From contig NZ_SNYL01000007.1 in the NCBI RefSeq assembly GCF_004363315.1, positions 1-64,000 of the forward strand: a stretch of 64,000 nt of DNA. Direction: 5' to 3'. The first letter of the stretch is position 1. The number at the start of each line of letters is the position of its first letter. The DNA is from Tepidicella xavieri (lineage in GTDB: Bacteria; Pseudomonadota; Gammaproteobacteria; Burkholderiales; Burkholderiaceae_C). This document shows positions 1 to 64,000 of this stretch, one piece after another. The notes under the pieces were generated by a model. It was not told the origin of the DNA and did no database searches. It was given only the letters and a program-made list of their open reading frames with translations. Position numbers and translations under genes: made by a program.

Positions 1-43
1 CAAAGCCCGTATACATCGGCGCCTCCAGACTCATCTGCTTCAT
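1..43 (-). CDS. possible 5' end of a gene leaving the window
   Basis: An ATG on the minus strand at 43 opens a frame of 14 codons (MKQMSLEAPMYTGF) that runs off the left edge without a stop. It would be divergent from the lipoprotein gene that starts at 112. No clear ribosome binding site precedes it, and the fragment is too short to assign to a family. It is listed only because the short divergent gap would suit a gene start here. Confidence 0.25.
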   Translation of the reverse strand, partial: MKQMSLEAPMYTGF

Positions 44-74
44 GTCGCTATTGTCCCATCCCGGCAGTCTGGCA

Positions 75-95
75 GGAAGGTTTTGCAGACCTTCC
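75..95. repeat. short perfect inverted repeat upstream of lipoprotein gene
   Basis: Arms GGAAGGT and ACCTTCC (7 bp, perfect) are separated by 7 bases and lie 17 bp before the GTG start of the lipoprotein gene. There is no T run, so a terminator is unlikely. The position would suit an operator or a leader hairpin. Seen directly; function is inferred only from position. Confidence 0.35.
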
Positions 96-111
96 GTAGC
101 ATCCAAGGCGT

Positions 112-990
112 GTGTTGACTTCGACGCCTGTCATGCGACTGTCCCGCCGTCTCGCTCAAGGAGGGCTCGCGCTCATGCTGGTCACGCTGTTGACCGGATG
201 CAGTCTGGTCTCCGTGACTTACAACCGCCTGCCGACCTGGATGCTCTGGCGGCTCGATGCGATGCTGGGCCTCACCGACACCCAGTCCGCCGTGGTGCGG
301 CCCGCCCTGGCCGACTGGCACGACTGGCACCGCCAAGCGCACCTGCCGCGCTATGCCGCCGCGCTGCGCCAATGGCAAACCCTGGCCCGGGACGATCTCA
401 CCGCGGATCAGGTGTGCCAGGCCTTCGAGCAGGTGCGCGAGTGGGGGTTGCAAGCCGCCGAGCGCCTCCTGCCCGTGATGGCTGCATTGGCGCCCAGCCT
501 CAGCGACGCCCAGATCGACCGCTGGAACCGCCACCAGCGCCGGCAAGACGCCCGCTTCGCCCAAGACTTCATCGATCCACCTGGGCAGGTCTCGCCCCAG
601 CGCCTGAAGCGGGCCATCGATCGCGCCGAGATGTTGTACGGGCGGCTCGATGATGACCAGCGTGCCTGGCTGGCCCAGCGCCTGGCCGACAACCCTTTCG
701 ACGGCGAACACGCCCTGGCCCAGCGCCAGCGCCGCCATGCCGAAACCGTGGCCACCGTGGAGCGCATCCGCGCCGGCGCCGACCCCGTTCGCGAGGTGCA
801 AGCCGGCTGGAACCGTGTCTTGGTGCCGCCCACCGAAGCCGAACGCCGTGCCAGCGAGCAACAAACGCTGGCCGCGTGTGTCCAACTGGCCGAGTTGCAC
901 AACCGCACCACGGCGGCCCAACGCGAGCGCGCCGTGCAACGCCTCCAGGGCTTCGAGCGCGAATTCCTGGCGTTGAGCAACGGCCGTTGA
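112..990 (+). CDS. DUF6279-type lipoprotein
   Basis: Predicted outer- or inner-membrane lipoprotein of 292 aa. The N-terminus has basic residues, a hydrophobic stretch and the lipobox LLTGC with the lipidated Cys at about residue 30. The mature part is rich in Trp, Arg and Gln and looks helical; its start (YNRLPTWMLWRLDAMLGL) resembles the DUF6279 family, whose function is unknown. The GTG at 112 is the longest start; an ATG at 133 leaves a more ordinary signal peptide and may be the true one. Its 3' end faces groEL, and the hairpin between them has its T run on the groEL side, so this gene has no obvious terminator of its own. Confidence 0.7.
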   Translation: MLTSTPVMRLSRRLAQGGLALMLVTLLTGCSLVSVTYNRLPTWMLWRLDAMLGLTDTQSAVVRPALADWHDWHRQAHLPRYAAALRQWQTLARDDLTADQVCQAFEQVREWGLQAAERLLPVMAALAPSLSDAQIDRWNRHQRRQDARFAQDFIDPPGQVSPQRLKRAIDRAEMLYGRLDDDQRAWLAQRLADNPFDGEHALAQRQRRHAETVATVERIRAGADPVREVQAGWNRVLVPPTEAERRASEQQTLAACVQLAELHNRTTAAQRERAVQRLQGFEREFLALSNGR

Positions 991-994
991 ACCC

Positions 995-1027
995 ATAAAA
1001 AAACCGCCGGGCGGTGAACCCGGCGGT
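995..1027 (-). terminator. rho-independent terminator of groES-groEL
   Basis: Perfect 9-bp stem ACCGCCGGG / CCCGGCGGT with a 7-base loop at 1003-1027. On the minus strand it is followed by a run of six U residues (1002 down to 997). It lies about 45 bp after the groEL stop. On the plus strand no T run follows, so it mainly serves groEL. Confidence 0.85.
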
Positions 1028-1070
1028 CGTTGGCCTGCGATGCAGGCTCAGCGCGTCTAGCGCTTGGGCA

Positions 1071-2726
<1,656 letters not shown>

Positions 2727-2809
2727 TCAAGGGTTTGGTGCGCGACCCACTTTTGTCTTCGGCCGGGCCGGTGGCCCTGAACGTGGCTGCGCCAAGTTGG
2801 CCTGCGACG

Positions 2810-2834
2810 AAAGTGATCGCGTTGCGATCACTTT
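2810..2834 (-). other. intercistronic groES-groEL hairpin
   Basis: Perfect 11-bp inverted repeat AAAGTGATCGC / GCGATCACTTT with a 3-base loop, overlapping the last codons and stop of groES (2828-2830). No U run follows on the minus strand, so it should not terminate. Such stem-loops between groES and groEL are known to be processing sites in some proteobacteria (Agrobacterium groESL mRNA cleavage), which would change the GroES:GroEL message ratio. That role here is inferred. Confidence 0.6.
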
Positions 2835-3118
2835 TCAACGACGGCGAACAGGTCGTCTTCTTTCATGACGAGCAGTTCCTCGCCATCGACCTTGACGGTC
2901 TGGCCGCTGTACTTGCCAAACAGCACGCGGTCGCCCACTTTCACGCTCAGGGGCTTGACTTCGCCTTTGTCATTGGCTTTGCCGGGGCCCACGGCCAGCA
3001 CTTCACCCTGGTCAGGCTTCTCGGCGGCGTTGTCGGGAATCACGATGCCCGAAGCGGTTTTGGTTTCGTTTTCCAGACGCTTGACGATCACGCGATCGGC
3101 GAGAGGACGAAGTTTCAT
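2828..3118 (-). CDS. groES: co-chaperonin GroES
   Basis: Heptameric lid of the GroEL chamber, 96 aa when read from the ATG at 3118 ([14 protein letters not shown]), which has AGGAGA just upstream. The open frame extends seven codons further, but the internal ATG matches the family start. The mobile-loop region (about residues 16-32, [15 protein letters not shown]) is intact. First gene of the groES-groEL operon, directly behind a sigma-70 promoter merged with a CIRCE operator. Confidence 0.97.
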
Positions 3119-3175
3119 GAGTTCTCCTGTGTAGAACACAACGTTGGTTGGACAGAACGTGACGGCGGGGCATTG

Positions 3176-3202
3176 TTAGCACTCGCCGTCAACGAGTGCT
3201 AA
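3176..3202 (-). promoter_or_regulatory. CIRCE operator (HrcA binding site)
   Basis: Exact CIRCE consensus: arms TTAGCACTC and GAGTGCTAA separated by 9 bases, 58 bp upstream of the groES start. CIRCE is bound by the heat-labile repressor HrcA, whose own folding depends on GroEL, so the operon senses free chaperonin. hrcA itself is not in this window. The left end of the palindrome coincides with the last base of the -10 box. Confidence 0.95.
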
Positions 3203-3230
3203 TCATAAGGGTGGCTCGGGCGGATTTCAA
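3202..3230 (-). promoter_or_regulatory. groES promoter
   Basis: On the minus strand, -35 TTGAAA (3230-3225), 17-bp spacer, -10 TATGAT (3207-3202), running straight into CIRCE. The -35 sits in CTTGAAA, which is also the sigma-32 -35 consensus, but the -10 fits sigma-70 better than a heat-shock CCCCAT box. Repressor binding at CIRCE would block open-complex formation. Confidence 0.8.
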
Positions 3231-3242
3231 GGCCGCGCCGAT

Positions 3243-3275
3243 AAAAAAACCGCCAACGCCCGAGGGCGTTGGCGG
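3243..3275 (-). terminator. rho-independent terminator placed between phoX and groES
   Basis: Stem CCGCCAACGCC / GGCGTTGGCGG with a tight loop, followed on the minus strand by a run of seven U residues (3249-3243). It lies 12 bp upstream of the groES -35 and about 50 bp upstream of the phoX stop in minus-strand terms, so it ends phoX transcription. A second GC hairpin (arms GCGCGGG / CCCGCGC, 3282-3300) sits just before it. Confidence 0.8.
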
Positions 3276-3327
3276 CCACAAGCGCGGGTCGGGCCCGCGC
3301 GCTTTCCCGAACCGTGATGGGTGGGTC

Positions 3328-5382
3328 TCAGGTGCCGATGACCCCGCCGTCTTCCTTGGTGATGACCAAGGTGGCCGAGCGCGGGTAGCGGCCCTGGTTG
3401 GGCCAGGTGCCAGTGAGCTTGCCGGCGGCGAAGTCGTCGGCGCTGGTGGTGGCCCCCGGATGCTGGACGTTGACGAACATCGTCTTGCCGTCCGGGGTGG
3501 TGACCACGCCGGTGATCTCCTGACCCAGCGGGCCGACGAGGAAGCGCCGCAGCGTCTGGGTGCGCGGGTCGGCGCACAGCATCTGGTTGTTGCCGAACTG
3601 GGCATAGTCGCCCTTGTTCATGGCGCTTTCGCTGATGTCGGTCTGGATCCAGAGGCGGCCGTCCTTGTCGAACCACAAGCCGTCGGGGCTGTTGTGGATC
3701 TGGTCTGCGTTGAGCGGCTTGCCGGCGAACTGGGAGTCGTTTTCCGGGCCGGAGAGCAGGAAGATGTCCCACTGGAATTTGGTGGCGGTGGGGTCGTTGC
3801 CGGCTTCGCTCCAGCGGATGATGTGGCCCCAGCGGTTCTTCTCGCGCGGGTTGGCCTTGTCGGCGCGGGTGCGGTCGCTGTTGTTGGTCAGCGTGAAGTA
3901 CACCTGTCCGGTCTTGGGGTCGATGGCGCCCCATTCCGGGCGGTCCATCTTGGTGGCGCCCACGGTGTCGGCGGCCAGACGGGTGTTGACCAGCACGTCG
4001 GCCTGGCTGTTGAAGCGGAAGGGCGTCAGCGGGCCCTGGCCGAAGACCAGCGGCAGCCACTCGCCGGTGCCGTCGTCGTTGAACTTGGCCACGTAGAGGG
4101 TGCCTTCGTCGAGCAGGGCGCTGTTGGCCTTGCCCGCGGCCTTGCGGTACACGCCTTTGGAGACGAATTTGTAGATGTACTCGTCGCGCGCGTCGTCACC
4201 CGAATAGCACACCACCGGCTTGCCTTCGACGGCGGGCTGGAAGATGATGCCTTCGTGCGCGAAGCGGCCCAGGGCGGTGCGCTTGACCGGGGTGCTGTTG
4301 GGGTCGAACGGGTCGAATTCCACCATCCAGCCAAAGCCGTTGGCCTCGTTGCGGTAGTCCTGGGTGGGATTGGCGCCCTTGGCCGAGACGTCGAAGCGGG
4401 CGTATTCCTCGGCCCCGCTGTCGGCCAGTTCCCAGCCGTAGCGGGAGGTGGGCGGGCGGCTGTCGTTGTGGCGCACGCCATAGCGCGACTGCTCGCGGGT
4501 GCGGCCGTTGGCGCCGACCTTGTTGATGAAATAGCCGGCCCAGTTTTCCTCGGCCATCATGTAGGTATTCCACGGCGTGACGCCATGGGCGCAGTTGTTG
4601 AGCGTGCCGCGGGTGCGGGTGCCGTCGGGGCTGTATTTCGTCTTGACGAAATCGGTGCCGCGCACGGGGCCGCTGATCTCCATCGGCGTCAGGCCGGTGA
4701 TGCGGCGGTTGTAGCGGCTGGGTGCCACCACGCCCCACTGGCCGTTGGCCTCGCGGCGGATGTGGATGACCGAAACGCCGTGGGCGTTGAGCTCTTTGAG
4801 GCACTCGTCGGCGGGGCGCTTGCCATTGACGAGGGCGGGCACGGCATCGCTGTTGAGTTTTTGCCCCACGGCCGATGCATGCAGAAAGCGCGGCTCCACG
4901 TATTCGTGGTTCATCACCAGCAGGCCCTCGGTGGAGCTGCCCTGGTACGGGTCCTTGCCTTCGATGGGGAAGAAGTGCATGCCGTCGTGGTGCATGCCCA
5001 CCTGCTGGGCTTGATCGGCGCCGGTGTTTTTCAGCGGATCGAAGGCCGGCATGTTGCCGGTGATCGGCGTGCCCCAGGGCACGAAGGTCTGCACCTTGTA
5101 GCCCGGCGGCACCAGCACCGTGTCGGCATTGCTCACGGGCACGGCCTTGAAGCCGATCAGCGGCCCCTGGCCGCCAGCGCCCGTGCCAGGGGTGGCGCAG
5201 CCGGCCAGGCCCACGCCGCCAAACAGCGCGGCAATGGAAGCGCCCAGCGTGCCCTTGAGGGCGTTGCGCCGGCTCAGGTGGGCCTGAAGCACGTCGTCGA
5301 AGTGGCGGTTCGGGCTGTGGTTGCCCAAAGGCTCGTCGCCGGCGCCGTTGTCGATCACGAGTTGAGAGGGGATGGGGTTCAT
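3328..5382 (-). CDS. phoX: PhoX-type (DUF839) alkaline phosphatase, Tat exported
   Basis: Predicted periplasmic phosphatase that releases phosphate from organic esters; characterised PhoX enzymes use calcium and iron. 684 aa from the ATG at 5382, preceded by GAGGAA. The long N-terminal lead carries the twin-arginine motif SRRNALK at residues 37-43, a hydrophobic stretch, and a lipobox-like LAGC with Cys at 62, so it may be a Tat-exported lipoprotein. The rest fits a DUF839 beta-propeller, with segments such as LLVMNHEYVEPR and NNCAHGVTPWNTYMMAEENW. Monocistronic, with its own terminator. A degenerate PhoB box lies 60-75 bp upstream, in keeping with the known Pho control of the family. Confidence 0.9.
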   Translation of the reverse strand: MNPIPSQLVIDNGAGDEPLGNHSPNRHFDDVLQAHLSRRNALKGTLGASIAALFGGVGLAGCATPGTGAGGQGPLIGFKAVPVSNADTVLVPPGYKVQTFVPWGTPITGNMPAFDPLKNTGADQAQQVGMHHDGMHFFPIEGKDPYQGSSTEGLLVMNHEYVEPRFLHASAVGQKLNSDAVPALVNGKRPADECLKELNAHGVSVIHIRREANGQWGVVAPSRYNRRITGLTPMEISGPVRGTDFVKTKYSPDGTRTRGTLNNCAHGVTPWNTYMMAEENWAGYFINKVGANGRTREQSRYGVRHNDSRPPTSRYGWELADSGAEEYARFDVSAKGANPTQDYRNEANGFGWMVEFDPFDPNSTPVKRTALGRFAHEGIIFQPAVEGKPVVCYSGDDARDEYIYKFVSKGVYRKAAGKANSALLDEGTLYVAKFNDDGTGEWLPLVFGQGPLTPFRFNSQADVLVNTRLAADTVGATKMDRPEWGAIDPKTGQVYFTLTNNSDRTRADKANPREKNRWGHIIRWSEAGNDPTATKFQWDIFLLSGPENDSQFAGKPLNADQIHNSPDGLWFDKDGRLWIQTDISESAMNKGDYAQFGNNQMLCADPRTQTLRRFLVGPLGQEITGVVTTPDGKTMFVNVQHPGATTSADDFAAGKLTGTWPNQGRYPRSATLVITKEDGGVIGT

Positions 5383-5424
5383 CGAAGGTTCCTCGGTTGC
5401 ACAAGTCGAAGTCTTGCGCCGGCA

Positions 5425-5457
5425 ACGATAGGGGGGCTGTGTGAAAAATCCGTGAAA
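5425..5457 (-). promoter_or_regulatory. candidate PhoB box and -10 of phoX
   Basis: On the minus strand TTTCAC occurs twice with an 11-bp period (5457-5452 and 5446-5441), the spacing of PhoB direct repeats (consensus TGTCAY). A -10-like TATCGT lies 10 bp further (5430-5425), the usual arrangement where PhoB replaces the -35. Match to consensus is imperfect (T for G in both halves), so this rests on spacing, position and the identity of the gene. Confidence 0.45.
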
Positions 5458-5536
5458 CCTTGCGCGTGGCCGGCTTTGGCATAACATTGGCATCACCACA
5501 GGCCGCTAGGGGCCTGCGAACCGAAAGGAGTGCCGT

Positions 5537-5728
5537 ATGAAGCCAAATGTGGGTGGATGGGATCGCATCGCGCGGGTGGTGGTGGGGCTGCTGCTGATTG
5601 GGCTGGCGGCCACCGGCACGGTGGGGGCTTGGGGTTACATCGGCATCGTGCCGATCGTCACGGCCGCCATTGGCTGGTGCCCGGCTTATCTGCCGTTTGG
5701 TATCAGCACCTGCAAGACCAAGGATTGA
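5537..5728 (+). CDS. DUF2892 small inner-membrane protein
   Basis: 63-aa protein with the family start MKPNVGGWDRIARVVVGLLL and two hydrophobic segments (about 11-27 and 31-50) joined by a Gly-rich turn. The C-terminal WCPAYLPFGISTCKTKD has two cysteines, as in YgaP-type transmembrane domains that often accompany rhodanese or sulfur-handling proteins. AAGGAG sits about 7 bases before the ATG. Function is unknown; no rhodanese is adjacent. Confidence 0.85.
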   Translation: MKPNVGGWDRIARVVVGLLLIGLAATGTVGAWGYIGIVPIVTAAIGWCPAYLPFGISTCKTKD

Positions 5729-5759
5729 AGCGGCGGCTGGCCCTGACTATCATGGCTCC

Positions 5760-6929
5760 ATGACGGAGACGGTGGGGCTGATACTGAGCGGAGGCGGTGC
5801 GCGGGCAGCGTACCAGGTGGGCGTGCTCGATGCCATTGCCCAAATTCGCCGCGAATGTCGCGTCGATGAAGGCAATCCGTTTCCGGTGATATGCGGCACC
5901 TCGGCCGGCGCCATCAATGCCGCCGCGCTGGCCTGCGGCGCCCATGCGTTTGACGACACCGTGCGGCGCCTCGTGGCCGTGTGGGAGAACTTCCATGCGC
6001 AGCAGGTGTACCGGGCCGACTGGACCGACATGTTGCGATCCGGGGCGCGATGGCTGTCGCTGCTGGGGCTGGGCTGGCTGTTCATGAACCGCCGGCTGCG
6101 CCCACGCTCGCTGCTCGACAACGAACCGCTGCGCCGCCTGCTGGCCGAGCAGATGGAGTGGGAGCGCCTGCCGCGCAATCTGGAGGAGGGCCACCTGCGC
6201 GCCCTGGCCGTGACGGCCTCCAACTACGCCAGCGGCGAGCACGTCACCTTCTACCAGAGCGGCCACGAGGCCGAACCCTGGGTGCGCAACCAGCGGCTGG
6301 CCATGCATGGCGACATCACCATCGACCACCTGCTGGCCAGCGCCGCCATTCCCTTCCTCTTTCCGGCGGTGGCCTTGCAAGGGCCGCACGGGCTGGCCTA
6401 TTTCGGCGACGGCTCCATGCGGCAGACCGCGCCCATCTCACCGGCCATACATCTGGGGGCCAGCCGCATCCTGGTCATCGGGGCCGGGCGCATGGCCGAA
6501 CCCCCGCCGCCCCGGCAAGACCATCCCGAATACCCCTCGCTGGCCCAGATCGCGGGCCATGCCCTGTCCAGCATCTTTCTGGATACCCTGGCGGTGGACG
6601 TGGAGCGGCTGCGCCGCATCAACCACACGCTCAGCCTGATGCCGCCCGAATTGCAATGCCAAACCCGGCTGCGCCCCATCGAGCTGCTGCTGATTGCGCC
6701 GTCGCAGCGGCTCGACGAGATCGCCGCCCGCCACGCCGACGCCCTGCCGGCCACGGTCAGGCAACTGCTGCAAGTGCTGGGCCCCAGAAGCCGGGGCGAG
6801 CCCCGGCAAGACAGTGCCCTGCTGAGCTACCTCCTGTTCGAGGCTGCTTACACCCGCGAGCTCACGGCGCTGGGCCGTGAAGATGCGTGGAGGCAGCGGG
6901 AGGAGATCGAGCGGTTTTTTGGGTGGTAG
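5760..6929 (+). CDS. patatin-like phospholipase/esterase
   Basis: Predicted lipid acyl hydrolase of 389 aa with a Ser-Asp dyad. Visible motifs: oxyanion loop GGGARAAYQVGVL at 11-23, nucleophile elbow GTSAG with Ser48, and GDGS with catalytic Asp217. The ATG at 5760 puts the oxyanion loop ten residues in, as usual; the frame is open upstream but that part overlaps the DUF2892 gene. No signal peptide, so cytoplasmic or membrane-associated. The C-terminal third (about 230-389) is the extra domain common in proteobacterial patatins. Substrate is not evident. Confidence 0.88.
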   Translation: MTETVGLILSGGGARAAYQVGVLDAIAQIRRECRVDEGNPFPVICGTSAGAINAAALACGAHAFDDTVRRLVAVWENFHAQQVYRADWTDMLRSGARWLSLLGLGWLFMNRRLRPRSLLDNEPLRRLLAEQMEWERLPRNLEEGHLRALAVTASNYASGEHVTFYQSGHEAEPWVRNQRLAMHGDITIDHLLASAAIPFLFPAVALQGPHGLAYFGDGSMRQTAPISPAIHLGASRILVIGAGRMAEPPPPRQDHPEYPSLAQIAGHALSSIFLDTLAVDVERLRRINHTLSLMPPELQCQTRLRPIELLLIAPSQRLDEIAARHADALPATVRQLLQVLGPRSRGEPRQDSALLSYLLFEAAYTRELTALGREDAWRQREEIERFFGW

Positions 6930-6958
6930 GTAGGGAACAGGTCAGTTGGTAAACCTTG

Positions 6959-7004
6959 GTTTCTTTGTGCAGAAACTCGTCTGCGGAAACTTCTACTTTC
7001 CGCA
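6959..7004. repeat. two consecutive hairpins in the gap after tRNA-Pro
   Basis: The 120-bp gap between the patatin gene and tRNA-Pro holds two perfect inverted repeats: GTTTCT / AGAAAC (6959-6976, 6-base loop) and TGCGGAAA / TTTCCGCA (6982-7004, 7-base loop). On the minus strand they follow the tRNA 3' end by about 46 bp. Neither is followed by a U run. They could end or protect the ispB-tRNA transcript, or be a relic; nothing else is recognisable here. Confidence 0.4.
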
Positions 7005-7049
7005 CGGCCGACTTATTCGGGGAAGTTACCGTTGATGTTCCGTAAATCC

Positions 7050-7126
7050 TGGTCGGGGTGAGAGGATTCGAACCTCCGGCCTCTACGTCCCGAACGTAGC
7101 GCTCTACCAGGCTAAGCTACACCCCG
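7050..7126 (-). tRNA. tRNA-Pro (anticodon CGG)
   Basis: 77 nt on the minus strand. The acceptor stem CGGGGTG / CACCCCG, D arm, anticodon stem CTACG / CGTAG with loop TTCGGGA (anticodon CGG, reading CCG), and T arm with GGTTCGAATCC are all present, followed by discriminator A and an encoded CCA (7052-7050). It lies 13 bp behind the ispB stop on the same strand, so it is probably co-transcribed and cut from the ispB message. Confidence 0.97.
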
Positions 7127-7139
7127 TTGTGATGGCTTT

Positions 7140-8138
7140 TCAGGAGCGGCGCTCCAAAAGCACAGCCGCTAATTGTAGCAAACCTTCGGACCACTCGTTG
7201 CGGGGCAGGGCGCGTGCTGCGTCGATGGCGCGTTGTGCTTCGGCCTGGGCGGCGCGTTTGGCGTCTTGCAGGCCGCCGCTGTGGCGCACGATGTCCAGGA
7301 TGTCTGAGGCTTGGTCGGTGTTGCCGGTCTCGATGGCTTGGCGGATCAGGCGGGCTTGCGCCTCGGTGCAGCGGCGCAGCGTGCAGATCAGGGGCAGGGT
7401 GACTTTGCCTTCGCGCAGGTCATCGCCGAGGTTTTTGCCCAGTTCGGCCGCGTCGCCTTCGTAGTCCAGCACATCGTCCACCACCTGAAAGGCCGCGCCC
7501 AGGGCTTGGCCGTATTCGGCGCAGCGGGTTTCGAGGGCGGGGTCGGCCTGGGCCAGAATGGCCGCCAGCCGGGCGCTGGCTTCAAAGAGTTTGGCCGTTT
7601 TGGCGCGGATGACACGCAGATACGCCGCTTCATCCAGGCTGGCGTCGTGCATGTTCATCAGTTGCAGCACTTCGCCTTCGGCAATCACATTGGTGGCGTC
7701 GGCCAGCACCTCCATGATGCGCATTTCCCCGGCCTGCACCATCATCTGAAAGGCGCGGGAGTAGAGGAAATCGCCAACCAACACGCTGGCGGCGTTGCCA
7801 AATACCTGGTTGGCCGTGTGACGGCCCCGGCGCAGGGTGGATTCGTCCACCACGTCGTCATGCAGCAAGGTGGCGGTGTGGATGAATTCCACCACCGCCG
7901 CCAGGCTGTGCCGGCGCGGGTCTTGGCAACCCAAGGCGCCGCAGACCATGAGCAAGAGTGCAGGCCGCACACGCTTGCCGCCTGCGCCTATGATGTACTG
8001 CGCCACCTGGCCAACCAGCGGCACTTCGCTGTCGAGGCTGCGTTGAATCACCTCGTCCACCAAGCGCATGTCGGCGGCCACGAGGGAGAGGGCAGAAGGG
8101 GCGGAAGCGGTGGCGTTCAAGATGGGGCGGCAAAACAA
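7140..8138 (-). CDS. ispB: octaprenyl/polyprenyl diphosphate synthase
   Basis: Trans-prenyltransferase that extends farnesyl diphosphate with isopentenyl units to make the quinone side chain. The aspartate motifs DDVVD (about 94-98) and DDVLD (about 225) that bind magnesium and the allylic diphosphate are both present, as is the [11 protein letters not shown] substrate loop. Length is about 325 aa. The start is unsure: the frame offers TTG at 8138, TTG at 8120 (giving [17 protein letters not shown] after the initiator) and ATG at 8069; none has a good ribosome site. Divergent from the ahcY operon, with paired -10 boxes in the gap. Confidence 0.92.
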
Positions 8139-8176
8139 GCAAGACGGGGCGGCAGCAAGCCACGGAGCGACAGACG

Positions 8177-8218
8177 ATTATAGGAAGTCCCCCAAAGGTC
8201 TCTGGCGTTTCCTATAAT
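8177..8218. promoter_or_regulatory. symmetrical divergent promoter region ispB / ahcY
   Basis: Two perfect TATAAT boxes point outwards: minus strand 8182-8177 for ispB and plus strand 8213-8218 for ahcY. They are embedded in a perfect 10-bp inverted repeat ATTATAGGAA / TTCCTATAAT with a 22-bp spacer. Good -35 hexamers are not visible for either. The plus start point would fall just before the SAH riboswitch, consistent with the riboswitch being at the 5' end of the ahcY message. Confidence 0.65.
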
Positions 8219-8225
8219 GGCGAGG

Positions 8226-8357
8226 CTGCCGAGGAGCGTTGCAGCCCTGGTCGTTGGCCTCATCGTGTGCGATGGTGCGCAGCGGCTGCGCAGGGCGAGG
8301 CTCGGCAGCAGATGGCCCCACCGTTGGTGGGTGGCATCCTTGCCGCAACGACGCTCG
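8226..8357 (+). promoter_or_regulatory. S-adenosylhomocysteine (SAH) riboswitch
   Basis: The core matches the SAH riboswitch class known from beta- and gammaproteobacteria. P1 is formed by CTGCCGAG (8226-8233) with CTCGGCAG (8301-8308). The conserved segment GAGCGTTGC (8234-8242) pairs with GCAAC...CGCTC (8345-8356), the long-range pseudoknot. The intervening arm has CCCTG / CAGGG. The class binds SAH and turns the downstream gene on. It starts 8 bp after the -10 box and ends about 70 bp before the ahcY ATG, so it should control ahcY and probably tlyA and metF. Confidence 0.9.
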
Positions 8358-8425
8358 CCCACGGGTCGTGTGGTGAGCTGTGCTTCCGCAGACCCGGGTT
8401 CTTCCCTTTCGCTGCTGGAGCCACC

Positions 8426-9862
<1,437 letters not shown>

Positions 9863-9864
9863 CC

Positions 9865-10641
9865 GTGCCGACCTCGCGTGCCGACCAACTGCTGGTGCAG
9901 CGGGGCTTGGCCACGTCGCGCTCGCAAGCCCAGCGGCTGATTGCTTCGGGCGTGCGCTGGCGCCGCCCCAGCGTGGAGGCCGCTTGGCAGCCGGTGGCCA
10001 AAAACGGCGAGGAACTGCCCGCAGACGCCGAGCTGTGGCTGGCCGATGAGGCGCAACTGCAGTACGTCTCGCGCGGCGGGCTCAAGCTCGAAGGTGCTTT
10101 GCGCCGCACGGGGCTGGCCGTGGCGGGCAAAGTCTGCCTGGACGTGGGGCAGAGCACGGGGGGCTTCACCGATTGCCTGCTGCAGCACGGAGCGGCGCGG
10201 GTCGTGGGGGTGGATGTCGGGCAAGGGCAATTGCACCCACGCCTTCGGTCCGATCCTCGGGTCATCGCCATCGAAAAATGCAATGCCCGCGAACTGTCAG
10301 CGCAGCGCTTGCACGCCGGCGCGGGGCCATCGGCTGGCGGGCCTTTCGATCTGGTGGTGGGCGATTTGTCCTTCATCTCGCAAACCCTGGTGTGGCCCGC
10401 GCTGCTGCCCCTGCTCCAGCCGGATGGCGATCTGCTGATGCTGGTCAAGCCCCAGTTCGAGCTGCAGCCCCAGTTCATCGGCAAAGGCGGCCTGGTTCGG
10501 GACGAAGCGTGCTACCCCCTGGTGGCGCAACGCATTCACCAAGCCTGCGCCGATCACGGGTTGACCTTGCGCGATTATTTTGAAAGCCCCATCACCGGCG
10601 GTGATGGGAACCGGGAGTTTTTCGTATGGGCTTGCCCCTGA
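9865..10641 (+). CDS. tlyA: TlyA family rRNA 2'-O-methyltransferase / hemolysin-like
   Basis: 258 aa. An N-terminal S4 RNA-binding domain (about 3-62, RADQLLVQRGLATSRSQAQR) is followed by a Rossmann FtsJ-like methyltransferase domain with the SAM motif DVGQSTGGFTDCLLQ near 93-107. Family members methylate ribosomal cytidines at the 2'-O position; some are annotated as hemolysins. The start is GTG, 2 bp after the ahcY stop, so it is translationally coupled. Being a SAM user, it fits an SAH-regulated operon. Its 3' end overlaps metF by 16 bp. Confidence 0.9.
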   Translation: MPTSRADQLLVQRGLATSRSQAQRLIASGVRWRRPSVEAAWQPVAKNGEELPADAELWLADEAQLQYVSRGGLKLEGALRRTGLAVAGKVCLDVGQSTGGFTDCLLQHGAARVVGVDVGQGQLHPRLRSDPRVIAIEKCNARELSAQRLHAGAGPSAGGPFDLVVGDLSFISQTLVWPALLPLLQPDGDLLMLVKPQFELQPQFIGKGGLVRDEACYPLVAQRIHQACADHGLTLRDYFESPITGGDGNREFFVWACP

Positions 10642-11453
10642 GCTTCGAATTCTTTCCACCCAAGACGGCAGAAGGCGCGCAGAAGTTGCGCCACGTGCGG
10701 CAACAGCTGTACGCCAAGCGCCCACAGTTTTGCTCCGTCACCTACGGCGCGGGCGGCTCCACCCAAGAGGGCACCTTTGCCACCGTGGCCGATATCCTGG
10801 CCGAGGGGGTGGCGGCGGCGTCCCACTTTTCCTGTATCGGCGCCACCCGAGACCGGGTGCGCGAGCAGCTGCAGCAGCTGCAAGCCATGGGGGTGCGCCG
10901 CCTGGTGGCCTTGCGGGGCGACTTGCCCAGTGGCTATGGCCTGGGGGGCGAATTTCAGTACGCCAGCGATCTGGTGGCCTTCATCCGCGCTGAAATGGGG
11001 GATGCTTTTCACATCGAGGTGGCCGCTTACCCCGAGGTGCACCCGCAGGCTCGCTCGCCCCAGGCCGACCTGCAAGCCTTCGCCACCAAGGTCAAAGCCG
11101 GGGCCGACTCTGCCATCACCCAGTATTTCTTCAACAGCGACGCCTATTTCCGCTTTGTGGACGACGCCCACAAACTCGGGGTGGACGTGCCCATCGTGCC
11201 GGGCATCATGCCCATCACCAATGCGTCGCAGTTGCTGCGCTTCTCAGACGCCTGTGGCGCCGAAGTGCCGCGGTGGATCCGCCTGCGCCTACAGTCCTTC
11301 GGCGACGACACCGCCAGCATCCAAGCCTTTGGCCTGGATGTGGTGACCGACCTGTGCGATCAACTGCGCTGCGCTGGCGTGCCCGGCCTGCATTTCTACA
11401 CCATGAACCAAAGCGGCCCAACCCTGGCGCTGTGCGAGCGGCTGGGGTTGTGA
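10626..11453 (+). CDS. metF: 5,10-methylenetetrahydrofolate reductase
   Basis: FAD enzyme that makes 5-methyl-THF, the methyl donor for homocysteine to methionine. 275 aa, opening with SFEFFPPKT, the typical start that carries the catalytic Glu. Other conserved parts are FCSVTYGAGGST, LRGD and the IVPGIMPI segment. The ATG at 10626 lies inside the end of tlyA. As the third gene after ahcY it closes the methyl cycle: AhcY releases homocysteine and MetF supplies the methyl group to recharge it. The 3' end nearly touches (3 bp) the convergent DUF3047 gene, with no visible terminator. Confidence 0.97.
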   Translation: MGLPLSFEFFPPKTAEGAQKLRHVRQQLYAKRPQFCSVTYGAGGSTQEGTFATVADILAEGVAAASHFSCIGATRDRVREQLQQLQAMGVRRLVALRGDLPSGYGLGGEFQYASDLVAFIRAEMGDAFHIEVAAYPEVHPQARSPQADLQAFATKVKAGADSAITQYFFNSDAYFRFVDDAHKLGVDVPIVPGIMPITNASQLLRFSDACGAEVPRWIRLRLQSFGDDTASIQAFGLDVVTDLCDQLRCAGVPGLHFYTMNQSGPTLALCERLGL

Positions 11454-11456
11454 GGC

Positions 11457-12248
11457 TCAGGTCAGCGCCACCGGTCCATACCATGCTTGCGTGGGGTGGC
11501 CGGTGTTGTTGGAATTGGTGAAAGCACCGATGCCCAGCAGTGCGCCGGGCGATTCGCCAAACGCGGCTTCAAAATCCGAATACAGATCCCGTTCGTGGTA
11601 CTGCCATTGCTGAAGACCCTCTGTGCCGCTCTGCACCACCAGATGGCGTATGCGTTCGGTGTGAGGGTGGGGCAGTATCGAGCCTACCGGGTGGACAGGG
11701 TCCCACACATACATCAGCGTGGCATGCGGTAAGGGTTCGCCGGTCATGAGCAAGGCCAGCTCGGAAAGCATGTGATCGCGGCGGCTGAACGCGGCACGGT
11801 CGCCGTCGAAAGTGAGTGTCCAGCGCAGTGTGACGTCATTGCGTGAAGGGTCGGTGATGTCGGTCTGTGGGTTCAGCGACGACGCCCACCAACTGAAGGC
11901 CCAATGGGTCCGGGGGCTTATGGGGTGGCGCAAAGGCAGATGGACCAGGCTGTTGGCGCGTTGCGCCGTTGCTCTGAGGGCGGGCCGTCCGTGCCAGTCG
12001 GCCACCGGTTCGTAGCGCACAGGTTGGCGGTTCGGGAAGGTGCGGTGCTGCCAGCGGCTTGAAATGCCTGGGAGGCGATGGGCCCGTGCCCAGGCAGAAT
12101 CATTGAGGTCTGCGCCCGGATGCGCGGACGCCTCGTCTGTCGGCATGTGGGCGGGGCTGATGCAGGCTGGCAGCAGGGGCAATGCCGCCGCCCAGGCGAG
12201 CCACTGGCGCCGGACGATGTCAGTAGGGGGCTGGCGTTGAGGAGTCAT
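11457..12248 (-). CDS. DUF3047-like lipoprotein
   Basis: 263 aa from the ATG at 12248. The N-terminus has RRQW, a hydrophobic run and LLPAC with Cys29, fitting a lipoprotein; twin Arg at 13-14 makes Tat export conceivable. The mature part resembles DUF3047: Trp-rich segment HWAFSWWASSLN, TLTFDGDR, and LMYVWDPVHPVGSILPHPHT. The function of that family is unknown. It lies 43 bp downstream of rlmJ on the same strand and probably shares its transcript. Family call is from remembered motif patterns, so moderate. Confidence 0.65.
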   Translation of the reverse strand: MTPQRQPPTDIVRRQWLAWAAALPLLPACISPAHMPTDEASAHPGADLNDSAWARAHRLPGISSRWQHRTFPNRQPVRYEPVADWHGRPALRATAQRANSLVHLPLRHPISPRTHWAFSWWASSLNPQTDITDPSRNDVTLRWTLTFDGDRAAFSRRDHMLSELALLMTGEPLPHATLMYVWDPVHPVGSILPHPHTERIRHLVVQSGTEGLQQWQYHERDLYSDFEAAFGESPGALLGIGAFTNSNNTGHPTQAWYGPVALT

Positions 12249-12291
12249 GACGGAAGCATGCCGTAGGCGCATGGCCAACTCGTGACAGCGC

Positions 12292-13209
12292 CTAGCCCTC
12301 CTGGGTCACGACGCGCCACGTCGCGCCGCGAGGCTCGCGCAGCACGTCCATGACCCAAGGCAGGGCATCGCGCAGTTGCGTGGCCAGGGTGTAGGGGGGG
12401 TTGAGCACGAACATGCCGCTGGCGCGCAGGCTGCCGTGAGTACGGCCCTGAGCCACCCGGGCCGCGGTGCTGCTGTCGGGTTGCAGGCCCACATTCAGTT
12501 CGGCTTGCAGCCAGGCCCGTTGCAGCCGTGTCCCTAGGGCTTTGAGTTTGCGCGCCAGTGCGTGTGCTTCCGGGCGACCAATGACCGGGTACCACACGGC
12601 GTAGTTGCCTGTTGGGAAGCGTCGGATGGCGTCTTCAAGGCAATCCAGCACTGCGGCATAGTCGGTTTTGATTTCGTAGCTCGGATCGATGAGGACGGCG
12701 GCACGTCGGCTTGGCGGTGGCAGCAGAGCACGCAAGCCGTCGAATCCGCTACGGCGCAGCACCTCGATTTGCCGAGCTTTGTCGAGTTCTTCCACTTGAC
12801 GCTGCAACACCCTTGCGTCTGTAGGGTGCACCTCGAACAGTTTGAGTCTGTCCTGCGGCCGCAACAGAGCCTGGCTGATCCATGGAGACCCCGGGTAGAA
12901 GCGGCAGATCCCTTCGGGGTTGAAGCCATTGACCAAGTTCAGATAATCGCTGACGGCTTCAGGGACGGGTTGCCCCGATGGGTGTGCCTGCTGTGCGGCG
13001 GCATAGAGTTTGAGGATGCCCGCGTCCGATTCGGCCGAGGTGCGGGCGTGCTCATGGTCCAGCCGGTACAGTCCGGCACCCGCATGAGTGTCCACGATCC
13101 AGAGCGCGGTGTCTTTTTGCATCAGGTAGCGCAGCATGGCCACCCAGGTCAGGTGTTTGAGCACGTCGGCATGGTTGCCGGCGTGGAAGGCGTGTCGGTA
13201 GCTGAACAT
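12292..13209 (-). CDS. rlmJ: 23S rRNA (adenine(2030)-N6)-methyltransferase
   Basis: SAM-dependent enzyme methylating A2030 of 23S rRNA. 305 aa from the ATG at 13209 (MFSYRHAFHAGNHADVLKH), the standard family start; the longer open frame upstream is not needed. The catalytic N6-adenine MTase motif appears as DPSYE (usual D/N-P-P/S-Y) in VLIDPSYEIKTDYAAVL. Divergent from rplM, whose promoter lies 33 bp beyond its start codon. Confidence 0.93.
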   Translation of the reverse strand: MFSYRHAFHAGNHADVLKHLTWVAMLRYLMQKDTALWIVDTHAGAGLYRLDHEHARTSAESDAGILKLYAAAQQAHPSGQPVPEAVSDYLNLVNGFNPEGICRFYPGSPWISQALLRPQDRLKLFEVHPTDARVLQRQVEELDKARQIEVLRRSGFDGLRALLPPPSRRAAVLIDPSYEIKTDYAAVLDCLEDAIRRFPTGNYAVWYPVIGRPEAHALARKLKALGTRLQRAWLQAELNVGLQPDSSTAARVAQGRTHGSLRASGMFVLNPPYTLATQLRDALPWVMDVLREPRGATWRVVTQEG

Positions 13210-13241
13210 GATGGGCGCATGGTAGCCGATGCACGGCGGAT

Positions 13242-13271
13242 TTGCCTTCGGGTGCTCGGGCTGGTTATAAT
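13242..13271 (+). promoter_or_regulatory. promoter of rplM-rpsI
   Basis: -35 TTGCCT (13242-13247), 18-bp spacer, perfect -10 TATAAT (13266-13271). The transcript would carry a leader of about 115 nt before the rplM ATG. I see no known ribosomal-protein leader motif in it. Confidence 0.6.
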
Positions 13272-13391
13272 GAAAGGCTTCGCGGCGATTTTGGGTTCCG
13301 CAGCGGAGCTTTGCCCCCACCTAAGAGGCCGCCGACAGAGTGGCACCGACCGTGGAAAAGAACCCGTCAAACCAACTCTGTGAGCAAACTC

Positions 13392-13823
13392 ATGACCAAA
13401 ACCTTCAGCGCAAAGCCCGCTGAGGTGGTGCACGAGTGGTTTGTGATTGACGCCACCGACAAGGTGCTCGGACGTGTCGCCAGCGAAGTGGCACGCCGTC
13501 TGCGCGGCAAGCACAAGGCCATTTACACCCCTCATGTGGATACCGGTGACTACATCGTCGTGGTCAACGCCTCCAAACTCAAAGTCACGGGCAACAAGGC
13601 CTTGGACAAGGTGTACTACCGTCACTCCGGCTTCCCTGGTGGCATCTACGGCACCACGTTCCGTGACATGCAGGCCAAGCATCCCGGCCGCGCCCTGGAA
13701 AAGGCCGTCAAGGGCATGCTGCCCAAGGGTCCCCTGGGCTACGCCATGATCAAGAAGCTCAAGGTGTATGCCGGTGCCGAGCACCCGCACACCGCCCAGC
13801 AGCCCAAAGTGTTGGACATCTAA
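13392..13823 (+). CDS. rplM: 50S ribosomal protein L13
   Basis: 143 aa, the standard L13 length, with conserved [21 protein letters not shown] near the N-terminus and [22 protein letters not shown] at the end. The ATG at 13392 was chosen because it gives the usual MTKTFSAKP start; the frame extends 50 codons further upstream without support. Early-assembling protein of the large subunit. Operon with rpsI, 9 bp apart. Confidence 0.98.
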
Positions 13824-13832
13824 GGAGCTCAC

Positions 13833-14225
13833 ATGATTGGTGATTGGAACAATGGCACCGGTCGTCGCAAATCCAGCGTCGCCCGCGTGTTTCTGAAAAA
13901 GGGCTCCGGCAAGATCACGGTCAACGGCAAGGACATCCAAGCCTATTTTGGGCGTGAGACGTCCATCATGATCGCCAAGCAGCCGCTGGTGCTGACCGAC
14001 AACCTGGAAACGTTCGACATCCAGGTCAACGTCCACGGTGGTGGCGAATCCGGCCAGGCCGGCGCCGTGCGTCATGGCATCACCCGTGCCCTGATCGATT
14101 ACGACGCATCGCTCAAGCCGGCACTCAGCGCGGCGGGCTACGTGACCCGTGATGCCCGCGAGGTCGAGCGTAAAAAGGTCGGTCTGCGCTCTGCTCGCCG
14201 TCGCAAGCAGTTCTCCAAGCGCTGA
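13833..14225 (+). CDS. rpsI: 30S ribosomal protein S9
   Basis: 130 aa, with the family signature [20 protein letters not shown] and the basic C-terminal tail [14 protein letters not shown] that reaches the P-site tRNA. AAGGAG lies 8 bases before the ATG. Second gene of rplM-rpsI, followed by a rho-independent terminator. Confidence 0.98.
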
Positions 14226-14249
14226 TCGGTTGCCTTGCAGCCTGCCTAC

Positions 14250-14285
14250 AAACCGCCACGGCGCATGCCGCCGCTGGCGGTTTTT
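14250..14285 (+). terminator. terminator of rplM-rpsI
   Basis: Outer stem AAACCGCCA / TGGCGGTTT with an internal GC-rich arm, followed by TTTTT. It starts 25 bp after the rpsI stop. Confidence 0.8.
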
Positions 14286-14412
14286 CACGTCTGCAGGGCT
14301 TGGCGGGCGGCAATAACCCCGATGCGCCAGGCGTCAATCCCCAGACGTTCGCCAATCCTGAGCGTTTTGCTTTAGTATTCCATTTCTGCGTTCTGTCCCA
14401 AAGGTTTTCACC

Positions 14413-14778
14413 ATGACTGCAGTTGCCGAACACGTCGATATCGAGATGCCTGCGCCGCTGATTTTCACGGACGCGGCGGCGGCCAAAGTGGCCGACCTGA
14501 TTGCCGAAGAGGGCAACCCCGACCTCAAACTGCGCGTGTTCGTGCAGGGTGGCGGGTGCTCCGGTTTTCAGTATGGCTTCACCTTCGACGAAGTAGTCAA
14601 TGAGGATGACACCCAGATGACCAAGAACGGGGTGACGCTGCTGATCGATGCCATGAGCTACCAATACCTGGTGGGGGCCGAGATCGACTACAAAGAAGAT
14701 TTGCAAGGCGCTCAGTTCGTGATCAAGAACCCGAACGCGACAACCACGTGTGGTTGTGGATCCAGTTTCAGCGTGTGA
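14413..14778 (+). CDS. erpA: iron-sulfur cluster insertion protein ErpA
   Basis: A-type Fe/S carrier, 121 aa, that hands clusters to target enzymes, notably in isoprenoid synthesis. The three ligand cysteines are present: one in [12 protein letters not shown] and two in the C-terminal CGCG. Monocistronic, with a strong terminator 27 bp after the stop. It sits beside anmK, the M23 peptidase and tyrS, an order seen in other beta- and gammaproteobacteria. Confidence 0.95.
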
Positions 14779-14804
14779 CGATCTGCTTTGAGGACATGAA
14801 GCCA

Positions 14805-14833
14805 CCAAGGCCCTGCGAGGGCCTTGGTTTTTT
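14805..14833 (+). terminator. terminator of erpA
   Basis: Perfect 10-bp stem CCAAGGCCCT / AGGGCCTTGG, 3-base loop, then TTTTTT. It separates erpA from the convergent anmK, which ends 19 bp further on. Confidence 0.9.
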
Positions 14834-14851
14834 GGGGGGCAGTTGGCGTAT

Positions 14852-15973
14852 TCAGGCGGGGTAGATAGCCCCGAGAATGCGAGGGCCTAGGGCGCCGGTG
14901 ACGCTGGGCAGGTTGCCGGGGCGTCCCAGCAAGGCTTGTCGGGCCAGCCAGGCGAAGGCCGCGGCTTCCACCCAGTGAGCCGGCCATCCGGCTTCGTCGG
15001 TGGCGCGCAAGGGCACTGGGTCGATCGTCTCGGCCAGCATCCGCATCAGGGTGGCATTGCGGCTGCCGCCTCCGCACACCCAGACGTGTTGCAGCGGGTG
15101 TGCCCCCCAGTCCCAAGCCCGCAGGGTGTGGCCGATGGTGTGGGCGGTCAATTGTGTGAGGGTGGCCTGCACATCGGCGGGGGGCAGGTGCGCAAAAGCC
15201 TGCAATTGTGTGTCCAGCCAGGCGGCGTGAAACAAATCGCGTCCAGTGCTTTTCACCCCAGTCTGCTGGAAGTAAGGCGTGCGCAACAAATGTTCGAGCA
15301 AGGCTTCGTGCACCTGACCGCTGCCGGCCCAGCGGCCGTCTTCGTCGAACCAGGCGCCGGTATGGCGGTGGCACCAGAGGTCCATCAGCACGTTGCCGGG
15401 GCCGGTGTCGAGGCCGCGCACAGGGCCTTGGGCCGGCAGGGCGGTGATGTTGGCAATGCCCCCGACGTTGACCACGGCGACCGATTGGCCGGGGATGGCG
15501 AACAGGTGTTGGTGAAAAGCGGGCACCAGGGGGGCGCCTTGTCCGCCGGCGGCCAGATCGCGGCTGCGGAAATCGGCCACCACGGTGATGCGGGTGCGCT
15601 CTGCCAGCAGGGCGGGGTGGTTGAGCTGGCAGGTGTAAGGGGCGGAGGCGGCGCTGCCGGGCGGCTGATGGCGCACGGTCTGGCCATGTGCCCCGATGGC
15701 GCTGATTGCCAGCGCGGGCAAACCGGTTTGCTGTAGCAAATCCTCGACGATGCGCACATAAAGGTCTACCAGCGCATGGGCGGCCTGGGCCGAGCGGTGC
15801 AGTTCGTCGTGTCCGGCTTGGTTGAGCTCCAGGAAGGCCAGGCGCAGTTCGGGCGGAAACGGCACCGACGCTGCGGCCAGGACTTCGGGCGCGTCCTCGG
15901 TCCAGCGAACCAGAACGCCATCGACGCCGTCCAGCGAGGTGCCGGACATGAGGCCGATGGTGCAATCCGTCAT
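14852..15973 (-). CDS. anmK: anhydro-N-acetylmuramic acid kinase
   Basis: Peptidoglycan recycling enzyme that opens and phosphorylates 1,6-anhydroMurNAc to MurNAc-6-phosphate. 373 aa with the ATP-binding signature GLMSGTSLDGVDGVLV at residues 7-22 and the NVGGIANIT segment. It follows the M23 endopeptidase gene after 18 bp on the same strand, so turnover and recovery of wall material are in one transcript. Convergent with erpA. Confidence 0.95.
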   Translation of the reverse strand: MTDCTIGLMSGTSLDGVDGVLVRWTEDAPEVLAAASVPFPPELRLAFLELNQAGHDELHRSAQAAHALVDLYVRIVEDLLQQTGLPALAISAIGAHGQTVRHQPPGSAASAPYTCQLNHPALLAERTRITVVADFRSRDLAAGGQGAPLVPAFHQHLFAIPGQSVAVVNVGGIANITALPAQGPVRGLDTGPGNVLMDLWCHRHTGAWFDEDGRWAGSGQVHEALLEHLLRTPYFQQTGVKSTGRDLFHAAWLDTQLQAFAHLPPADVQATLTQLTAHTIGHTLRAWDWGAHPLQHVWVCGGGSRNATLMRMLAETIDPVPLRATDEAGWPAHWVEAAAFAWLARQALLGRPGNLPSVTGALGPRILGAIYPA

Positions 15974-15991
15974 GCAGCGCGACAGGGGGAG

Positions 15992-17326
15992 TCAGTCGGC
16001 GCTCGCCTGGACGATGGTGGAGGCTGAGGCGAGTTTCAGCCGCATGGCTTGTGCGGCTGCATCGAAGGCCGGCCGGGCCTTGGCCGAGACCGGTTCGCCG
16101 CCACCGCCTTCGCGGGCGATGATGAGCGGATCGCGGTGCTCGCCACGGACGCGGTATTCAAAGTGCAGGTGCGGGCCGGTGCACACGCCCGTGCAACCGA
16201 CCTGGCCAATCAACTGACCCTGCTCCACCCGCTGCCCTTTGCGCACATCGATGCGATGCAGGTGGGCATAGACGGTGACTTTGTCTTGCCGGTGCTGGAT
16301 GTAAACGACATTGCCGTAGCCGCGTTGCCAGCCGGCAAACTGCACCACGCCGTCACCCACGGTTCGAACGGGGGTGCCGGTCGGCGCGGCATAGTCCACG
16401 CCCAAGTGGGGGCGTTGGCCGCCGTGAACCGGATGGAAGCGCATGCCATAGCCGCTGCTGATGCGAGAGAACGCCAGCGGCGAGGCGAGGAAGGCGCGGC
16501 GGGTGCTTTCGCCTTCAAAGGTGTAGTAGGCGCCTTTCTTGCCGGGCTCTTCGAACCACAGCACTTGATGGGCTTTGCCTTTGTTGACGAATTCGGCGCT
16601 CAGCAGCCGGCCGTAGCGCAGCAATTCGCCATCGGCCTCCAGCGCTTCGTAGACGACGCTGAAGGTGTCGCCAGCGCGCAAGTCGCGGCGGAAGTCGATT
16701 TCGGCGGAGAACAGGTCGGCCAACTGCGAAGCGATGCTGTCGGGCAGGCGCGCGGCATCGGTGGCGGCAAACAGCGAGGTGCGGATGGTGCCGCTGCTCA
16801 GCCGGACCGAACTGGTGAACTCGCCCTTTTCCAGGCGTGCCTCGAAGCCTTCCCCTTGGCGCTCGATGACCAGACGCTGGTAGTGGTCGGCATTGTCATT
16901 GGCGATCCAGCGCGCGGTCAGGCGCACGAGTTGCTGATCGTCGTTGGTTTCGGCCCGCACCAGCTTGCCGGCCCGCCCGCGCAGCAGTTCGGCGGCGGTG
17001 GTGTCGCGGCGCAGGAATTGCTGGGCTTGCGCGTCATTGACGCCCAGGCGTTGCAGCAGGCTTTGGACGGTGTCGTCGCGGCGGGTGACGTCGCTGCGGA
17101 AAAGGATGAAAGGAACCGGGGCTTCGAGGGATGACTGGGCAGACCAGGCGGTGAGCTGTACTGGCTCGATGAGCTGGCGCACGGGCATCTGGTCGATGTC
17201 CGCGTCCAGCGGCGCGATGCCGAAAGCCGTCACGCCCGTGCCGAGGAGGACGGCGCCCAGGCCCGCCATGACCCGCTTGGGGTGCTTGTTCAGCGTTGAT
17301 CGGATCTGTCGGGCCAGTTCGTTCAT
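15992..17326 (-). CDS. M23 family murein endopeptidase
   Basis: 444 aa, MepM-like. One N-terminal membrane helix (about 19-36) anchors it to the inner membrane with the enzyme in the periplasm. An OapA/LysM-like region (about 80-240) is followed by the LytM domain: HLGVDYAAPTGTPV carries the first zinc ligands (His and Asp) and HLHFEYRV the last. Predicted to cut peptide cross-links so that new wall strands can be inserted. Upstream of anmK in one operon and divergent from tyrS. Confidence 0.92.
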   Translation of the reverse strand: MNELARQIRSTLNKHPKRVMAGLGAVLLGTGVTAFGIAPLDADIDQMPVRQLIEPVQLTAWSAQSSLEAPVPFILFRSDVTRRDDTVQSLLQRLGVNDAQAQQFLRRDTTAAELLRGRAGKLVRAETNDDQQLVRLTARWIANDNADHYQRLVIERQGEGFEARLEKGEFTSSVRLSSGTIRTSLFAATDAARLPDSIASQLADLFSAEIDFRRDLRAGDTFSVVYEALEADGELLRYGRLLSAEFVNKGKAHQVLWFEEPGKKGAYYTFEGESTRRAFLASPLAFSRISSGYGMRFHPVHGGQRPHLGVDYAAPTGTPVRTVGDGVVQFAGWQRGYGNVVYIQHRQDKVTVYAHLHRIDVRKGQRVEQGQLIGQVGCTGVCTGPHLHFEYRVRGEHRDPLIIAREGGGGEPVSAKARPAFDAAAQAMRLKLASASTIVQASAD

Positions 17327-17532
17327 GCGGTTTCTGCGTCAAAAGCCACCCTGTGTACCGAAGCGGTGCACAATGCGGGGCTGTGGTGCTGATGGGGTAG
17401 AGGACGAGCTTCGGTGCGCTGCCTTTTGGGTTGCTAGTGTGAGCAGCAAGAAGCGAGCCAACTAAAATCCCTCGCCAATCCAACCCCCGAGTATAAACCC
17501 GAGCGGCCCGGCCGACATCTGTAGAAACCCTC

Positions 17533-18789
17533 ATGACCGAACGTTCCTCGCCCGAGAATCCGCCCGTCACCGTGAGTGATGCCGTCCAACACGCCCTGGC
17601 CGTGACCCGCCGAGGCTGCGAGGAACTCATTCCTGAGGCGGATTGGTTGAAAAAGTTGCAAAAAAGTGAGGCCACGGGCCAGCCGCTGCGCATCAAGCTG
17701 GGCCTGGACCCGACCGCGCCGGACATCCACCTGGGCCACACCGTGGTGTTGAACAAAATGCGCCAGTTGCAAGATCTGGGGCACACGGTGATCTTCCTGA
17801 TTGGTGACTTCACCAGCCTGATCGGCGATCCGTCGGGCCGCAATAGCACGCGCCCGCCGCTGACGCCGGAGCAGATCAAGGCCAACGCCGAAACCTACTA
17901 CAAGCAAGCCAGTTTGGTGCTGGACCCGGCCAAGACCGAGATTCGCTACAACAGTGAGTGGTCACTTCCGCTGGGCAGCATGGGTATGATCCAGCTGGCG
18001 GCCAAGTACACCGTGGCGCGCATGATGGAGCGCAACGACTTCCACCAGCGCTTCACGGCGGGCACGCCCATCAGCGTGCACGAATTTCTGTACCCCCTGA
18101 TGCAGGGCTATGACTCGGTGGCGCTGAAGGCCGATCTGGAACTGGGCGGCACCGACCAGAAGTTCAACCTGCTCATGGGCCGCCACCTGCAGGCCGAGTA
18201 CGGGCAGGAGCCGCAGTGCATCCTGACCATGCCGTTGCTGGAGGGGCTCGATGGCGTGGAGAAGATGTCCAAGTCCAAGGGCAACTACATCGGCATTACC
18301 GAGGATGCCAACACCATGTTCGCCAAGGTGCTGTCGATCAGCGACGAGCTGATGTGGCGCTGGTACACGCTGCTGTCCTTCAAGTCCGAGGCCGAGATCG
18401 ACGCGCTGCGGCGCGAAGTGGCGCAGGGGCGCAACCCCAAAGAGGCCAAGGTGATGCTGGCCAAGGAGATCACGGCCCGTTTCCACAGCCCGGCGGCGGC
18501 CGAGGCGGCCGAGCAGGATTTCATCCACCGCAGCAAGGGGGGCGTGCCGGATGAGATTCCGGAAGTCCGTCTTTCGCTGGGCGAAGGCGGCGCCCCGCTG
18601 GGCATCGGCGCGGTGCTCAAGCAGGCCGGGCTGGCGCCGTCCAGCAGCGAGGCCAACCGCCTGATCGACGGCGCTGGCGTGCGGGTGGATGGCGGCGTGG
18701 TCAGCGACAAAGGCCTCAAGCTCGGGGCCGGTACCTATGTGGTGCAGGTGGGCAAGCGCAAGTTTGCCCGCGTGACGCTGGGCGGATGA
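17533..18789 (+). CDS. tyrS: tyrosyl-tRNA synthetase
   Basis: Class I synthetase, 418 aa. HLGH (HIGH-type motif) in [17 protein letters not shown] and KMSKSKGNY are both intact, with a C-terminal S4 domain. Length and motif style fit the TyrZ-like group of proteobacteria. The 206-bp gap upstream has a TATAAA at 17492-17497 but no matching -35. Downstream come a CDF transporter and dtd, whose product hydrolyses D-tyrosyl-tRNA, a mischarging product of this enzyme. Confidence 0.97.
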
Positions 18790-18813
18790 CGGGGGCCTGC
18801 CAGCCCAACGCCC

Positions 18814-19743
18814 ATGAACGCCCGCCTGATGGAGCGCCTGACGCCGCGCCGCCTGCTCACGGTCTCCGTGGTGGTGGCGGTGCTGACCATCATCCTGAAG
18901 ATGGGGGCCTGGTGGATCACGGGCTCGATCAGTCTGCTGTCTGACGCGCTGGAATCGCTCGTCAACCTGGCGGGCGCGACGTTTGGCTTGCTGATGGTGA
19001 CCGTGGCCGAGCGGCCCGCCGATGACGACCACCCCTACGGACACCACAAGGCCGAGTATTTTTCCTCGGGCTTCGAGGGGGTGCTGATCATTGTGGCGGC
19101 GCTGGCCATTTTGTGGGCTGCCGTGGGGCGGCTGCTGGTGCCGCAGCCGTTGGAGCAGTTGGGCTGGGGCCTGGGGCTGTCGCTGCTCAGCGCGGTGCTC
19201 AACGGTGCCTTGGCCTGGGTGATGTTGCAGGCGGCCCGGGTTCATCGGTCCATGGCGCTCGAAGGCGATGCGCGGCACCTGTTCACCGATGTGTGGACAT
19301 CGGCCGGGGTGCTGGCCGGGCTGGTGTTGGTGGCGTGGACGGGCTGGCTCTGGTTGGATGCTCTCGTGGCCATCGGCGTGGCGCTCAACATCTTGCGCGA
19401 GGGGGGGCGGCTGGTGTGGAAATCGGCCCAGGGGTTGATGGACCAGGCGGTGGATGCCGAGGTGCAGGCCACCATCCGGGACACGCTGGCCCAGTTCGAG
19501 CACCGGCGCGGCGAGGCGACCATCGTGCGGTTTGACCACTTGCACACCCGCCGCGCAGGCCACCGGTGCTTCGTCGATGTGCACATGCACCTGCCGGCCA
19601 ACTGGTCGCTGGGCCGGGCCGCTGCTTTGCGGGCCAGCGTGGAGCAAGCCCTCATGAGCGCGGTGCCGGGCCTGCGGGCCACGATCCAACTGTTGCCGCA
19701 TCAAGTCGAAGCCCATTTCCAGGACGAGGACGATCTCATATGA
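18814..19743 (+). CDS. cation diffusion facilitator (FieF-like) transporter
   Basis: 309 aa with six predicted helices and a cytoplasmic C-terminal domain from about 210. Metal-site segments are visible: [11 protein letters not shown] in helix 2, [17 protein letters not shown] in the loop before helix 3, and HLFTDVWTS in helix 5. Probably exports zinc, iron or another divalent cation with proton antiport; the metal is not certain. It starts 24 bp after tyrS and its stop overlaps the dtd start (ATGA). Confidence 0.92.
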
Positions 19744-20183
19744 AGGCTTTGCTGCAGCGGGTGCGCCAAGCACGGGTGGAAGTGGCCGCAACGGTTGTGG
19801 GAGAGATTGGCCCCGGGCTGCTGGTGCTGTTGTGCGCCGAACGTGGAGACACCGAGGCCGTGGCCGACAAGCTGCTGACCAAGGTGCTGAAGCTGCGCAT
19901 CTTCGCTGACGAAGCCGGCAAGATGAACCGCAGCGTGCAGGACGTGGGTGGCGGGCTGCTGCTGGTGAGTCAGTTCACGCTGGCCGCCGATACCTCTGGC
20001 GGCAACCGGCCCAGCTTCAGCCAAGCCGCCGCGCCCGAAGACGGCCGGCGTCTGTACGAGTACTTCGTGGCCCAAGCCCGGGCCGCGCATCCCGTGGTGC
20101 AGACGGGGCAATTTGCCGCCGACATGCAGGTCCATCTGGTCAACGACGGGCCGGTGACGATCCCCATCGAGCTGCGCCCATGA
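19740..20183 (+). CDS. dtd: D-aminoacyl-tRNA deacylase
   Basis: 147-aa dimeric enzyme that removes D-amino acids from tRNA. Both active-site signatures are present: SQFTLAADT and [10 protein letters not shown] (the second includes the Gly-Pro motif region across the dimer). The ATG overlaps the transporter stop, and its own stop overlaps the next gene (ATGA), so translation is coupled. Closeness to tyrS is meaningful because D-Tyr-tRNA is its classic substrate. Confidence 0.96.
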
Positions 20184-20917
20184 GCGCCGTGTTCGGGCCA
20201 CTTGCCGAGCAAGGCCTGTCGTTGCAGGCCGTGTGGGACATCGACACCCTGCCCGCGGACGTGCTGCAGGGGCTGTGCCTGAGTGCCGCCGAGCGGGCGA
20301 GTTGGCGCCAGCTTGTGCTCATCGGTCACCATAGCCGGGCGTTCTGGGAGGCGTTGCAGCGTCGGGGCATGCACGGCAGCGATCCGGTGGACACGTTCGT
20401 GGCCGAATGCGTCAGGCGCTGGATGGCGGCGTCATTGCCGGGCCATCGCTGGTGGCTGGTGTTTCCTGGCGAGCGGCCCGTGGGGCTGCAGCGCCTGGGG
20501 GAACTCGCCGGCTGGCACCAACCCTCGCCTTTTCGGGTGGGGGTGGATGCCGAATGGGGGAGCTGGTTTGCCTACCGTGCCGTGCTCCTGACCGATACCG
20601 CTTTGCCCGTGACGCCGCGCCGCCAGCAGTCCTCGCCCTGCCTGTCGTGCAGCGCCCAGCCTTGTGTGGCGGCCTGCCCAGCGGGCGCGCTGGTGGCTGG
20701 CCGGCCAGAGGTGGCTGCTGCAGGTTTTGGGTTGAGGGCCTGCATCGATCACCGCTTGCGGCCCGCATCGCCGTGCCAGGATCGCTGCCTGGCGCGTCTG
20801 GCCTGCCCGGTGGGCGAGCAGGCGCGCTACAGCGAGGCCCAGATCGCTTATCACTATCTCCAGTCCCTGCCGGCGATCCGGCGCTGGCGCGAGGCCTTGG
20901 ACCCTCAGGTGGCGTAA
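20180..20917 (+). CDS. putative 4Fe-4S protein of unknown role
   Basis: 245 aa. The C-terminal half has ferredoxin-like cysteine clusters: [14 protein letters not shown] (about 156-169), then [16 protein letters not shown]. The spacing recalls the dicluster region of epoxyqueuosine reductase, but the cobalamin-binding N-terminal domain of that enzyme is not recognisable; residues 1-150 are Trp-rich and unassigned. No signal peptide. Fused by ATGA overlap to dtd. Its 3' end overlaps the convergent ybeY by 13 bp. Confidence 0.65.
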
Positions 20918-21363
20918 GGGTTGGGAAAACCCAGCCGGGTGAGGATGTCGATTTCGCGGGCTTCCATGGCCTCGGCGTCGGCATCGCTGGTTTCATGGTC
21001 CCAGCCTTGGGCGTGCAGTGCGCCATGCACCAACAGGTGGGCGTAGTGCTGGCGCAGGGTTTTGCCCTGCTCGGCGGCTTCGCGGGCCACCACGGGGGCG
21101 CACAGCACCAGATCGGCCATCACCACGGGTTCGGTGGCGTAGTCGAAAGTGAGCACGTTGGTGGCGTAGTCTTTGCCGCGGTAGTCGCGGTTGAGGGCCT
21201 GGCCTTCATCGGCATCGACGATGCGCACCGTGAGCTCGGCGTCGGCATCCAGGGCATGACGCAGCCAGCGCGTCACCTGGCTTCGCGGCAGGGCCGCGCG
21301 GTGCAGGGCCACGTCGTGGAAGCGGGCGAATTGCAGAGACAGGGTCAAGGCGGGCAGGGGCAT
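20905..21363 (-). CDS. ybeY: endoribonuclease YbeY (rRNA maturation)
   Basis: 152 aa from the ATG at 21363. The zinc motif [12 protein letters not shown] (three His) is intact, after the conserved [16 protein letters not shown] segment. Single-strand RNase for 16S rRNA 3' maturation and ribosome quality control. Third gene of the minus-strand group phoH, phosphoesterase, ybeY; phoH next to ybeY is a widely conserved pairing, here interrupted by one gene. Confidence 0.95.
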
Positions 21364-21379
21364 GGTGAAAGGGTTGCAG

Positions 21380-22258
21380 TCAGGGGCGCGGCATGCGGCC
21401 GGTGCGCAGGGCATGGGCCCAGTCGGGGCAGCCACGTTGCTCGGCCAGCCGGGCCATGGGTTCGGCATCGTAGGGCACCGAACGGCAGGCCAGGGTCCAG
21501 GGCTGGCGCGGGGCTGCTTGGGTGGCCAGGGCGTAGCGCGCGTCGGGGCTGCCGTTTTCCACCCGGTGGTAGCGGGAGGCGGGGTAGGGTGTGTCGTCGT
21601 CGTAGGCGGGCAGGCCCACGCTGCCCGGGTTGAGCAACTGCAGCGCCGTGGCGCCGGCGCGTGGCAGGGTGAGCGAGCGTGGCAGATGGGAATGGCCGCA
21701 AGCCAGCAGCGTGATGGACGAGGGAATCCGCCCGGCCAGCCGTTCGTCGAGTTCACTGACACTGGCAGGTCGAATCAGTTCGCCCTCGGGGGTGTCGAGC
21801 AGGTATTCGACGTCGCTGCGTGGGCTGCCGTGGCACAGGCCCACTTCCGGGCCGAGCAGGTCGGCGCGCCAGGAGCCCGTCAGCAGGTCGGGCCGGGTGG
21901 GGGCGGGCAGGTGGCGTATCCATGCGAGCAGGGCGTCGTCCATCTGCTGGGCGGCCAAGTGATCGCTGTCGGTGGGGTTGCTGTCCGCAGGGTCGGTGAG
22001 GGCTGGCGATGCCCGCCGATCGGCCACGGCCAGCAGTTGCCGCTCATGGTTGCCGGCGATGTGCAGCCAGGGCGTGGCGGTGGCCTGCTGGGCGTCATGG
22101 ATGAGCCAGCGGGCGGTTTCGGCGGCCAATAGGGGGCCGCTGAAGGCATCGCCCAGGTTCACCACCACTTGGGCGCCTTGCCGCGCGATGTCTGCGGCCA
22201 CGGCCTGCAACGCAGGCAGGTTGCCGTGGATGTCGGAGACGAAGGCAATGGTGCGCAT
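21380..22258 (-). CDS. metallophosphoesterase (calcineurin-like)
   Basis: 292 aa from the ATG at 22258. Dinuclear-metal motifs are in order: SDIHGN (7-12), [15 protein letters not shown], then CHGSPR and CGHSH. This pattern matches small YfcE/ApaH-type phosphodiesterases or phosphatases; substrate unknown. Sits between phoH and ybeY on the same strand (27 bp after phoH, 16 bp before ybeY), so it is probably part of that operon. Confidence 0.88.
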
Positions 22259-22285
22259 GGTGGGTATGGCGGGCATGGGGCGGGG

Positions 22286-23227
22286 TCAGTCTGCCTGGCC
22301 CCCGCGTGCTTCGTAGGCGTCCACGATGCGGGCCACCAGCGGGTGGCGCACCACGTCGGCGCTGGTCAGACGCGTGAAGGCGATGCCTTGGATGCGTTTG
22401 AGCACGCGCTCGGCATCGATGAGGCCGCTGAGCTGGCTGCGCGGCAGGTCGATCTGACTCACGTCCCCCGTGACCACGGCCTTGGAGCCGAAGCCGATGC
22501 GGGTGAGGAACATCTTCATCTGCTCGGGTGTGGTGTTCTGCGCTTCGTCCAGAATGACGAAGGCGTGGTTGAGCGTGCGCCCGCGCATGAAGGCCAGTGG
22601 CGCGATTTCGATCTGCTGGCGCTCGAACGCTTTTTGCACCTTGTCAAAGCCCATCAGGTCGTACAGGGCATCGTACAGCGGGCGCAGGTAGGGGTCCACC
22701 TTCTGGGCCAGGTCGCCCGGCAGAAAGCCCAGGCGCTCGCCGGCTTCCACGGCGGGCCGCGTCAGCACGATGCGCTGCACCGCGTTGCGCTCCAGCGCGT
22801 CCACGGCGCAGGCCACGGCCAGATAGGTTTTGCCCGTGCCTGCCGGGCCGATGCCGAAGGTGATGTCGTGGGTGGCCATGTTGGCCAGATAGCGCTTCTG
22901 GTTGGCGGTGCGGCCCTGCACTTCGCCGCGCTTGGTTTGCACCACCACGGCTTCTACGCCGTCGTCGGGCTGGGCGGTGTCGCCGCTGAGCATGAGCTGC
23001 ACCTGCTCGGCCGGAATCGGGGTGCGCGCCATTTCGTACAGCGCCTGGATCACCTCCAGCGCCTGCTCGGCTTGGCGCTTGGGGCCTTCGATGCGGAATT
23101 GCTCGAAGCGGTGGGCAATTTTGACTTGCAGCGCCGCCTCGATGGTGCGGATGTGCGCGTCCATGGGGCCGCACAGGTGCGACATGCGCAGATTGTCGGG
23201 CGGGGTGAAGGTGTGGCGAAGAATCAA
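22286..23227 (-). CDS. phoH: PhoH family ATPase (YbeZ)
   Basis: Cytoplasmic P-loop protein, 313 aa when started at the TTG at 23227 ([19 protein letters not shown] after the initiator), which matches family N-termini; the frame continues to 23281 but would then overlap ruvA. Walker A GPAGTGKT and Walker B VILDEAQN are clear. Thought to act with YbeY in RNA or ribosome processing. Divergent from ruvA with only 31 bp between start codons. Confidence 0.92.
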
Positions 23228-23258
23228 ACCGATAATCCAGGAAAAGGAAGATGCTGCA

Positions 23259-23834
23259 ATGATAGGCAAGTTGACCGGCACCCTGCTGGAGAAAACCCCC
23301 CCGCAAATCCTGCTCGACTGCCATGGCGTGGGCTACGAGGTGGATGTGCCCATGAGCACGTTCTACCACCTGCCGGGCTGTGGGCAGCAGGTGTCGCTGC
23401 TGACGCACTTCGTGGTGCGCGAGGACGCGCAGATCCTCTATGGCTTTGCGTCGGCGGCCGAGCGGGAGGCGTTTCGCCAGCTGATCAAGATCACAGGGGT
23501 TGGGCCACGCACGGCGCTGGCCATTTTGTCGGGCATGAGTGTGCAGGAGCTGGCCCAGGCCGTCACGGCGCAGGAGGCGGGCCGTCTGGTGAAGGTGCCC
23601 GGCATCGGCAAAAAAACGGCCGAGCGCCTGTTGCTCGAACTCAAAGGGAAGATGGGCCTTGACCTGGGGCCGGTGGGCGCAGTGGCCCACAGCGACGAGT
23701 TGGCCGACATCCAGCAGGCCCTGCTGGCACTGGGCTACAACGACAAAGAGGCGGCCGCCGCGCTCAAGGCGCTGCCGGCGGGCGTGGGGGTGAGCGAGGG
23801 CATCAAGCTGGCGCTCAAGGCGCTGGCCAAGTGA
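23259..23834 (+). CDS. ruvA: Holliday junction branch migration protein RuvA
   Basis: 191 aa, starting [12 protein letters not shown], with the helix-hairpin-helix DNA-binding pair ([19 protein letters not shown] and [19 protein letters not shown]) and the C-terminal RuvB-contacting domain. The strong GGAAAAGGAAG upstream of the ATG at 23259 settles the start. Operon with ruvB, 10 bp apart. ruvC is not in the window. Confidence 0.97.
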
Positions 23835-23844
23835 GGGCGCGGGC

Positions 23845-24903
23845 ATGAGCATCCAGACCGACGAGTTCACCCCCGCGCCGCGGCGCATGGTGTCGGCCGC
23901 GCCCGAAAACAGCCGCGAGGAGGCGCTGGAGCGGGCCTTGCGGCCCAAGGGCCTGACCGAATACGTCGGTCAGGCCAAGGTGCGCGAGCAATTGGAAATC
24001 TTCATCGGCGCGGCCAAGAAACGCGGCGAGGCGCTGGACCACGTGCTGCTGTTCGGCCCGCCGGGGCTGGGCAAGACGACGCTGTCGCACATCATCGCGC
24101 ACGAGTTGGGCGTCAACCTGCGGCAGACCAGTGGGCCCGTGCTGGAAAAGCCCAAGGATCTCGCCGCGCTGCTGACCAACCTGGAACCGAATGACGTGCT
24201 GTTCATCGACGAGATCCACCGCCTGTCGCCGGTGGTGGAGGAAATCCTCTACCCGGCGTTGGAGGATTACCAGATCGACATCATGATCGGCGAGGGGCCC
24301 GCGGCGCGCTCGATCAAGCTCGACCTGCAGCCCTTCACGCTGGTGGGGGCCACCACGCGCGCGGGCATGCTGACCAACCCGCTGCGCGACCGCTTCGGCA
24401 TCGTGGGGCGGCTGGAGTTCTACACCCCCGAGGAACTGGCCCGCATCGTGACGCGCTCGGCCGGTTTGCTGGGCGCGCCGATCGAGCCGGCCGGGGCGTT
24501 CGAGATCGCGCGCCGCTCGCGCGGCACGCCGCGGATTGCCAACCGGCTGCTGCGCCGCGTGCGCGACTATGCCGAAGTCAAGGGCAGCGGCACCATCACC
24601 TTGGCCATGGCCAATCAGGCGCTGGCCATGCTGGATGTGGACCCCCTCGGCTTCGACCTCATGGACCGCAAGCTCCTGGAAGCGGTGATCCACAAGTTCG
24701 ATGGCGGCCCGGTGGGGTTGGACAACATCGCCGCCAGCATCGGGGAGGAGCCAGGCACGATCGAGGACGTGATCGAGCCCTACCTGATCCAGCAGGGCTA
24801 CCTGCAACGCACGCCGCGCGGGCGGGTGGCCACGCTGGCGGCGTTCAGGCACCTGGGGCTGCAGCCGCCTTCGGCGGGCGGGGCGGATCTGTTCCAGGCA
24901 TGA
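23845..24903 (+). CDS. ruvB: Holliday junction helicase RuvB
   Basis: AAA+ motor that drives branch migration with RuvA, 352 aa. Walker A GPPGLGKT (about 71-78), Walker B FIDEIH, sensor GATTRAGML with the arginine finger region LRDRFG, and the C-terminal winged helix ending HLGLQPP. Directly follows ruvA and faces the histidine phosphatase gene. Confidence 0.98.
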
Positions 24904-24930
24904 CGTGGCAAGCATCGCGCGGCTGCCTGA

Positions 24931-25581
24931 TCAGGCCAGCCGCTCGTCCAGGCTCTGCGCCGATTCGGGGGCCTGCAGATGGCTCACGTCGCCCCAGCCC
25001 ACCAGGCTGGGCCCTTCGGGCGACCACAGCACGCGGTTGATGCTGGCGTTGGCCAGGGCCCACGTGCGCGGGGCTTGCAAGTCCATGCGGGTGGCTGCGC
25101 GATAGAGGATGTCGAGCACCCCGCCGTGGGCCACGACCACGATCTGTTCGCCCAGGTGCCGGGCGGCGAGTTCGGCAAAGGTTTGCTCCACGCGCTCGCG
25201 CAGCGTCAGCAAGGATTCCCCTCCTTCGGGGGCGAAATCGGGCACCCGGCGCCGCCAGGCCAGCGCCACATCGGGGTGCGAAGCTTCGAGCTCAGCCCAG
25301 GTCCGTCCCTGGAAAATGCCGAAACAGCGCTCCCGCAGCCCAGCATGGATTTGCACCGGCTGACCCAGGGCTTGGCCGATGGCGCTGGCCGTCTGGTGGG
25401 CGCGGCTGAGGTCGCTCGCGTAAATGGCGGTCACGTCTTCGCCGCGCAGCGCTTCGGCGGTGCGCCGGGCCTGCCAGTGGCCCGTGTTGTTGAGCGGAAT
25501 GTCGATTTGGCCTTGGATGCGGGTGTCGCGGTTCCAGGCCGTTTCCCCGTGGCGAATCGCCACAATGCGGGTGCAATGCAC
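24931..25581 (-). CDS. histidine phosphatase superfamily protein
   Basis: 216 aa, PGM/CobC-like. The catalytic His lies in the family signature IRHGETAWN (about 10-18), and the second His in VVAHGGVLDILYR. The start is a GTG at 25581, giving HCTRIVAIRHGE; the longer frame upstream runs into the cheV region and is not supported. Could be a phosphoglycerate mutase-like or alpha-ribazole phosphatase; context does not decide. Confidence 0.88.
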   Translation of the reverse strand: MHCTRIVAIRHGETAWNRDTRIQGQIDIPLNNTGHWQARRTAEALRGEDVTAIYASDLSRAHQTASAIGQALGQPVQIHAGLRERCFGIFQGRTWAELEASHPDVALAWRRRVPDFAPEGGESLLTLRERVEQTFAELAARHLGEQIVVVAHGGVLDILYRAATRMDLQAPRTWALANASINRVLWSPEGPSLVGWGDVSHLQAPESAQSLDERLA

Positions 25582-25672
25582 GCCTCGTCCTCCATGGTGG
25601 ATGAGATTTGATGAATCTCGCCCTAGAATGGTAGCGAGGCAGGCACGTTGCCGCAGCCGGACAGGAGTCACC

Positions 25673-26653
25673 ATGAGCGCTTCCTCCATCCAGAAAGACA
25701 TCGACGAACGCACCAATCTCACCGGGTCCAACAAGTTCGAGATGCTGTTGTTCCGTCTGGGGGAGGCCCCGGGCAGCGAGCGCTCGGAGCTGTTTGGCAT
25801 CAACGTGTTCAAGATCCGAGAGATCGTGGCCATGCCCGAAGTCACTGCCATGGCCGGCGCCCCGCAGCATGTGCTGGGTGTGGTGAACCTGCGCGGCCAG
25901 GTGATTCCGGTCATCGACCTGCCGGCCGTGGTGGGCTGCGTGCCCAAGACGGGCCTCAACATCATGCTGGTGACCGAGTACGCCCGTACCACCCAGGCGT
26001 TCGCCGCCGAGTCGGTCGAAGACATTGTGCGGTTGGACTGGAGCCAGATCTTGTCGGCCGAGGATTCGATGGCGCGCGGCTACGTGACCAGCATCGCGCG
26101 GCTCGACGGCGACCAAAACACCACCCGGCTGGCCCAGATTCTGGATGTCGAGTCCATCTTGCAGCGCATCTTGCCCAGCCAGGAGGTGGAGGTGAAGGCC
26201 AATGCCGTGGGCCCGGTGGTCAAGATCCGGCCTGGCTCGGTCGTGATCGCGGCGGACGATTCCTTCGTGGCCCGCAGCATGATCGAACAGGAGCTCAAAG
26301 CTTTGGGGCTGCCTTACGAAATGTACAAGACCGGGCAGGAGGCGTGGAACCGCTTGCAAGCGATCGCGGCCGAATGCCAGAAGGCCGGCATGCCTTTCCA
26401 TGACCGCGTGGCCGTCGTGCTGACCGACCTGGAAATGCCCGAAATGGATGGCTTCACCCTGACGCGCAATGTGAAGAAGGACGTGACCATGCGCGGGGTG
26501 CCGGTGGTCATCCACTCTTCCCTGACGGGAGACACCAACGAGAACCACGTGCGCAGCGCGGGCGCGGACGCCTACGTGGCCAAATTCGCGGCCAAGGAAC
26601 TGGCCGACAGCTTGCGGCAGGTGCTGGCGCGCTACGAGGCGGTCGCGGCTTGA
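25673..26653 (+). CDS. cheV: chemotaxis coupling protein CheV
   Basis: 326 aa with a CheW-like domain (about 18-165, LFGINVFKIREIVAMPEV ... VLGVVNLRGQVIPVIDL) followed by a receiver domain (about 185-320) with acidic pocket DD, phospho-acceptor Asp in VVLTDLEMPEMDGF and Lys in AYVAKF. Links receptors to CheA and can be phosphorylated, aiding adaptation. AGGAG sits 8 bases before the ATG. It stands alone; no other chemotaxis gene is near. Confidence 0.93.
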   Translation: MSASSIQKDIDERTNLTGSNKFEMLLFRLGEAPGSERSELFGINVFKIREIVAMPEVTAMAGAPQHVLGVVNLRGQVIPVIDLPAVVGCVPKTGLNIMLVTEYARTTQAFAAESVEDIVRLDWSQILSAEDSMARGYVTSIARLDGDQNTTRLAQILDVESILQRILPSQEVEVKANAVGPVVKIRPGSVVIAADDSFVARSMIEQELKALGLPYEMYKTGQEAWNRLQAIAAECQKAGMPFHDRVAVVLTDLEMPEMDGFTLTRNVKKDVTMRGVPVVIHSSLTGDTNENHVRSAGADAYVAKFAAKELADSLRQVLARYEAVAA

Positions 26654-26696
26654 ACGGCTCCGGTTGAGCGGCCCTGGTCCGGGCGGGCCCTCTGTC

Positions 26697-27347
26697 TCAA
26701 CGCGGCACTTCGGTCACGACCCGCCGTCCTCCGCTGGGGGGCTCGGGGAAACCGTTCAGAGCCGCTTCGACCAAGGCGGCCCAGAACGCTGGCCGGTCGG
26801 GCCAGGGGCCGTCGTGTGCGGCCCGGCTTTCGTAAACGACCGCGCCGGTGCGCCGGTCGCGCAACACGATCGAGAGTTCGCGCTGGTGATAGGGCGTGGG
26901 CATGCGCACGAACAGTGGCATCCACACCACTTGGCCGCTGCCGGTGACCACATAATCCCGCCCAGCCAGCCCCGGGCCCGGCCACGGGTCGAAGGGGCTT
27001 TCCCAAGGTGCATGCGGCAGCCGCTGAGCGCGGGCGCTGACTTCCACCGACCACTTGGCGCTTTCCGTTCCCTGCGGCTCAGGCACCAGCCCCCAGGCGC
27101 CAAGCCGCTCAGCCACCAGGGATTCGAGCCGGCCTTGGGCCTGCGCGTGGGTCTGTTGGGATGGCAGGCGCTCGAACCGAAAGCGGTCGCCCGCCGCAGG
27201 CCGCTCGGCCGCGGGCCATTGGGCATAGCTGCGCACGTCATGGTCCAGCCGGATCACGCTGGCGCACCCCCCGAGCAGCGATGCCAGCGCCAGGCCCAGC
27301 CCGGCCAGGGCCAAGCGCCAGGTGGGTGGATGGGCCAGAGAAGGCAT
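26697..27347 (-). CDS. DUF4136-type lipoprotein
   Basis: 216 aa with an N-terminal hydrophobic segment and lipobox LLGGC (Cys28). The mature domain has the DUF4136 pattern: DVRSYAQWPA, RFRFERLPSQQ and a late ELSIVLRDRRTGAVVYESRA. Envelope protein of unknown function. It is 3 bp after the ttcA stop on the same strand, so it ends the long minus-strand run that starts near 30626. Confidence 0.8.
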   Translation of the reverse strand: MPSLAHPPTWRLALAGLGLALASLLGGCASVIRLDHDVRSYAQWPAAERPAAGDRFRFERLPSQQTHAQAQGRLESLVAERLGAWGLVPEPQGTESAKWSVEVSARAQRLPHAPWESPFDPWPGPGLAGRDYVVTGSGQVVWMPLFVRMPTPYHQRELSIVLRDRRTGAVVYESRAAHDGPWPDRPAFWAALVEAALNGFPEPPSGGRRVVTEVPR

Positions 27348-27350
27348 GGT

Positions 27351-28283
27351 TCAGGGCGTCGGGGTCAAGGCGATGACCTGCTCGGTGGGTAGAGTAGGGG
27401 GCGCGGGCAAGGGTTCCTCGTCGAACGCGGTGTCGCCGCCCTCGTCGGCCACGCCAGTGGTTTGCAGAGTCTCGAACGGAAACAGCTGGCGGTCCATCAG
27501 ATGGCTGGGCACCACGTGCTGCAGGGCCTTGAGCATGTTGTCGAGGCGGCCGGGGAATTTCTTGTCCCATTCGCGCAGCATGTTGCCCACCTGCACGCGC
27601 TGCAGGTTGTCCTGGCTGCCGCACAGCGTGCAGGGGATGATGGGGAATTGCCGCACTTGCGCCCAGCGGATGATGTCCTTCTCGGCCACGTAGGCCAGCG
27701 GGCGGATCACCATGAATTCGCCGTTGTCGCTGACGAGCTTGGCCGGCATGCCCTTGAGCTTGGCGCCGAAGAACATGTTGAGGAACAGCGTCTGCAGAAT
27801 GTCATCGCGGTGGTGGCCCAGGGCAATCTTGTTGCAGCCCAACTCGCGCGCCACCTTGTACAGAATGCCGCGACGCAGCCGGCTGCACAGGCTGCACATG
27901 GTCTTGCCCTCGGGGATCACCTTCTTGACGACGCTGTAAGTGTCCTGCGTCTCGATGTGGAAGGGAATGCCGAGCCGACTCAGGTATTCGGGGAGCACGT
28001 GGGCCGGAAATCCCGGCTGTTTCTGGTCCAGGTTGACGGCCACCAGCTCGAAGTCGATCGGCGCGCGCTGGCGCAGCTTCATCAGGATGTCGAGCAGGGT
28101 GTAGCTGTCCTTGCCGCCCGAGAGACACACCATCACCCGGTCGCCCGCGCCGATCATCTGGTAGTCGGTGATGGCTTCGCCCACCAGGCGGCACAGCCGC
28201 TTTTCCAGCTTGTGGTCTTCGCGCTCGATTTTGAGGGCCTTTTTCGCATCCACGGCTTCTGGCGTGGGGGTGTCGGTCGTCAT
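27351..28283 (-). CDS. ttcA: tRNA 2-thiocytidine(32) synthetase TtcA
   Basis: 310 aa from the ATG at 28283. PP-loop SGGKDSYT activates C32 of tRNA with ATP; the two CxxC pairs CSLC and CTLC hold the 4Fe-4S cluster that delivers sulfur. The C-terminal 40 residues are Pro/Glu-rich and variable. Lies 19 bp after the FolX-like gene in the minus-strand run; no direct functional tie to pterin metabolism is evident. Confidence 0.95.
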
Positions 28284-28302
28284 GTCGTTGTCCTTGGAGG
28301 GG

Positions 28303-28686
28303 TCACCACTGCCCGCTTTCCATGCGGATGGCCACTTCGCAGTCGTCAAAAATTTCCAGCTTCGCGATTCTCACCCGCACCCCGATGACGCCGGGCAACT
28401 GCATCAGCCGGTGGGTGAGCTTGCCGATCAGGCTCTCCAGCAGGTTGACGTGTTCGGCGGTGCACTCGTCGATGATGATCTGGCGCACCTTGCGGTAGTC
28501 CAGCACATGGGAAATGTCGTCGTCGTGCGGCATCAGGGGCTGGGTGCCCTGGTTGAGCTCGGCATCGACCTGGATGGGCTGGGGGCCGTGCTTTTCATGC
28601 TGCAATATGCCCAGGTTGGCATTGAAGCGCAGGCCGGTCAAGGTCAGGATCTGCTGCCCATGCCGTGGGGCTCGATCGTGGTTCAC
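28303..28686 (-). CDS. FolB/FolX family protein, FolX-like
   Basis: 127 aa, T-fold. Active-site residues of the dihydroneopterin aldolase/epimerase family are kept: Tyr64 (VLDYRKV), Glu84 (LLESL) and Lys109 ([17 protein letters not shown]). The LDYRKV ... LLESLIGKL ... IAKL pattern is closer, by eye, to E. coli FolX (dihydroneopterin triphosphate 2'-epimerase) than to FolB, and the SKP motif of FolB is missing. ATG overlaps the stop of the upstream paralogue. The FolX assignment is an inference. Confidence 0.7.
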
Positions 28687-29096
28687 GTGCGGGTCCTTGT
28701 ATGCAGTCGAAACACCTCCACGCCGACGGTTTCGCAGTCGGGATAAACGTCGGGTTTAGAGGTGGACAGTCGCACCGCCAGTACTTGCGGATGTTTGAGA
28801 AGTTCGGTGGCCAGCGCGTCGGCCAGCGTTTCCTGCAGGGTGATGTGTCGTCCCGCGATCAGCCGGGCGACCGCTTCGCGCACATAATCGTAATCCACCA
28901 CTTCATGCAGTGCGTCATGGCTCGGGGTGGATGACTCGTACGGAACATAGAGATCGACATCGATCCAAACCCGCTGCGGCCCGTGCTTCTCGAAGGCGTG
29001 GGCGCCCATGTTCACCATCACTTCGTGACGGCGAAGAAACAGTTTGCGGCAGTGCAGCAGCCAGTGGAGATCCGGGGGGATGGAAGGTGTATTCAT
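28683..29096 (-). CDS. dihydroneopterin aldolase-like protein, FolB-like
   Basis: 137 aa, second T-fold paralogue in tandem. Tyr69 (VVDYDYV), Glu89 (LQETLAD) and Lys114 inside STSKPDVYPDCETVGVEV match FolB catalytic positions, including its SKP motif. FolB cleaves 7,8-dihydroneopterin to 6-hydroxymethyl-dihydropterin in folate synthesis. Overlaps by ATGA both the SDR gene before it and the FolX-like gene after it, so all three are probably translated together. Confidence 0.8.
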   Translation of the reverse strand: MNTPSIPPDLHWLLHCRKLFLRRHEVMVNMGAHAFEKHGPQRVWIDVDLYVPYESSTPSHDALHEVVDYDYVREAVARLIAGRHITLQETLADALATELLKHPQVLAVRLSTSKPDVYPDCETVGVEVFRLHTRTRT

Positions 29097-29896
29097 GGGG
29101 TGTCTGAGGTGGTGTTGCCAAGCAGCTCCTCGACGACAAACATTACGTCACGCTCCAGCGGAACAAGGTGCTGGCCGTTGTCCACGGCAATGGTGACGCC
29201 CGTGATAGAAGGGGTTCGGGCCAAGAACAGGGCTGTCTGGGCCACATCGGCAGGTGAAGTGGGCCGTCGAAGCAGGTTGACGCGGCTGGCTTTGAGCCAG
29301 TTTGCCGTGCTTTGCGGGCCGCTCTCGTACAGCAGGCCAGGGGCCACCCCGCAGACTCGTGCGTGGGGAGCCAGTGCCTGAGCCTGCAAGGCCACCGCGC
29401 GTTCCAAGGCCAGTTTGGAGATGGTGTAGCTGAAATAGTCGGGGTTGAGGTTGAGCACCTTTTGATCCAGCACATGAATCACAAAACGCGATGGAGTCTC
29501 GGTCGCTGGCTCGGTTGCTTGTTTGGCCAGCAAACTGGCCAAACTCAGTGGTGCCAGCAGATTGACCTCGAGTTGACGCCGCGCCTGTTCGGATTCCCAC
29601 TCCAGGCCCGTGTCGGGCTCAAATAGCGAAGCATTGTTGATCAGCCCATCCACGGGTCCAAATCGGTCCAGGATGTGTTCGAACAACTGCGCCCTTTGCT
29701 CTCCATTGGCCAGATCGGCCTGCACCACGTCGATGTGCATGCCCGCCGCGCGGAGTCGCTGTTGCAGTGCTTCGGCTTCGGTTCTGGAGCGATTACAGTG
29801 GCACAGCACGTGCCAGCCAGTCGCTCCAAATGCCAAGCAGAACTCTGCGCCCAGTCGCAACGCACCGCCGGTTATAAGTACCCGTTGTTCAGCCAC
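29093..29896 (-). CDS. SDR oxidoreductase, pteridine reductase/FolM type
   Basis: 267 aa Rossmann reductase: TGGALRLG cofactor motif (9-16), NNAS (87-90) and YTISK (Tyr157, Lys161). The usual catalytic Ser is replaced by Asp144, exactly 13 residues before Tyr157, the arrangement of protozoan pteridine reductase PTR1 and of E. coli FolM (dihydromonapterin reductase). With FolB- and FolX-like genes overlapping downstream, reduction of a dihydropterin is the likely reaction. NADPH preference is suggested by Arg36 and Arg38 in NRSRTEAE. Overlaps the upstream membrane-protein gene by 8 bp. Confidence 0.8.
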   Translation of the reverse strand: MAEQRVLITGGALRLGAEFCLAFGATGWHVLCHCNRSRTEAEALQQRLRAAGMHIDVVQADLANGEQRAQLFEHILDRFGPVDGLINNASLFEPDTGLEWESEQARRQLEVNLLAPLSLASLLAKQATEPATETPSRFVIHVLDQKVLNLNPDYFSYTISKLALERAVALQAQALAPHARVCGVAPGLLYESGPQSTANWLKASRVNLLRRPTSPADVAQTALFLARTPSITGVTIAVDNGQHLVPLERDVMFVVEELLGNTTSDTP

Positions 29897-30626
29897 GGTG
29901 AGCCTCGATCATTCCACGTATGAAAAACGCCAAATCCTGCGCGAAGTACAGTCGCCGGGCCGGATCGAGCAGGAAATCCTCGTGGAGTGTACGCGTGAGC
30001 ACAAGCCCCGTCATGCCGCTGCGGTGTTCGGGAGTGTCGCTGAGCGCATAGCCCTCGCGTTGTGCGCCTTCCAGGCAAGACTGCAAAGATGACGAACGTT
30101 TGAAATAGGCCGTTGCGTACTCCAGATCGGGGGCGTGAGGCAGCAAGAGGACAAGATTGACTTTGTTGACGTTGAGTTCGACGATGAAATGCAGAATGGC
30201 TGTTTTTGTTTCGGCACCGGGAGGCAGGACGTGGTAGTCGGCGCAGCAGCCGTTGGTTCGGGTGTGCAGTCGAGGTATCCAGCCCGCAGGTTCGAAAGGG
30301 CGGGCGTTAAAATTCTCATGCAGGGCGGTGGGGATGTCCTCATTTAGAACGCTGTGTGTCAGGCTCTTGAGTCGGCGTAGTCCGCCGTCACCAAATACCA
30401 AAGCCACCACCATCAGGCCCACGGGCAGTCCTACCGTCATCATGGTGATGCCGGCAGCAATGGCATCCTTGTCTCGTGACAGCATGCCATTGACCAGCAG
30501 TCCGAGCGCATTGGCCAGGGTGAACAGCATGATGATGGCCAGAGCCACTTTGGCCCAGCGGGGTAGGGCCAGCAATTTGAGCCAGCGGATCAGGTCGTTC
30601 GACAGCCGCGCATTGTCTTGGAGCAT
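29889..30626 (-). CDS. two-helix membrane protein of unknown family
   Basis: 245 aa, not recognised. A short basic/amphipathic N-terminus is followed by two hydrophobic helices (about 27-48 and 57-78) and a soluble C-terminal domain of about 160 residues with mixed alpha/beta character, probably cytoplasmic. There are two adjacent Cys (NGCCADYH) and one later Cys. It heads the minus-strand run SDR-FolB-FolX-ttcA, overlapping the SDR gene by 8 bp, and its ATG is only 7 bp from the divergent midA start. Confidence 0.75.
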   Translation of the reverse strand: MLQDNARLSNDLIRWLKLLALPRWAKVALAIIMLFTLANALGLLVNGMLSRDKDAIAAGITMMTVGLPVGLMVVALVFGDGGLRRLKSLTHSVLNEDIPTALHENFNARPFEPAGWIPRLHTRTNGCCADYHVLPPGAETKTAILHFIVELNVNKVNLVLLLPHAPDLEYATAYFKRSSSLQSCLEGAQREGYALSDTPEHRSGMTGLVLTRTLHEDFLLDPARRLYFAQDLAFFIRGMIEAHRG

Positions 30627-30633
30627 ATTGGAG

Positions 30634-31755
30634 ATGTCGTGGGTGTCTGATGCAGACGATCTGGAGAAAGCGATCCGGCATGCAGCGGCCAGATCGGGCG
30701 GGTGGTTAGGCTTTGAGCGATTTATGCAGATTGCCCTGTATCACCCGCAAGGGGGGTATTATGCGGGCGACACTCCCATCTTTGGGACTGGCCTGGGTGA
30801 TGGCAGCGACTTCATCACCGCCCCGGAGCTGTCGCCTCGTTTTGGCGAGACGCTGGGTCGGCAGGTGGCGCAGGCGTTGGCCGCCACCGGGGTCCATGAG
30901 GTCTGGGAGTTTGGGGCGGGTTCGGGGGCTTTGGCCGATCAGGTTTTGAGCCGCTTGCAGGCCGAAAGCGTGCCGCTGCGCAGCTACACCATTGTGGAGG
31001 TGTCGGCCAGCTTGCGCCAGCGTCAGCAGGCGCGGCTGACGCGCTGGGGGGGGCGGGTGCGCTGGGTGTCAGCGTTGCCGCAGACGCTGGAAGCGGTGCT
31101 GCTGGGCAACGAGGTGCTCGACGCCATGCCCGTGCGCCTGCTCGTGCGCCAGGCGGGCACTTGGCACGAGCGGGGGGTGGCGGTTCGCGAGGCCCCGGAT
31201 GGTGCTGTGCGATTGAGCTGGGCCGATTGCCCCACCGCGCTGCGTCCCCCGGTGGAGGTGCCTGGGGCGCATGACTATCTCACCGAGATCCATCCCCAGG
31301 CCGAGGCATTCGTGCGCACGGTGGGTGAGCGTCTGCGGCGTGGGGCGGCCTTTTTCATCGACTATGGCTTTCCCGAAGCCGAGTACTACCACGCGCAACG
31401 CCACATGGGCACCTTGATGTGCCATCGCTTGCACCGCAGCGACAGCGACCCGCTGAGCGACGTGGGCCGCAAAGACATCACCGCCCATGTGAATTTCACG
31501 GGCATTGCCCTGGCTGCCCAGGAGGCCGGGCTGGACGTGCTGGGCTACACCAGCCAGGGCCGTTTTCTGCTCAACGCGGGCTTGCTCGATGGGCTGGACA
31601 GCCTGCCTTTGGCCCAGCGGGCGCCTGTGCTGAAGCTCGTCCACGAGCATGAGATGGGCGAACTGTTCAAGGTGATCGGCTTCGCGCCGCCGGCCAGCAG
31701 CCGCGGCTGGACGCCGGTGGGTTTTGCCCAGGGCGACCGCACGCATACGCTATGA
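30634..31755 (+). CDS. MidA/NDUFAF7-like SAM-dependent methyltransferase
   Basis: 373 aa, DUF185 family; the mitochondrial member methylates an arginine of complex I. Typical N-terminal segment FMQIALYHPQGGYYAG, then FITAPELSPRFGETLGRQVA, SAM motif FGAGSGALADQVL, and FFIDYGFPEAEYYHAQR. The start is ambiguous: ATG at 30634 has GGAG directly against it and another GGAG 10 bases up; GTG at 30643 would have better spacing. Interestingly an NDUFA9-like gene lies 3.6 kb away. Confidence 0.85.
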   Translation: MSWVSDADDLEKAIRHAAARSGGWLGFERFMQIALYHPQGGYYAGDTPIFGTGLGDGSDFITAPELSPRFGETLGRQVAQALAATGVHEVWEFGAGSGALADQVLSRLQAESVPLRSYTIVEVSASLRQRQQARLTRWGGRVRWVSALPQTLEAVLLGNEVLDAMPVRLLVRQAGTWHERGVAVREAPDGAVRLSWADCPTALRPPVEVPGAHDYLTEIHPQAEAFVRTVGERLRRGAAFFIDYGFPEAEYYHAQRHMGTLMCHRLHRSDSDPLSDVGRKDITAHVNFTGIALAAQEAGLDVLGYTSQGRFLLNAGLLDGLDSLPLAQRAPVLKLVHEHEMGELFKVIGFAPPASSRGWTPVGFAQGDRTHTL

Positions 31756-31765
31756 GGGGCTGGTC

Positions 31766-31960
31766 ATGATCCGCTGGGTGATCGTCATTTTCCTGGCGTT
31801 GCTGCTCATCAGCTGGTTCACGCCGCTGCTGCAGAAGCTGGGCTTCGGTCGCCTGCCGGGTGACTTGCGTTTTCGGGCCTTTGGCCGTGAGTGGTTTCTG
31901 CCGGTGACGACCACCTTGCTGTTGAGCATGGCGGCGAGCCTCATCGCCAAGCTGGTTTGA
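31766..31960 (+). CDS. DUF2905 small membrane protein
   Basis: 64 aa with two hydrophobic helices (about 2-19 and 46-61) around the conserved loop GFGRLPGDLRF. Inner-membrane protein of unknown function. Begins 10 bp after the midA stop, probably co-transcribed. Confidence 0.85.
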   Translation: MIRWVIVIFLALLLISWFTPLLQKLGFGRLPGDLRFRAFGREWFLPVTTTLLLSMAASLIAKLV

Positions 31961-31976
31961 TACCTGGGTGGGTATC
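31959..31976. repeat. inverted repeat upstream of trxC
   Basis: GATACC and GGTATC, perfect 6-bp arms with a 6-base spacer, at the end of the DUF2905 gene and 62 bp before the trxC ATG. It does not match the OxyR pattern, which might be expected for trxC. Possible operator; weak. Confidence 0.3.
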
Positions 31977-32037
31977 TATTGAAATCCGCTCCATGGGCCG
32001 CATTTGGGGAGCAGATTCGATTCGAGAGGTCCCCCCC

Positions 32038-32481
32038 ATGACGGAATCCACCCTGCACGTTGTTTGCCCCCACTGCCACACCACCAACCGCTTGCCGCTG
32101 GCGCATTGGTCATCGGCGCCGGATTGCGGCCGCTGTCACCGGCCGCTGTTTGCGGGCCAGCCGGTGGCGTTGGACGAGTCGTCGTTCGAGCGGCACCTGC
32201 TGCGCAGCGATGTGCCGCTGCTGGTGGATTTCTGGGCGCCCTGGTGCGGGCCGTGCCGGATGATGGCGCCGGCTTTCGAGGCGGCTGCCCGCCAGCTCGA
32301 ACCGCAGGTGCGGCTGGCCAAGGTCAATACCGAGGAGGCGCCGGGGTTGGCGGCTCGTTACCAGATTCGCAGCATCCCGACCTTGGTGCTGTTCAGCGGT
32401 GGGCGCGAAGTGGCCCGGCAGGCCGGGGCCATGGGGCAGGGGGACATCGTGCGTTGGACCCGTGCCCATCTGGCGGGATGA
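32038..32481 (+). CDS. trxC: thioredoxin 2
   Basis: 147 aa. An N-terminal zinc ribbon with CPHC (10-13) and CGRC precedes the thioredoxin fold with active site WCGPC and the cis-Pro loop RSIPTLVLF. The four extra cysteines distinguish TrxC from Trx1. Cytosolic disulfide reductase linked to oxidative stress. The ATG at 32038 gives the standard start. Faces cca, which ends 10 bp away. Confidence 0.93.
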   Translation: MTESTLHVVCPHCHTTNRLPLAHWSSAPDCGRCHRPLFAGQPVALDESSFERHLLRSDVPLLVDFWAPWCGPCRMMAPAFEAAARQLEPQVRLAKVNTEEAPGLAARYQIRSIPTLVLFSGGREVARQAGAMGQGDIVRWTRAHLAG

Positions 32482-32491
32482 GGGGGTGGCG

Positions 32492-33811
32492 TCAGGGCGC
32501 TGGCGCTGCCTGCAGCGTGTGGGCGATGGCGTGCCGCCGCGCCTGCTCGATCGCGCGGGCGATGGCCGGCCCCAACTGCGCGGGGCCGAGCCCTTGTTGC
32601 TGCAGGGCTGCGGCCAGCGGCGCGGTGTCCACGGCCAGGGCGGCTTGTAGGGCATCGGCCAGGCGGCGCGCCTGGGGGTAGGCGTCTTCCTCGTGGCCGA
32701 GCCGTCCGCGGGCGTCGGCTTCGCAGGCCAGCAACACGTCGTGAAAGCGCGCGGGCCGGCGCAGCGCGTCGCAGCGTTGCAGCAGCCGCAGCACGGCATC
32801 GGCGCCCAAGCCCAGGCTTTGATGGATGTGGCCATGTTCCCGGGCCACCACTTCGGCCAGTTCGCGGCAGTCGCGTGGCACGCGCCAGCGATCGCCCACT
32901 TGGCGAGCGAGATGGACGCTGCGCGCCTCGTGGCCCAGATGGCGCGGCCATAGATGGGCGGGCGTCGTGCCTTTCCCCAGGTCGTGGCACAGGCAGGCGT
33001 AGCGCACCGTCAGCGGGGCTTGAAGCCGCGCGGCCATGTCCAGCACCATGCCCAAATGCACGCCGGTATCGACCTCGGGGTGGTATTCGGCCCGCTGAGG
33101 CACGCCCCAGAGCCGGTCTACTTCGGGCAGCAGCACCCGCAGGGCCCCGCAGGCGCGCAGCACATCGAGCATGCGCGATGGGCGCACTTCCATCAGGCCG
33201 CGCGCGAGTTCCTGCCAGACGCGTTCCGGCACCAGGTGATCGACCTCTCCATGCTCGACCATCTGCCGCATCAGCGCCAGCGTCTCCGGGGCCACCGTGA
33301 AATCGGGCCAGCGGGCCGCGAAGCGGGCCATGCGCAGAATGCGCACCGGGTCTTCGACAAACGCTGTCGTCACGTGCCGCAGCACTTTGTCGGCCAGGTC
33401 GCGCCGGCCTCCATACGGGTCCACCAGAGCCGGGCTGGCGGGGTCGAAGCGGCCTTCGGTGTCCAGGGCGTTGGCCGGCAGCGCCATGGCGTTGATGGTC
33501 AGATCGCGCCGGGCCAGGTCGTCTTCCAGGCTGACGCTGGGGTCGGCGTTGAAGTGAAAGCCGTGGTAGCCACGCGCCGTCTTTCGCTCGGTGCGGGCCA
33601 GCGCGTATTCTTCCCGCGTCACGGGGTGGAGAAAAACGGGGAAGTCGCGTCCGACGGGCAGGAAGCCCTGGGCCAGCATGGCCTCGGGCGTGGCCCCGAC
33701 GACCACCCAGTCCCGGTCGGCGTGCACGGCGCCATTGGGCAGGCGGTGCGCCGTGTGAAAGTGCCCGAGCAGGCCATCGCGCACGGCACCACCGACCAGA
33801 TAGATGTCCAT
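32492..33811 (-). CDS. cca: multifunctional CCA-adding enzyme
   Basis: 439 aa. The nucleotidyltransferase head ([30 protein letters not shown]) builds or repairs the tRNA CCA end; [15 protein letters not shown] is the conserved neck. The C-terminal HD domain is present ([12 protein letters not shown]), so this is the multifunctional type with phosphatase and phosphodiesterase activity. The ATG at 33811 gives [12 protein letters not shown], the usual start. Confidence 0.95.
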
Positions 33812-33863
33812 CACGCTTGAAGCGGTGTGACTGGCGTGGCCAGCCGGGGGCCGTTGCCGCGCA

Positions 33864-34169
33864 TCAGGCGTATTTTTCCAGGATCCGGGTGGAGCGCTCC
33901 ACGTCGGCTTCGGCATCGCTGCCGCTGACGGCTTCCAGCACGGTACAGGCCATCATGCGGTAGAAGGCTTTGTCCATGGCTTTGCGTGCGGCCGACATTT
34001 GCTGGGCCACGTCCTCACACGGGCGCCCGCTTTCGACCATCTCCACCAGGGCGCGTACCTGCCCTTCGATGCGGCGCAGCCGGTTCACGATGTCACGCTG
34101 GTGTTCGGAACGATAAGCGTTTACGACACGGGGCGTGGCCTGGGAGGGGGCGGGTTTGGCAGTGGTCAT
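33864..34169 (-). CDS. CsoR/FrmR-family metal- or sulfur-sensing repressor
   Basis: 101-aa all-helical repressor (DUF156) with the core [18 protein letters not shown]. One Cys (Cys51, GRPCEDV) sits at the classic first ligand position. The classic His 25 residues on (FrmR position) is Thr76; instead Cys75 comes one place earlier, giving Cys-x23-Cys. The CstR pair would need Cys at +29. The inducer is therefore unclear: thiol/persulfide sensing is as likely as metal. No obvious metal transporter is adjacent; it lies between cca and an NDUFA9-like gene. Confidence 0.85.
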
Positions 34170-34195
34170 GGCTGCGACTTTCGATCAGGCTGAAA

Positions 34196-34209
34196 GGCAC
34201 AAGTGTGCC
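34196..34209. promoter_or_regulatory. candidate operator upstream of the CsoR-like gene
   Basis: Inverted repeat GGCACA / TGTGCC with a 2-base centre, 26 bp before the repressor start codon and next to a run of seven A residues. The position would suit autoregulation, but it lacks the C/G tracts typical of CsoR-family operators, so the link is inference. Confidence 0.35.
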
Positions 34210-34253
34210 AAAAAAACGGGCGATGCGCCGTGGCCTTGCGGGTTTACCAGAGG

Positions 34254-35198
34254 TCAGCGGCGCGAGGCTTGCTCGCGCAGCGCCAGCAACGGATCGGCGC
34301 GGCCTGCCATGTCCAGGTAACTGGCGGCGACCGGCTCCAGCGCTTGCGCTGTGATGCCGATCGCCTCGAGCCCAGGCAGGGTGCCGGAGGCCACGTTGTC
34401 CACTTCCATGGAGCGCAGGTTGTCCGTGCTCATGAGGGGCTCGCCCGGCAGCCATTCCAGCAGCAGGGCCTGGAAATAGCCCAGCGCCACCGGCAGTGGC
34501 CATATGGGGCGCTGTCGGCCACTGAGCCGGCCAGCCAGCCGAACCAGTTCTGCCAAGGTATAGATCGACGGGCCGACGCATTCGTAGGTGTGCCCGATGG
34601 TTTGGGGCTGCCGCAGGCAATGCACCACGGCCTGCGCCACATCACCGACCCACACGGGTTGGAACCGGGTGCGGCTGCCCGCCAGGGGCAGTACGGGGAA
34701 GGCGCGTTGCAGGCGGGCAAAGGTGTTGAGGAAGCGGTCTTCGGCGCCAAAGATCACGCTGGGGCGCAGGATGGTCAGCGCCAGGCCAGCGCTTTGCAGC
34801 ACCGCTTCACCCCGGGCTTTGGAAGACTGGTACAGGGAGGGCCCCTCGACGTTGGCCCCCAACGCGCTGATGTGCACGAGCCGCTGCACGCCCGTGGATT
34901 GCATGGCCTGGGCCAGCTTTTGCGGCAAGGCCACGTGCACCTGTTCGAAGCGGGCCCGGTTGCCGTGCAGCACGGCCACCAGGTTGATCACCGCATCGTG
35001 CCCAGGCAGCAGGCGCTGCAAGGTGGCGGGGTCGTGCACATCGGCTTCGATCACGTCCACCAGCGGCAACATCTGGATGCTGCGGCCATGGATCATGCGC
35101 CGCGTGGGCACGGTGGCGCGGATGCCGAAGCGGTTGAGTTGTTCGCACACATGGCGGCCCACGAAACCGGTGCCGCCGAGAACCAGGACTTTTTTCAT
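34254..35198 (-). CDS. complex I NDUFA9-like NAD(P)-binding protein
   Basis: 314 aa extended SDR without a clear catalytic Tyr-x3-Lys use. The dinucleotide motif GGTGFVGRHV is at 8-17. Conserved ISALGANVEGPSLYQSSKARGE and LRPSVIFGAEDRFLN match the bacterial NDUFA9-subunit family. Role is probably in respiratory or quinone-related assembly, by analogy only; no nuo genes are in the window. 24 bp downstream of the lytic transglycosylase stop relative to the opposite end: the two are in the same direction and the transglycosylase starts further upstream. Confidence 0.82.
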   Translation of the reverse strand: MKKVLVLGGTGFVGRHVCEQLNRFGIRATVPTRRMIHGRSIQMLPLVDVIEADVHDPATLQRLLPGHDAVINLVAVLHGNRARFEQVHVALPQKLAQAMQSTGVQRLVHISALGANVEGPSLYQSSKARGEAVLQSAGLALTILRPSVIFGAEDRFLNTFARLQRAFPVLPLAGSRTRFQPVWVGDVAQAVVHCLRQPQTIGHTYECVGPSIYTLAELVRLAGRLSGRQRPIWPLPVALGYFQALLLEWLPGEPLMSTDNLRSMEVDNVASGTLPGLEAIGITAQALEPVAASYLDMAGRADPLLALREQASRR

Positions 35199-35222
35199 GT
35201 CGGGCGCGTAGAGGCTGGTATG

Positions 35223-37220
35223 TCAGGGAAGATCGGTATTGGGGGCGCGGGCGGTGGCTGGCCGGGGACCCACGGTGCCAAGCCGGCTGCTGAGCCGCTG
35301 CGGCTGCCCGGTGATCAGCGCCGCGTAATTGGTGGTGTTGGCCAGCACCCGTTTGACGTAGTCCCGCGTTTCCTCGAACGGTATGTTTTCGATCCAGACC
35401 GCTGCCTCCAGGATCGGGCCGTTGCGCCATTGGCGCGGACGTCCCGGTCCGGCATTGTAGGCCGCGGCGGCCAGGGGCATGGAGCCTTCGAAGTCGTCCA
35501 GCGCGAGTTTGAGGTAAGCGGTGCCGATGGTGATGTTGATGTCGCGGTCGGTGATCTGCTCGGGCCGGAAGTTGCGCAGGCCGATCTGGCGGGCCGTCCA
35601 CGTGGCCGTGGCCGGCATGACCTGCATCAGGCCCGAAGCCCCCACGTGCGAGCGCGCGTCCATGATGAAACGGCTTTCCTGGCGGATCAGTCCATACACG
35701 TAAGCCGGATCCAGCCCGATTTCCTGGGAGCGACGCACCACGGCGTCGCGAAACGGCATGGGGAAGCGTTGGCGGTGGTCGATTTCGGTCGTGGTGCGTT
35801 TGCTGGTGTTGATGCAGCGGTCCCAGACTTCGCGGCTGCAGGCGAAATCGGCCGCGGCCAGCAGTTCCCGGTCGCTCATGCCGCCTGGGGTGTGCAACGC
35901 TACGGTGTAATGCCATTCGCGCACACCTTCAGTGCGCAGGCCGATTTGAATGGCCAGCAGGGCCCGTTGCAGACCGGGGTGCGTGCGCGCGGCAGCCACT
36001 TCTGCCAGCGTCAGCGGGGCGGGCGCGGCAGGCACGGTCACCGGGCGTCCGAGCGCTTCCAGAGCCAACTGCTCGTAGAAGCCTTGCGGGCCGGCGATGC
36101 GGTCAAACAAGGCGTGCGCTTGGGCGCGGGCGGCCGGGTGGCCTTGCGCCAACAGGGCGCGGGCGAGCCAGTAGGTCCATACGGGTTCGTCGCGCTGCGC
36201 CGGGCTCATGGCCATGATGGTGTCGTGCACATCGCTCCAAGCGCCTGCGCGCAGCGCGGCGCGCACCCGCCAGGCCAGGTGTTCGTCGCTCAGGTGTTCG
36301 TGGCGGGCCTTGGCAAAGGCTTCCATCGCATCGGGGCTCAAGCGCTGGGCCAGGCGCCGGCCGATCACGCCCCACACCCAGCTTTGTTCTTCCTGGGTCA
36401 GTTGCGCCTTCCAGCGCAGCTTGGACGCTTCGGCGGCAGCTGCCTCGGGGTCTCGCACCGCCAGCCGGATCAGCGCCAGCGTGACGAGCTCTTTGGTGCG
36501 GGTGCGAATGGCGGTGACTTTTTCGTCCAGGTAGCGTTCCGGGTCGCTGTGCACCGTCTGGACCAGCGGCACCCACGACGGGTCGAGCAAGGCCACGGCT
36601 TGGGTGGCGATGGCCGGCTGATTGCGCTCCATCGCCAGCCGTGCGCGGCGCCAGACCACATCGGCGGGCAACGCGCCTGTGGCCAGCAGCCGCTCGGCCG
36701 CCAGGGCGCAGCCGTCGTCGGCGCGGCGTTGCGCCAGCCACAGGGCAGGCAGTTCGGCCGCGCGCTCGGCCGCCGGGCGTTCGGTGTCGGCCACCAGGGC
36801 GTAGCAGGCCACTTCGCGGTCATCGTTCATGCGAAAGAGGGGCAGTTCCTCTCTGAACGTGGCCCAGTCGCGGGCCTTGCCGAGTTCGAGCAGCCAGTCG
36901 TTGCGCAGCCGGTCTTCGTAGTAGGTGCCGGCCCAGCGGCGCATGAAGGCGCGGATCTCCTGCGGGGCCGCGTTGGGCAGGCGGGCGGTCAACTCCCAGT
37001 AGCCGGCCAGCGGCTCCAAGGGGTGGCCAGTCACCTGGGGCAGCAGCGCCGTCAGGCGCTGGGTGTTGCGTGCCTGAAACGCTTGCCGCATGTCGAGCAG
37101 GGCGCGCTCGGCGGCCGAAGGCGTCTGGGCCGCGACGGGCGTCCAGAGGGCCGTCACAGGCAGTAAGATGGCGGCGACCATGCACAACAGGTGGCGCTTG
37201 GGCGTGGGAAAACATCGCAT
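35223..37220 (-). CDS. soluble lytic murein transglycosylase (Slt-like)
   Basis: 665 aa from the ATG at 37220. N-terminal signal peptide (about 1-31, LLCMVAAILLPVTALWTPVAAQ) exports it to the periplasm. A long superhelical U-domain of alpha repeats (about 35-470) precedes the catalytic SLT domain, with the Glu in RQESRFIMDARSHVGASGLMQ and the AAYNAGPGR motif. It cleaves glycan strands to 1,6-anhydroMurNAc, the substrate of AnmK encoded 20 kb away. Its start codon is 9 bp from the divergent cyclo-ligase. The open frame runs 338 codons further upstream, antisense to other genes, and is not coding. Confidence 0.93.
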   Translation of the reverse strand: MRCFPTPKRHLLCMVAAILLPVTALWTPVAAQTPSAAERALLDMRQAFQARNTQRLTALLPQVTGHPLEPLAGYWELTARLPNAAPQEIRAFMRRWAGTYYEDRLRNDWLLELGKARDWATFREELPLFRMNDDREVACYALVADTERPAAERAAELPALWLAQRRADDGCALAAERLLATGALPADVVWRRARLAMERNQPAIATQAVALLDPSWVPLVQTVHSDPERYLDEKVTAIRTRTKELVTLALIRLAVRDPEAAAAEASKLRWKAQLTQEEQSWVWGVIGRRLAQRLSPDAMEAFAKARHEHLSDEHLAWRVRAALRAGAWSDVHDTIMAMSPAQRDEPVWTYWLARALLAQGHPAARAQAHALFDRIAGPQGFYEQLALEALGRPVTVPAAPAPLTLAEVAAARTHPGLQRALLAIQIGLRTEGVREWHYTVALHTPGGMSDRELLAAADFACSREVWDRCINTSKRTTTEIDHRQRFPMPFRDAVVRRSQEIGLDPAYVYGLIRQESRFIMDARSHVGASGLMQVMPATATWTARQIGLRNFRPEQITDRDINITIGTAYLKLALDDFEGSMPLAAAAYNAGPGRPRQWRNGPILEAAVWIENIPFEETRDYVKRVLANTTNYAALITGQPQRLSSRLGTVGPRPATARAPNTDLP

Positions 37221-37229
37221 AAGGGAATT

Positions 37230-37862
37230 ATGGACAACAAACCCCCTGCTGACCAGAAAGCGCTCAAGGCGCAGTGGCGCCAACAGTTGCTCCAGGCCCG
37301 GCTGCGTCTGGAGGATCGCCTGGCCCGCAACGACGCCCTGCAACGCGTCATGCGCGTCTGGCTGGTGGAGCGGCCCGACGAAGTCATCGGCGCCTACTGG
37401 CCCATCAAGGGCGAGTTCGACCCCTTGCCGGCGCTGTTTCGGTGGCAGGAGGCCGGCATGGAAGCCGATGCGCTGGCCGCCAGCCGCCGCCGCAAGATCG
37501 GGTTGCCGGTCATCAACAAGGCTACGCGCACCTTGACCTTCCACCGCTGGTACCCGGGCTGCCCGATGGAGGAAGACGCCTACGGCATTCCCAAGCCCAA
37601 AGACACCGAGATCGTCGAGCCCACCCTGCTGTTCGTGCCTTGCCTGGGCTATGGGCCGGGGGGCTATCGTCTGGGCTATGGCGGGGGGTTCTATGACCGC
37701 ACGCTCAATGAACTCAAGCCCCGTCCGTTCACCGTGGGCTTGAGCTACAGCATCGGCTTCCTGCCCGATCTGGAACCGGAACCGCACGACATCCCCCTGG
37801 ACGCCGTGCTCAATGACCACGGCGTGGCGTGGCCGCTGGAGCCGGGTGGGGCTCAGGGGTGA
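37230..37862 (+). CDS. 5-formyltetrahydrofolate cyclo-ligase
   Basis: 210 aa. Converts 5-formyl-THF to 5,10-methenyl-THF with ATP, recycling a folate dead end. Conserved RxxR-type N-terminal helix, VPCLGYGPGGYRLGYGGGFYDRTL near the C-terminus. AAGGGA before the ATG at 37230 fixes the start. The last 10 bp overlap the 3' end of the convergent EamA gene. YgfA-type proteins in other bacteria are tied to the 6S RNA locus; no 6S RNA was recognised next to this one. Confidence 0.93.
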   Translation: MDNKPPADQKALKAQWRQQLLQARLRLEDRLARNDALQRVMRVWLVERPDEVIGAYWPIKGEFDPLPALFRWQEAGMEADALAASRRRKIGLPVINKATRTLTFHRWYPGCPMEEDAYGIPKPKDTEIVEPTLLFVPCLGYGPGGYRLGYGGGFYDRTLNELKPRPFTVGLSYSIGFLPDLEPEPHDIPLDAVLNDHGVAWPLEPGGAQG

Positions 37863-38764
37863 TCGGCGCTGGTGTGCACCGCAGCCTGTCGGTGCACCCG
37901 TTCGTGGCGCAGCAGGTACAGCCCGGCCAGGATGATGATGCTGGCGCCCGTGAGGGTGAAGCCGTCGGGCAGCACCGCCCACAGCAGATAATCCAGGCCA
38001 ATGCCCCAAGCCAGTGCCGTGTATTCGAACGGCGCCACGGCCGAAGCCTGGCCGTGACGGAATGCCTCGGTGATGGCCAATTGACCGCCAAAGCCTGTCA
38101 GCGACAGTGCCGCCAGCAGCCCCCAGTGATCGGCTGCCACCGGTACCCACCCCGGGGCGGCCAGCAGGCCACCCATGATCGACAGCATCATCATCGACCA
38201 CAGCACCAGACTTTCGGGTGGGTCGGTGCGGCACAGCAGCCGGCCGGCCACTGCCGAAGCCGCGTAGCAGGCGGCCGCGCCCAGCACGGCCAGGCCCGCC
38301 CAGCCGAGGAAGGCGTCAGGGCTGGGGCGCAGCGCCACCAGCACGCCCGCCAGCCCAATCGCCACCGCCCACCAGTGGGCCTTGGGCACCCGCTCGCCCA
38401 GAAACGGCACCGCCAGCACCGTGATGAGCAAAGGCGCCACGAAGAACAGCGTGTAGGCGTTGGCCAGCGGCAGCCCGCGCACCCCATAGGTGAACAGCCC
38501 CAGCATGCCCACGGCCAGCACGCCACGCAGCAGGTGCAGCGACCAGCGCAGCCGCCACACCTTGCCCCAGGCTTGGCGCCAGCTCAGGTAGGCGAACACC
38601 AGCGGCAGCGCCACCATGCCGCGCATCGCCGCGACTTGCAGGGCGGGGTAGTGCCCGGCAAGCACTTTGAGCACGGTGTCCATGAGTGAAAAACAGCCCA
38701 CCGCCGCGATCATGGCGGTGATGCTGCGCAAATTGCCGGAGGGTTGGGGGTGGGCCTGAGTCAC
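37853..38764 (-). CDS. EamA/DMT family permease
   Basis: 303 aa with ten predicted helices in two EamA repeats (about 14-140 and 152-285). Drug/metabolite exporter; substrate cannot be read from the sequence. Conserved segments include RGMVALPLVFAYLSW and PFEYTALAWGIGLDYLLW. Lies 49 bp downstream of icmF on the same strand and may be its last operon member. Confidence 0.88.
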   Translation of the reverse strand: MTQAHPQPSGNLRSITAMIAAVGCFSLMDTVLKVLAGHYPALQVAAMRGMVALPLVFAYLSWRQAWGKVWRLRWSLHLLRGVLAVGMLGLFTYGVRGLPLANAYTLFFVAPLLITVLAVPFLGERVPKAHWWAVAIGLAGVLVALRPSPDAFLGWAGLAVLGAAACYAASAVAGRLLCRTDPPESLVLWSMMMLSIMGGLLAAPGWVPVAADHWGLLAALSLTGFGGQLAITEAFRHGQASAVAPFEYTALAWGIGLDYLLWAVLPDGFTLTGASIIILAGLYLLRHERVHRQAAVHTSADHP

Positions 38765-38813
38765 CGACCGAATATAGCCGCTGCGCCGGAGGCCCCAGGG
38801 GCCACTGGGGCAC

Positions 38814-41800
38814 TCACATGTTGCGCCGGTACTGGCCGCCCACCTCGAACAGCGTCTGCGTGATTTGCCCCAGCGAGCAGCAGCGCACGGCGTCCATCAG
38901 CACCTCGAAGACGTTGCGGTTCTCGATGACGGCGTCCTTCAGGCGCTGCAGCATCGCCGGTGCCTCGTGCGCGTGGCGGGCGTGGAAGTCGCGCAGGCGC
39001 TGCAGTTGCGACTGCTTTTCCTCCTCGGTGGAGCGGGCCAGCTCCAGCGACTCGGGGATCGGGTCGCCATGCGGGTTGCGGAAGGTGTTGACGCCGATGA
39101 TGGGCAGCTCACCGGTGTGCTTGAGCATCTCGTAGTGCATGCTCTCGTCCTGGATGCGGCCGCGCTGGTAGCCGGTCTCCATCGCGCCGAGTACCCCGCC
39201 GCGCTCGGCGATGCGCTCGAACTCGGCCAGCACCGCTTCCTCGACCAGTTCGGTCAGCTCCTCGATGATGAAAGCGCCCTGGTTGGGGTTTTCGTTCTTC
39301 GCCAGCCCCCACTCGCGGTTGATGATGAGCTGGATCGCCATCGCGCGGCGCACCGATTCCTCGGTGGGCGTGGTGATGGCCTCGTCGTAGGCGTTGGTGT
39401 GCAGGCTGTTGCAGTTGTCGTAGATGGCAATGAGCGCCTGCAGCGTGGTGCGGATGTCGTTGAAGGCGATCTCCTGTGCGTGCAGGCTGCGGCCGCTGGT
39501 CTGGATGTGGTACTTGAGCTTTTGGCTGCGCTCGTTGGCACCGTACTTGTCGCGCATGGTCACGGCCCAGATGCGGCGCGCCACGCGGCCCAGTACGGTG
39601 TACTCCGGGTCCATACCGTTGCTGAAGAAGAAGCTCAGGTTGGGCGCGAAGTCGTCGATATGCATGCCGCGCGCCAGATACGCCTCGACGAAGGTGAAGC
39701 CATTGGCCAGGGTGAACGCCAGTTGGCTGATGGGGTTGGCGCCGGCCTCGGCGATGTGGTAGCCGCTGATGCTCACCGAGTAGAAGTTGCGCACATTGTG
39801 GTGGACGAAATACTCCTGGATGTCGCCCATCACCTTGAGGCTGAACTCGGTGGAAAAGATGCAGGTGTTCTGTCCCTGGTCCTCCTTCAGGATGTCGGCC
39901 TGCACCGTGCCGCGCACGTTGGCCAGCACCCATTCCTTGATCTTGGCCGCTTCGGTGTCGGTCGGCTCGCGGCCGTTGTCGGCGCGGAACTTGTCCATCT
40001 GCTGGTCGATGGCGGTGTTCATGAACATGGCCAGGATGGTGGGCGCCGGGCCATTGATGGTCATGGACACGCTGGTGCTGGGGTTGCACAGGTCGAAGCC
40101 GCTGTAGAGCACCTTCATGTCGTCCAGCGTGGCGATGGACACGCCGGAGTTGCCGACCTTGCCGTAGATGTCCGGCCGCGGGTCCGGGTCGGCGCCGTAC
40201 AGGGTTACCGAGTCGAAAGCGGTGGACAGCCGCTTGGCGGGCATGCCCTCCGACAGCAGCTTGAAGCGCCGGTTGGTGCGGAACGGGTCGCCCTCGCCGG
40301 CGAACATGCGCGTCGGGTCCTCGCCCTCGCGCTTGAAGGCAAACACCCCCGCGGTGTAGGGGAAGCTGCCGGGGACGTTTTCCAGCATCAGCCACTTGAG
40401 CAGCTCGCCGTGGTCCTCGTACTTCGGCAGCACGACCTTGCGGATCTTGTTGCCGCTGAGCGTCGTGTGGGTGAGCTGGGTGCGGATTTCCTTGTCGCGG
40501 ATCTTGACGACATACTCGTCGCCCGCGTAGGCCTGCTGCATGGCGGGCCACTGCGCCAGCAGCTTGCGGGCGGCGGGGTCCTGCCGCTCTTCGCGCTGCT
40601 GGGCCAAGTCGAGCACGGCTTCGGCGGCCTTGGGGCGGCCGGATTTGTGCACGGTAAGCATGCTCGCGGTGGCGCGCAATTGCTGGATTTCCCGCGCCAG
40701 TCGGGCCTGCTCGTGCACTTTGCGCTTGTAGCCGCGCACGGTATCGGCGATTTCGGCCAGATAGCGGGTGCGTGCCGGCGGCACGATGGGGGTCTGGTTG
40801 CTGCTGTGGCGCACATGCACCAGGGGCAAACGCCCTTCCTGCAGGCCCAGCCCCAGCTCGGCCAGCCGGGCCTTGAGCGCCTGATAGAGCGCGGTCACGC
40901 CGTCGTCGTTGAAGCGCGCGGCCATGGTGCCAAACACCGGCATCTCCTCCGGCCGCTTGCCCCAGGCCTCCTTGTTGCGCTGCACCTGCTTGGCCACGTC
41001 GCGCAGGGCGTCCAGCGCGCCTTTGCGGTCGAATTTGTTGATGGCGACGAACTCCGCAAAGTCCAGCATGTCGATTTTTTCGAGCTGGCTGGCCGCGCCA
41101 AATTCGGGCGTCATCACATACAACGGTACATCCACATGCGGCACGATGGCGGCGTCGCCCTGGCCGATGCCGGAGGTCTCGACGATCACGAGGTCGAAGC
41201 CGGCCACCTTGCAGGCGGCGATCACGTCCGGCAGCGCGGCCGAGATTTCGCTGCCGAAGTCGCGCGTGGCCAGGCTGCGCATGTACACGCGCGGGCCTTG
41301 CTGCCACGGGCCGATGGCGTTCATGCGGATGCGGTCGCCCAAAAGCGCCCCGCCGCTCTTGCGCCGGCTCGGGTCGATGCTGATGACGGCCACCCGCAAG
41401 CGGTCCTCCTGGTCCAGCCGCAGGCGGCGGATGAGTTCGTCGGTCAGGCTGCTCTTGCCCGCGCCGCCCGTGCCGGTGATGCCCAGCACCGGCACCCGCG
41501 TGCCGGCCGCTGCCGCGCGCAGGCTCTCCAGCAAGGCCGGGTCGGCCTGGCCATTCTCGACCACCGTGATCAGTTGCGCCAGCGCCCGCCAGGCGGCGTC
41601 GCTATGGCCCTGGATGGCCGCGATGTCGCGCGGCGCATAGGGCGAGAGGTCACGGTCGCAGCGCATGACCATCTCACCGATCATGCCTTGCAGGCCCATG
41701 CGCTGGCCGTCTTCGGGGCTGTAGATGCGGCCCACGCCGTAGTCCATCAGCTCGCGGATTTCGCTGGGCACGATCACGCCGCCGCCACCACCAAACACCT

Positions 41801-42107
41801 GGATGTGCTCGCCGCCGCGTTGGCGCAGCAGATCCACCATGTACTTGAAGTACTCCACATGCCCGCCCTGGTAGGAGCTGACCGCGATGCCCTGCACGTC
41901 CTCCTGCAAGGCGGCTGTGACCACCTCGTCGACGCTGCGGTTGTGGCCCAGGTGGATCACCTCCGCCCCCATGCTTTGCAGGATGCGGCGCATGATGTTG
42001 ATGGCCGCGTCGTGCCCGTCGAACAGGCTGGCGGCGGTGACGAAGCGCACCTTGTGCGTGGGGCGGTATTCCGCCAGGGCCTGGAATTCGGCGGACAGGT
42101 TGGTCAT
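38814..42107 (-). CDS. icmF: fused isobutyryl-CoA mutase with GTPase chaperone (IcmF)
   Basis: 1097 aa, the full length of IcmF. Order: B12-binding domain (about 15-150, with [12 protein letters not shown] and the Gly run GGGGGVI), MeaB-like G-protein chaperone (P-loop [16 protein letters not shown] at about 210, [22 protein letters not shown]), then the methylmalonyl-CoA-mutase-like catalytic barrel. It interconverts isobutyryl-CoA and n-butyryl-CoA (some members also pivalyl- or isovaleryl-CoA) using adenosylcobalamin. The promoter carries a 24-bp perfect palindrome, suggesting control by a branched-chain or acyl-CoA responsive repressor. Confidence 0.95.
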
Positions 42108-42154
42108 CGGTTGTCTCCGTGATGGCGATGCCCGGGTGGGCGGTGGTTGGCAGA

Positions 42155-42184
42155 TTTTTAATTGACGTTTACGTAAACGTCAAT
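42155..42184 (-). promoter_or_regulatory. icmF promoter with 24-bp palindromic operator
   Basis: The perfect palindrome has arms ATTGACGTTTAC / GTAAACGTCAAT (42161-42184). On the minus strand its first half supplies -35 TTGACG (42183-42178), followed by 17 bp and -10 TAAAAA (42160-42155), so a bound regulator would cover the -35 and spacer. From memory it resembles LiuR-type operators of branched-chain acyl-CoA catabolism genes, which fits IcmF. A partial second copy (TCAATTGA) lies about 10 bp upstream. Confidence 0.75.
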
Positions 42185-42249
42185 ATTACCGTCAATTGAT
42201 CGGCTTGAGAATCTTTGGGAGGGTTGTCGGCGCGGCCCTCAGTGACTAG

Positions 42250-42267
42250 AATACCCCATATAGTATT
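42250..42267 (+). promoter_or_regulatory. candidate operator of the sulfur-stress operon
   Basis: AATAC and GTATT arms, 8-base spacer CCCATATA, 16 bp before the CsoR-like start codon and overlapping -10-like sequences (TATAGT, TAGTAT). The ATACCCC left half matches the half-site style of CsoR/CstR operators. Autoregulation by the adjacent repressor is the simple reading. Confidence 0.55.
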
Positions 42268-42283
42268 AAGCCAGGAGGTGGTC

Positions 42284-42529
42284 ATGCTTGCCGTCAGCGA
42301 CCCGGAACGCAAGAAAGCCCTGTTGCTGCGACTGCGCCGCATCGAAGGGCAGTTGCGTGGCATCCAGCGCCTGATCGAGGCCGACACCGACTGCGAGCGG
42401 GTGGCGCAGCAACTCGCGGCCGCGCGCAAGGCGCTGGACAAGTCTTTCTTTATCATGGTGGGCTGCCTGATCGCGCAGGGCGACACGCCCCCCGACGACG
42501 TGGCCGACATGCTGGCCCGTTTTTCCTGA
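42284..42529 (+). CDS. CsoR/CstR-like repressor of persulfide operon
   Basis: 81-aa DUF156 helical repressor with [18 protein letters not shown]. Cys37 (TDCERV) occupies the first conserved position; Cys61 (MVGCLIAQ) follows after 23 residues, the same atypical Cys-x23-Cys pair as the regulator at 33864. AGGAGGT before the ATG at 42284 settles the start. It is followed after 24 bp by a persulfide dioxygenase-rhodanese fusion, so persulfides or sulfite chemistry is the likely signal, as for CstR. Confidence 0.88.
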   Translation: MLAVSDPERKKALLLRLRRIEGQLRGIQRLIEADTDCERVAQQLAAARKALDKSFFIMVGCLIAQGDTPPDDVADMLARFS

Positions 42530-42553
42530 ACCGCCTACCCGTGCCATCCGACC

Positions 42554-43678
42554 ATGCGACCGATCCAACTTTTCGACCCCGACTCCAGCACCTACACCTA
42601 CGTCCTGTTCGACGTGGACACCCGCGACGCCCTGATCATCGACCCCGTGGACCAACAACTCGACCGCGATTTGGCCGTGCTCAAGGAATACGGTTTGCGG
42701 CTGGTCTGGACGGTGGAGACGCATGCCCACGCCGATCACATCACCAGCGCCGGCAAGCTGGCCGAGCACGCGGGCGCACGCACGGCCGCGCCAGCGGCCT
42801 GCGGCATCACCACCGCGTCGCGCCAGCTGCACGACGGTGACGAGCTCGTCTTTGGCGGGCAGAAGATTCGCGCCCTGGCCACGCCGGGGCATACCGCCGG
42901 CAGCATGTGCTTCACCTGGGAGGCCGATGGCCAGCGCCACGTGTTCACGGGCGACACCCTGCTCATCAACGGCTGTGGCCGCACCGATTTCCAGTCCGGC
43001 AGCCCCGAAGCCATGTACCACAGCCTCACCCAGGTGTTGTTCAAGCTGCCCGATGACACCATCGTCTGGCCCGGCCACGACTATCAGGGGCGCACGCACA
43101 GCACCATTGGCCACGAGAAACAGCACAACGCCCGTGTGGCGGGCAAGACGCTGGAGGAATTCGTGGCGCTGATGAACAGCCTCAACCTGCCCAAGCCCAA
43201 GCGCATCGACGAGGCCGTGCCGGCCAACCTCACTTCCGGTCTGCGGCACGACGCCGATGGGGCGCTGCTGCAACATCCCCGGCCCGCCAGCGGCTATGCG
43301 GGCGACGTGTCGCCGCAACTGGCTTGGCAGTGGGTGCAGGCCGGCGAAGCGGTGCTGGTGGACGTGCGCACCGATGCCGAGCGGGAATGGGTGGGCTTCG
43401 TGCCCGGTGCCGTGCCGTTGGCCTGGAAGCAGTGGCCCGGCATGGTGCCCAATCCTGATTTCGACGCCGGCATCCAGGCCCTCGCCGCGCAGGGCCGCAA
43501 GCTGGTGATGCTGTGCCGCAGTGGCGCCCGTTCGATCGCCGCCGCCAAGCGGGCCACCGAGCTGGGCCTGGAGGCTTACAACATCCTCGAAGGCTTTGAA
43601 GGCGACCCCGACGGCCAAGCCCACCGGGGCAACAAGGGCGGCTGGCGTTTCCACGGTCTGCCCTGGCGCCAGAACTGA
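42554..43678 (+). CDS. persulfide dioxygenase-rhodanese fusion
   Basis: 374 aa. The N-terminal metallo-beta-lactamase domain is ETHE1-like: THAHADH (His57, His59, Asp61, His62), GHTAGSMCF, FTGDTLLINGCGRTDFQ and WPGHDY, binding one iron that oxidises glutathione persulfide to sulfite. From about 255 a rhodanese domain follows with active-site loop CRSGAR (Cys321), which can move sulfane sulfur to or from glutathione. The fusion channels persulfide between the two activities (PRF/BlhA type). Co-transcribed with the repressor in front. Confidence 0.93.
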   Translation: MRPIQLFDPDSSTYTYVLFDVDTRDALIIDPVDQQLDRDLAVLKEYGLRLVWTVETHAHADHITSAGKLAEHAGARTAAPAACGITTASRQLHDGDELVFGGQKIRALATPGHTAGSMCFTWEADGQRHVFTGDTLLINGCGRTDFQSGSPEAMYHSLTQVLFKLPDDTIVWPGHDYQGRTHSTIGHEKQHNARVAGKTLEEFVALMNSLNLPKPKRIDEAVPANLTSGLRHDADGALLQHPRPASGYAGDVSPQLAWQWVQAGEAVLVDVRTDAEREWVGFVPGAVPLAWKQWPGMVPNPDFDAGIQALAAQGRKLVMLCRSGARSIAAAKRATELGLEAYNILEGFEGDPDGQAHRGNKGGWRFHGLPWRQN

Positions 43679-43729
43679 CCGTCCAGCCCGGCAACGCCGA
43701 CCCGGCGCGTGCAACGCTATCATCCCCGC

Positions 43730-44527
43730 ATGACACTGCTAGCACTGGATGTGGGGAACACGCGCCTGAAGTGGGCGCTGTACGAGGAGCCCGGTGTGGG
43801 AGCGCGCATGCTGGCGCACGGCGTGCAGTTCCTGGAAAACATCGAGAAGCTCGCCGAAGGCGACTGGGCCCAGTTGCGTGCGCCTGCGCATGTGCTGGGA
43901 TGCATCGTGGCCGGGGACGCGGTCAAGCGCCGGGTGGAAGAACAGCTGGAGCTGTGGGACGTCGCGCCGCAATGGGTGGTGTCCAGCAGCGAGGAAGCGG
44001 GCTTGAAGAACGGCTACGACCATCCTGCCCGCCTCGGTTCGGACCGCTGGGTCGCGATGATCGGCGCACGGCAGCGGCTGGTGGCACGTGCCCAGCGCAA
44101 GCCCTGTGTGCTGGTCATGGTCGGCACCGCGGTGACGGTGGAGGCCATCGACGCCGATGGCCGCTTTCTGGGGGGCATCATCCTGCCGGGGCACGGCATC
44201 ATGCTGCGGGCGCTGGAGTCCGGGACCGCCGGCCTGCACGTGCCCACCGGCGAGGTGCGCAACTTCCCCACCAACACCAGCGATGCGCTGACCAGTGGCG
44301 GCACCTTCGCCATCGCTGGCGCGGTGCAGCGCATGGTGGACAATCTGCGCCGCCACACGGGCGAGGAGCCCATGTGCATCATGACCGGGGGCGCCGCCTG
44401 GAAGATGGCCCCCAGCATGACGGTGCCGTTCGAACTGGTGGAAAGCCTGATCTTCGATGGGCTGCTGGCGATCGCCGATCAGCGCTTTGGCCCGGCCAGC
44501 CAACGCGTGGCCAACTCCACCCAGTAA
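43730..44527 (+). CDS. coaX: type III pantothenate kinase
   Basis: First step of coenzyme A synthesis. 265 aa, ASKHA fold: phosphate-binding [14 protein letters not shown] at 5-18, [12 protein letters not shown] and [10 protein letters not shown]. The ATG at 43730 gives the usual short lead. Its last 49 bp overlap the 3' end of the convergent amidohydrolase gene. Confidence 0.94.
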
Positions 44528-45696
44528 GTCCCGCCCAGTGGGATGAGGTCGTCGTTGAAGTCGTAGCGCGGGTTGTGCAGCGTGCAGGGCCCGGCGTCGT
44601 GTCCGCCGCCCTCATAGCGGCCCCGGTGCGAGCCGTCGCCATTGCCAATGAAGCAATAGGCCCCGGGTTTGGCCTGGAGCATGAAGGCGAAGTCTTCCGC
44701 GCCCATGGTGGGTTCCTGCACACGCACCTGCTCGTCGCCCACGATGGCGCGCATCACCTCGCGGGCAAACTCGGTTTCCGCGGGGGTGTTGACGGTGGGC
44801 GGGTAATTGCGCCGGAATTCGAATTCGCATTCGGCCCCGAAGGCCGCGCAGGTGTGTTGGGCGATTTCGCGCATGCGCTGCTCGATCAGGTCCAACACCT
44901 CCAGCGTGAAGGTGCGCACCGTGCCTTGCAGCACGCAGTGGTCGGGCACGACGTTGGTGGCTTCGCCGGCGTGGATCATGGTCACCGAAATCACGCCCGC
45001 ATCCACCGGCTTTTTGTTGCGGGTGATGATGGTCTGGAAGGCTTGCACCATCTGGCAGGCGATGGGCACCGGGTCGATGCCGTTGTGGGGCAGGGCGGCG
45101 TGGCTGCCCTTGCCGCGGATGGTGATCTTGAATTCGTTGCTGGAGGCCATGACCGGCCCAGGGCTGACGGCAAAGGTGCCGACCGGATAGCCGGGCCAGT
45201 TGTGCATGCCAAACACCGCTTCCACAGGGAAACGCTCGAACAGGCCGTCCTGGATCATCGCGCGCGCGCCGCCACCGCCTTCTTCCGCCGGCTGGAAGAT
45301 CAGGATCACGGTGCCGTCGAAGTCGCGGTGTTGGGCCAGGTATTGCGCGGCGGCCAGCAGCATGGCGGTGTGACCGTCGTGGCCACAGGCGTGCATCTTG
45401 CCCGGGTGCTGGCTGGCGTGGGCAAAGGTGTTGAGCTCGGTCATGGGCAGCGCATCCATGTCGGCCCGCAGTCCCACGGCCCGGCCACAAGCGCCGCCGT
45501 CGCGCCCATGCACCACCCCCACCACGCCCGTCACCCCCAGGCCGCGGTGCACCTCGATGCCCCATTCGGTGAGTTGGGCCGCGACGATGTCGGCCGTGCG
45601 CACTTCTTCGTAGCACAGCTCGGGGTGGGCATGCAGGTCGCGTCGGATCTGTGTCAGGCGCGCAGCCTGGGCCAGGATGGTGTCGTTGAGTTTCAT
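44479..45696 (-). CDS. M20 family amidohydrolase (hippurate hydrolase-like)
   Basis: 405 aa. Metal ligands in [13 protein letters not shown] and [10 protein letters not shown], later [11 protein letters not shown] and the dimerisation-domain segment. Family members remove acyl groups from amino acids (hippurate, N-acyl- or indole-conjugates). Cytoplasmic. Starts divergently from the molybdopterin enzyme gene, 110 bp apart; the 49-bp 3' overlap with coaX is antisense. Confidence 0.9.
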
Positions 45697-45806
45697 CGCC
45701 GTTGCCTCGTCGGTTCCAAAAGGGCATCGTACCCAAAAAGCCGGGTCGTGGTGGTCTTTGTCGGATCGCTCTGGTGGGCTTTGATGGCCTGTCGCACAAT
45801 CGGCCC

Positions 45807-47867
45807 ATGTCTGCTTCTACCCAAGTGATTCGGGGCGCCTGCCCCCATGACTGCCCGGATACCTGCGCGCTGCTGACCACCGTCACCGACGGCGTGGCCG
45901 TCAAGGTGCAGGGCAATCCGGCCCACCCGCAAACCGGCGGCGTGTTGTGCACCAAGGTGTCGCGCTACACCGAGCGCACCTACCACCCCGAGCGCGTGCT
46001 GACCCCGCTGCGCCGCACCGGCCCCAAGGGCAGCGGCCGGTTCGAGCCTGTGGGCTGGGCCGAGGCGCTGGACGACATCGCTGCGCGGCTGCAGGCCATC
46101 GCCATCCGCGATCCGCAAGCCATCCTGCCCTATAGCTACGCCGGCACCATGGGGCTGGTGCAGGGCGAGAGCATCGCCGCGCGGTTTTTCCACCGCCTCG
46201 GCGCTTCCCGGCTCGACCGCACCATCTGTGCCTCGGCCGGCGCGGCCGGCCTGGAGTACACGCTGGGCGGCAAGCTGGGCATGCGGGTGGAGTTTTTCGC
46301 GGAGTCGCGGCTCATCCTGATCTGGGGCAGCAACTCCATCGGCAGCAACTTGCACTTCTGGCGCTACGCCCAGGAGGCCAAGCGCCAGGGGGCCAAACTG
46401 GTCTGCATCGACCCGCGTCGCAGCGAGACAGCCGACAAATGCCACGAACACCTGGCCATCCTGCCCGGCACGGATGCCGCCCTGGCCTATGCCTTGATGC
46501 ACGAGTGCATCGTCCACGGCTGGCTCGATCATGGCTATATCGCCCGGCACACCTTGGGATGGCCACAGCTGCGTGACCGGGCGCTGGAATGGCCGCCCGA
46601 GCGCGCCGCGGCGGTCTGTGGCATCGCGGCCGAGCAGATCGTGAAGCTGGCGCAGGACATCGGGCGCTGCTTCGAGCGGCAGGAGCCGATTGCCATCCGC
46701 CTCAACTACGGCATGCAGCGCACCCGCGGCGGCGGCAATGCCGTGCGTGCCGTGGCCTGTCTGCCCGCCGTGCTGGGGGCCTGGCGCCATCGCGCCGGGG
46801 GCCTGCTGCTCAGCAATTCTGGCGCCTTTCCCCTGCAGCGCGATGTGTTGCAGCGGCCCGATCTGCTGCAGCGCTCGGGCGTGCCCGCGCCGCGCTTCAT
46901 CAACATGAGCACCATCGGCGACGATCTGCTGCGCCCCGCCTCACCCGAATTCGGCCCGCGCATCGAGGCGCTGGTGGTCTACAACAGCAACCCGGTGGCC
47001 GTGGCCCCGGAGTCGGGCAAGGTGGCCGCCGGCTTTGCGCGCGACGACCTGTTCACCGTGGTGCTGGAGCACTTCCTCACCGACACCGCCGACCACGCCG
47101 ACTACGTCCTGCCCGCCACCACCCAACTGGAGCACTGGGACATCCACGCCAGCTACGGGCACACCGACGTGCTGCTCAACCGCCCGGCCATCGCTCCACT
47201 GGGGCAGGCGTGGCCCAACACCCAAATCTTTCGTGAGCTGGCCCGGCGCATGGGCTTTGACGAGCCGTGTTTCAACGATGACGACGAAACCCTGTGCCGT
47301 CAGGCCTTCGGCGCGGCGGTCGATTTCGACACCTTGCTGCAACAAGGCTTTGCCAGCCTGCCACTGCCCGACGCGCCGTTTGCCGCGGGCGGCTTTCCCA
47401 CCCCCTCTGGCAAGTGCGAATTTTTCAGCGAGCGCCTGCAGGCCCAAGGGATGGACGGCCTGCCACAAGTGCTGCCCAACCACGAAGCCGTGGGCAGCGA
47501 CCCACGCTACCCGCTGGCGATGATTTCACCGCCGGCGCGGCACTTCCTCAACTCCACCTTTGTCAACGTGCAATCGCTGCGCGACGTGGAGGGCGAGCCG
47601 GTGCTCGAAATGCACCCCGACGATGCCACCCCCCGCGGGGTGGCCGATGGCGACCGCGTCATCGTCTTCAACGACCGTGGCCGCTACGAATGCGTGGCGC
47701 GGGTGGGGCAGCGGGCACGCCCCGGCGTGGTCAATGGGCTGGGCATCTGGTGGCGCAAGCTGGGCTTGAATGGCACCAACGTCAACGAGCTCACCCACCA
47801 GCGCCTGACCGACCTGGGGCGCGCGCCCACCTTCTACGATTGCCTGGTGGAGGTGCGCCGCGCATGA
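45807..47867 (+). CDS. molybdopterin (bis-MGD) oxidoreductase with 4Fe-4S cluster
   Basis: 686 aa of the DMSO-reductase superfamily. The N-terminal cluster motif CPHDCPDTCALLTT plus a fourth Cys in GGVLCTKV is complete. Bis-MGD binding parts follow (IWGSNSIGSN, VVYNSNPVAV, and the C-terminal aspartate-decarboxylase-like domain). No Tat signal, so it is cytoplasmic. The substrate is unknown; this subgroup is usually annotated only as a formate-dehydrogenase- or BisC-like protein. Its stop overlaps the next start (ATGA). Confidence 0.88.
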   Translation: MSASTQVIRGACPHDCPDTCALLTTVTDGVAVKVQGNPAHPQTGGVLCTKVSRYTERTYHPERVLTPLRRTGPKGSGRFEPVGWAEALDDIAARLQAIAIRDPQAILPYSYAGTMGLVQGESIAARFFHRLGASRLDRTICASAGAAGLEYTLGGKLGMRVEFFAESRLILIWGSNSIGSNLHFWRYAQEAKRQGAKLVCIDPRRSETADKCHEHLAILPGTDAALAYALMHECIVHGWLDHGYIARHTLGWPQLRDRALEWPPERAAAVCGIAAEQIVKLAQDIGRCFERQEPIAIRLNYGMQRTRGGGNAVRAVACLPAVLGAWRHRAGGLLLSNSGAFPLQRDVLQRPDLLQRSGVPAPRFINMSTIGDDLLRPASPEFGPRIEALVVYNSNPVAVAPESGKVAAGFARDDLFTVVLEHFLTDTADHADYVLPATTQLEHWDIHASYGHTDVLLNRPAIAPLGQAWPNTQIFRELARRMGFDEPCFNDDDETLCRQAFGAAVDFDTLLQQGFASLPLPDAPFAAGGFPTPSGKCEFFSERLQAQGMDGLPQVLPNHEAVGSDPRYPLAMISPPARHFLNSTFVNVQSLRDVEGEPVLEMHPDDATPRGVADGDRVIVFNDRGRYECVARVGQRARPGVVNGLGIWWRKLGLNGTNVNELTHQRLTDLGRAPTFYDCLVEVRRA

Positions 47868-49030
47868 AGCGCGCGCTCCCCTGGATCGGTTGGTGGGCGG
47901 GGCTGGCGCTGCTGGCCGGTTGCGCCGGCACGCCATCGGGCGACGGCGTGGCCCGTTACGATGAACCCACCCGCCAGTGGGTGACCGATCCGGCGTATTA
48001 CCTGCAGTCGGTCAGCGGGCACCTGGCCGTGATGCGTGCGGCACGCCCGGTGACCGATTGGCTGGCCGACCCCGATACCCCCGAGCGTCTGCGCCAGCGG
48101 CTGGTCTTGGCGCAGTCCATCCGCGCCTTTGCCGCCGATGTGCTGCACCTGCCCCGCAATGCCAGCTACACCCGCTACGCCGATCTGCAACGCCGCGCCG
48201 TGGTCTGGAATGTGGTGGCCGCGCCGCCCCATGCGCTGGCCTTGCACGCCTGGTGCTTCCCGGTGGCCGGCTGCATGGGGTACAAGGGGTTTTACGACGA
48301 AGCCGCCGCGCGGGCCTTTGCGGCCGGCTTGCCCGACCGTTGGGACGTGGGCGTGTACCCGGTGCCGGCCTATTCCACCCTGGGCTGGACCAACTGGCTG
48401 GGCGGCGATCCTTTGCTCAACACCTTCATCCACCTGCCGGACGGGGAACTGGCCCGGCTCATCTTCCATGAGCTGGCCCACCAACTGGTGTATGTGGCCG
48501 GCGACACGGCCTTCAACGAATCCTTTGCCACGGCGGTGGAGCGCATCGGCGGCACCCTGTGGCTGGCACAGGCAGCGAGTGAAGAGGCCCGGGCCGCTTA
48601 CCGGGTTTTCGACGAGCGCCGCCAGGCTTTTCGCGCCTTGACCCGTCAGACGCGCGACGCCTTGCAGGCGCTGTACACCCAGGCGGCCCAGGAGGGTTGG
48701 CCCGCCGGGCGCACCGATGCGGAAAAAGCCCGGATCATCGAGGCATTTGGCCAACGCTACGAAACACTCAAGGCCGCATGGGACGGCTTTGCCGGCTACG
48801 ACGAATGGGTGAAGCAAGCCAACAACGCCTTGTTTGCCATTCAGGCCGCCTATGACGAGTGGGTGCCGGCATTCGAGGCGCTGTTCCATGAGCAGGGGCG
48901 GGACTTTGCCGCCTTTTACCGGGCCGTGCGTGAATTGGCCCGCCTGCCACGACCCCAGCGCGAAGCCCGGTTGCAGGGATTGGTCTCAGCCGCGGCGCTT
49001 CACTCCAGCGTGCCCACCAGATCGATGTAG
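47864..49030 (+). CDS. lipoprotein zinc aminopeptidase
   Basis: 388 aa. Lipobox LLAGC with Cys20 makes it an envelope lipoprotein. Zincin motif HELAHQ at 202-207 and third ligand Glu219 in FNESFATAVE are those of the bacterial aminopeptidase family PF10023 (COG4324). Catalytic features are complete. Translation is coupled to the molybdopterin oxidoreductase by ATGA overlap; a functional reason is not evident. The last 31 bp overlap the antisense acyl-CoA-binding gene. Confidence 0.85.
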   Translation: MKRALPWIGWWAGLALLAGCAGTPSGDGVARYDEPTRQWVTDPAYYLQSVSGHLAVMRAARPVTDWLADPDTPERLRQRLVLAQSIRAFAADVLHLPRNASYTRYADLQRRAVVWNVVAAPPHALALHAWCFPVAGCMGYKGFYDEAAARAFAAGLPDRWDVGVYPVPAYSTLGWTNWLGGDPLLNTFIHLPDGELARLIFHELAHQLVYVAGDTAFNESFATAVERIGGTLWLAQAASEEARAAYRVFDERRQAFRALTRQTRDALQALYTQAAQEGWPAGRTDAEKARIIEAFGQRYETLKAAWDGFAGYDEWVKQANNALFAIQAAYDEWVPAFEALFHEQGRDFAAFYRAVRELARLPRPQREARLQGLVSAAALHSSVPTRSM

Positions 49031-49263
49031 CGTTGCATCGCTTCTTCGGCGCTGAGCCCCTTGAGGGCGGCCCAGGCGTCCCACTTGGCGCGGCCCACCA
49101 GATCGCTGAAGCCGGGTTTGGTGGTGGCGTTGTCGCCCTCGGTGGCCTGCTTGTACAGCGCGTACAGCTTCAGCAGCGTGGCGTTGTCGGGCCGTTGGGT
49201 CAGGTCCTTGGTGGACGCCACGGCGGCTTCAAATGCGGCTTTCAGATCGGTGTCGGTCACCAT
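49000..49263 (-). CDS. acyl-CoA-binding protein
   Basis: 87 aa from the ATG at 49263, the usual ACBP size. Four-helix fold with the binding segment LLKLYALYKQATEGD and KPGFSDLVGRAKWDAWAALKGLS, including the Tyr, Lys and Trp residues that grip CoA and the acyl chain. ACBP is common in eukaryotes and scattered among bacteria, including betaproteobacteria. Cytosolic acyl-CoA pool former. Convergent with, and overlapping, the aminopeptidase gene. Confidence 0.93.
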   Translation of the reverse strand: MVTDTDLKAAFEAAVASTKDLTQRPDNATLLKLYALYKQATEGDNATTKPGFSDLVGRAKWDAWAALKGLSAEEAMQRYIDLVGTLE

Positions 49264-49434
49264 GCGGGCTCCTCTGAGTGAATGCATCCATCGGTTGAGG
49301 CGGCGGCCCGTTGGCCACCGGCGTACAGTCCCATTGTGCCCCCGAATGCTCGCCTCGGGCCGGCGCAGGGCGGGGCAGCTGTCAACTGGCCGATAATTGC
49401 AGCCTCTTTTCGCTCAGACGCCTTTTCTGCATTC

Positions 49435-50493
49435 ATGATCCTCGTCACTGGCGGCGCCGGCTTCATCGGCAGCAACTTCGTGCTCGACTGGCTTGCGCAG
49501 TCCAGCGAGCCCGTCCTCAACCTCGACAAGCTCACCTACGCCGGCAATCTGGAAAACCTCGCCAGCCTGCAGGGCGATGCGCGCCACGTGTTCGTGCAAG
49601 GCGACATGGGCGACCGGGCTTTGGTGGAGCGGCTGCTCGCCGAGCACCAGCCCCGCGCGGTGCTCAACTTCGCCGCCGAAAGCCATGTGGACCGCTCCAT
49701 CCATGGCCCGGAAGACTTCATCCAGACCAACATCGTCGGCACCTTCCGCCTGCTCGAAGCCGTGCGGGCCTATTGGTCGGCCTTGCCCGAAGCGAATAAA
49801 ACCGCCTTCCGCTTCCTGCACGTCAGCACCGACGAGGTCTATGGCACCCTGGGGCCCAACGATCCCCCGTTTGCCGAGACGAACCGCTACGAGCCCAACA
49901 GCCCCTACAGCGCCAGCAAGGCTGCGTCCGACCACCTGGTGCGCGCCTGGCACCACACCTACGGGCTGCCGGTGCTCACCACCAACTGCTCCAACAACTA
50001 CGGGCCGTATCACTTTCCGGAAAAACTCATCCCGCTGATGATCGTCAACGCCCTGGCCGGCAAACCGTTGCCCGTGTACGGCGACGGGCAGCAGGTGCGC
50101 GACTGGCTGTATGTGCGCGACCACTGCAGCGCCATCCGCCGCGTGCTGGAGGCCGGCCAGCCGGGGCAGACCTACAACATCGGCGGCTGGAACGAAAAGC
50201 CCAACCTGGAGATCGTGCGCACCATCTGCACGTTGCTCGATGAGCTGCGCCCCCGGGCCGACGGTCGCTCCTACCGCGAGCAGATCACCCATGTGGCCGA
50301 CCGCCCCGGCCACGACCGGCGCTACGCCATCGACGCCCGCAAGATCGAGCGCGAGCTGGGCTGGAAGCCCGCCGAAACCTTCGAGACCGGCATCCGCAAA
50401 ACCGTGCAGTGGTACCTCGACCACCCCGACTGGGTGCAGCGCGTGCAAAGCGGGGCGTATCGGGAGTGGGTGCAGAAGCAGTACGGCCGTTGA
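49435..50493 (+). CDS. rfbB: dTDP-glucose 4,6-dehydratase
   Basis: Second step of dTDP-L-rhamnose synthesis. 352 aa; NAD motif [11 protein letters not shown] at 5-15, STDEVYG, and YSASK catalytic Tyr/Lys. The ATG at 49435 starts right at the Rossmann strand; upstream codons are not family-like. A GATAAT sits at 49392-49397 in the 171-bp gap before it, without a good -35. The rest of the usual operon is broken: a toxin-antitoxin pair follows, then rfbD; rfbA and rfbC are not in the window. Confidence 0.97.
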
Positions 50494-50504
50494 GTTTGGC
50501 TGCT

Positions 50505-50543
50505 TTGACTGCGTCGCAGCCATTGATTACATTGAATGCAATG
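50505..50543 (+). promoter_or_regulatory. promoter and candidate operator of the FitAB module
   Basis: -35 TTGACT (50505-50510), 17-bp spacer, -10 TACATT (50528-50533). An inverted repeat CATTG / CAATG with a 4-base centre (50530-50543) overlaps the -10, the right place for autorepression by the ribbon-helix-helix antitoxin. The local sequence is visibly more AT-rich than its surroundings. Confidence 0.55.
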
Positions 50544-50577
50544 CAGTCGTCATGCCCCCCTCGGAGGTCTTCAACTC

Positions 50578-50835
50578 ATGGCCACACTCACCATACGCAA
50601 TCTGGACGAGCACCTCAAACGCAGCTTGCGGTTGCGCGCGGCCGTACATGGGCGCTCGATGGAGCAAGAAGCGCGCCTCATCCTGGCCGAAGCCCTGACC
50701 TCGGGTGAACTCACCCCGGATGGCGCCGCGTGGCTACAGCGGGTTCGCCAGCGTTTCCATGGGTTGGAGAGCGACGATTGGCGTGCGCCCCCGCGCCGTG
50801 AAAACGAGCGCGAATTGCCCCGTTTCGATGCATGA
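50578..50835 (+). CDS. FitA-like ribbon-helix-helix antitoxin
   Basis: 85 aa. The N-terminal MATLTIRNLDEHLKRSLRLRAAVHGRSMEQEAR is the Arc-like RHH DNA-binding motif of FitA/StbC antitoxins; the C-terminal 40 residues (from about 45) would wrap the toxin active site. GGAGG precedes the ATG at 50578. Overlaps the toxin gene by ATGA. Set between rfbB and rfbD, so it is an accessory insertion in the rhamnose operon. Confidence 0.88.
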   Translation: MATLTIRNLDEHLKRSLRLRAAVHGRSMEQEARLILAEALTSGELTPDGAAWLQRVRQRFHGLESDDWRAPPRRENERELPRFDA

Positions 50836-51272
50836 CCGAGCGCTACCTCCTTCATACCAATGTGGTGTCGGAATGGATGCGGCCTCAACCCCATCCAGCG
50901 GTGCTGGAGTGGGTGGCGCGGCAGACGCCAGACTGCCTTTACACCAGCGCCATCACCGTGGCCGACATCGAGGCTGGCCTGGCCCTGATGCCAGCCGGAC
51001 AACGGCAACGTGCCCTGCAGGCCGCCACCAGGACCATGTTCGCTCAAGACTTCGCCGGCCGCCTGTGGGCCTTCGATGTCGCCGCTGCACACATGTACCC
51101 CGTGGTCAAGGCTCAGCGCAGCCGCGCCGGGCAGCCGATTGGACATGCCGATGCCCAAATCGCTGCCCTGGCACTTTTGCATCAGGCCACGCTCGTGACT
51201 CGCAACGTCGCCGATTTCACGGGCATCGAAGGGCTCGATGTTCTCAACCCTTGGCTGCCCAATCCCGTATGA
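50832..51272 (+). CDS. FitB/VapC-like PIN-domain toxin with altered active site
   Basis: 146 aa. PIN nucleases need four acidic residues. Glu47 (VADIEAGL), Asp107 (GHADAQIAAL) and Asp128 (TRNVADF) are present, but the first, normally the Asp of DTN near the N-terminus, is His8 (LLHTNVVSEWM). The codon is CAT, one base from GAT. Loss of this metal ligand should weaken or abolish RNase activity. Translation is coupled to the antitoxin before it and to rfbD after it (ATGA at both ends). Confidence 0.88.
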   Translation: MTERYLLHTNVVSEWMRPQPHPAVLEWVARQTPDCLYTSAITVADIEAGLALMPAGQRQRALQAATRTMFAQDFAGRLWAFDVAAAHMYPVVKAQRSRAGQPIGHADAQIAALALLHQATLVTRNVADFTGIEGLDVLNPWLPNPV

Positions 51273-52219
51273 AAATCCTGCTTTTCGGAAAAAACGGCCA
51301 AGTCGGCTGGGAGCTGCAACGCAGCCTGGCGCCACTGGGCCACCTCATCGCGCTGGACCGCGATGGCCTGACGCCTCAACAAGCCGCCCAGCTACCCGCC
51401 TGGCAGGGGCTGCCCCCGCTGGAACACCCTTTGTGCGGCGACCTGACCGATTTGGTCGGCCTGGCGCGCACCGTTCATGCCGTGCGCCCGCACGTCGTCG
51501 TCAATGCCGCGGCCTACACCGCCGTAGACCGGGCCGAAACCGAACCCGAACTGGCCCGGCGCATCAATGCCGAAGCCCCCGGCGTGCTCGCGCAGGCCGC
51601 GCACGAGGTCGGCGCCTGGCTGGTGCATTACAGCACCGACTACGTCTTCAACGGCAGTGGCCACACACCTTGGCAGGAGGGCGATGCCACCGGCCCGCTC
51701 AACGTCTATGGCCTGACCAAACTCGAAGGCGAGCAACGCATTTTGCAAGCCGGCCGCCAGCACCTCATTTTCCGCACCAGCTGGGTCTATGGCGTGCGTG
51801 GCGGCAATTTTGCCAAGACCATGCTGCGGCTGGCCCGGGAGCGCGAGCGCCTGAGCGTGGTGGACGACCAGTTCGGCGCCCCCACCGGGGCCGATCTGAT
51901 TGCCGACGTCACCGCCCATGCCGTGCGTCAAGTGCTGCGGACCGGCCAAGGGCAGGGCACTTACCACCTCGCCGCTGGCGGAGAGACCTCCTGGCACGGC
52001 TACGCCCAGTTCGCCATCGAACGGGCGCGCCAGCTTCACCCCCAGGCCGGATGGCGCGTCCAGGCCATCGACCCCGTGCCCAGCAACGCCTTTCCCACGC
52101 CCGCCTGCCGCCCGCACAATTCCCGGCTCGACACCGCCTTGCTGCAAGCCACGTTCGGTCTGCACCTGCCCGCCTGGCAGCAGGGGGTGGAGCGGTTGTT
52201 GGCGGCGATGCCGGACTGA
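51269..52219 (+). CDS. rfbD: dTDP-4-dehydrorhamnose reductase
   Basis: Last step of dTDP-L-rhamnose synthesis. 316 aa; NADPH motif GKNGQVGWEL at 7-16, NAAAYTAVDRAE, YSTDYVFNG and YGLTKLEGE with the catalytic Tyr/Lys. The ATG overlaps the toxin stop codon, so its translation depends on the toxin gene being translated. It ends the operon; metK is convergent after 68 bp. Confidence 0.96.
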   Translation: MKILLFGKNGQVGWELQRSLAPLGHLIALDRDGLTPQQAAQLPAWQGLPPLEHPLCGDLTDLVGLARTVHAVRPHVVVNAAAYTAVDRAETEPELARRINAEAPGVLAQAAHEVGAWLVHYSTDYVFNGSGHTPWQEGDATGPLNVYGLTKLEGEQRILQAGRQHLIFRTSWVYGVRGGNFAKTMLRLARERERLSVVDDQFGAPTGADLIADVTAHAVRQVLRTGQGQGTYHLAAGGETSWHGYAQFAIERARQLHPQAGWRVQAIDPVPSNAFPTPACRPHNSRLDTALLQATFGLHLPAWQQGVERLLAAMPD

Positions 52220-52287
52220 GGGCCAGCGGATAGGGGCCAGGGTGCGCAGATGCCTCATCCCTTTGGCCTCTCAGCCCCTTGACCGCT

Positions 52288-53469
52288 TCACTGCAAACCC
52301 GCCAGGTCGCGCAGCACCTGCACCTTGTCCGTCCGTTCCCAGGTGAATTCGGGCTCGTCGCGGCCGAAGTGGCCGTAGGCGGCGGTCTTGCTGTAGATCG
52401 GGCGCAGCAGGTCCAGCATTTGGATGATGCCCTTGGGTCGCAGGTCGAACACCTCACCCACGATCTTGGCGATTTTCTCGTCTGGGATGACGCCGGTGCC
52501 TTCGGTGTAGACGGTGACGTTGATCGGCCGCGCCACGCCGATGGCGTAGCTCACCTGGATTTGGCACTGCCGCGCCAGGCCGGCAGCGACGATGTTTTTG
52601 GCGACGTAGCGCGCGGCGTAGGCGGCGGAGCGGTCGACCTTGGTCGGGTCCTTGCCGCTGAAGGCGCCGCCGCCGTGCGGGCAGGCGCCGCCGTAGGTGT
52701 CCACGATGATCTTGCGCCCGGTCAGGCCGCAGTCGCCCTGCGGGCCGCCGATGACGAAGCGCCCGGTCGGGTTGATCAAGTAGCGCGTCTCATGCAGCCA
52801 TTCCTTGGGCAGCACTGGCTTGATGATTTCCTCGATGCAGGCCTCGATGAATTCGGGCTTCATGTGCTTGCCGTCGCTCATCTCGGGGCTGTGCTGGCTG
52901 GACAGCACCACGGTGTCGATGCTGTGCGGGCGGCCATCGACGTAGCGCATCGTGATCTGGCTCTTGGCGTCGGGGCGCAGGAACGGCAGGCGGCCGTCCT
53001 TGCGCAGTTGCGCCTGGCGCTCGACGATGCGGTGCGCGTAGTAGATGGGGGCGGGCATCAGCTCGGGCGTCTCGTCGCAGGCGTAGCCAAACATCAAACC
53101 TTGGTCGCCGGCTCCGGTGTTGAGGTAGTCGTCGCTGGCGTGATCCACGCCCTGCGCGATGTCGTTGCTCTGCTTGTCGTAGGCCACCAGCACCGCGCAG
53201 CCCTTGTAGTCGATGCCGTACTCGGTGTTGTCGTAGCCGATGCGCTTGATGGTGTCGCGCGCGACCTGGATGTAGTCCACGTGCGCGTTGGTGGTGATTT
53301 CGCCCGCCAGCACCACCAGGCCGGTGTTGCACAGCGTCTCAGCGGCCACGCGGCTGCGCGGGTCCTGATCGAAGATGGCGTCGAGGATGGCATCGGAAAT
53401 CTGGTCGGCCACTTTGTCCGGGTGGCCTTCGGACACCGATTCGCTGGTGAAGAGGAAATCGTTCGCCAT
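52288..53469 (-). CDS. metK: S-adenosylmethionine synthase
   Basis: Makes SAM from methionine and ATP. 393 aa, starting [26 protein letters not shown]; hexapeptide GAGDQG and the P-loop-like [22 protein letters not shown] are intact. AAGGAGTG lies 8 bases before the ATG. The gap upstream (136 bp to the divergent acyltransferase) has a GC hairpin near the ribosome site but no recognised SAM riboswitch. Supplies the SAM whose product SAH is sensed at ahcY. Confidence 0.98.
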
Positions 53470-53491
53470 TTGAATACACTCCTTGAAAATG

Positions 53492-53511
53492 TGCCTGGCG
53501 GTCGCCGGGCA
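53492..53511 (-). other. hairpin in the metK leader
   Basis: Near-perfect 9-bp inverted repeat (TGCCTGGCG / CGCCGGGCA on the plus strand, one mismatch on the RNA strand) about 8 nt upstream of the metK ribosome site. Further up on the same strand a 24-codon frame (53607-53533, MRTTDYNECIAEL...) begins with a codon sharing the CATG of the divergent gene start. Whether either is functional is unknown. Confidence 0.35.
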
Positions 53512-53605
53512 TGAAGTGCTATGGCGAACGCTTTAGCTGAATTTGTGAATCGCCCGCAAGTTGTTCAGTAACTCGGCGATGCATTCATTGTAATCTGTCG
53601 TTCGC

Positions 53606-54457
53606 ATGCTGTTGCTGTTCAGGGTTTTGGGGCGCTTTCCGCTGCCGATGTTGCACGCGCTGGGCTGGGCGCTGGGTTGGCTGGTGTGGCTGCTGGTGCC
53701 GGCGTACCGGCGGCGCTGGCGCGAGCACACGGCGCTGGCCGGGCTCTCCGCCAGGCAGTGTCGGCAGTCGGTGGGCGAGGCGGGCAAGCAGGTGCTGGAA
53801 CTGCCGCGCCTGTGGTTCGGCCCGCCGGTGCGGGTGGGCTGGGAAGGGGCCGCGCACATCGAAGCGGCCCTGGCCCGCGGTCAGGGGATGCTCTTTCTGA
53901 CCCCTCACATGGGCTGCTTCGAAGTGACGGCGCAGGCTTATGCGCAGCGCTTCGGGCACCTCAAGCCCATGACGGTGCTGTTTCGGCCGCCGCGCAAGCG
54001 GGCACTGGCGCCGGTCTTGGAAGCGGCGCGCAACCGGCCCGGCATGGCCTCGGCGCCGGCCACGCTGCGTGGCGTGCGGCAGCTCATCGGGGCACTGCGG
54101 CGTGGGGAGGCGGTGGGGCTGCTGCCCGATCAGGTGCCGCCCGATGGCATGGGGGTGTGGGCGCCGTTTTGGGGCCGTCCTGCCTATACCATGACGCTGT
54201 CCGGACGGTTTGCCCAGGTCGAGGGCACGCAAGTGTTGCTGGCCTGGGGCGAGCGCTTGCCTGGTGGGCGTGGCTTCGTGGTGCATGTGCAGCCTTGGGC
54301 GGCGGTGATGGATGAGCCTTTGGCCGAGCGCAGCGACGACATCGCCGCGCAAATGAATCGGGCGATGGAAGCCTTGATCCGGCAATGCCCGCAGCAGTAC
54401 CTCTGGGGCTATGCCCGTTTCAAAGGCCCCCGCTCGGGCGATTCCCCAGCCGCTTGA
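53606..54457 (+). CDS. LpxL/HtrB-type lipid A acyltransferase
   Basis: 283 aa. One N-terminal membrane helix (about 13-31), then the acyltransferase HX4E motif as HMGCFE at about 111, FRPPRKRALAPVLEAAR and LLPDQVPPDGMGVWAPFWGRPAYT. These enzymes add a secondary acyl chain to lipid A or its precursor on the inner leaflet. Divergent from metK. Lauroyl or myristoyl preference cannot be told. Confidence 0.9.
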   Translation: MLLLFRVLGRFPLPMLHALGWALGWLVWLLVPAYRRRWREHTALAGLSARQCRQSVGEAGKQVLELPRLWFGPPVRVGWEGAAHIEAALARGQGMLFLTPHMGCFEVTAQAYAQRFGHLKPMTVLFRPPRKRALAPVLEAARNRPGMASAPATLRGVRQLIGALRRGEAVGLLPDQVPPDGMGVWAPFWGRPAYTMTLSGRFAQVEGTQVLLAWGERLPGGRGFVVHVQPWAAVMDEPLAERSDDIAAQMNRAMEALIRQCPQQYLWGYARFKGPRSGDSPAA

Positions 54458-54471
54458 GACGCTGGCGCGGC

Positions 54472-55398
54472 TCAGGAGGCCGGTCTAGTGGGCAATTGGG
54501 CGGCGATGTATTCGCGCACCGCCTGTGGCGCTTCATGCAGCAGCCAGTGCGAGGCGCCGGACAGCCGCTCGATGCGCAGATCGGGCACGTAGGCATCGAG
54601 TCCCTCCAGCAGCCCGGGCAGCAGCGCTGGGTCATTCATGCCCCAGAGCACGCGCGTGGGCACCGGCACGTGGAGCAAGGCTGGGGGCAGCGTCGCGGGC
54701 AACAGCGAGCCTTCGGGGCCGGGTGGGCGCAGGGGCGAGGCCCGGTAGTAGTTGAGCGGCCCCTCCAGCCCCTGGCCCCACACGGCCCGATAACGGGCGC
54801 GCACGGCATCCGTGAGCCAGCCGGGCGCGCCTTGGTGCCCCGGCGGCGTGAAAAATGCCCACAAGCGGCGGTAGTCGTCCGCGGCCAGCAGGGTGGCCGC
54901 ATCCGGCCGGATCAGGAAATTCATGTAGGCGCTGGCGGCCTGCTGCGCAGGAGACTGGCGCAACTCGCGCAGCAAGGTGCCGGGATGCGGGGCATTGAGG
55001 ATGATGAGTCGCTCCATGAGCGACGGGTGCGTGGCGGCCAGGTTCCAGGCCAGGGCGCCGCCCCAGTCGTGGGCCACGAGGGCGGCCAGACGGCCGGGGT
55101 GAGAGGCATTTGCCGTTTCCAGCGCGATGAGGGCTCGCAGGTCTTCGACGAGCGCTTGGGCGCGGTAGGCCGACGGATCGTTCGGCGCGCTGGAGCCGCC
55201 ATAGCCGCGAAGGTGAGGCGCGATGCAGCGATAGCCGCCATGCGCGGGGTCGGCGAAATGCTCCAGCAATGCATCCCACACGAATGCCCCTTCCGGGAAG
55301 CCGTGCAAAAACATCAGCACCGGACGCCCAGGTTCGCCGCACACGCGGCAGTTGAGATGGATGCGGTGGGGCAGGGCGACGGTGCGGGTCTGGATCAT
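54472..55398 (-). CDS. alpha/beta hydrolase, epoxide hydrolase-like
   Basis: 308 aa. HGFPEGAFVWD (oxyanion HGxP), nucleophile elbow in AHDWGGAL where the nucleophile is Asp not Ser, and a C-terminal catalytic His in GASHWLLHEAP. Asp nucleophile plus HGxP is the pattern of soluble epoxide hydrolases and haloalkane dehalogenases. Cytoplasmic. Lies 8 bp after engB on the same strand; the start at 55398 gives the family-like MIQTRTVALPHRIHLNCR. Confidence 0.88.
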   Translation of the reverse strand: MIQTRTVALPHRIHLNCRVCGEPGRPVLMFLHGFPEGAFVWDALLEHFADPAHGGYRCIAPHLRGYGGSSAPNDPSAYRAQALVEDLRALIALETANASHPGRLAALVAHDWGGALAWNLAATHPSLMERLIILNAPHPGTLLRELRQSPAQQAASAYMNFLIRPDAATLLAADDYRRLWAFFTPPGHQGAPGWLTDAVRARYRAVWGQGLEGPLNYYRASPLRPPGPEGSLLPATLPPALLHVPVPTRVLWGMNDPALLPGLLEGLDAYVPDLRIERLSGASHWLLHEAPQAVREYIAAQLPTRPAS

Positions 55399-55406
55399 CG
55401 GCGGGC

Positions 55407-56090
55407 TCAGGCAGGCGGTGGGTCGGCGGGCGGGGCGGTGGGGTGCGCCCAGGTCCACAAGGTCAGGGCCACTTCGTCCACGCCCTGCTTTTTCAGGGCC
55501 GAGAACAGTTTCGCTTCCCCACCGCTGGTTTGCAGTCGCGCAATCGACAGGGCCTTGGCCGCTTCGCTGCGGCTGAGCTTGTCCGCCTTGGTGAGCAGCA
55601 CCAGAAAGTCCAGCCCTTGCTCCACCCGGGGGCGGATGATTTCCAACAGGGCTTCGTCGAGTTCCGTCAGGCCCAGGCGGGGGTCGCACAACAGCACGAC
55701 GCCACGCAGATTGGGGCGGCTGACCAGGTAATTGGCCATGACTTGTTGCCAGCGCCGCTTGGCCTCCTGGGGCACGGCGGCGTAGCCGTAGCCGGGCAGA
55801 TCGGCCAGCACGGCATCGGTCTGGCCGTGGCGGCCCAGGGCAAACAGGTTGATGCTCTGGGTGCGCCCCGGGGTCTTGGAGGCGAAGGCCAGCCGTTTTT
55901 GTTGCGTCAGCGTGTTGATGCAGGTGGATTTGCCGGCATTCGATCGCCCGACGAAGGCAATCTCCGGCACGTCCAGCGCCGGCAGGTGGTGCAACTGCGG
56001 CGCTTCGGTGAGGAAGCGGGCGGTGTGCAGCCAGGCATGGGCCGTTTTGATGAGGGAGGCGGCCGTCTCGGCCGGGGTATTCGGAATCAT
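55407..56090 (-). CDS. engB: ribosome biogenesis GTPase EngB (YihA/YsxC)
   Basis: 227 aa. G1 GRSNAGKST, switch I TPGRTQ, G3 DLPGYG and G4 TKAD are in order; small GTPase needed for late 50S assembly and often essential. The ATG at 56090 gives MIPNTPAETAASLIKTA. Divergent from the cytochrome c4 gene; engB beside a diheme cytochrome c4 is a common proteobacterial arrangement. Confidence 0.95.
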   Translation of the reverse strand: MIPNTPAETAASLIKTAHAWLHTARFLTEAPQLHHLPALDVPEIAFVGRSNAGKSTCINTLTQQKRLAFASKTPGRTQSINLFALGRHGQTDAVLADLPGYGYAAVPQEAKRRWQQVMANYLVSRPNLRGVVLLCDPRLGLTELDEALLEIIRPRVEQGLDFLVLLTKADKLSRSEAAKALSIARLQTSGGEAKLFSALKKQGVDEVALTLWTWAHPTAPPADPPPA

Positions 56091-56196
56091 GTGGCGGGGT
56101 GGGGTGATCCGGCATTGTAAAATCCTGCTCGCCGTACCTGGATCCCGCGCGATTGCAGGTGCCCTTCGTTGTCCCCCGTCGACCACTGCACACGAA

Positions 56197-56811
56197 ATGA
56201 AATCCATCGCCACGCTCATCGGTGCTGCCGCACTCGCCACGCTGTCCTTGTCTGTGCATGCGCAGTCTGCCCAACCCGATCTGAGGCGCGGCGCCCAACT
56301 GTATGGCCAGGTGTGCGTGGCCTGTCACGCCGCAGACGGCAACTCCTCCATCGCCGCCAACCCCAAGCTGGCCCAGCAGCACCCCGAATACCTGATCAAG
56401 CAGTTGCAGGACTACAAGTCCGGCAAGCGCCAGAACGCCATCATGGCCGGCTTTGCCGCCCCGCTGTCCGACGCCGACAAGCGCGACATTGCCTTCTGGC
56501 TGGCCTCCCAGCCCGCCACGCCGGGCTTTGCCCGCGACAAGGACAAGGTGGCGCTGGGCGAGCGCATTTATCGCGGCGGCATTGCCGATCGCCGCATCGC
56601 GGCTTGCGCCGGCTGCCACTCGCCCAACGGCGCGGGCATTCCGGCCCAGTATCCGCGCCTGGCGGGTCAGCACGCCGAGTACACCGTGGACCAGATGAAG
56701 CAATTCCGCTCTGGCGCCCGCGGCAACAGCCCGGTGATGACGCAGATCGCCCAGTACATGACGGATCGGGAAATCGAGGCCGTGGCCGACTTCATTGCCG
56801 GCCTGCGCTGA
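56197..56811 (+). CDS. diheme cytochrome c4
   Basis: 204 aa with signal peptide (about 1-22, ending VHAQ). Two haem sites CVACH and CAGCH, each in a cytochrome c domain of about 90 residues with later Met ligands (NAIMAGF, NSPVMTQIA). Periplasmic electron carrier to terminal oxidases. It is followed by a terminator and then by the two genes of System II haem attachment, which would mature it. Confidence 0.95.
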   Translation: MKSIATLIGAAALATLSLSVHAQSAQPDLRRGAQLYGQVCVACHAADGNSSIAANPKLAQQHPEYLIKQLQDYKSGKRQNAIMAGFAAPLSDADKRDIAFWLASQPATPGFARDKDKVALGERIYRGGIADRRIAACAGCHSPNGAGIPAQYPRLAGQHAEYTVDQMKQFRSGARGNSPVMTQIAQYMTDREIEAVADFIAGLR

Positions 56812-56827
56812 GCCGCTGACCGACCAG

Positions 56828-56856
56828 GCCCCTCCGTGTCGAGGGGCTTTGTCTTT
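56828..56856 (+). terminator. terminator of cytochrome c4
   Basis: Stem GCCCCTC / GAGGGGC with a 6-base loop followed by TTTGTCTTTG, 17 bp after the stop. The T run is interrupted but adequate. Confidence 0.7.
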
Positions 56857-56980
56857 GTATATCAGCGCCCAGTGATGTTTATGTAAAAATCTGTGGCTTC
56901 GAGGAACCTTGAGCCTGGAGTCACTTCCAATGTCGGCGCAGGTCCATGTGGCCTGCCTTTTTCACAAGTGCGTTTCCCCC

Positions 56981-59128
56981 ATGAGCGTTTCCACCGGCGG
57001 CTTTGAACTTCAGCGCGGCACCCAGACCCTGCGCGCAGCGGTGGAGTTGCTCTCCTCGATGCGCTTTGCCATCGCGCTGCTGACGGTGATCTGCATCGCC
57101 TCGGTGGTGGGCACGGTGCTCCTGCAAAACGAGCCGATCAACAACTACATCAACCAGTTCGGCCCCTTCTGGTACGAGGTGTTCGCCGCCTTGGACCTGT
57201 ACTCCGTCTACAGCGCTTGGTGGTTTTTGCTGATCCTGGCCTTCTTGGTCGTCAGCACCACGCTGTGCATTCTGCGCAGCACCCCCAAAATCCTGCACGA
57301 CCTCAAGCTGTTCAAGGAAAACATCCGCGAGCAAAGCCTCAAGGCGTTTCCCCACAAGGCCCAGGCCGAACTCGCCGAGGCGCCGGAGGCCGCCGCGCAG
57401 CGCATCGGCCGCACGCTCGTGGCCTCGGGCTGGAAGGTGCGGCTGCAGCGGCGCGAGACGCCCCAAGGCGCGGGCTGGATGGTCGCTGCCAAGGCGGGGG
57501 CGGCGAACAAGCTGGGCTACATCGCGGCGCACAGCGCCATCGTCATGATCTGCATCGGCGGTCTGCTCGATGGCGACATGATGGTGCGCGCCCAGATGTG
57601 GTTCAACGGCAAGACGGCGTTCACCGGCGGGGGGCTGATTGCCGATGTGCCCGAGCAGCACCGCTTGAGCGATCGCAATCCCACCTTCCGTGGCAATCTG
57701 CTCGTGACCGAAGGCACGCGGGCCGGCACGGCCATCCTGCCGCAGCCGCAGGGCGTGATTTTGCAAGAGCTGCCCTTCGATATCGAGCTCAAGCGCTTCA
57801 TCGTGGAGTATTACGACAACGGCATGCCGCGGCTGTTTGCCAGCGACATCGTGATCCACGACCGCTACACCGGCGAGGCCAAGGAAGCCCGGGTGGAGGT
57901 CAATCACCCGGCCAGCCATCGTGGCATCCAGATTTACCAGTCCAGTTTCGACGACGGCGGCTCGCTGGTGCGCTTGAAAGCCGTGCCCATGGGCTCGGCG
58001 GTGCATCCGTTCACCGTCGAAGGCCGCATTGGCGAGACCACGGCGCTGACCAACGGCGAGGAGCGCCTGCAACTCGAATTCACCGGGCTGCGGGTGATCA
58101 ACGTGGAGAACTTCGTCAACCGCAACGACAGTGGCGCGGATGTGCGCCGCGTCGATCTGCGGCAGGCCATTGAAAGCCGACTCGGGTCCGCCCATAAGAC
58201 CGTGACCGAGCGCGAATTGCGCAACGTCGGCCCCAGCGTCACCTACAAGCTGCGTGACGCGGCCGGCCAGGCGCGCGAGTACCACAACTACATGCTGCCC
58301 ATCGACCTGGACGGCTCGCGCGTGTACGTGCTGGGCGTGCGCGACACGCCGACCGAAGAATTCCGCTATCTGCGCGTGCCGGTGGATGAGAACGATGCCA
58401 TCGATGGATTCATCCGTCTGCGTGCCGCGCTGGCCGATCCGGCGATGCGCCGCGAGGCGGTGCGCCGCTACGTCCAACTGGCCGCGGGCGGGCAGCGTGA
58501 GGATTTGCAGCAAGCCTTGACCGTCTCCACCCAGCGCGCGATCGACTTGTTCGCCGGGCAGGACCCGGACATCGATACCCTGCCGCGCCGCAACATGCCG
58601 GTGTTGGGCGGCTTGCAGGCGGTCTCGGCGTTCATGGAGGTGAACGTGCCCGAAGCCGAGCGCGAGCGTGCCGGTGAAGTGCTGTTGCGCATTCTCAATG
58701 GGGCCCTGTTCGAGCTGTATCAGCTCAGCCGCGAAGACGCCGGGCTGCCTCCGGCAGAGCGAGGCGAAGCCACCGCGGCCTTCATGACGCAGGCCGTGCT
58801 GAGCTTGAGCGATGCCTTTTTCTATCCCGCGCCACTGACTTTCCAACTCACCGATTTCGAGCACGTGCAGGCCAGTGTGTTCCAGGTGGCCCGTGCCCCA
58901 GGCAAGACCATCGTCTATCTGGGCTGCCTGCTGTTGATCATTGGCGTGTTTGCGATGCTTTACGTGCGCGAGCGCCGTCTGTGGGTATGGCTGTCGCCGC
59001 GTGAAGCGGGGCAGGGCTTGCAGGCCACCATGGCTTTGTCGTCCAATCGCAAGTTGCTGGACAACGATCGGGAATTCGATCGTCTCAAGGAGCGCTTGCT
59101 GCATCCATCTGCTGAGGTGAACCGATGA
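56981..59128 (+). CDS. resB: cytochrome c biogenesis protein ResB (Ccs1)
   Basis: 715 aa from the ATG at 56981 (SVSTGGFELQRGTQTLRAAVELLSSMRFAIALL), the family-like start, although an ATG at 56930 with GGAG upstream is possible. Three helices near the N-terminus (about 30-50, 68-90, 155-175), a large periplasmic domain, and a last helix at about 635-660. Together with CcsB it exports haem and attaches it to apocytochromes (System II). Overlaps ccsB by ATGA. Confidence 0.93.
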   Translation: MSVSTGGFELQRGTQTLRAAVELLSSMRFAIALLTVICIASVVGTVLLQNEPINNYINQFGPFWYEVFAALDLYSVYSAWWFLLILAFLVVSTTLCILRSTPKILHDLKLFKENIREQSLKAFPHKAQAELAEAPEAAAQRIGRTLVASGWKVRLQRRETPQGAGWMVAAKAGAANKLGYIAAHSAIVMICIGGLLDGDMMVRAQMWFNGKTAFTGGGLIADVPEQHRLSDRNPTFRGNLLVTEGTRAGTAILPQPQGVILQELPFDIELKRFIVEYYDNGMPRLFASDIVIHDRYTGEAKEARVEVNHPASHRGIQIYQSSFDDGGSLVRLKAVPMGSAVHPFTVEGRIGETTALTNGEERLQLEFTGLRVINVENFVNRNDSGADVRRVDLRQAIESRLGSAHKTVTERELRNVGPSVTYKLRDAAGQAREYHNYMLPIDLDGSRVYVLGVRDTPTEEFRYLRVPVDENDAIDGFIRLRAALADPAMRREAVRRYVQLAAGGQREDLQQALTVSTQRAIDLFAGQDPDIDTLPRRNMPVLGGLQAVSAFMEVNVPEAERERAGEVLLRILNGALFELYQLSREDAGLPPAERGEATAAFMTQAVLSLSDAFFYPAPLTFQLTDFEHVQASVFQVARAPGKTIVYLGCLLLIIGVFAMLYVRERRLWVWLSPREAGQGLQATMALSSNRKLLDNDREFDRLKERLLHPSAEVNR

Positions 59129-60486
59129 ACGCTGGCACACACACCGTCGATCTCAAAAAGAGCGACGCCGCCGAGGCGCTGCGCCCCGGCTATTTCGCGC
59201 GCCGCAACGCCTGGGACTGGGTGTTCGCGCTGCTGGTGGTGGCCGGAGGCGCTTACGCCTACTATCTGTTCGCCGAGTTCATGGATGTGTACGAAAAAAG
59301 CATCCTCATCGGCACCGTCCCTAGCCTGATCGCGCTGGCCTGGTTCTGGCGCCCGTTGCGCCAGCTCACGGTGGTGGTGGCGGTGTTGTCGCTGACGGCC
59401 ATCTGGCTGTACCAAGTCGATGGGGTGGGGGTGCCGGAGCGGGCCGATGAAGCTTTCCTGCTCAAGTATTTCATCTCCAGCCAGTCGGCCATCCTCTGGA
59501 TGAGCGTGATCTTCTTCATGAGCACGGCGTTCTACTGGTTCGGCATCTTCTCCCGCCGCAACGCGGATGCGTTCGAATCGATCGGCTCCAAGCTGACCTG
59601 GGTCGCCATCACGCTGGGGCTGGTGGGCTCTTTCGTGCGCTGGTACGAAAGCTATCTGCTCGGCCCCAACATGGGCTACATCCCGGTGAGCAACCTGTAC
59701 GAGGTGTTCGTGCTGTTTGCTTGGTTGACTGCGGCCTATTACCTCTATTACGAAGACCGCTACCAGACCCGGCGCATGGGCGCTTTCGCCATGCTGATCG
59801 TCAGCGCGGCGGTGGGCTTCCTGCTGTGGTACACCCTGGTGCGTGAGGCGCATCAGATTCAGCCGTTGGTGCCGGCCCTGCAAAGCTGGTGGATGAAGCT
59901 GCATGTGCCGACCAACTTCGTGGGCTATGGCACCTTCGCCATCGCCGCCATGCTGGCTTTTGCCTATCTCATCAAGCAAAGCGCCGCGGAAACCCGCTGG
60001 TGGAAGCTGGCGCCGCTGTGGCTGCTGGGGGTGATTCTGTGCTTCGAGCCGTTGATCTTCCGCCGCGGGGTGGCCGATGCCGGCATCTCTTACTGGTTCA
60101 TGTACTTCGGCATTTCCGCCTTCATCGTGGGAGGCATCATGATGGCGCGCCGCCGCATCGCCGAGCGCCTGCCCTCGCTGGAGGTGATGGACGACGTGAT
60201 GTACAAGGCCATTGCGGTAGGCTTTGCCTTCTTCACCATCGCCACGGTGCTGGGTGCCTTGTGGGCCGCCGAGGCCTGGGGCGGCTACTGGAGCTGGGAC
60301 CCGAAGGAAACTTGGGCCCTGATCGTCTGGCTGAACTACGCCGCCTGGTTGCACATGCGCCTCATGAAAGGGCTGCGTGGCACGGTGGCGGCCTGGTGGG
60401 CGCTGGTGGGGCTGGTGATCACCACGTTTGCCTTCCTGGGGGTAAACATTTTCCTCAGCGGCTTGCACAGCTACGGCGAACTCTGA
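59125..60486 (+). CDS. ccsB: cytochrome c biogenesis protein CcsB (ResC)
   Basis: 453 aa with about eight membrane helices. The haem-handling WWD-type segment WGGYWSWDPKETWAL is near 391-405, and conserved His residues lie on either side (HVPTNFVGYG, AAWLHMR). Membrane haem channel and synthetase partner of ResB. Followed by a terminator, so resB-ccsB is a two-gene operon beside the cytochrome c4 gene. Confidence 0.96.
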   Translation: MNAGTHTVDLKKSDAAEALRPGYFARRNAWDWVFALLVVAGGAYAYYLFAEFMDVYEKSILIGTVPSLIALAWFWRPLRQLTVVVAVLSLTAIWLYQVDGVGVPERADEAFLLKYFISSQSAILWMSVIFFMSTAFYWFGIFSRRNADAFESIGSKLTWVAITLGLVGSFVRWYESYLLGPNMGYIPVSNLYEVFVLFAWLTAAYYLYYEDRYQTRRMGAFAMLIVSAAVGFLLWYTLVREAHQIQPLVPALQSWWMKLHVPTNFVGYGTFAIAAMLAFAYLIKQSAAETRWWKLAPLWLLGVILCFEPLIFRRGVADAGISYWFMYFGISAFIVGGIMMARRRIAERLPSLEVMDDVMYKAIAVGFAFFTIATVLGALWAAEAWGGYWSWDPKETWALIVWLNYAAWLHMRLMKGLRGTVAAWWALVGLVITTFAFLGVNIFLSGLHSYGEL

Positions 60487-60508
60487 GCGCCGCCTGAAAC
60501 CCCCTTGC

Positions 60509-60542
60509 ACCCGGCGTCGCCTGCGTTGCGCGCCGGGTTTTT
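60509..60542 (+). terminator. terminator of resB-ccsB
   Basis: Stem ACCCGGCG / CGCCGGGT with a 14-base loop that can fold further, then TTTTTGCTTTT. 23 bp after the ccsB stop. Confidence 0.75.
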
Positions 60543-60593
60543 GCTTTTCTGGGACACTCTTGGCTGTGCATGGGTACAGAAAGGCAGGCCACG

Positions 60594-61603
<1,010 letters not shown>

Positions 61604-61604
<1 letters not shown>

Positions 61605-62212
61605 TGAAGTACGGGCGGCATCCGCACAGGCTGTGGGCTTGGGGGTGGTGGGGGCTGTGCGCGGCACCGGCGGCGTGGCTCTGGACGGCTGGCTTCACCG
61701 ATCAGCTGGGGGCCAATCCGGCGGAGGCGCTCATCCGTGGGCTGGGCGAATGGACGTTGCGCCTGCTGTGCCTGACGTTGGCCGTCACCCCTGTGCGGCA
61801 ACTGACGGGCTGGGCAGGGTTGGCGCGCTATCGCCGGGGGCTGGGCTTGTGGACTTGGGCCTATGCCATCCAGCACTTTGGGGCTTATGTCTGGCTGGAC
61901 ATGGAAGCATCTTGGGCGCTGGTCATGGTGGATGTCGCGCAGCGGCCGTTCATACTGGTGGGGACGCTGGCGCTGGTGTTGCTGTCGGTGCTGGCGGCCA
62001 CCTCTTGGGCTGGGGCCGTGCGCCGTCTGGGGGCGGTGCGTTGGCGCCGTTTGCATCTGTCGGTGCATGGGGTGGCCATCTTGGCCCTGCTGCATTTTTA
62101 TTGGATGCGAGCGGGCAAGAACGATTTTGCCGATGTGTGGCTGTACGCCGTGGTGCTTGTGGTGCTGTGGGGCTGGCGCGTGGGCCGTGCCTGGCGCCGG
62201 GCAGGGGCTTGA
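61604..62212 (+). CDS. msrQ: haem-binding membrane subunit MsrQ
   Basis: 202 aa, about six helices. Haem-ligand histidines are in YAIQHFGAYVW, RLHLSVHGVAI and ALLHFYWMRAGKND, matching the ferric-reductase-like family. Passes electrons from the respiratory quinone pool to MsrP. Overlaps msrP by one base, so the pair is translationally coupled. Confidence 0.94.
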
Positions 62213-62240
62213 CGTGGCGCCGCCGAAGGGGCAAGAGCAG

Positions 62241-63557
62241 TCAGGTGCGGGGCCGCAGGGCTGGCGCCAAGCCATGCTCCAGACGCAACTGGTCGTCCAC
62301 GGTTTCGCGCTCGCGAATCACCTGCGTCTGGTTGCCGGCCACCAGCACTTCCGCTGCGCGGCCTCGGGTGTTGTAGTTGCTGGCCATGCTCATGCAGTAG
62401 GCACCGGTCGAGCACACCGCCAGCAGGTCGCCGCTGGCCACCGCCAGGCGACGATCGCGGCCGAGCCAGTCGCCGCTTTCGCACACCGGGCCGACCACGT
62501 CGTACACATGGCTGGGCCGATCCAGCAACTCGACCGGCACGATGGCGTGATAGGCCTCGTACATCGCGGGCCGTGGCAGATCGTTCATCGCCGCATCGAC
62601 GATGAGGAAGTGCTTGTGCGCTCCATGCTTGACGTAGAGCGATTCGGTCACGCAGATGCCGGCATTGCCCACCAGGGAGCGGCCCGGCTCGATCAATAGG
62701 GCCTTGTCACCAAAGCCGCGCTGGTCCAGCCGCTGCAACAAACGGGCCCACAGGGCGTCGGCTGCCGGGGGGGTCTCGCCCTGGTAATCGATGCCCAGAC
62801 CGCCCCCGAAGTCGATGTGCCGCAGAGCGATGCCGTCAGCCTCGACCGCGGCCACCAGGTCCAGCACCCGGTCCATCGCGTCGAGGTAGGGCGCCTCCTC
62901 GGTGATCTGCGAGCCGATGTGGCAGTCGATGCCCACCACCTCCAGCCCCGGCAGCGAGGCGGCGTGGCGGTAGGCATCGAGGGCCTGATCGTGGGCGATG
63001 CCGAATTTGTTGTCTTTCAGCCCGGTGGAGATGTAGGGGTGGGTGCGGGCATCCACGTCCGGGTTGACGCGCAAGCTCACGGGCGCGCGGCGGCCTAGCA
63101 GACTCGTCACTTCGTTGAGCACATCCAGTTCGGGCAGGCTTTCCACGTTGAAGCAGCCGATGCCCAACTCAAGCGCCAGCCGCATATCCGCACGGCTCTT
63201 GCCAACGCCAGAGAAAATGATGCGGCGCGGATCGGCGCCCGCGCGCACGGCCCGTATCAACTCCCCGCCAGAGACGATATCCAACCCACAGCCTGCCTGC
63301 ACAAACGTTTGCAGCACCGCCAGGGAGGAATTGGCCTTGACGGCGTAGCAGATCAGCGCCTCGCGGCCGGCCAGCCCGCGCCGGTAGGCATCGAGCGCCG
63401 AGAGCATGGCGCCTTGGGAATAGATGAACAACGGTGTGCCGTGGGCGCGTGCCAGGGCCGAGACGCTGACGTCCTCCACCCAGAGCTGCGCGTCGCGATA
63501 ATGAAAAAAAGGCTGCCCGGGCAGGCGCGGTGCAGAGGCTTCGGTGGGCGTGGTCAT
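62241..63557 (-). CDS. lysA: diaminopimelate decarboxylase
   Basis: Last step of lysine synthesis, PLP enzyme of 438 aa. PLP-lysine in CYAVKANSS (about 70-78), the HIGSQ segment ([15 protein letters not shown]), GGGLGIDY, and the active-site Cys in [12 protein letters not shown]. Its start is 18 bp after the lptM stop on the same strand. The order lysA-lptM-cyaY, with cyaY divergent, is widely conserved in proteobacteria. Confidence 0.97.
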
Positions 63558-63575
63558 GCAGGAGGGGCGGCGTGC

Positions 63576-63767
63576 TCAGCGCCGAGAGGTATCGGGTGGC
63601 GTGGAGGGCTGCTCTGGCGATGGCAGGTACAGCGGCCCTTTTTGGCCGCAGGCCGTCAGCGCCAGCCCTGCGCACAAGGCGGCCGTGCCCACGACGAAAG
63701 CGCGGGCAAGCCGATGGACGGAGGCGCGGCGCCGGCGCGTGCCTACAATCTTGAACCCATGGAACAT
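63576..63767 (-). CDS. lptM: LPS translocon maturation chaperone LptM (YifL-like)
   Basis: 63-aa lipoprotein, easily missed. Basic N-terminus, hydrophobic stretch, lipobox LTAC with Cys40 followed by the hallmark GQKGPLYLP. In E. coli LptM helps assemble the LptDE outer-membrane LPS gate by stabilising its native disulfides. The ATG at 63767 is 12 bp from the divergent cyaY start; an ATG further in is lacking, so this start is the best one. Confidence 0.9.
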
Positions 63768-63779
63768 GCTGGAATTGTA

Positions 63780-64000
63780 ATGACCGATCAGGAATACATG
63801 GACCGGGCCGAAGCACTGCTCAAAGCGGTGGAGCAGGCCTGCGACCGCATCAACGAAACGACCGACGCCGACATCGACAACCAGCGCGTCGGCGGCATGG
63901 TCACGCTCGTGTTTCGCAACGGCAGCCAGATCGTGATCAATCTGCAAAAGCCTTTGCACGAGGTCTGGATGGCCTCCCGCAGCGGCGGTTATCACTACCG
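63780..64000 (+). CDS. cyaY: iron donor/frataxin-like protein CyaY (3' end outside window)
   Basis: First 73 codons of the bacterial frataxin, cut off by the right edge of the window. [23 protein letters not shown] is the acidic first helix; then the beta-sheet residues [37 protein letters not shown]. Binds iron and modulates IscS-based Fe/S cluster assembly. GGA lies about 9 bases before the ATG. Divergent from lptM-lysA. Confidence 0.93.

Follow-up and report, generated by a model that had tools for sequence, protein, structure and literature searches.

The pteridine reductases of Agrobacterium and Brucella form the PruA group, which is described as standing apart from the E. coli and P. 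aeruginosa FolM enzymes; the Agrobacterium enzyme is reported to convert dihydromonapterin to tetrahydromonapterin, dihydrofolate being no effective substrate (PMC13259868). The sequence TGX3RXG, instead of TGX3GXG, is given as the mark of PTR1/FolM-type enzymes (PMC1971073, PMC13259868). FolB, the dihydroneopterin aldolase in which E21, Y53, E73 and K98 (E. coli numbering) are described as catalytic or binding residues (PMC4176595), is reported also to epimerise dihydroneopterin to dihydromonapterin (PMC4176595, PMC1971073). By the account of one paper, FolX is carried only by gammaproteobacteria (PMC3405516); if it is so confined, other bacteria need a FolX-free route to tetrahydromonapterin. 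In Burkholderia pseudomallei, a pteridine reductase has been proposed as the supplier of tetrahydromonapterin in a branch of like shape, and mutations of the folM-type reductase are described as contributing to sulfonamide resistance (PMC5587915, PMC5705918), which gives the pterin branch point practical weight. The open-licence literature yielded no paper joining a pteridine reductase with a dihydroneopterin aldolase in betaproteobacteria, none on folB and a pteridine reductase with horizontal gene transfer, and none on phenylalanine hydroxylase with a pteridine reductase in Chromobacterium.

The window analysed here is a stretch of 64,000 nucleotides of Tepidicella xavieri (contig NZ_SNYL01000007.1, positions 1 to 64,000). 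Its minus strand carries, in the direction of transcription, a putative PruA-like pteridine reductase of the short-chain dehydrogenase family (SDR; 29093..29896, 267 aa, GTG start), two members of the dihydroneopterin aldolase family termed FolB-A (28683..29096, 137 aa, with the motif SKP) and FolB-B (28303..28686, 127 aa, with AKL), and ttcA, coding for tRNA 2-thiocytidine synthetase. The listed ttcA frame is 27351..28349, its true start probably being the ATG at 28283 rather than the listed one, and its product scored 479.2 bits on NCBIfam PRK10696 (cut-off, 272). The family assignments of the other three rest on Pfam PF00106 for the SDR (85.4; cut-off, 26.6) and PF02152 for FolB-A and FolB-B (76.3 and 69.7; cut-off, 31.8). 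The first-pass annotation described both junctions between these genes as ATGA overlaps, which is correct for SDR/FolB-A; the FolB-A/FolB-B overlap reads GTGA. Upstream of the SDR on the same strand, an open frame of 245 aa (29889..30626) runs 8 bases into the start of the SDR and had no Pfam or NCBIfam match at 0.001.

The SDR had been assigned to the PTR1/FolM type from an Asp144-Tyr157-Lys161 triad, and these residues were found at the numbers given (YX3K plus the Asp), together with Arg14 of TGX3RXG. When 101 SDRs from family loci were aligned with the FolM of E. coli, the Asp, Tyr and Lys were invariant in all 102 sequences and the Arg was present in 101, the one other row having a gap there. 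The best NCBIfam model for the SDR was PRK09134 (244 bits; cut-off, 281), which we take to belong to the PruA group, while on the FolM model PRK06483 it scored 88.4 bits against a cut-off of 249, with the E. coli FolM control at 415. The best solved relatives were 5tgd (E value of 2.4e-39), whose chain is named "FolM Alternative dihydrofolate reductase," and 5bt9 (E value of 2.5e-39), both presumably Brucella proteins of the PruA group. By these comparisons the SDR is more similar to PruA than to E. coli FolM, and "PruA-like" is used here for resemblance, its scores lying below both curated cut-offs. The closest named SDR, among the best 80 of 442 named loci, was that of Tepidimonas thermarum at 84%, in a search that may omit the window's own genome.

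A search for phhA elsewhere in the genome, which the first-pass annotation had proposed, located it in an hpd-phhB-phhA arrangement on one strand (L190), with scores of 347.3 for phhA on TIGR01267 (cut-off, 264.75), 126.8 for phhB on NF002018 (cut-off, 108) and 391.7 for hpd on TIGR01263 (cut-off, 277). The source genome (36 contigs totalling 2.79 Mb, with a listed completeness of 100%) was found to hold one folA, one folE and one FolK. The idea that the SDR stands in for a missing FolA was dropped, since folA is present. No second reductase like the SDR was found in this genome at an E value of 1e-10, and no third FolB was found elsewhere in it, leaving FolB-A and FolB-B as the only two.

An order-wide search found FolB in 295 of 300 genomes. 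Only 10 of these genomes belonged to the window's family, 3 of them with two copies; this set being too thin for that family, a survey of 120 family genomes was used instead. FolB-family genes were present in 119 of them, the single genome without a FolB match (G402) standing outside the 119. All 66 genomes with phhA carried a reductase of the same type as the window's SDR, 63 of them within 3 kb of a FolB and three (G304, G349 and G373) elsewhere, with scores of 298 to 367 bits. The 14 genomes without a reductase (best background match, 158.7 bits) were without phhA also. Over the 120 genomes this gives a Fisher p of 4.8e-6 with kinship ignored, a value that overstates the evidence because the reductase-less genomes cluster (9 of the 14 sit in one ten-row clade of FolB-B) and because an independent-pairs test on the ttcA tree had only 3 well-supported usable pairs, none of them contrary, and hence no power. 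That tree has 101 rows, genomes without ttcA in the fetched stretch having been dropped from it and from the distance means given below. The reductase half of the first-pass interpretation is well supported. As 40 of the 106 reductase-bearing genomes have no phhA, PhhA cannot be the sole use of the reductase.

On balance we lean towards reading the locus as a pterin branch-point operon, in which the PruA-like SDR would serve PhhA, FolB-B would be the housekeeping enzyme, and FolB-A would be a second aldolase/epimerase working with the reductase. FolE would supply dihydroneopterin triphosphate and, after dephosphorylation, FolB-B would cleave dihydroneopterin for folate. Monapterin would be made by an ordinary FolB acting on the side as an epimerase, not by FolX. 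The SDR, predicted to be NADPH dependent, would reduce a dihydropterin, most likely 7,8-dihydromonapterin, to tetrahydromonapterin as the cofactor for PhhA, and PhhB would recycle the tetrahydro cofactor. FolB-A, which is under purifying selection, would probably feed the SDR with the epimer; it would have been brought in together with the reductase (in this genome also with the 245-aa ORF), displacing the native reductase. What the data show directly is the gene content, the residues, the phylogeny, where the differing stretch begins and ends, the composition and the co-occurrence. The enzymology is known from other proteins of these families; we infer its use in the source genome, as well as the substrates, the direction of flux and the division of labour. 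The first-pass annotation had proposed a tetrahydromonapterin module built on FolX and FolM; its reductase part stands, on the residues, the FolM-named relative, the phhA operon and the co-occurrence, and its FolX part does not.

The FolB tree of the family loci, which has few columns and many weak forks, contains three clades: A (51 rows; support, 97), B (78 rows; support, 99) and C (18 rows; support, 93), FolB-A of the window falling in the first and FolB-B in the second. Clade C FolBs had no SDR of this type and no ttcA within reach. By FolB content the 119 genomes divide into B only (60), A only (22), A and B (16), A and C (11), C only (4) and other (6); extra FolB matches in G348 and G369 were counted, their sequences being left out of the fetched loci. 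In the reductase tree, a branch of support 100 splits a "T" group, to which the SDR of the window belongs, from the common "S" group. The T type has 19 rows (16 from genomes with A and B, 3 from A-only genomes) and the S type has 82. A genome of the same genus (G387), one of the 60 with B only, has an S-type reductase directly before B, 38% identical to the SDR of the window, and its B, the only FolB found there, and ttcA are 91% and 94% identical to their counterparts in the window.

When positions 26601-32000 of the window were compared by blastn with a same-genus locus (L070), the stretch 28658..30802 (assigned no strand) had no DNA counterpart apart from a lone match inside the SDR (122 bp, 68.9%), and the flanks aligned at 81.6% over 2010 bp and 76.2% over 1201 bp. 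The GC content of third codon positions (GC3) was 67.5% for the SDR, 68.8% for FolB-A and 68.3% for the 245-aa ORF, compared with 85.2% for FolB-B, 88.4% for ttcA and 83.6% and 92.1% for two genes that by eye look cca-like and ruvB-like; other nearby gene-like ORFs had 76-80%, and the median of 45 gene-like ORFs in the window was 82%, the SDR being second lowest. The corresponding values in T. thermarum were 58.5% for the SDR, about 59% for A and about 93% for B, and the S-type reductase of G387 had 84.6%. Composition supports transfer without proving it, because the ORF at 14362-14775, which looks like a core iron-sulfur gene, also has a GC3 of 69.6%. Most other tandem loci have no GC3 contrast, and the contrast was discarded as a general sign of transfer, being absent in most tandem genomes and not specific to the cassette in the window.

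Among the named loci (the best 80 of 442 with a relative of the window SDR), FolB-A stood alongside the T-type SDR in all 80, with B present too in 54, and the order S-type SDR, T-type SDR, A, B, ttcA occurred in 3, one of them from Rhodoferax antarcticus. Loci with both reductases in a row are likely intermediates, such as would be expected if the insertion came first and the old reductase was lost later. The 245-aa ORF is perhaps the first gene of the cassette, but it is not a fixed part, because homologues occur in few loci: three of the family set (G323, G359 and G325), with a weak fourth in G332 at 2e-5, and 5 of the best 80 of 442 named loci (L248, L259, L270, L319 and L261). Mapped onto the ttcA tree, the tandem state requires 14 changes, and across the family the A-plus-B pattern could have come about by repeated loss instead of transfer. 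In the source genome, transfer is the simplest reading: FolB-A, the SDR and the 245-aa ORF look like a cassette and FolB-B looks native and vertically inherited, and we infer that this genome acquired the stretch, as opposed to its congener having replaced it.

These features bear on which copy is the housekeeping FolB. The first-pass annotation had read the SKP copy, FolB-A, as having the FolB motif and the other copy as FolX-like, with the housekeeping role to be tested; the reverse of that reading is probably the case: FolB-B is the likelier housekeeping FolB because of its vertical inheritance and the congener in which B is the sole FolB, the stretch that carries FolB-A being absent there. 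Mean protein distances were 0.431 for A, 0.185 for B and 0.266 for ttcA in 13 tandem genomes (G391 and G395 excluded), 0.256 for A and 0.301 for ttcA in 21 A-only genomes, and 0.254 for B and 0.271 for ttcA in 50 B-only genomes. In the named set (69 of the best 80 of 442 loci) the ratio of A to ttcA distances was 1.72 where B was present (48 loci) and 0.85 where it was absent (21 loci); none of 1,000 label shuffles reached this difference, a count that is not a probability because the labels cluster by clade. Median dN/dS was 0.20 for A with B, 0.11 for A without B and 0.11 for B, from at most 60 random pairs per group, the pairs not being independent. Family-wide, the presence of B thus goes with an about twofold faster evolution of A, and from these rates it is B that carries the constraint across the family in genomes with both. 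The window's own lineage differs, A being well conserved there and not faster than B: between the window and T. thermarum, A had a dN of 0.051 and a dS of 1.33, and B a dN of 0.054 and a dS of 0.53. The ttcA dN of 0.17 for this pair looks unreliable, probably from a wrong frame, and was not used.

The faster rate of A is also what would be expected if A and B were redundant aldolases, A having hitch-hiked with the reductase and having no special role, and so is the strongly diverged A of G391, with an end branch of 10 in the FolB tree (the A model was built without this sequence, and the reductase models without this genome). However, A keeps E21, Y53, E73 and K98 in 51 of 51 sequences, its dN in the T. 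thermarum comparison is low against its dS, and it accompanies the T-type SDR throughout the 80 named loci. We regard such redundancy as possible but doubtful. A stronger form of our interpretation, in which the T-type reductase and FolB-A, joined in the window by the 245-aa ORF, would make up a transferable tetrahydropterin cassette, with a FolB turned into a dedicated monapterin-forming partner and FolB-B left for folate, is put forward tentatively, as an idea that may well not hold. If true, the FolB-A of the cassette would be a functional counterpart of FolX with a separate origin in betaproteobacteria.

Another explanation is that the reductase acts mainly in pterin signalling through a PruR-type periplasmic receptor, with PhhA secondary. 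PruA-PruR signalling is described for Agrobacterium (PMC13259868), and the source genome encodes a PruR homologue (L239:1237-1785; E value of 1.9e-35 to 7kos), its gene overlapping that of a histidine kinase; this is one candidate for the further use of the reductase implied by the genomes without phhA. Against this, PruR (E value below 1e-20) was present in 41 of the 120 family genomes, including 6 of the 14 without a reductase (counted by eye), and PruR was rejected as a co-occurring partner of the reductase, there being no association among the 120 genomes. A mainly signalling role is improbable in our estimation.

The first-pass annotation had credited one of the two FolB-family proteins with the FolB motif SKP and called the other FolX-like. 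The motif fails as a distinction: in the alignment, P. aeruginosa FolX reads DKP at this place, so that K-P occurs in a FolX, and assignment of FolX by motif was abandoned. SKP/KL thus does not separate FolB from FolX, a warning for annotation. Nor can E21, Y53, E73 and K98 tell the two apart, because E. coli FolX keeps them too, as do 78 of 78 B proteins and every C. The FolB tree cannot place A and B relative to FolX because the branches leading to the two E. coli proteins, FolB and FolX, are very long. On the FolX model PRK11245 (cut-off, 152), FolB-B did match, at 31.8 bits, a score far from that of the E. coli FolX control (226.5), and FolB-A of the window had no match at 0.001. Both copies fell below the cut-off of TIGR00525 (51.0 for A and 48.8 for B against 72.15; E. 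coli FolB, 94.2; E. coli FolX, 59.8). When three relatives (one each of B, A and C) were compared, those of types B and A scored higher on the FolX model than on that of E. coli FolB, all scores being far below cut-off: the B protein of G387 had 31.2 against 25.2, and an A-type protein (G245) had 49.5 against 27.9, with 47.3 on TIGR00525. The best solved relative of B was an aldolase at 38.1 bits, ahead of two FolX structures at 17.6 and 17.2, and that of A was 3V9O, named dihydroneopterin aldolase (E value of 4.8e-42).

Five residues, Ile17, Ile47, Arg54, Leu72 and Leu99 (E. coli FolB numbering), are common to B and E. coli FolX. Three of them (Ile17, Ile47 and Leu72) are found in clade C as well, and position 99 is Pro in the FolX of P. 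aeruginosa. This leaves Arg54, which all 78 of the 78 B proteins have, as the strongest sign of a FolX-like trait in B, and B may have some activity on dihydroneopterin triphosphate. FolK was found in 117 of the 120 genomes (those without it being two A-only and one A-plus-B genome), including 60 of 60 with B only and 20 of 22 with A only. Since a lone B occurs in 60 genomes with FolK and a lone A in 20, a dedicated FolX role for either protein is hard to square with this pattern, barring an unrelated aldolase that fills in. The earlier reading of B as FolX-like is not supported, B being the lone FolB-family gene in 60 of the 119 genomes, the same-genus genome included; its model score and the reported confinement of FolX to gammaproteobacteria agree with this. 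Possession of both A and B was moreover unlinked to phhA (9 of 17 genomes against 57 of 102 others; p = 1), as was possession of at least two FolB types (17 of 30 against 49 of 89; p = 1), and a second FolB was dropped as a marker of PhhA. Despite the five shared residues, the FolX model match of B and the aldolase-named relative of A, we thus judge it quite improbable that A is the housekeeping FolB and B a FolX-type triphosphate epimerase feeding the SDR.

Returning to the branch-point operon, the pathway would be a known one in a new or unusual, apparently exchangeable arrangement, and the natural contrasts of the family (A alone, B alone, both, and no reductase) offer a way to settle whether one ordinary FolB is enough and what is gained from having two. 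Relative to PruA of Agrobacterium and Brucella, the SDR has the same TGX3RXG and YX3K and lies nearer to it than to FolM by model score and solved relatives, but it is found in an operon with FolB and ttcA, stays below the PRK09134 cut-off (244 against 281), and has PruR in its genome without the two co-occurring in the family. With the FolX/FolM route of E. coli and P. aeruginosa the locus shares the class of reductase motif, the window having FolB-family genes adjoining and phhA in the genome, whereas it has no FolX by model score and its SDR lies outside the FolM equivalog (88.4 against 249). FolB-A and FolB-B share the fold family and the catalytic Glu/Tyr/Glu/Lys of the FolB aldolase, as proteins of a kind that is the sole FolB in many folate-making genomes, but they score below the TIGR00525 cut-off and occur as two tandem copies. 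The folM-folE locus of B. pseudomallei likewise has a pteridine reductase in a bacterium with PhhA; there the reductase adjoins folE, whereas in the window it adjoins two FolBs and ttcA.

Immediately upstream of the FolB-A and FolB-B genes and ttcA, the T-type pteridine reductase carried by the window was found to be preceded by the S type, the commoner reductase of the family, at three loci (L251, L253 and L261, among the best 80 of 442 named loci with a relative of this reductase), one of which is from Rhodoferax antarcticus. In the window, a 245-aa ORF on the minus strand (29889-30626) matched no known family. Its homologues precede the T-type reductase at some loci (L248, L259, L270, L319 and L261, among the same best 80 of 442) and in genomes G323, G359 and G325 of the family set.

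A third FolB type, clade C, was located apart from the reductase (L189, L192, L193, L195 and the remaining clade C loci) and was the sole FolB-family gene found in four genomes of the family set. In G391, a highly diverged FolB-A copy (L085:3427-3870) retains all four catalytic residues and adjoins a highly diverged reductase.

The window also encodes an Oxidored_molyb domain (60936-61403, 107 bits), perhaps of an MsrP-like methionine sulfoxide reductase. Genome G356 has a second, weaker Biopterin_H match (C57:92946-93491, 47.9 bits) as well as a normal phenylalanine hydroxylase gene, phhA.

One FolB-B clade includes nine genomes devoid of both a PruA-type reductase and phhA (L143, L145, L146, L148, L149, L153, L154, L155 and L156), five of which keep a homologue of the periplasmic pterin receptor PruR (E < 1e-20). 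The T. xavieri genome itself has, on contig C3, a gene for a PruR-type periplasmic pterin-binding protein which overlaps a histidine kinase gene (L239:1237-3203), and the two products may possibly form a pterin-sensing pair. Compared with the solved structure 7kos, the PruR-type protein gave an E value of 1.9e-35.
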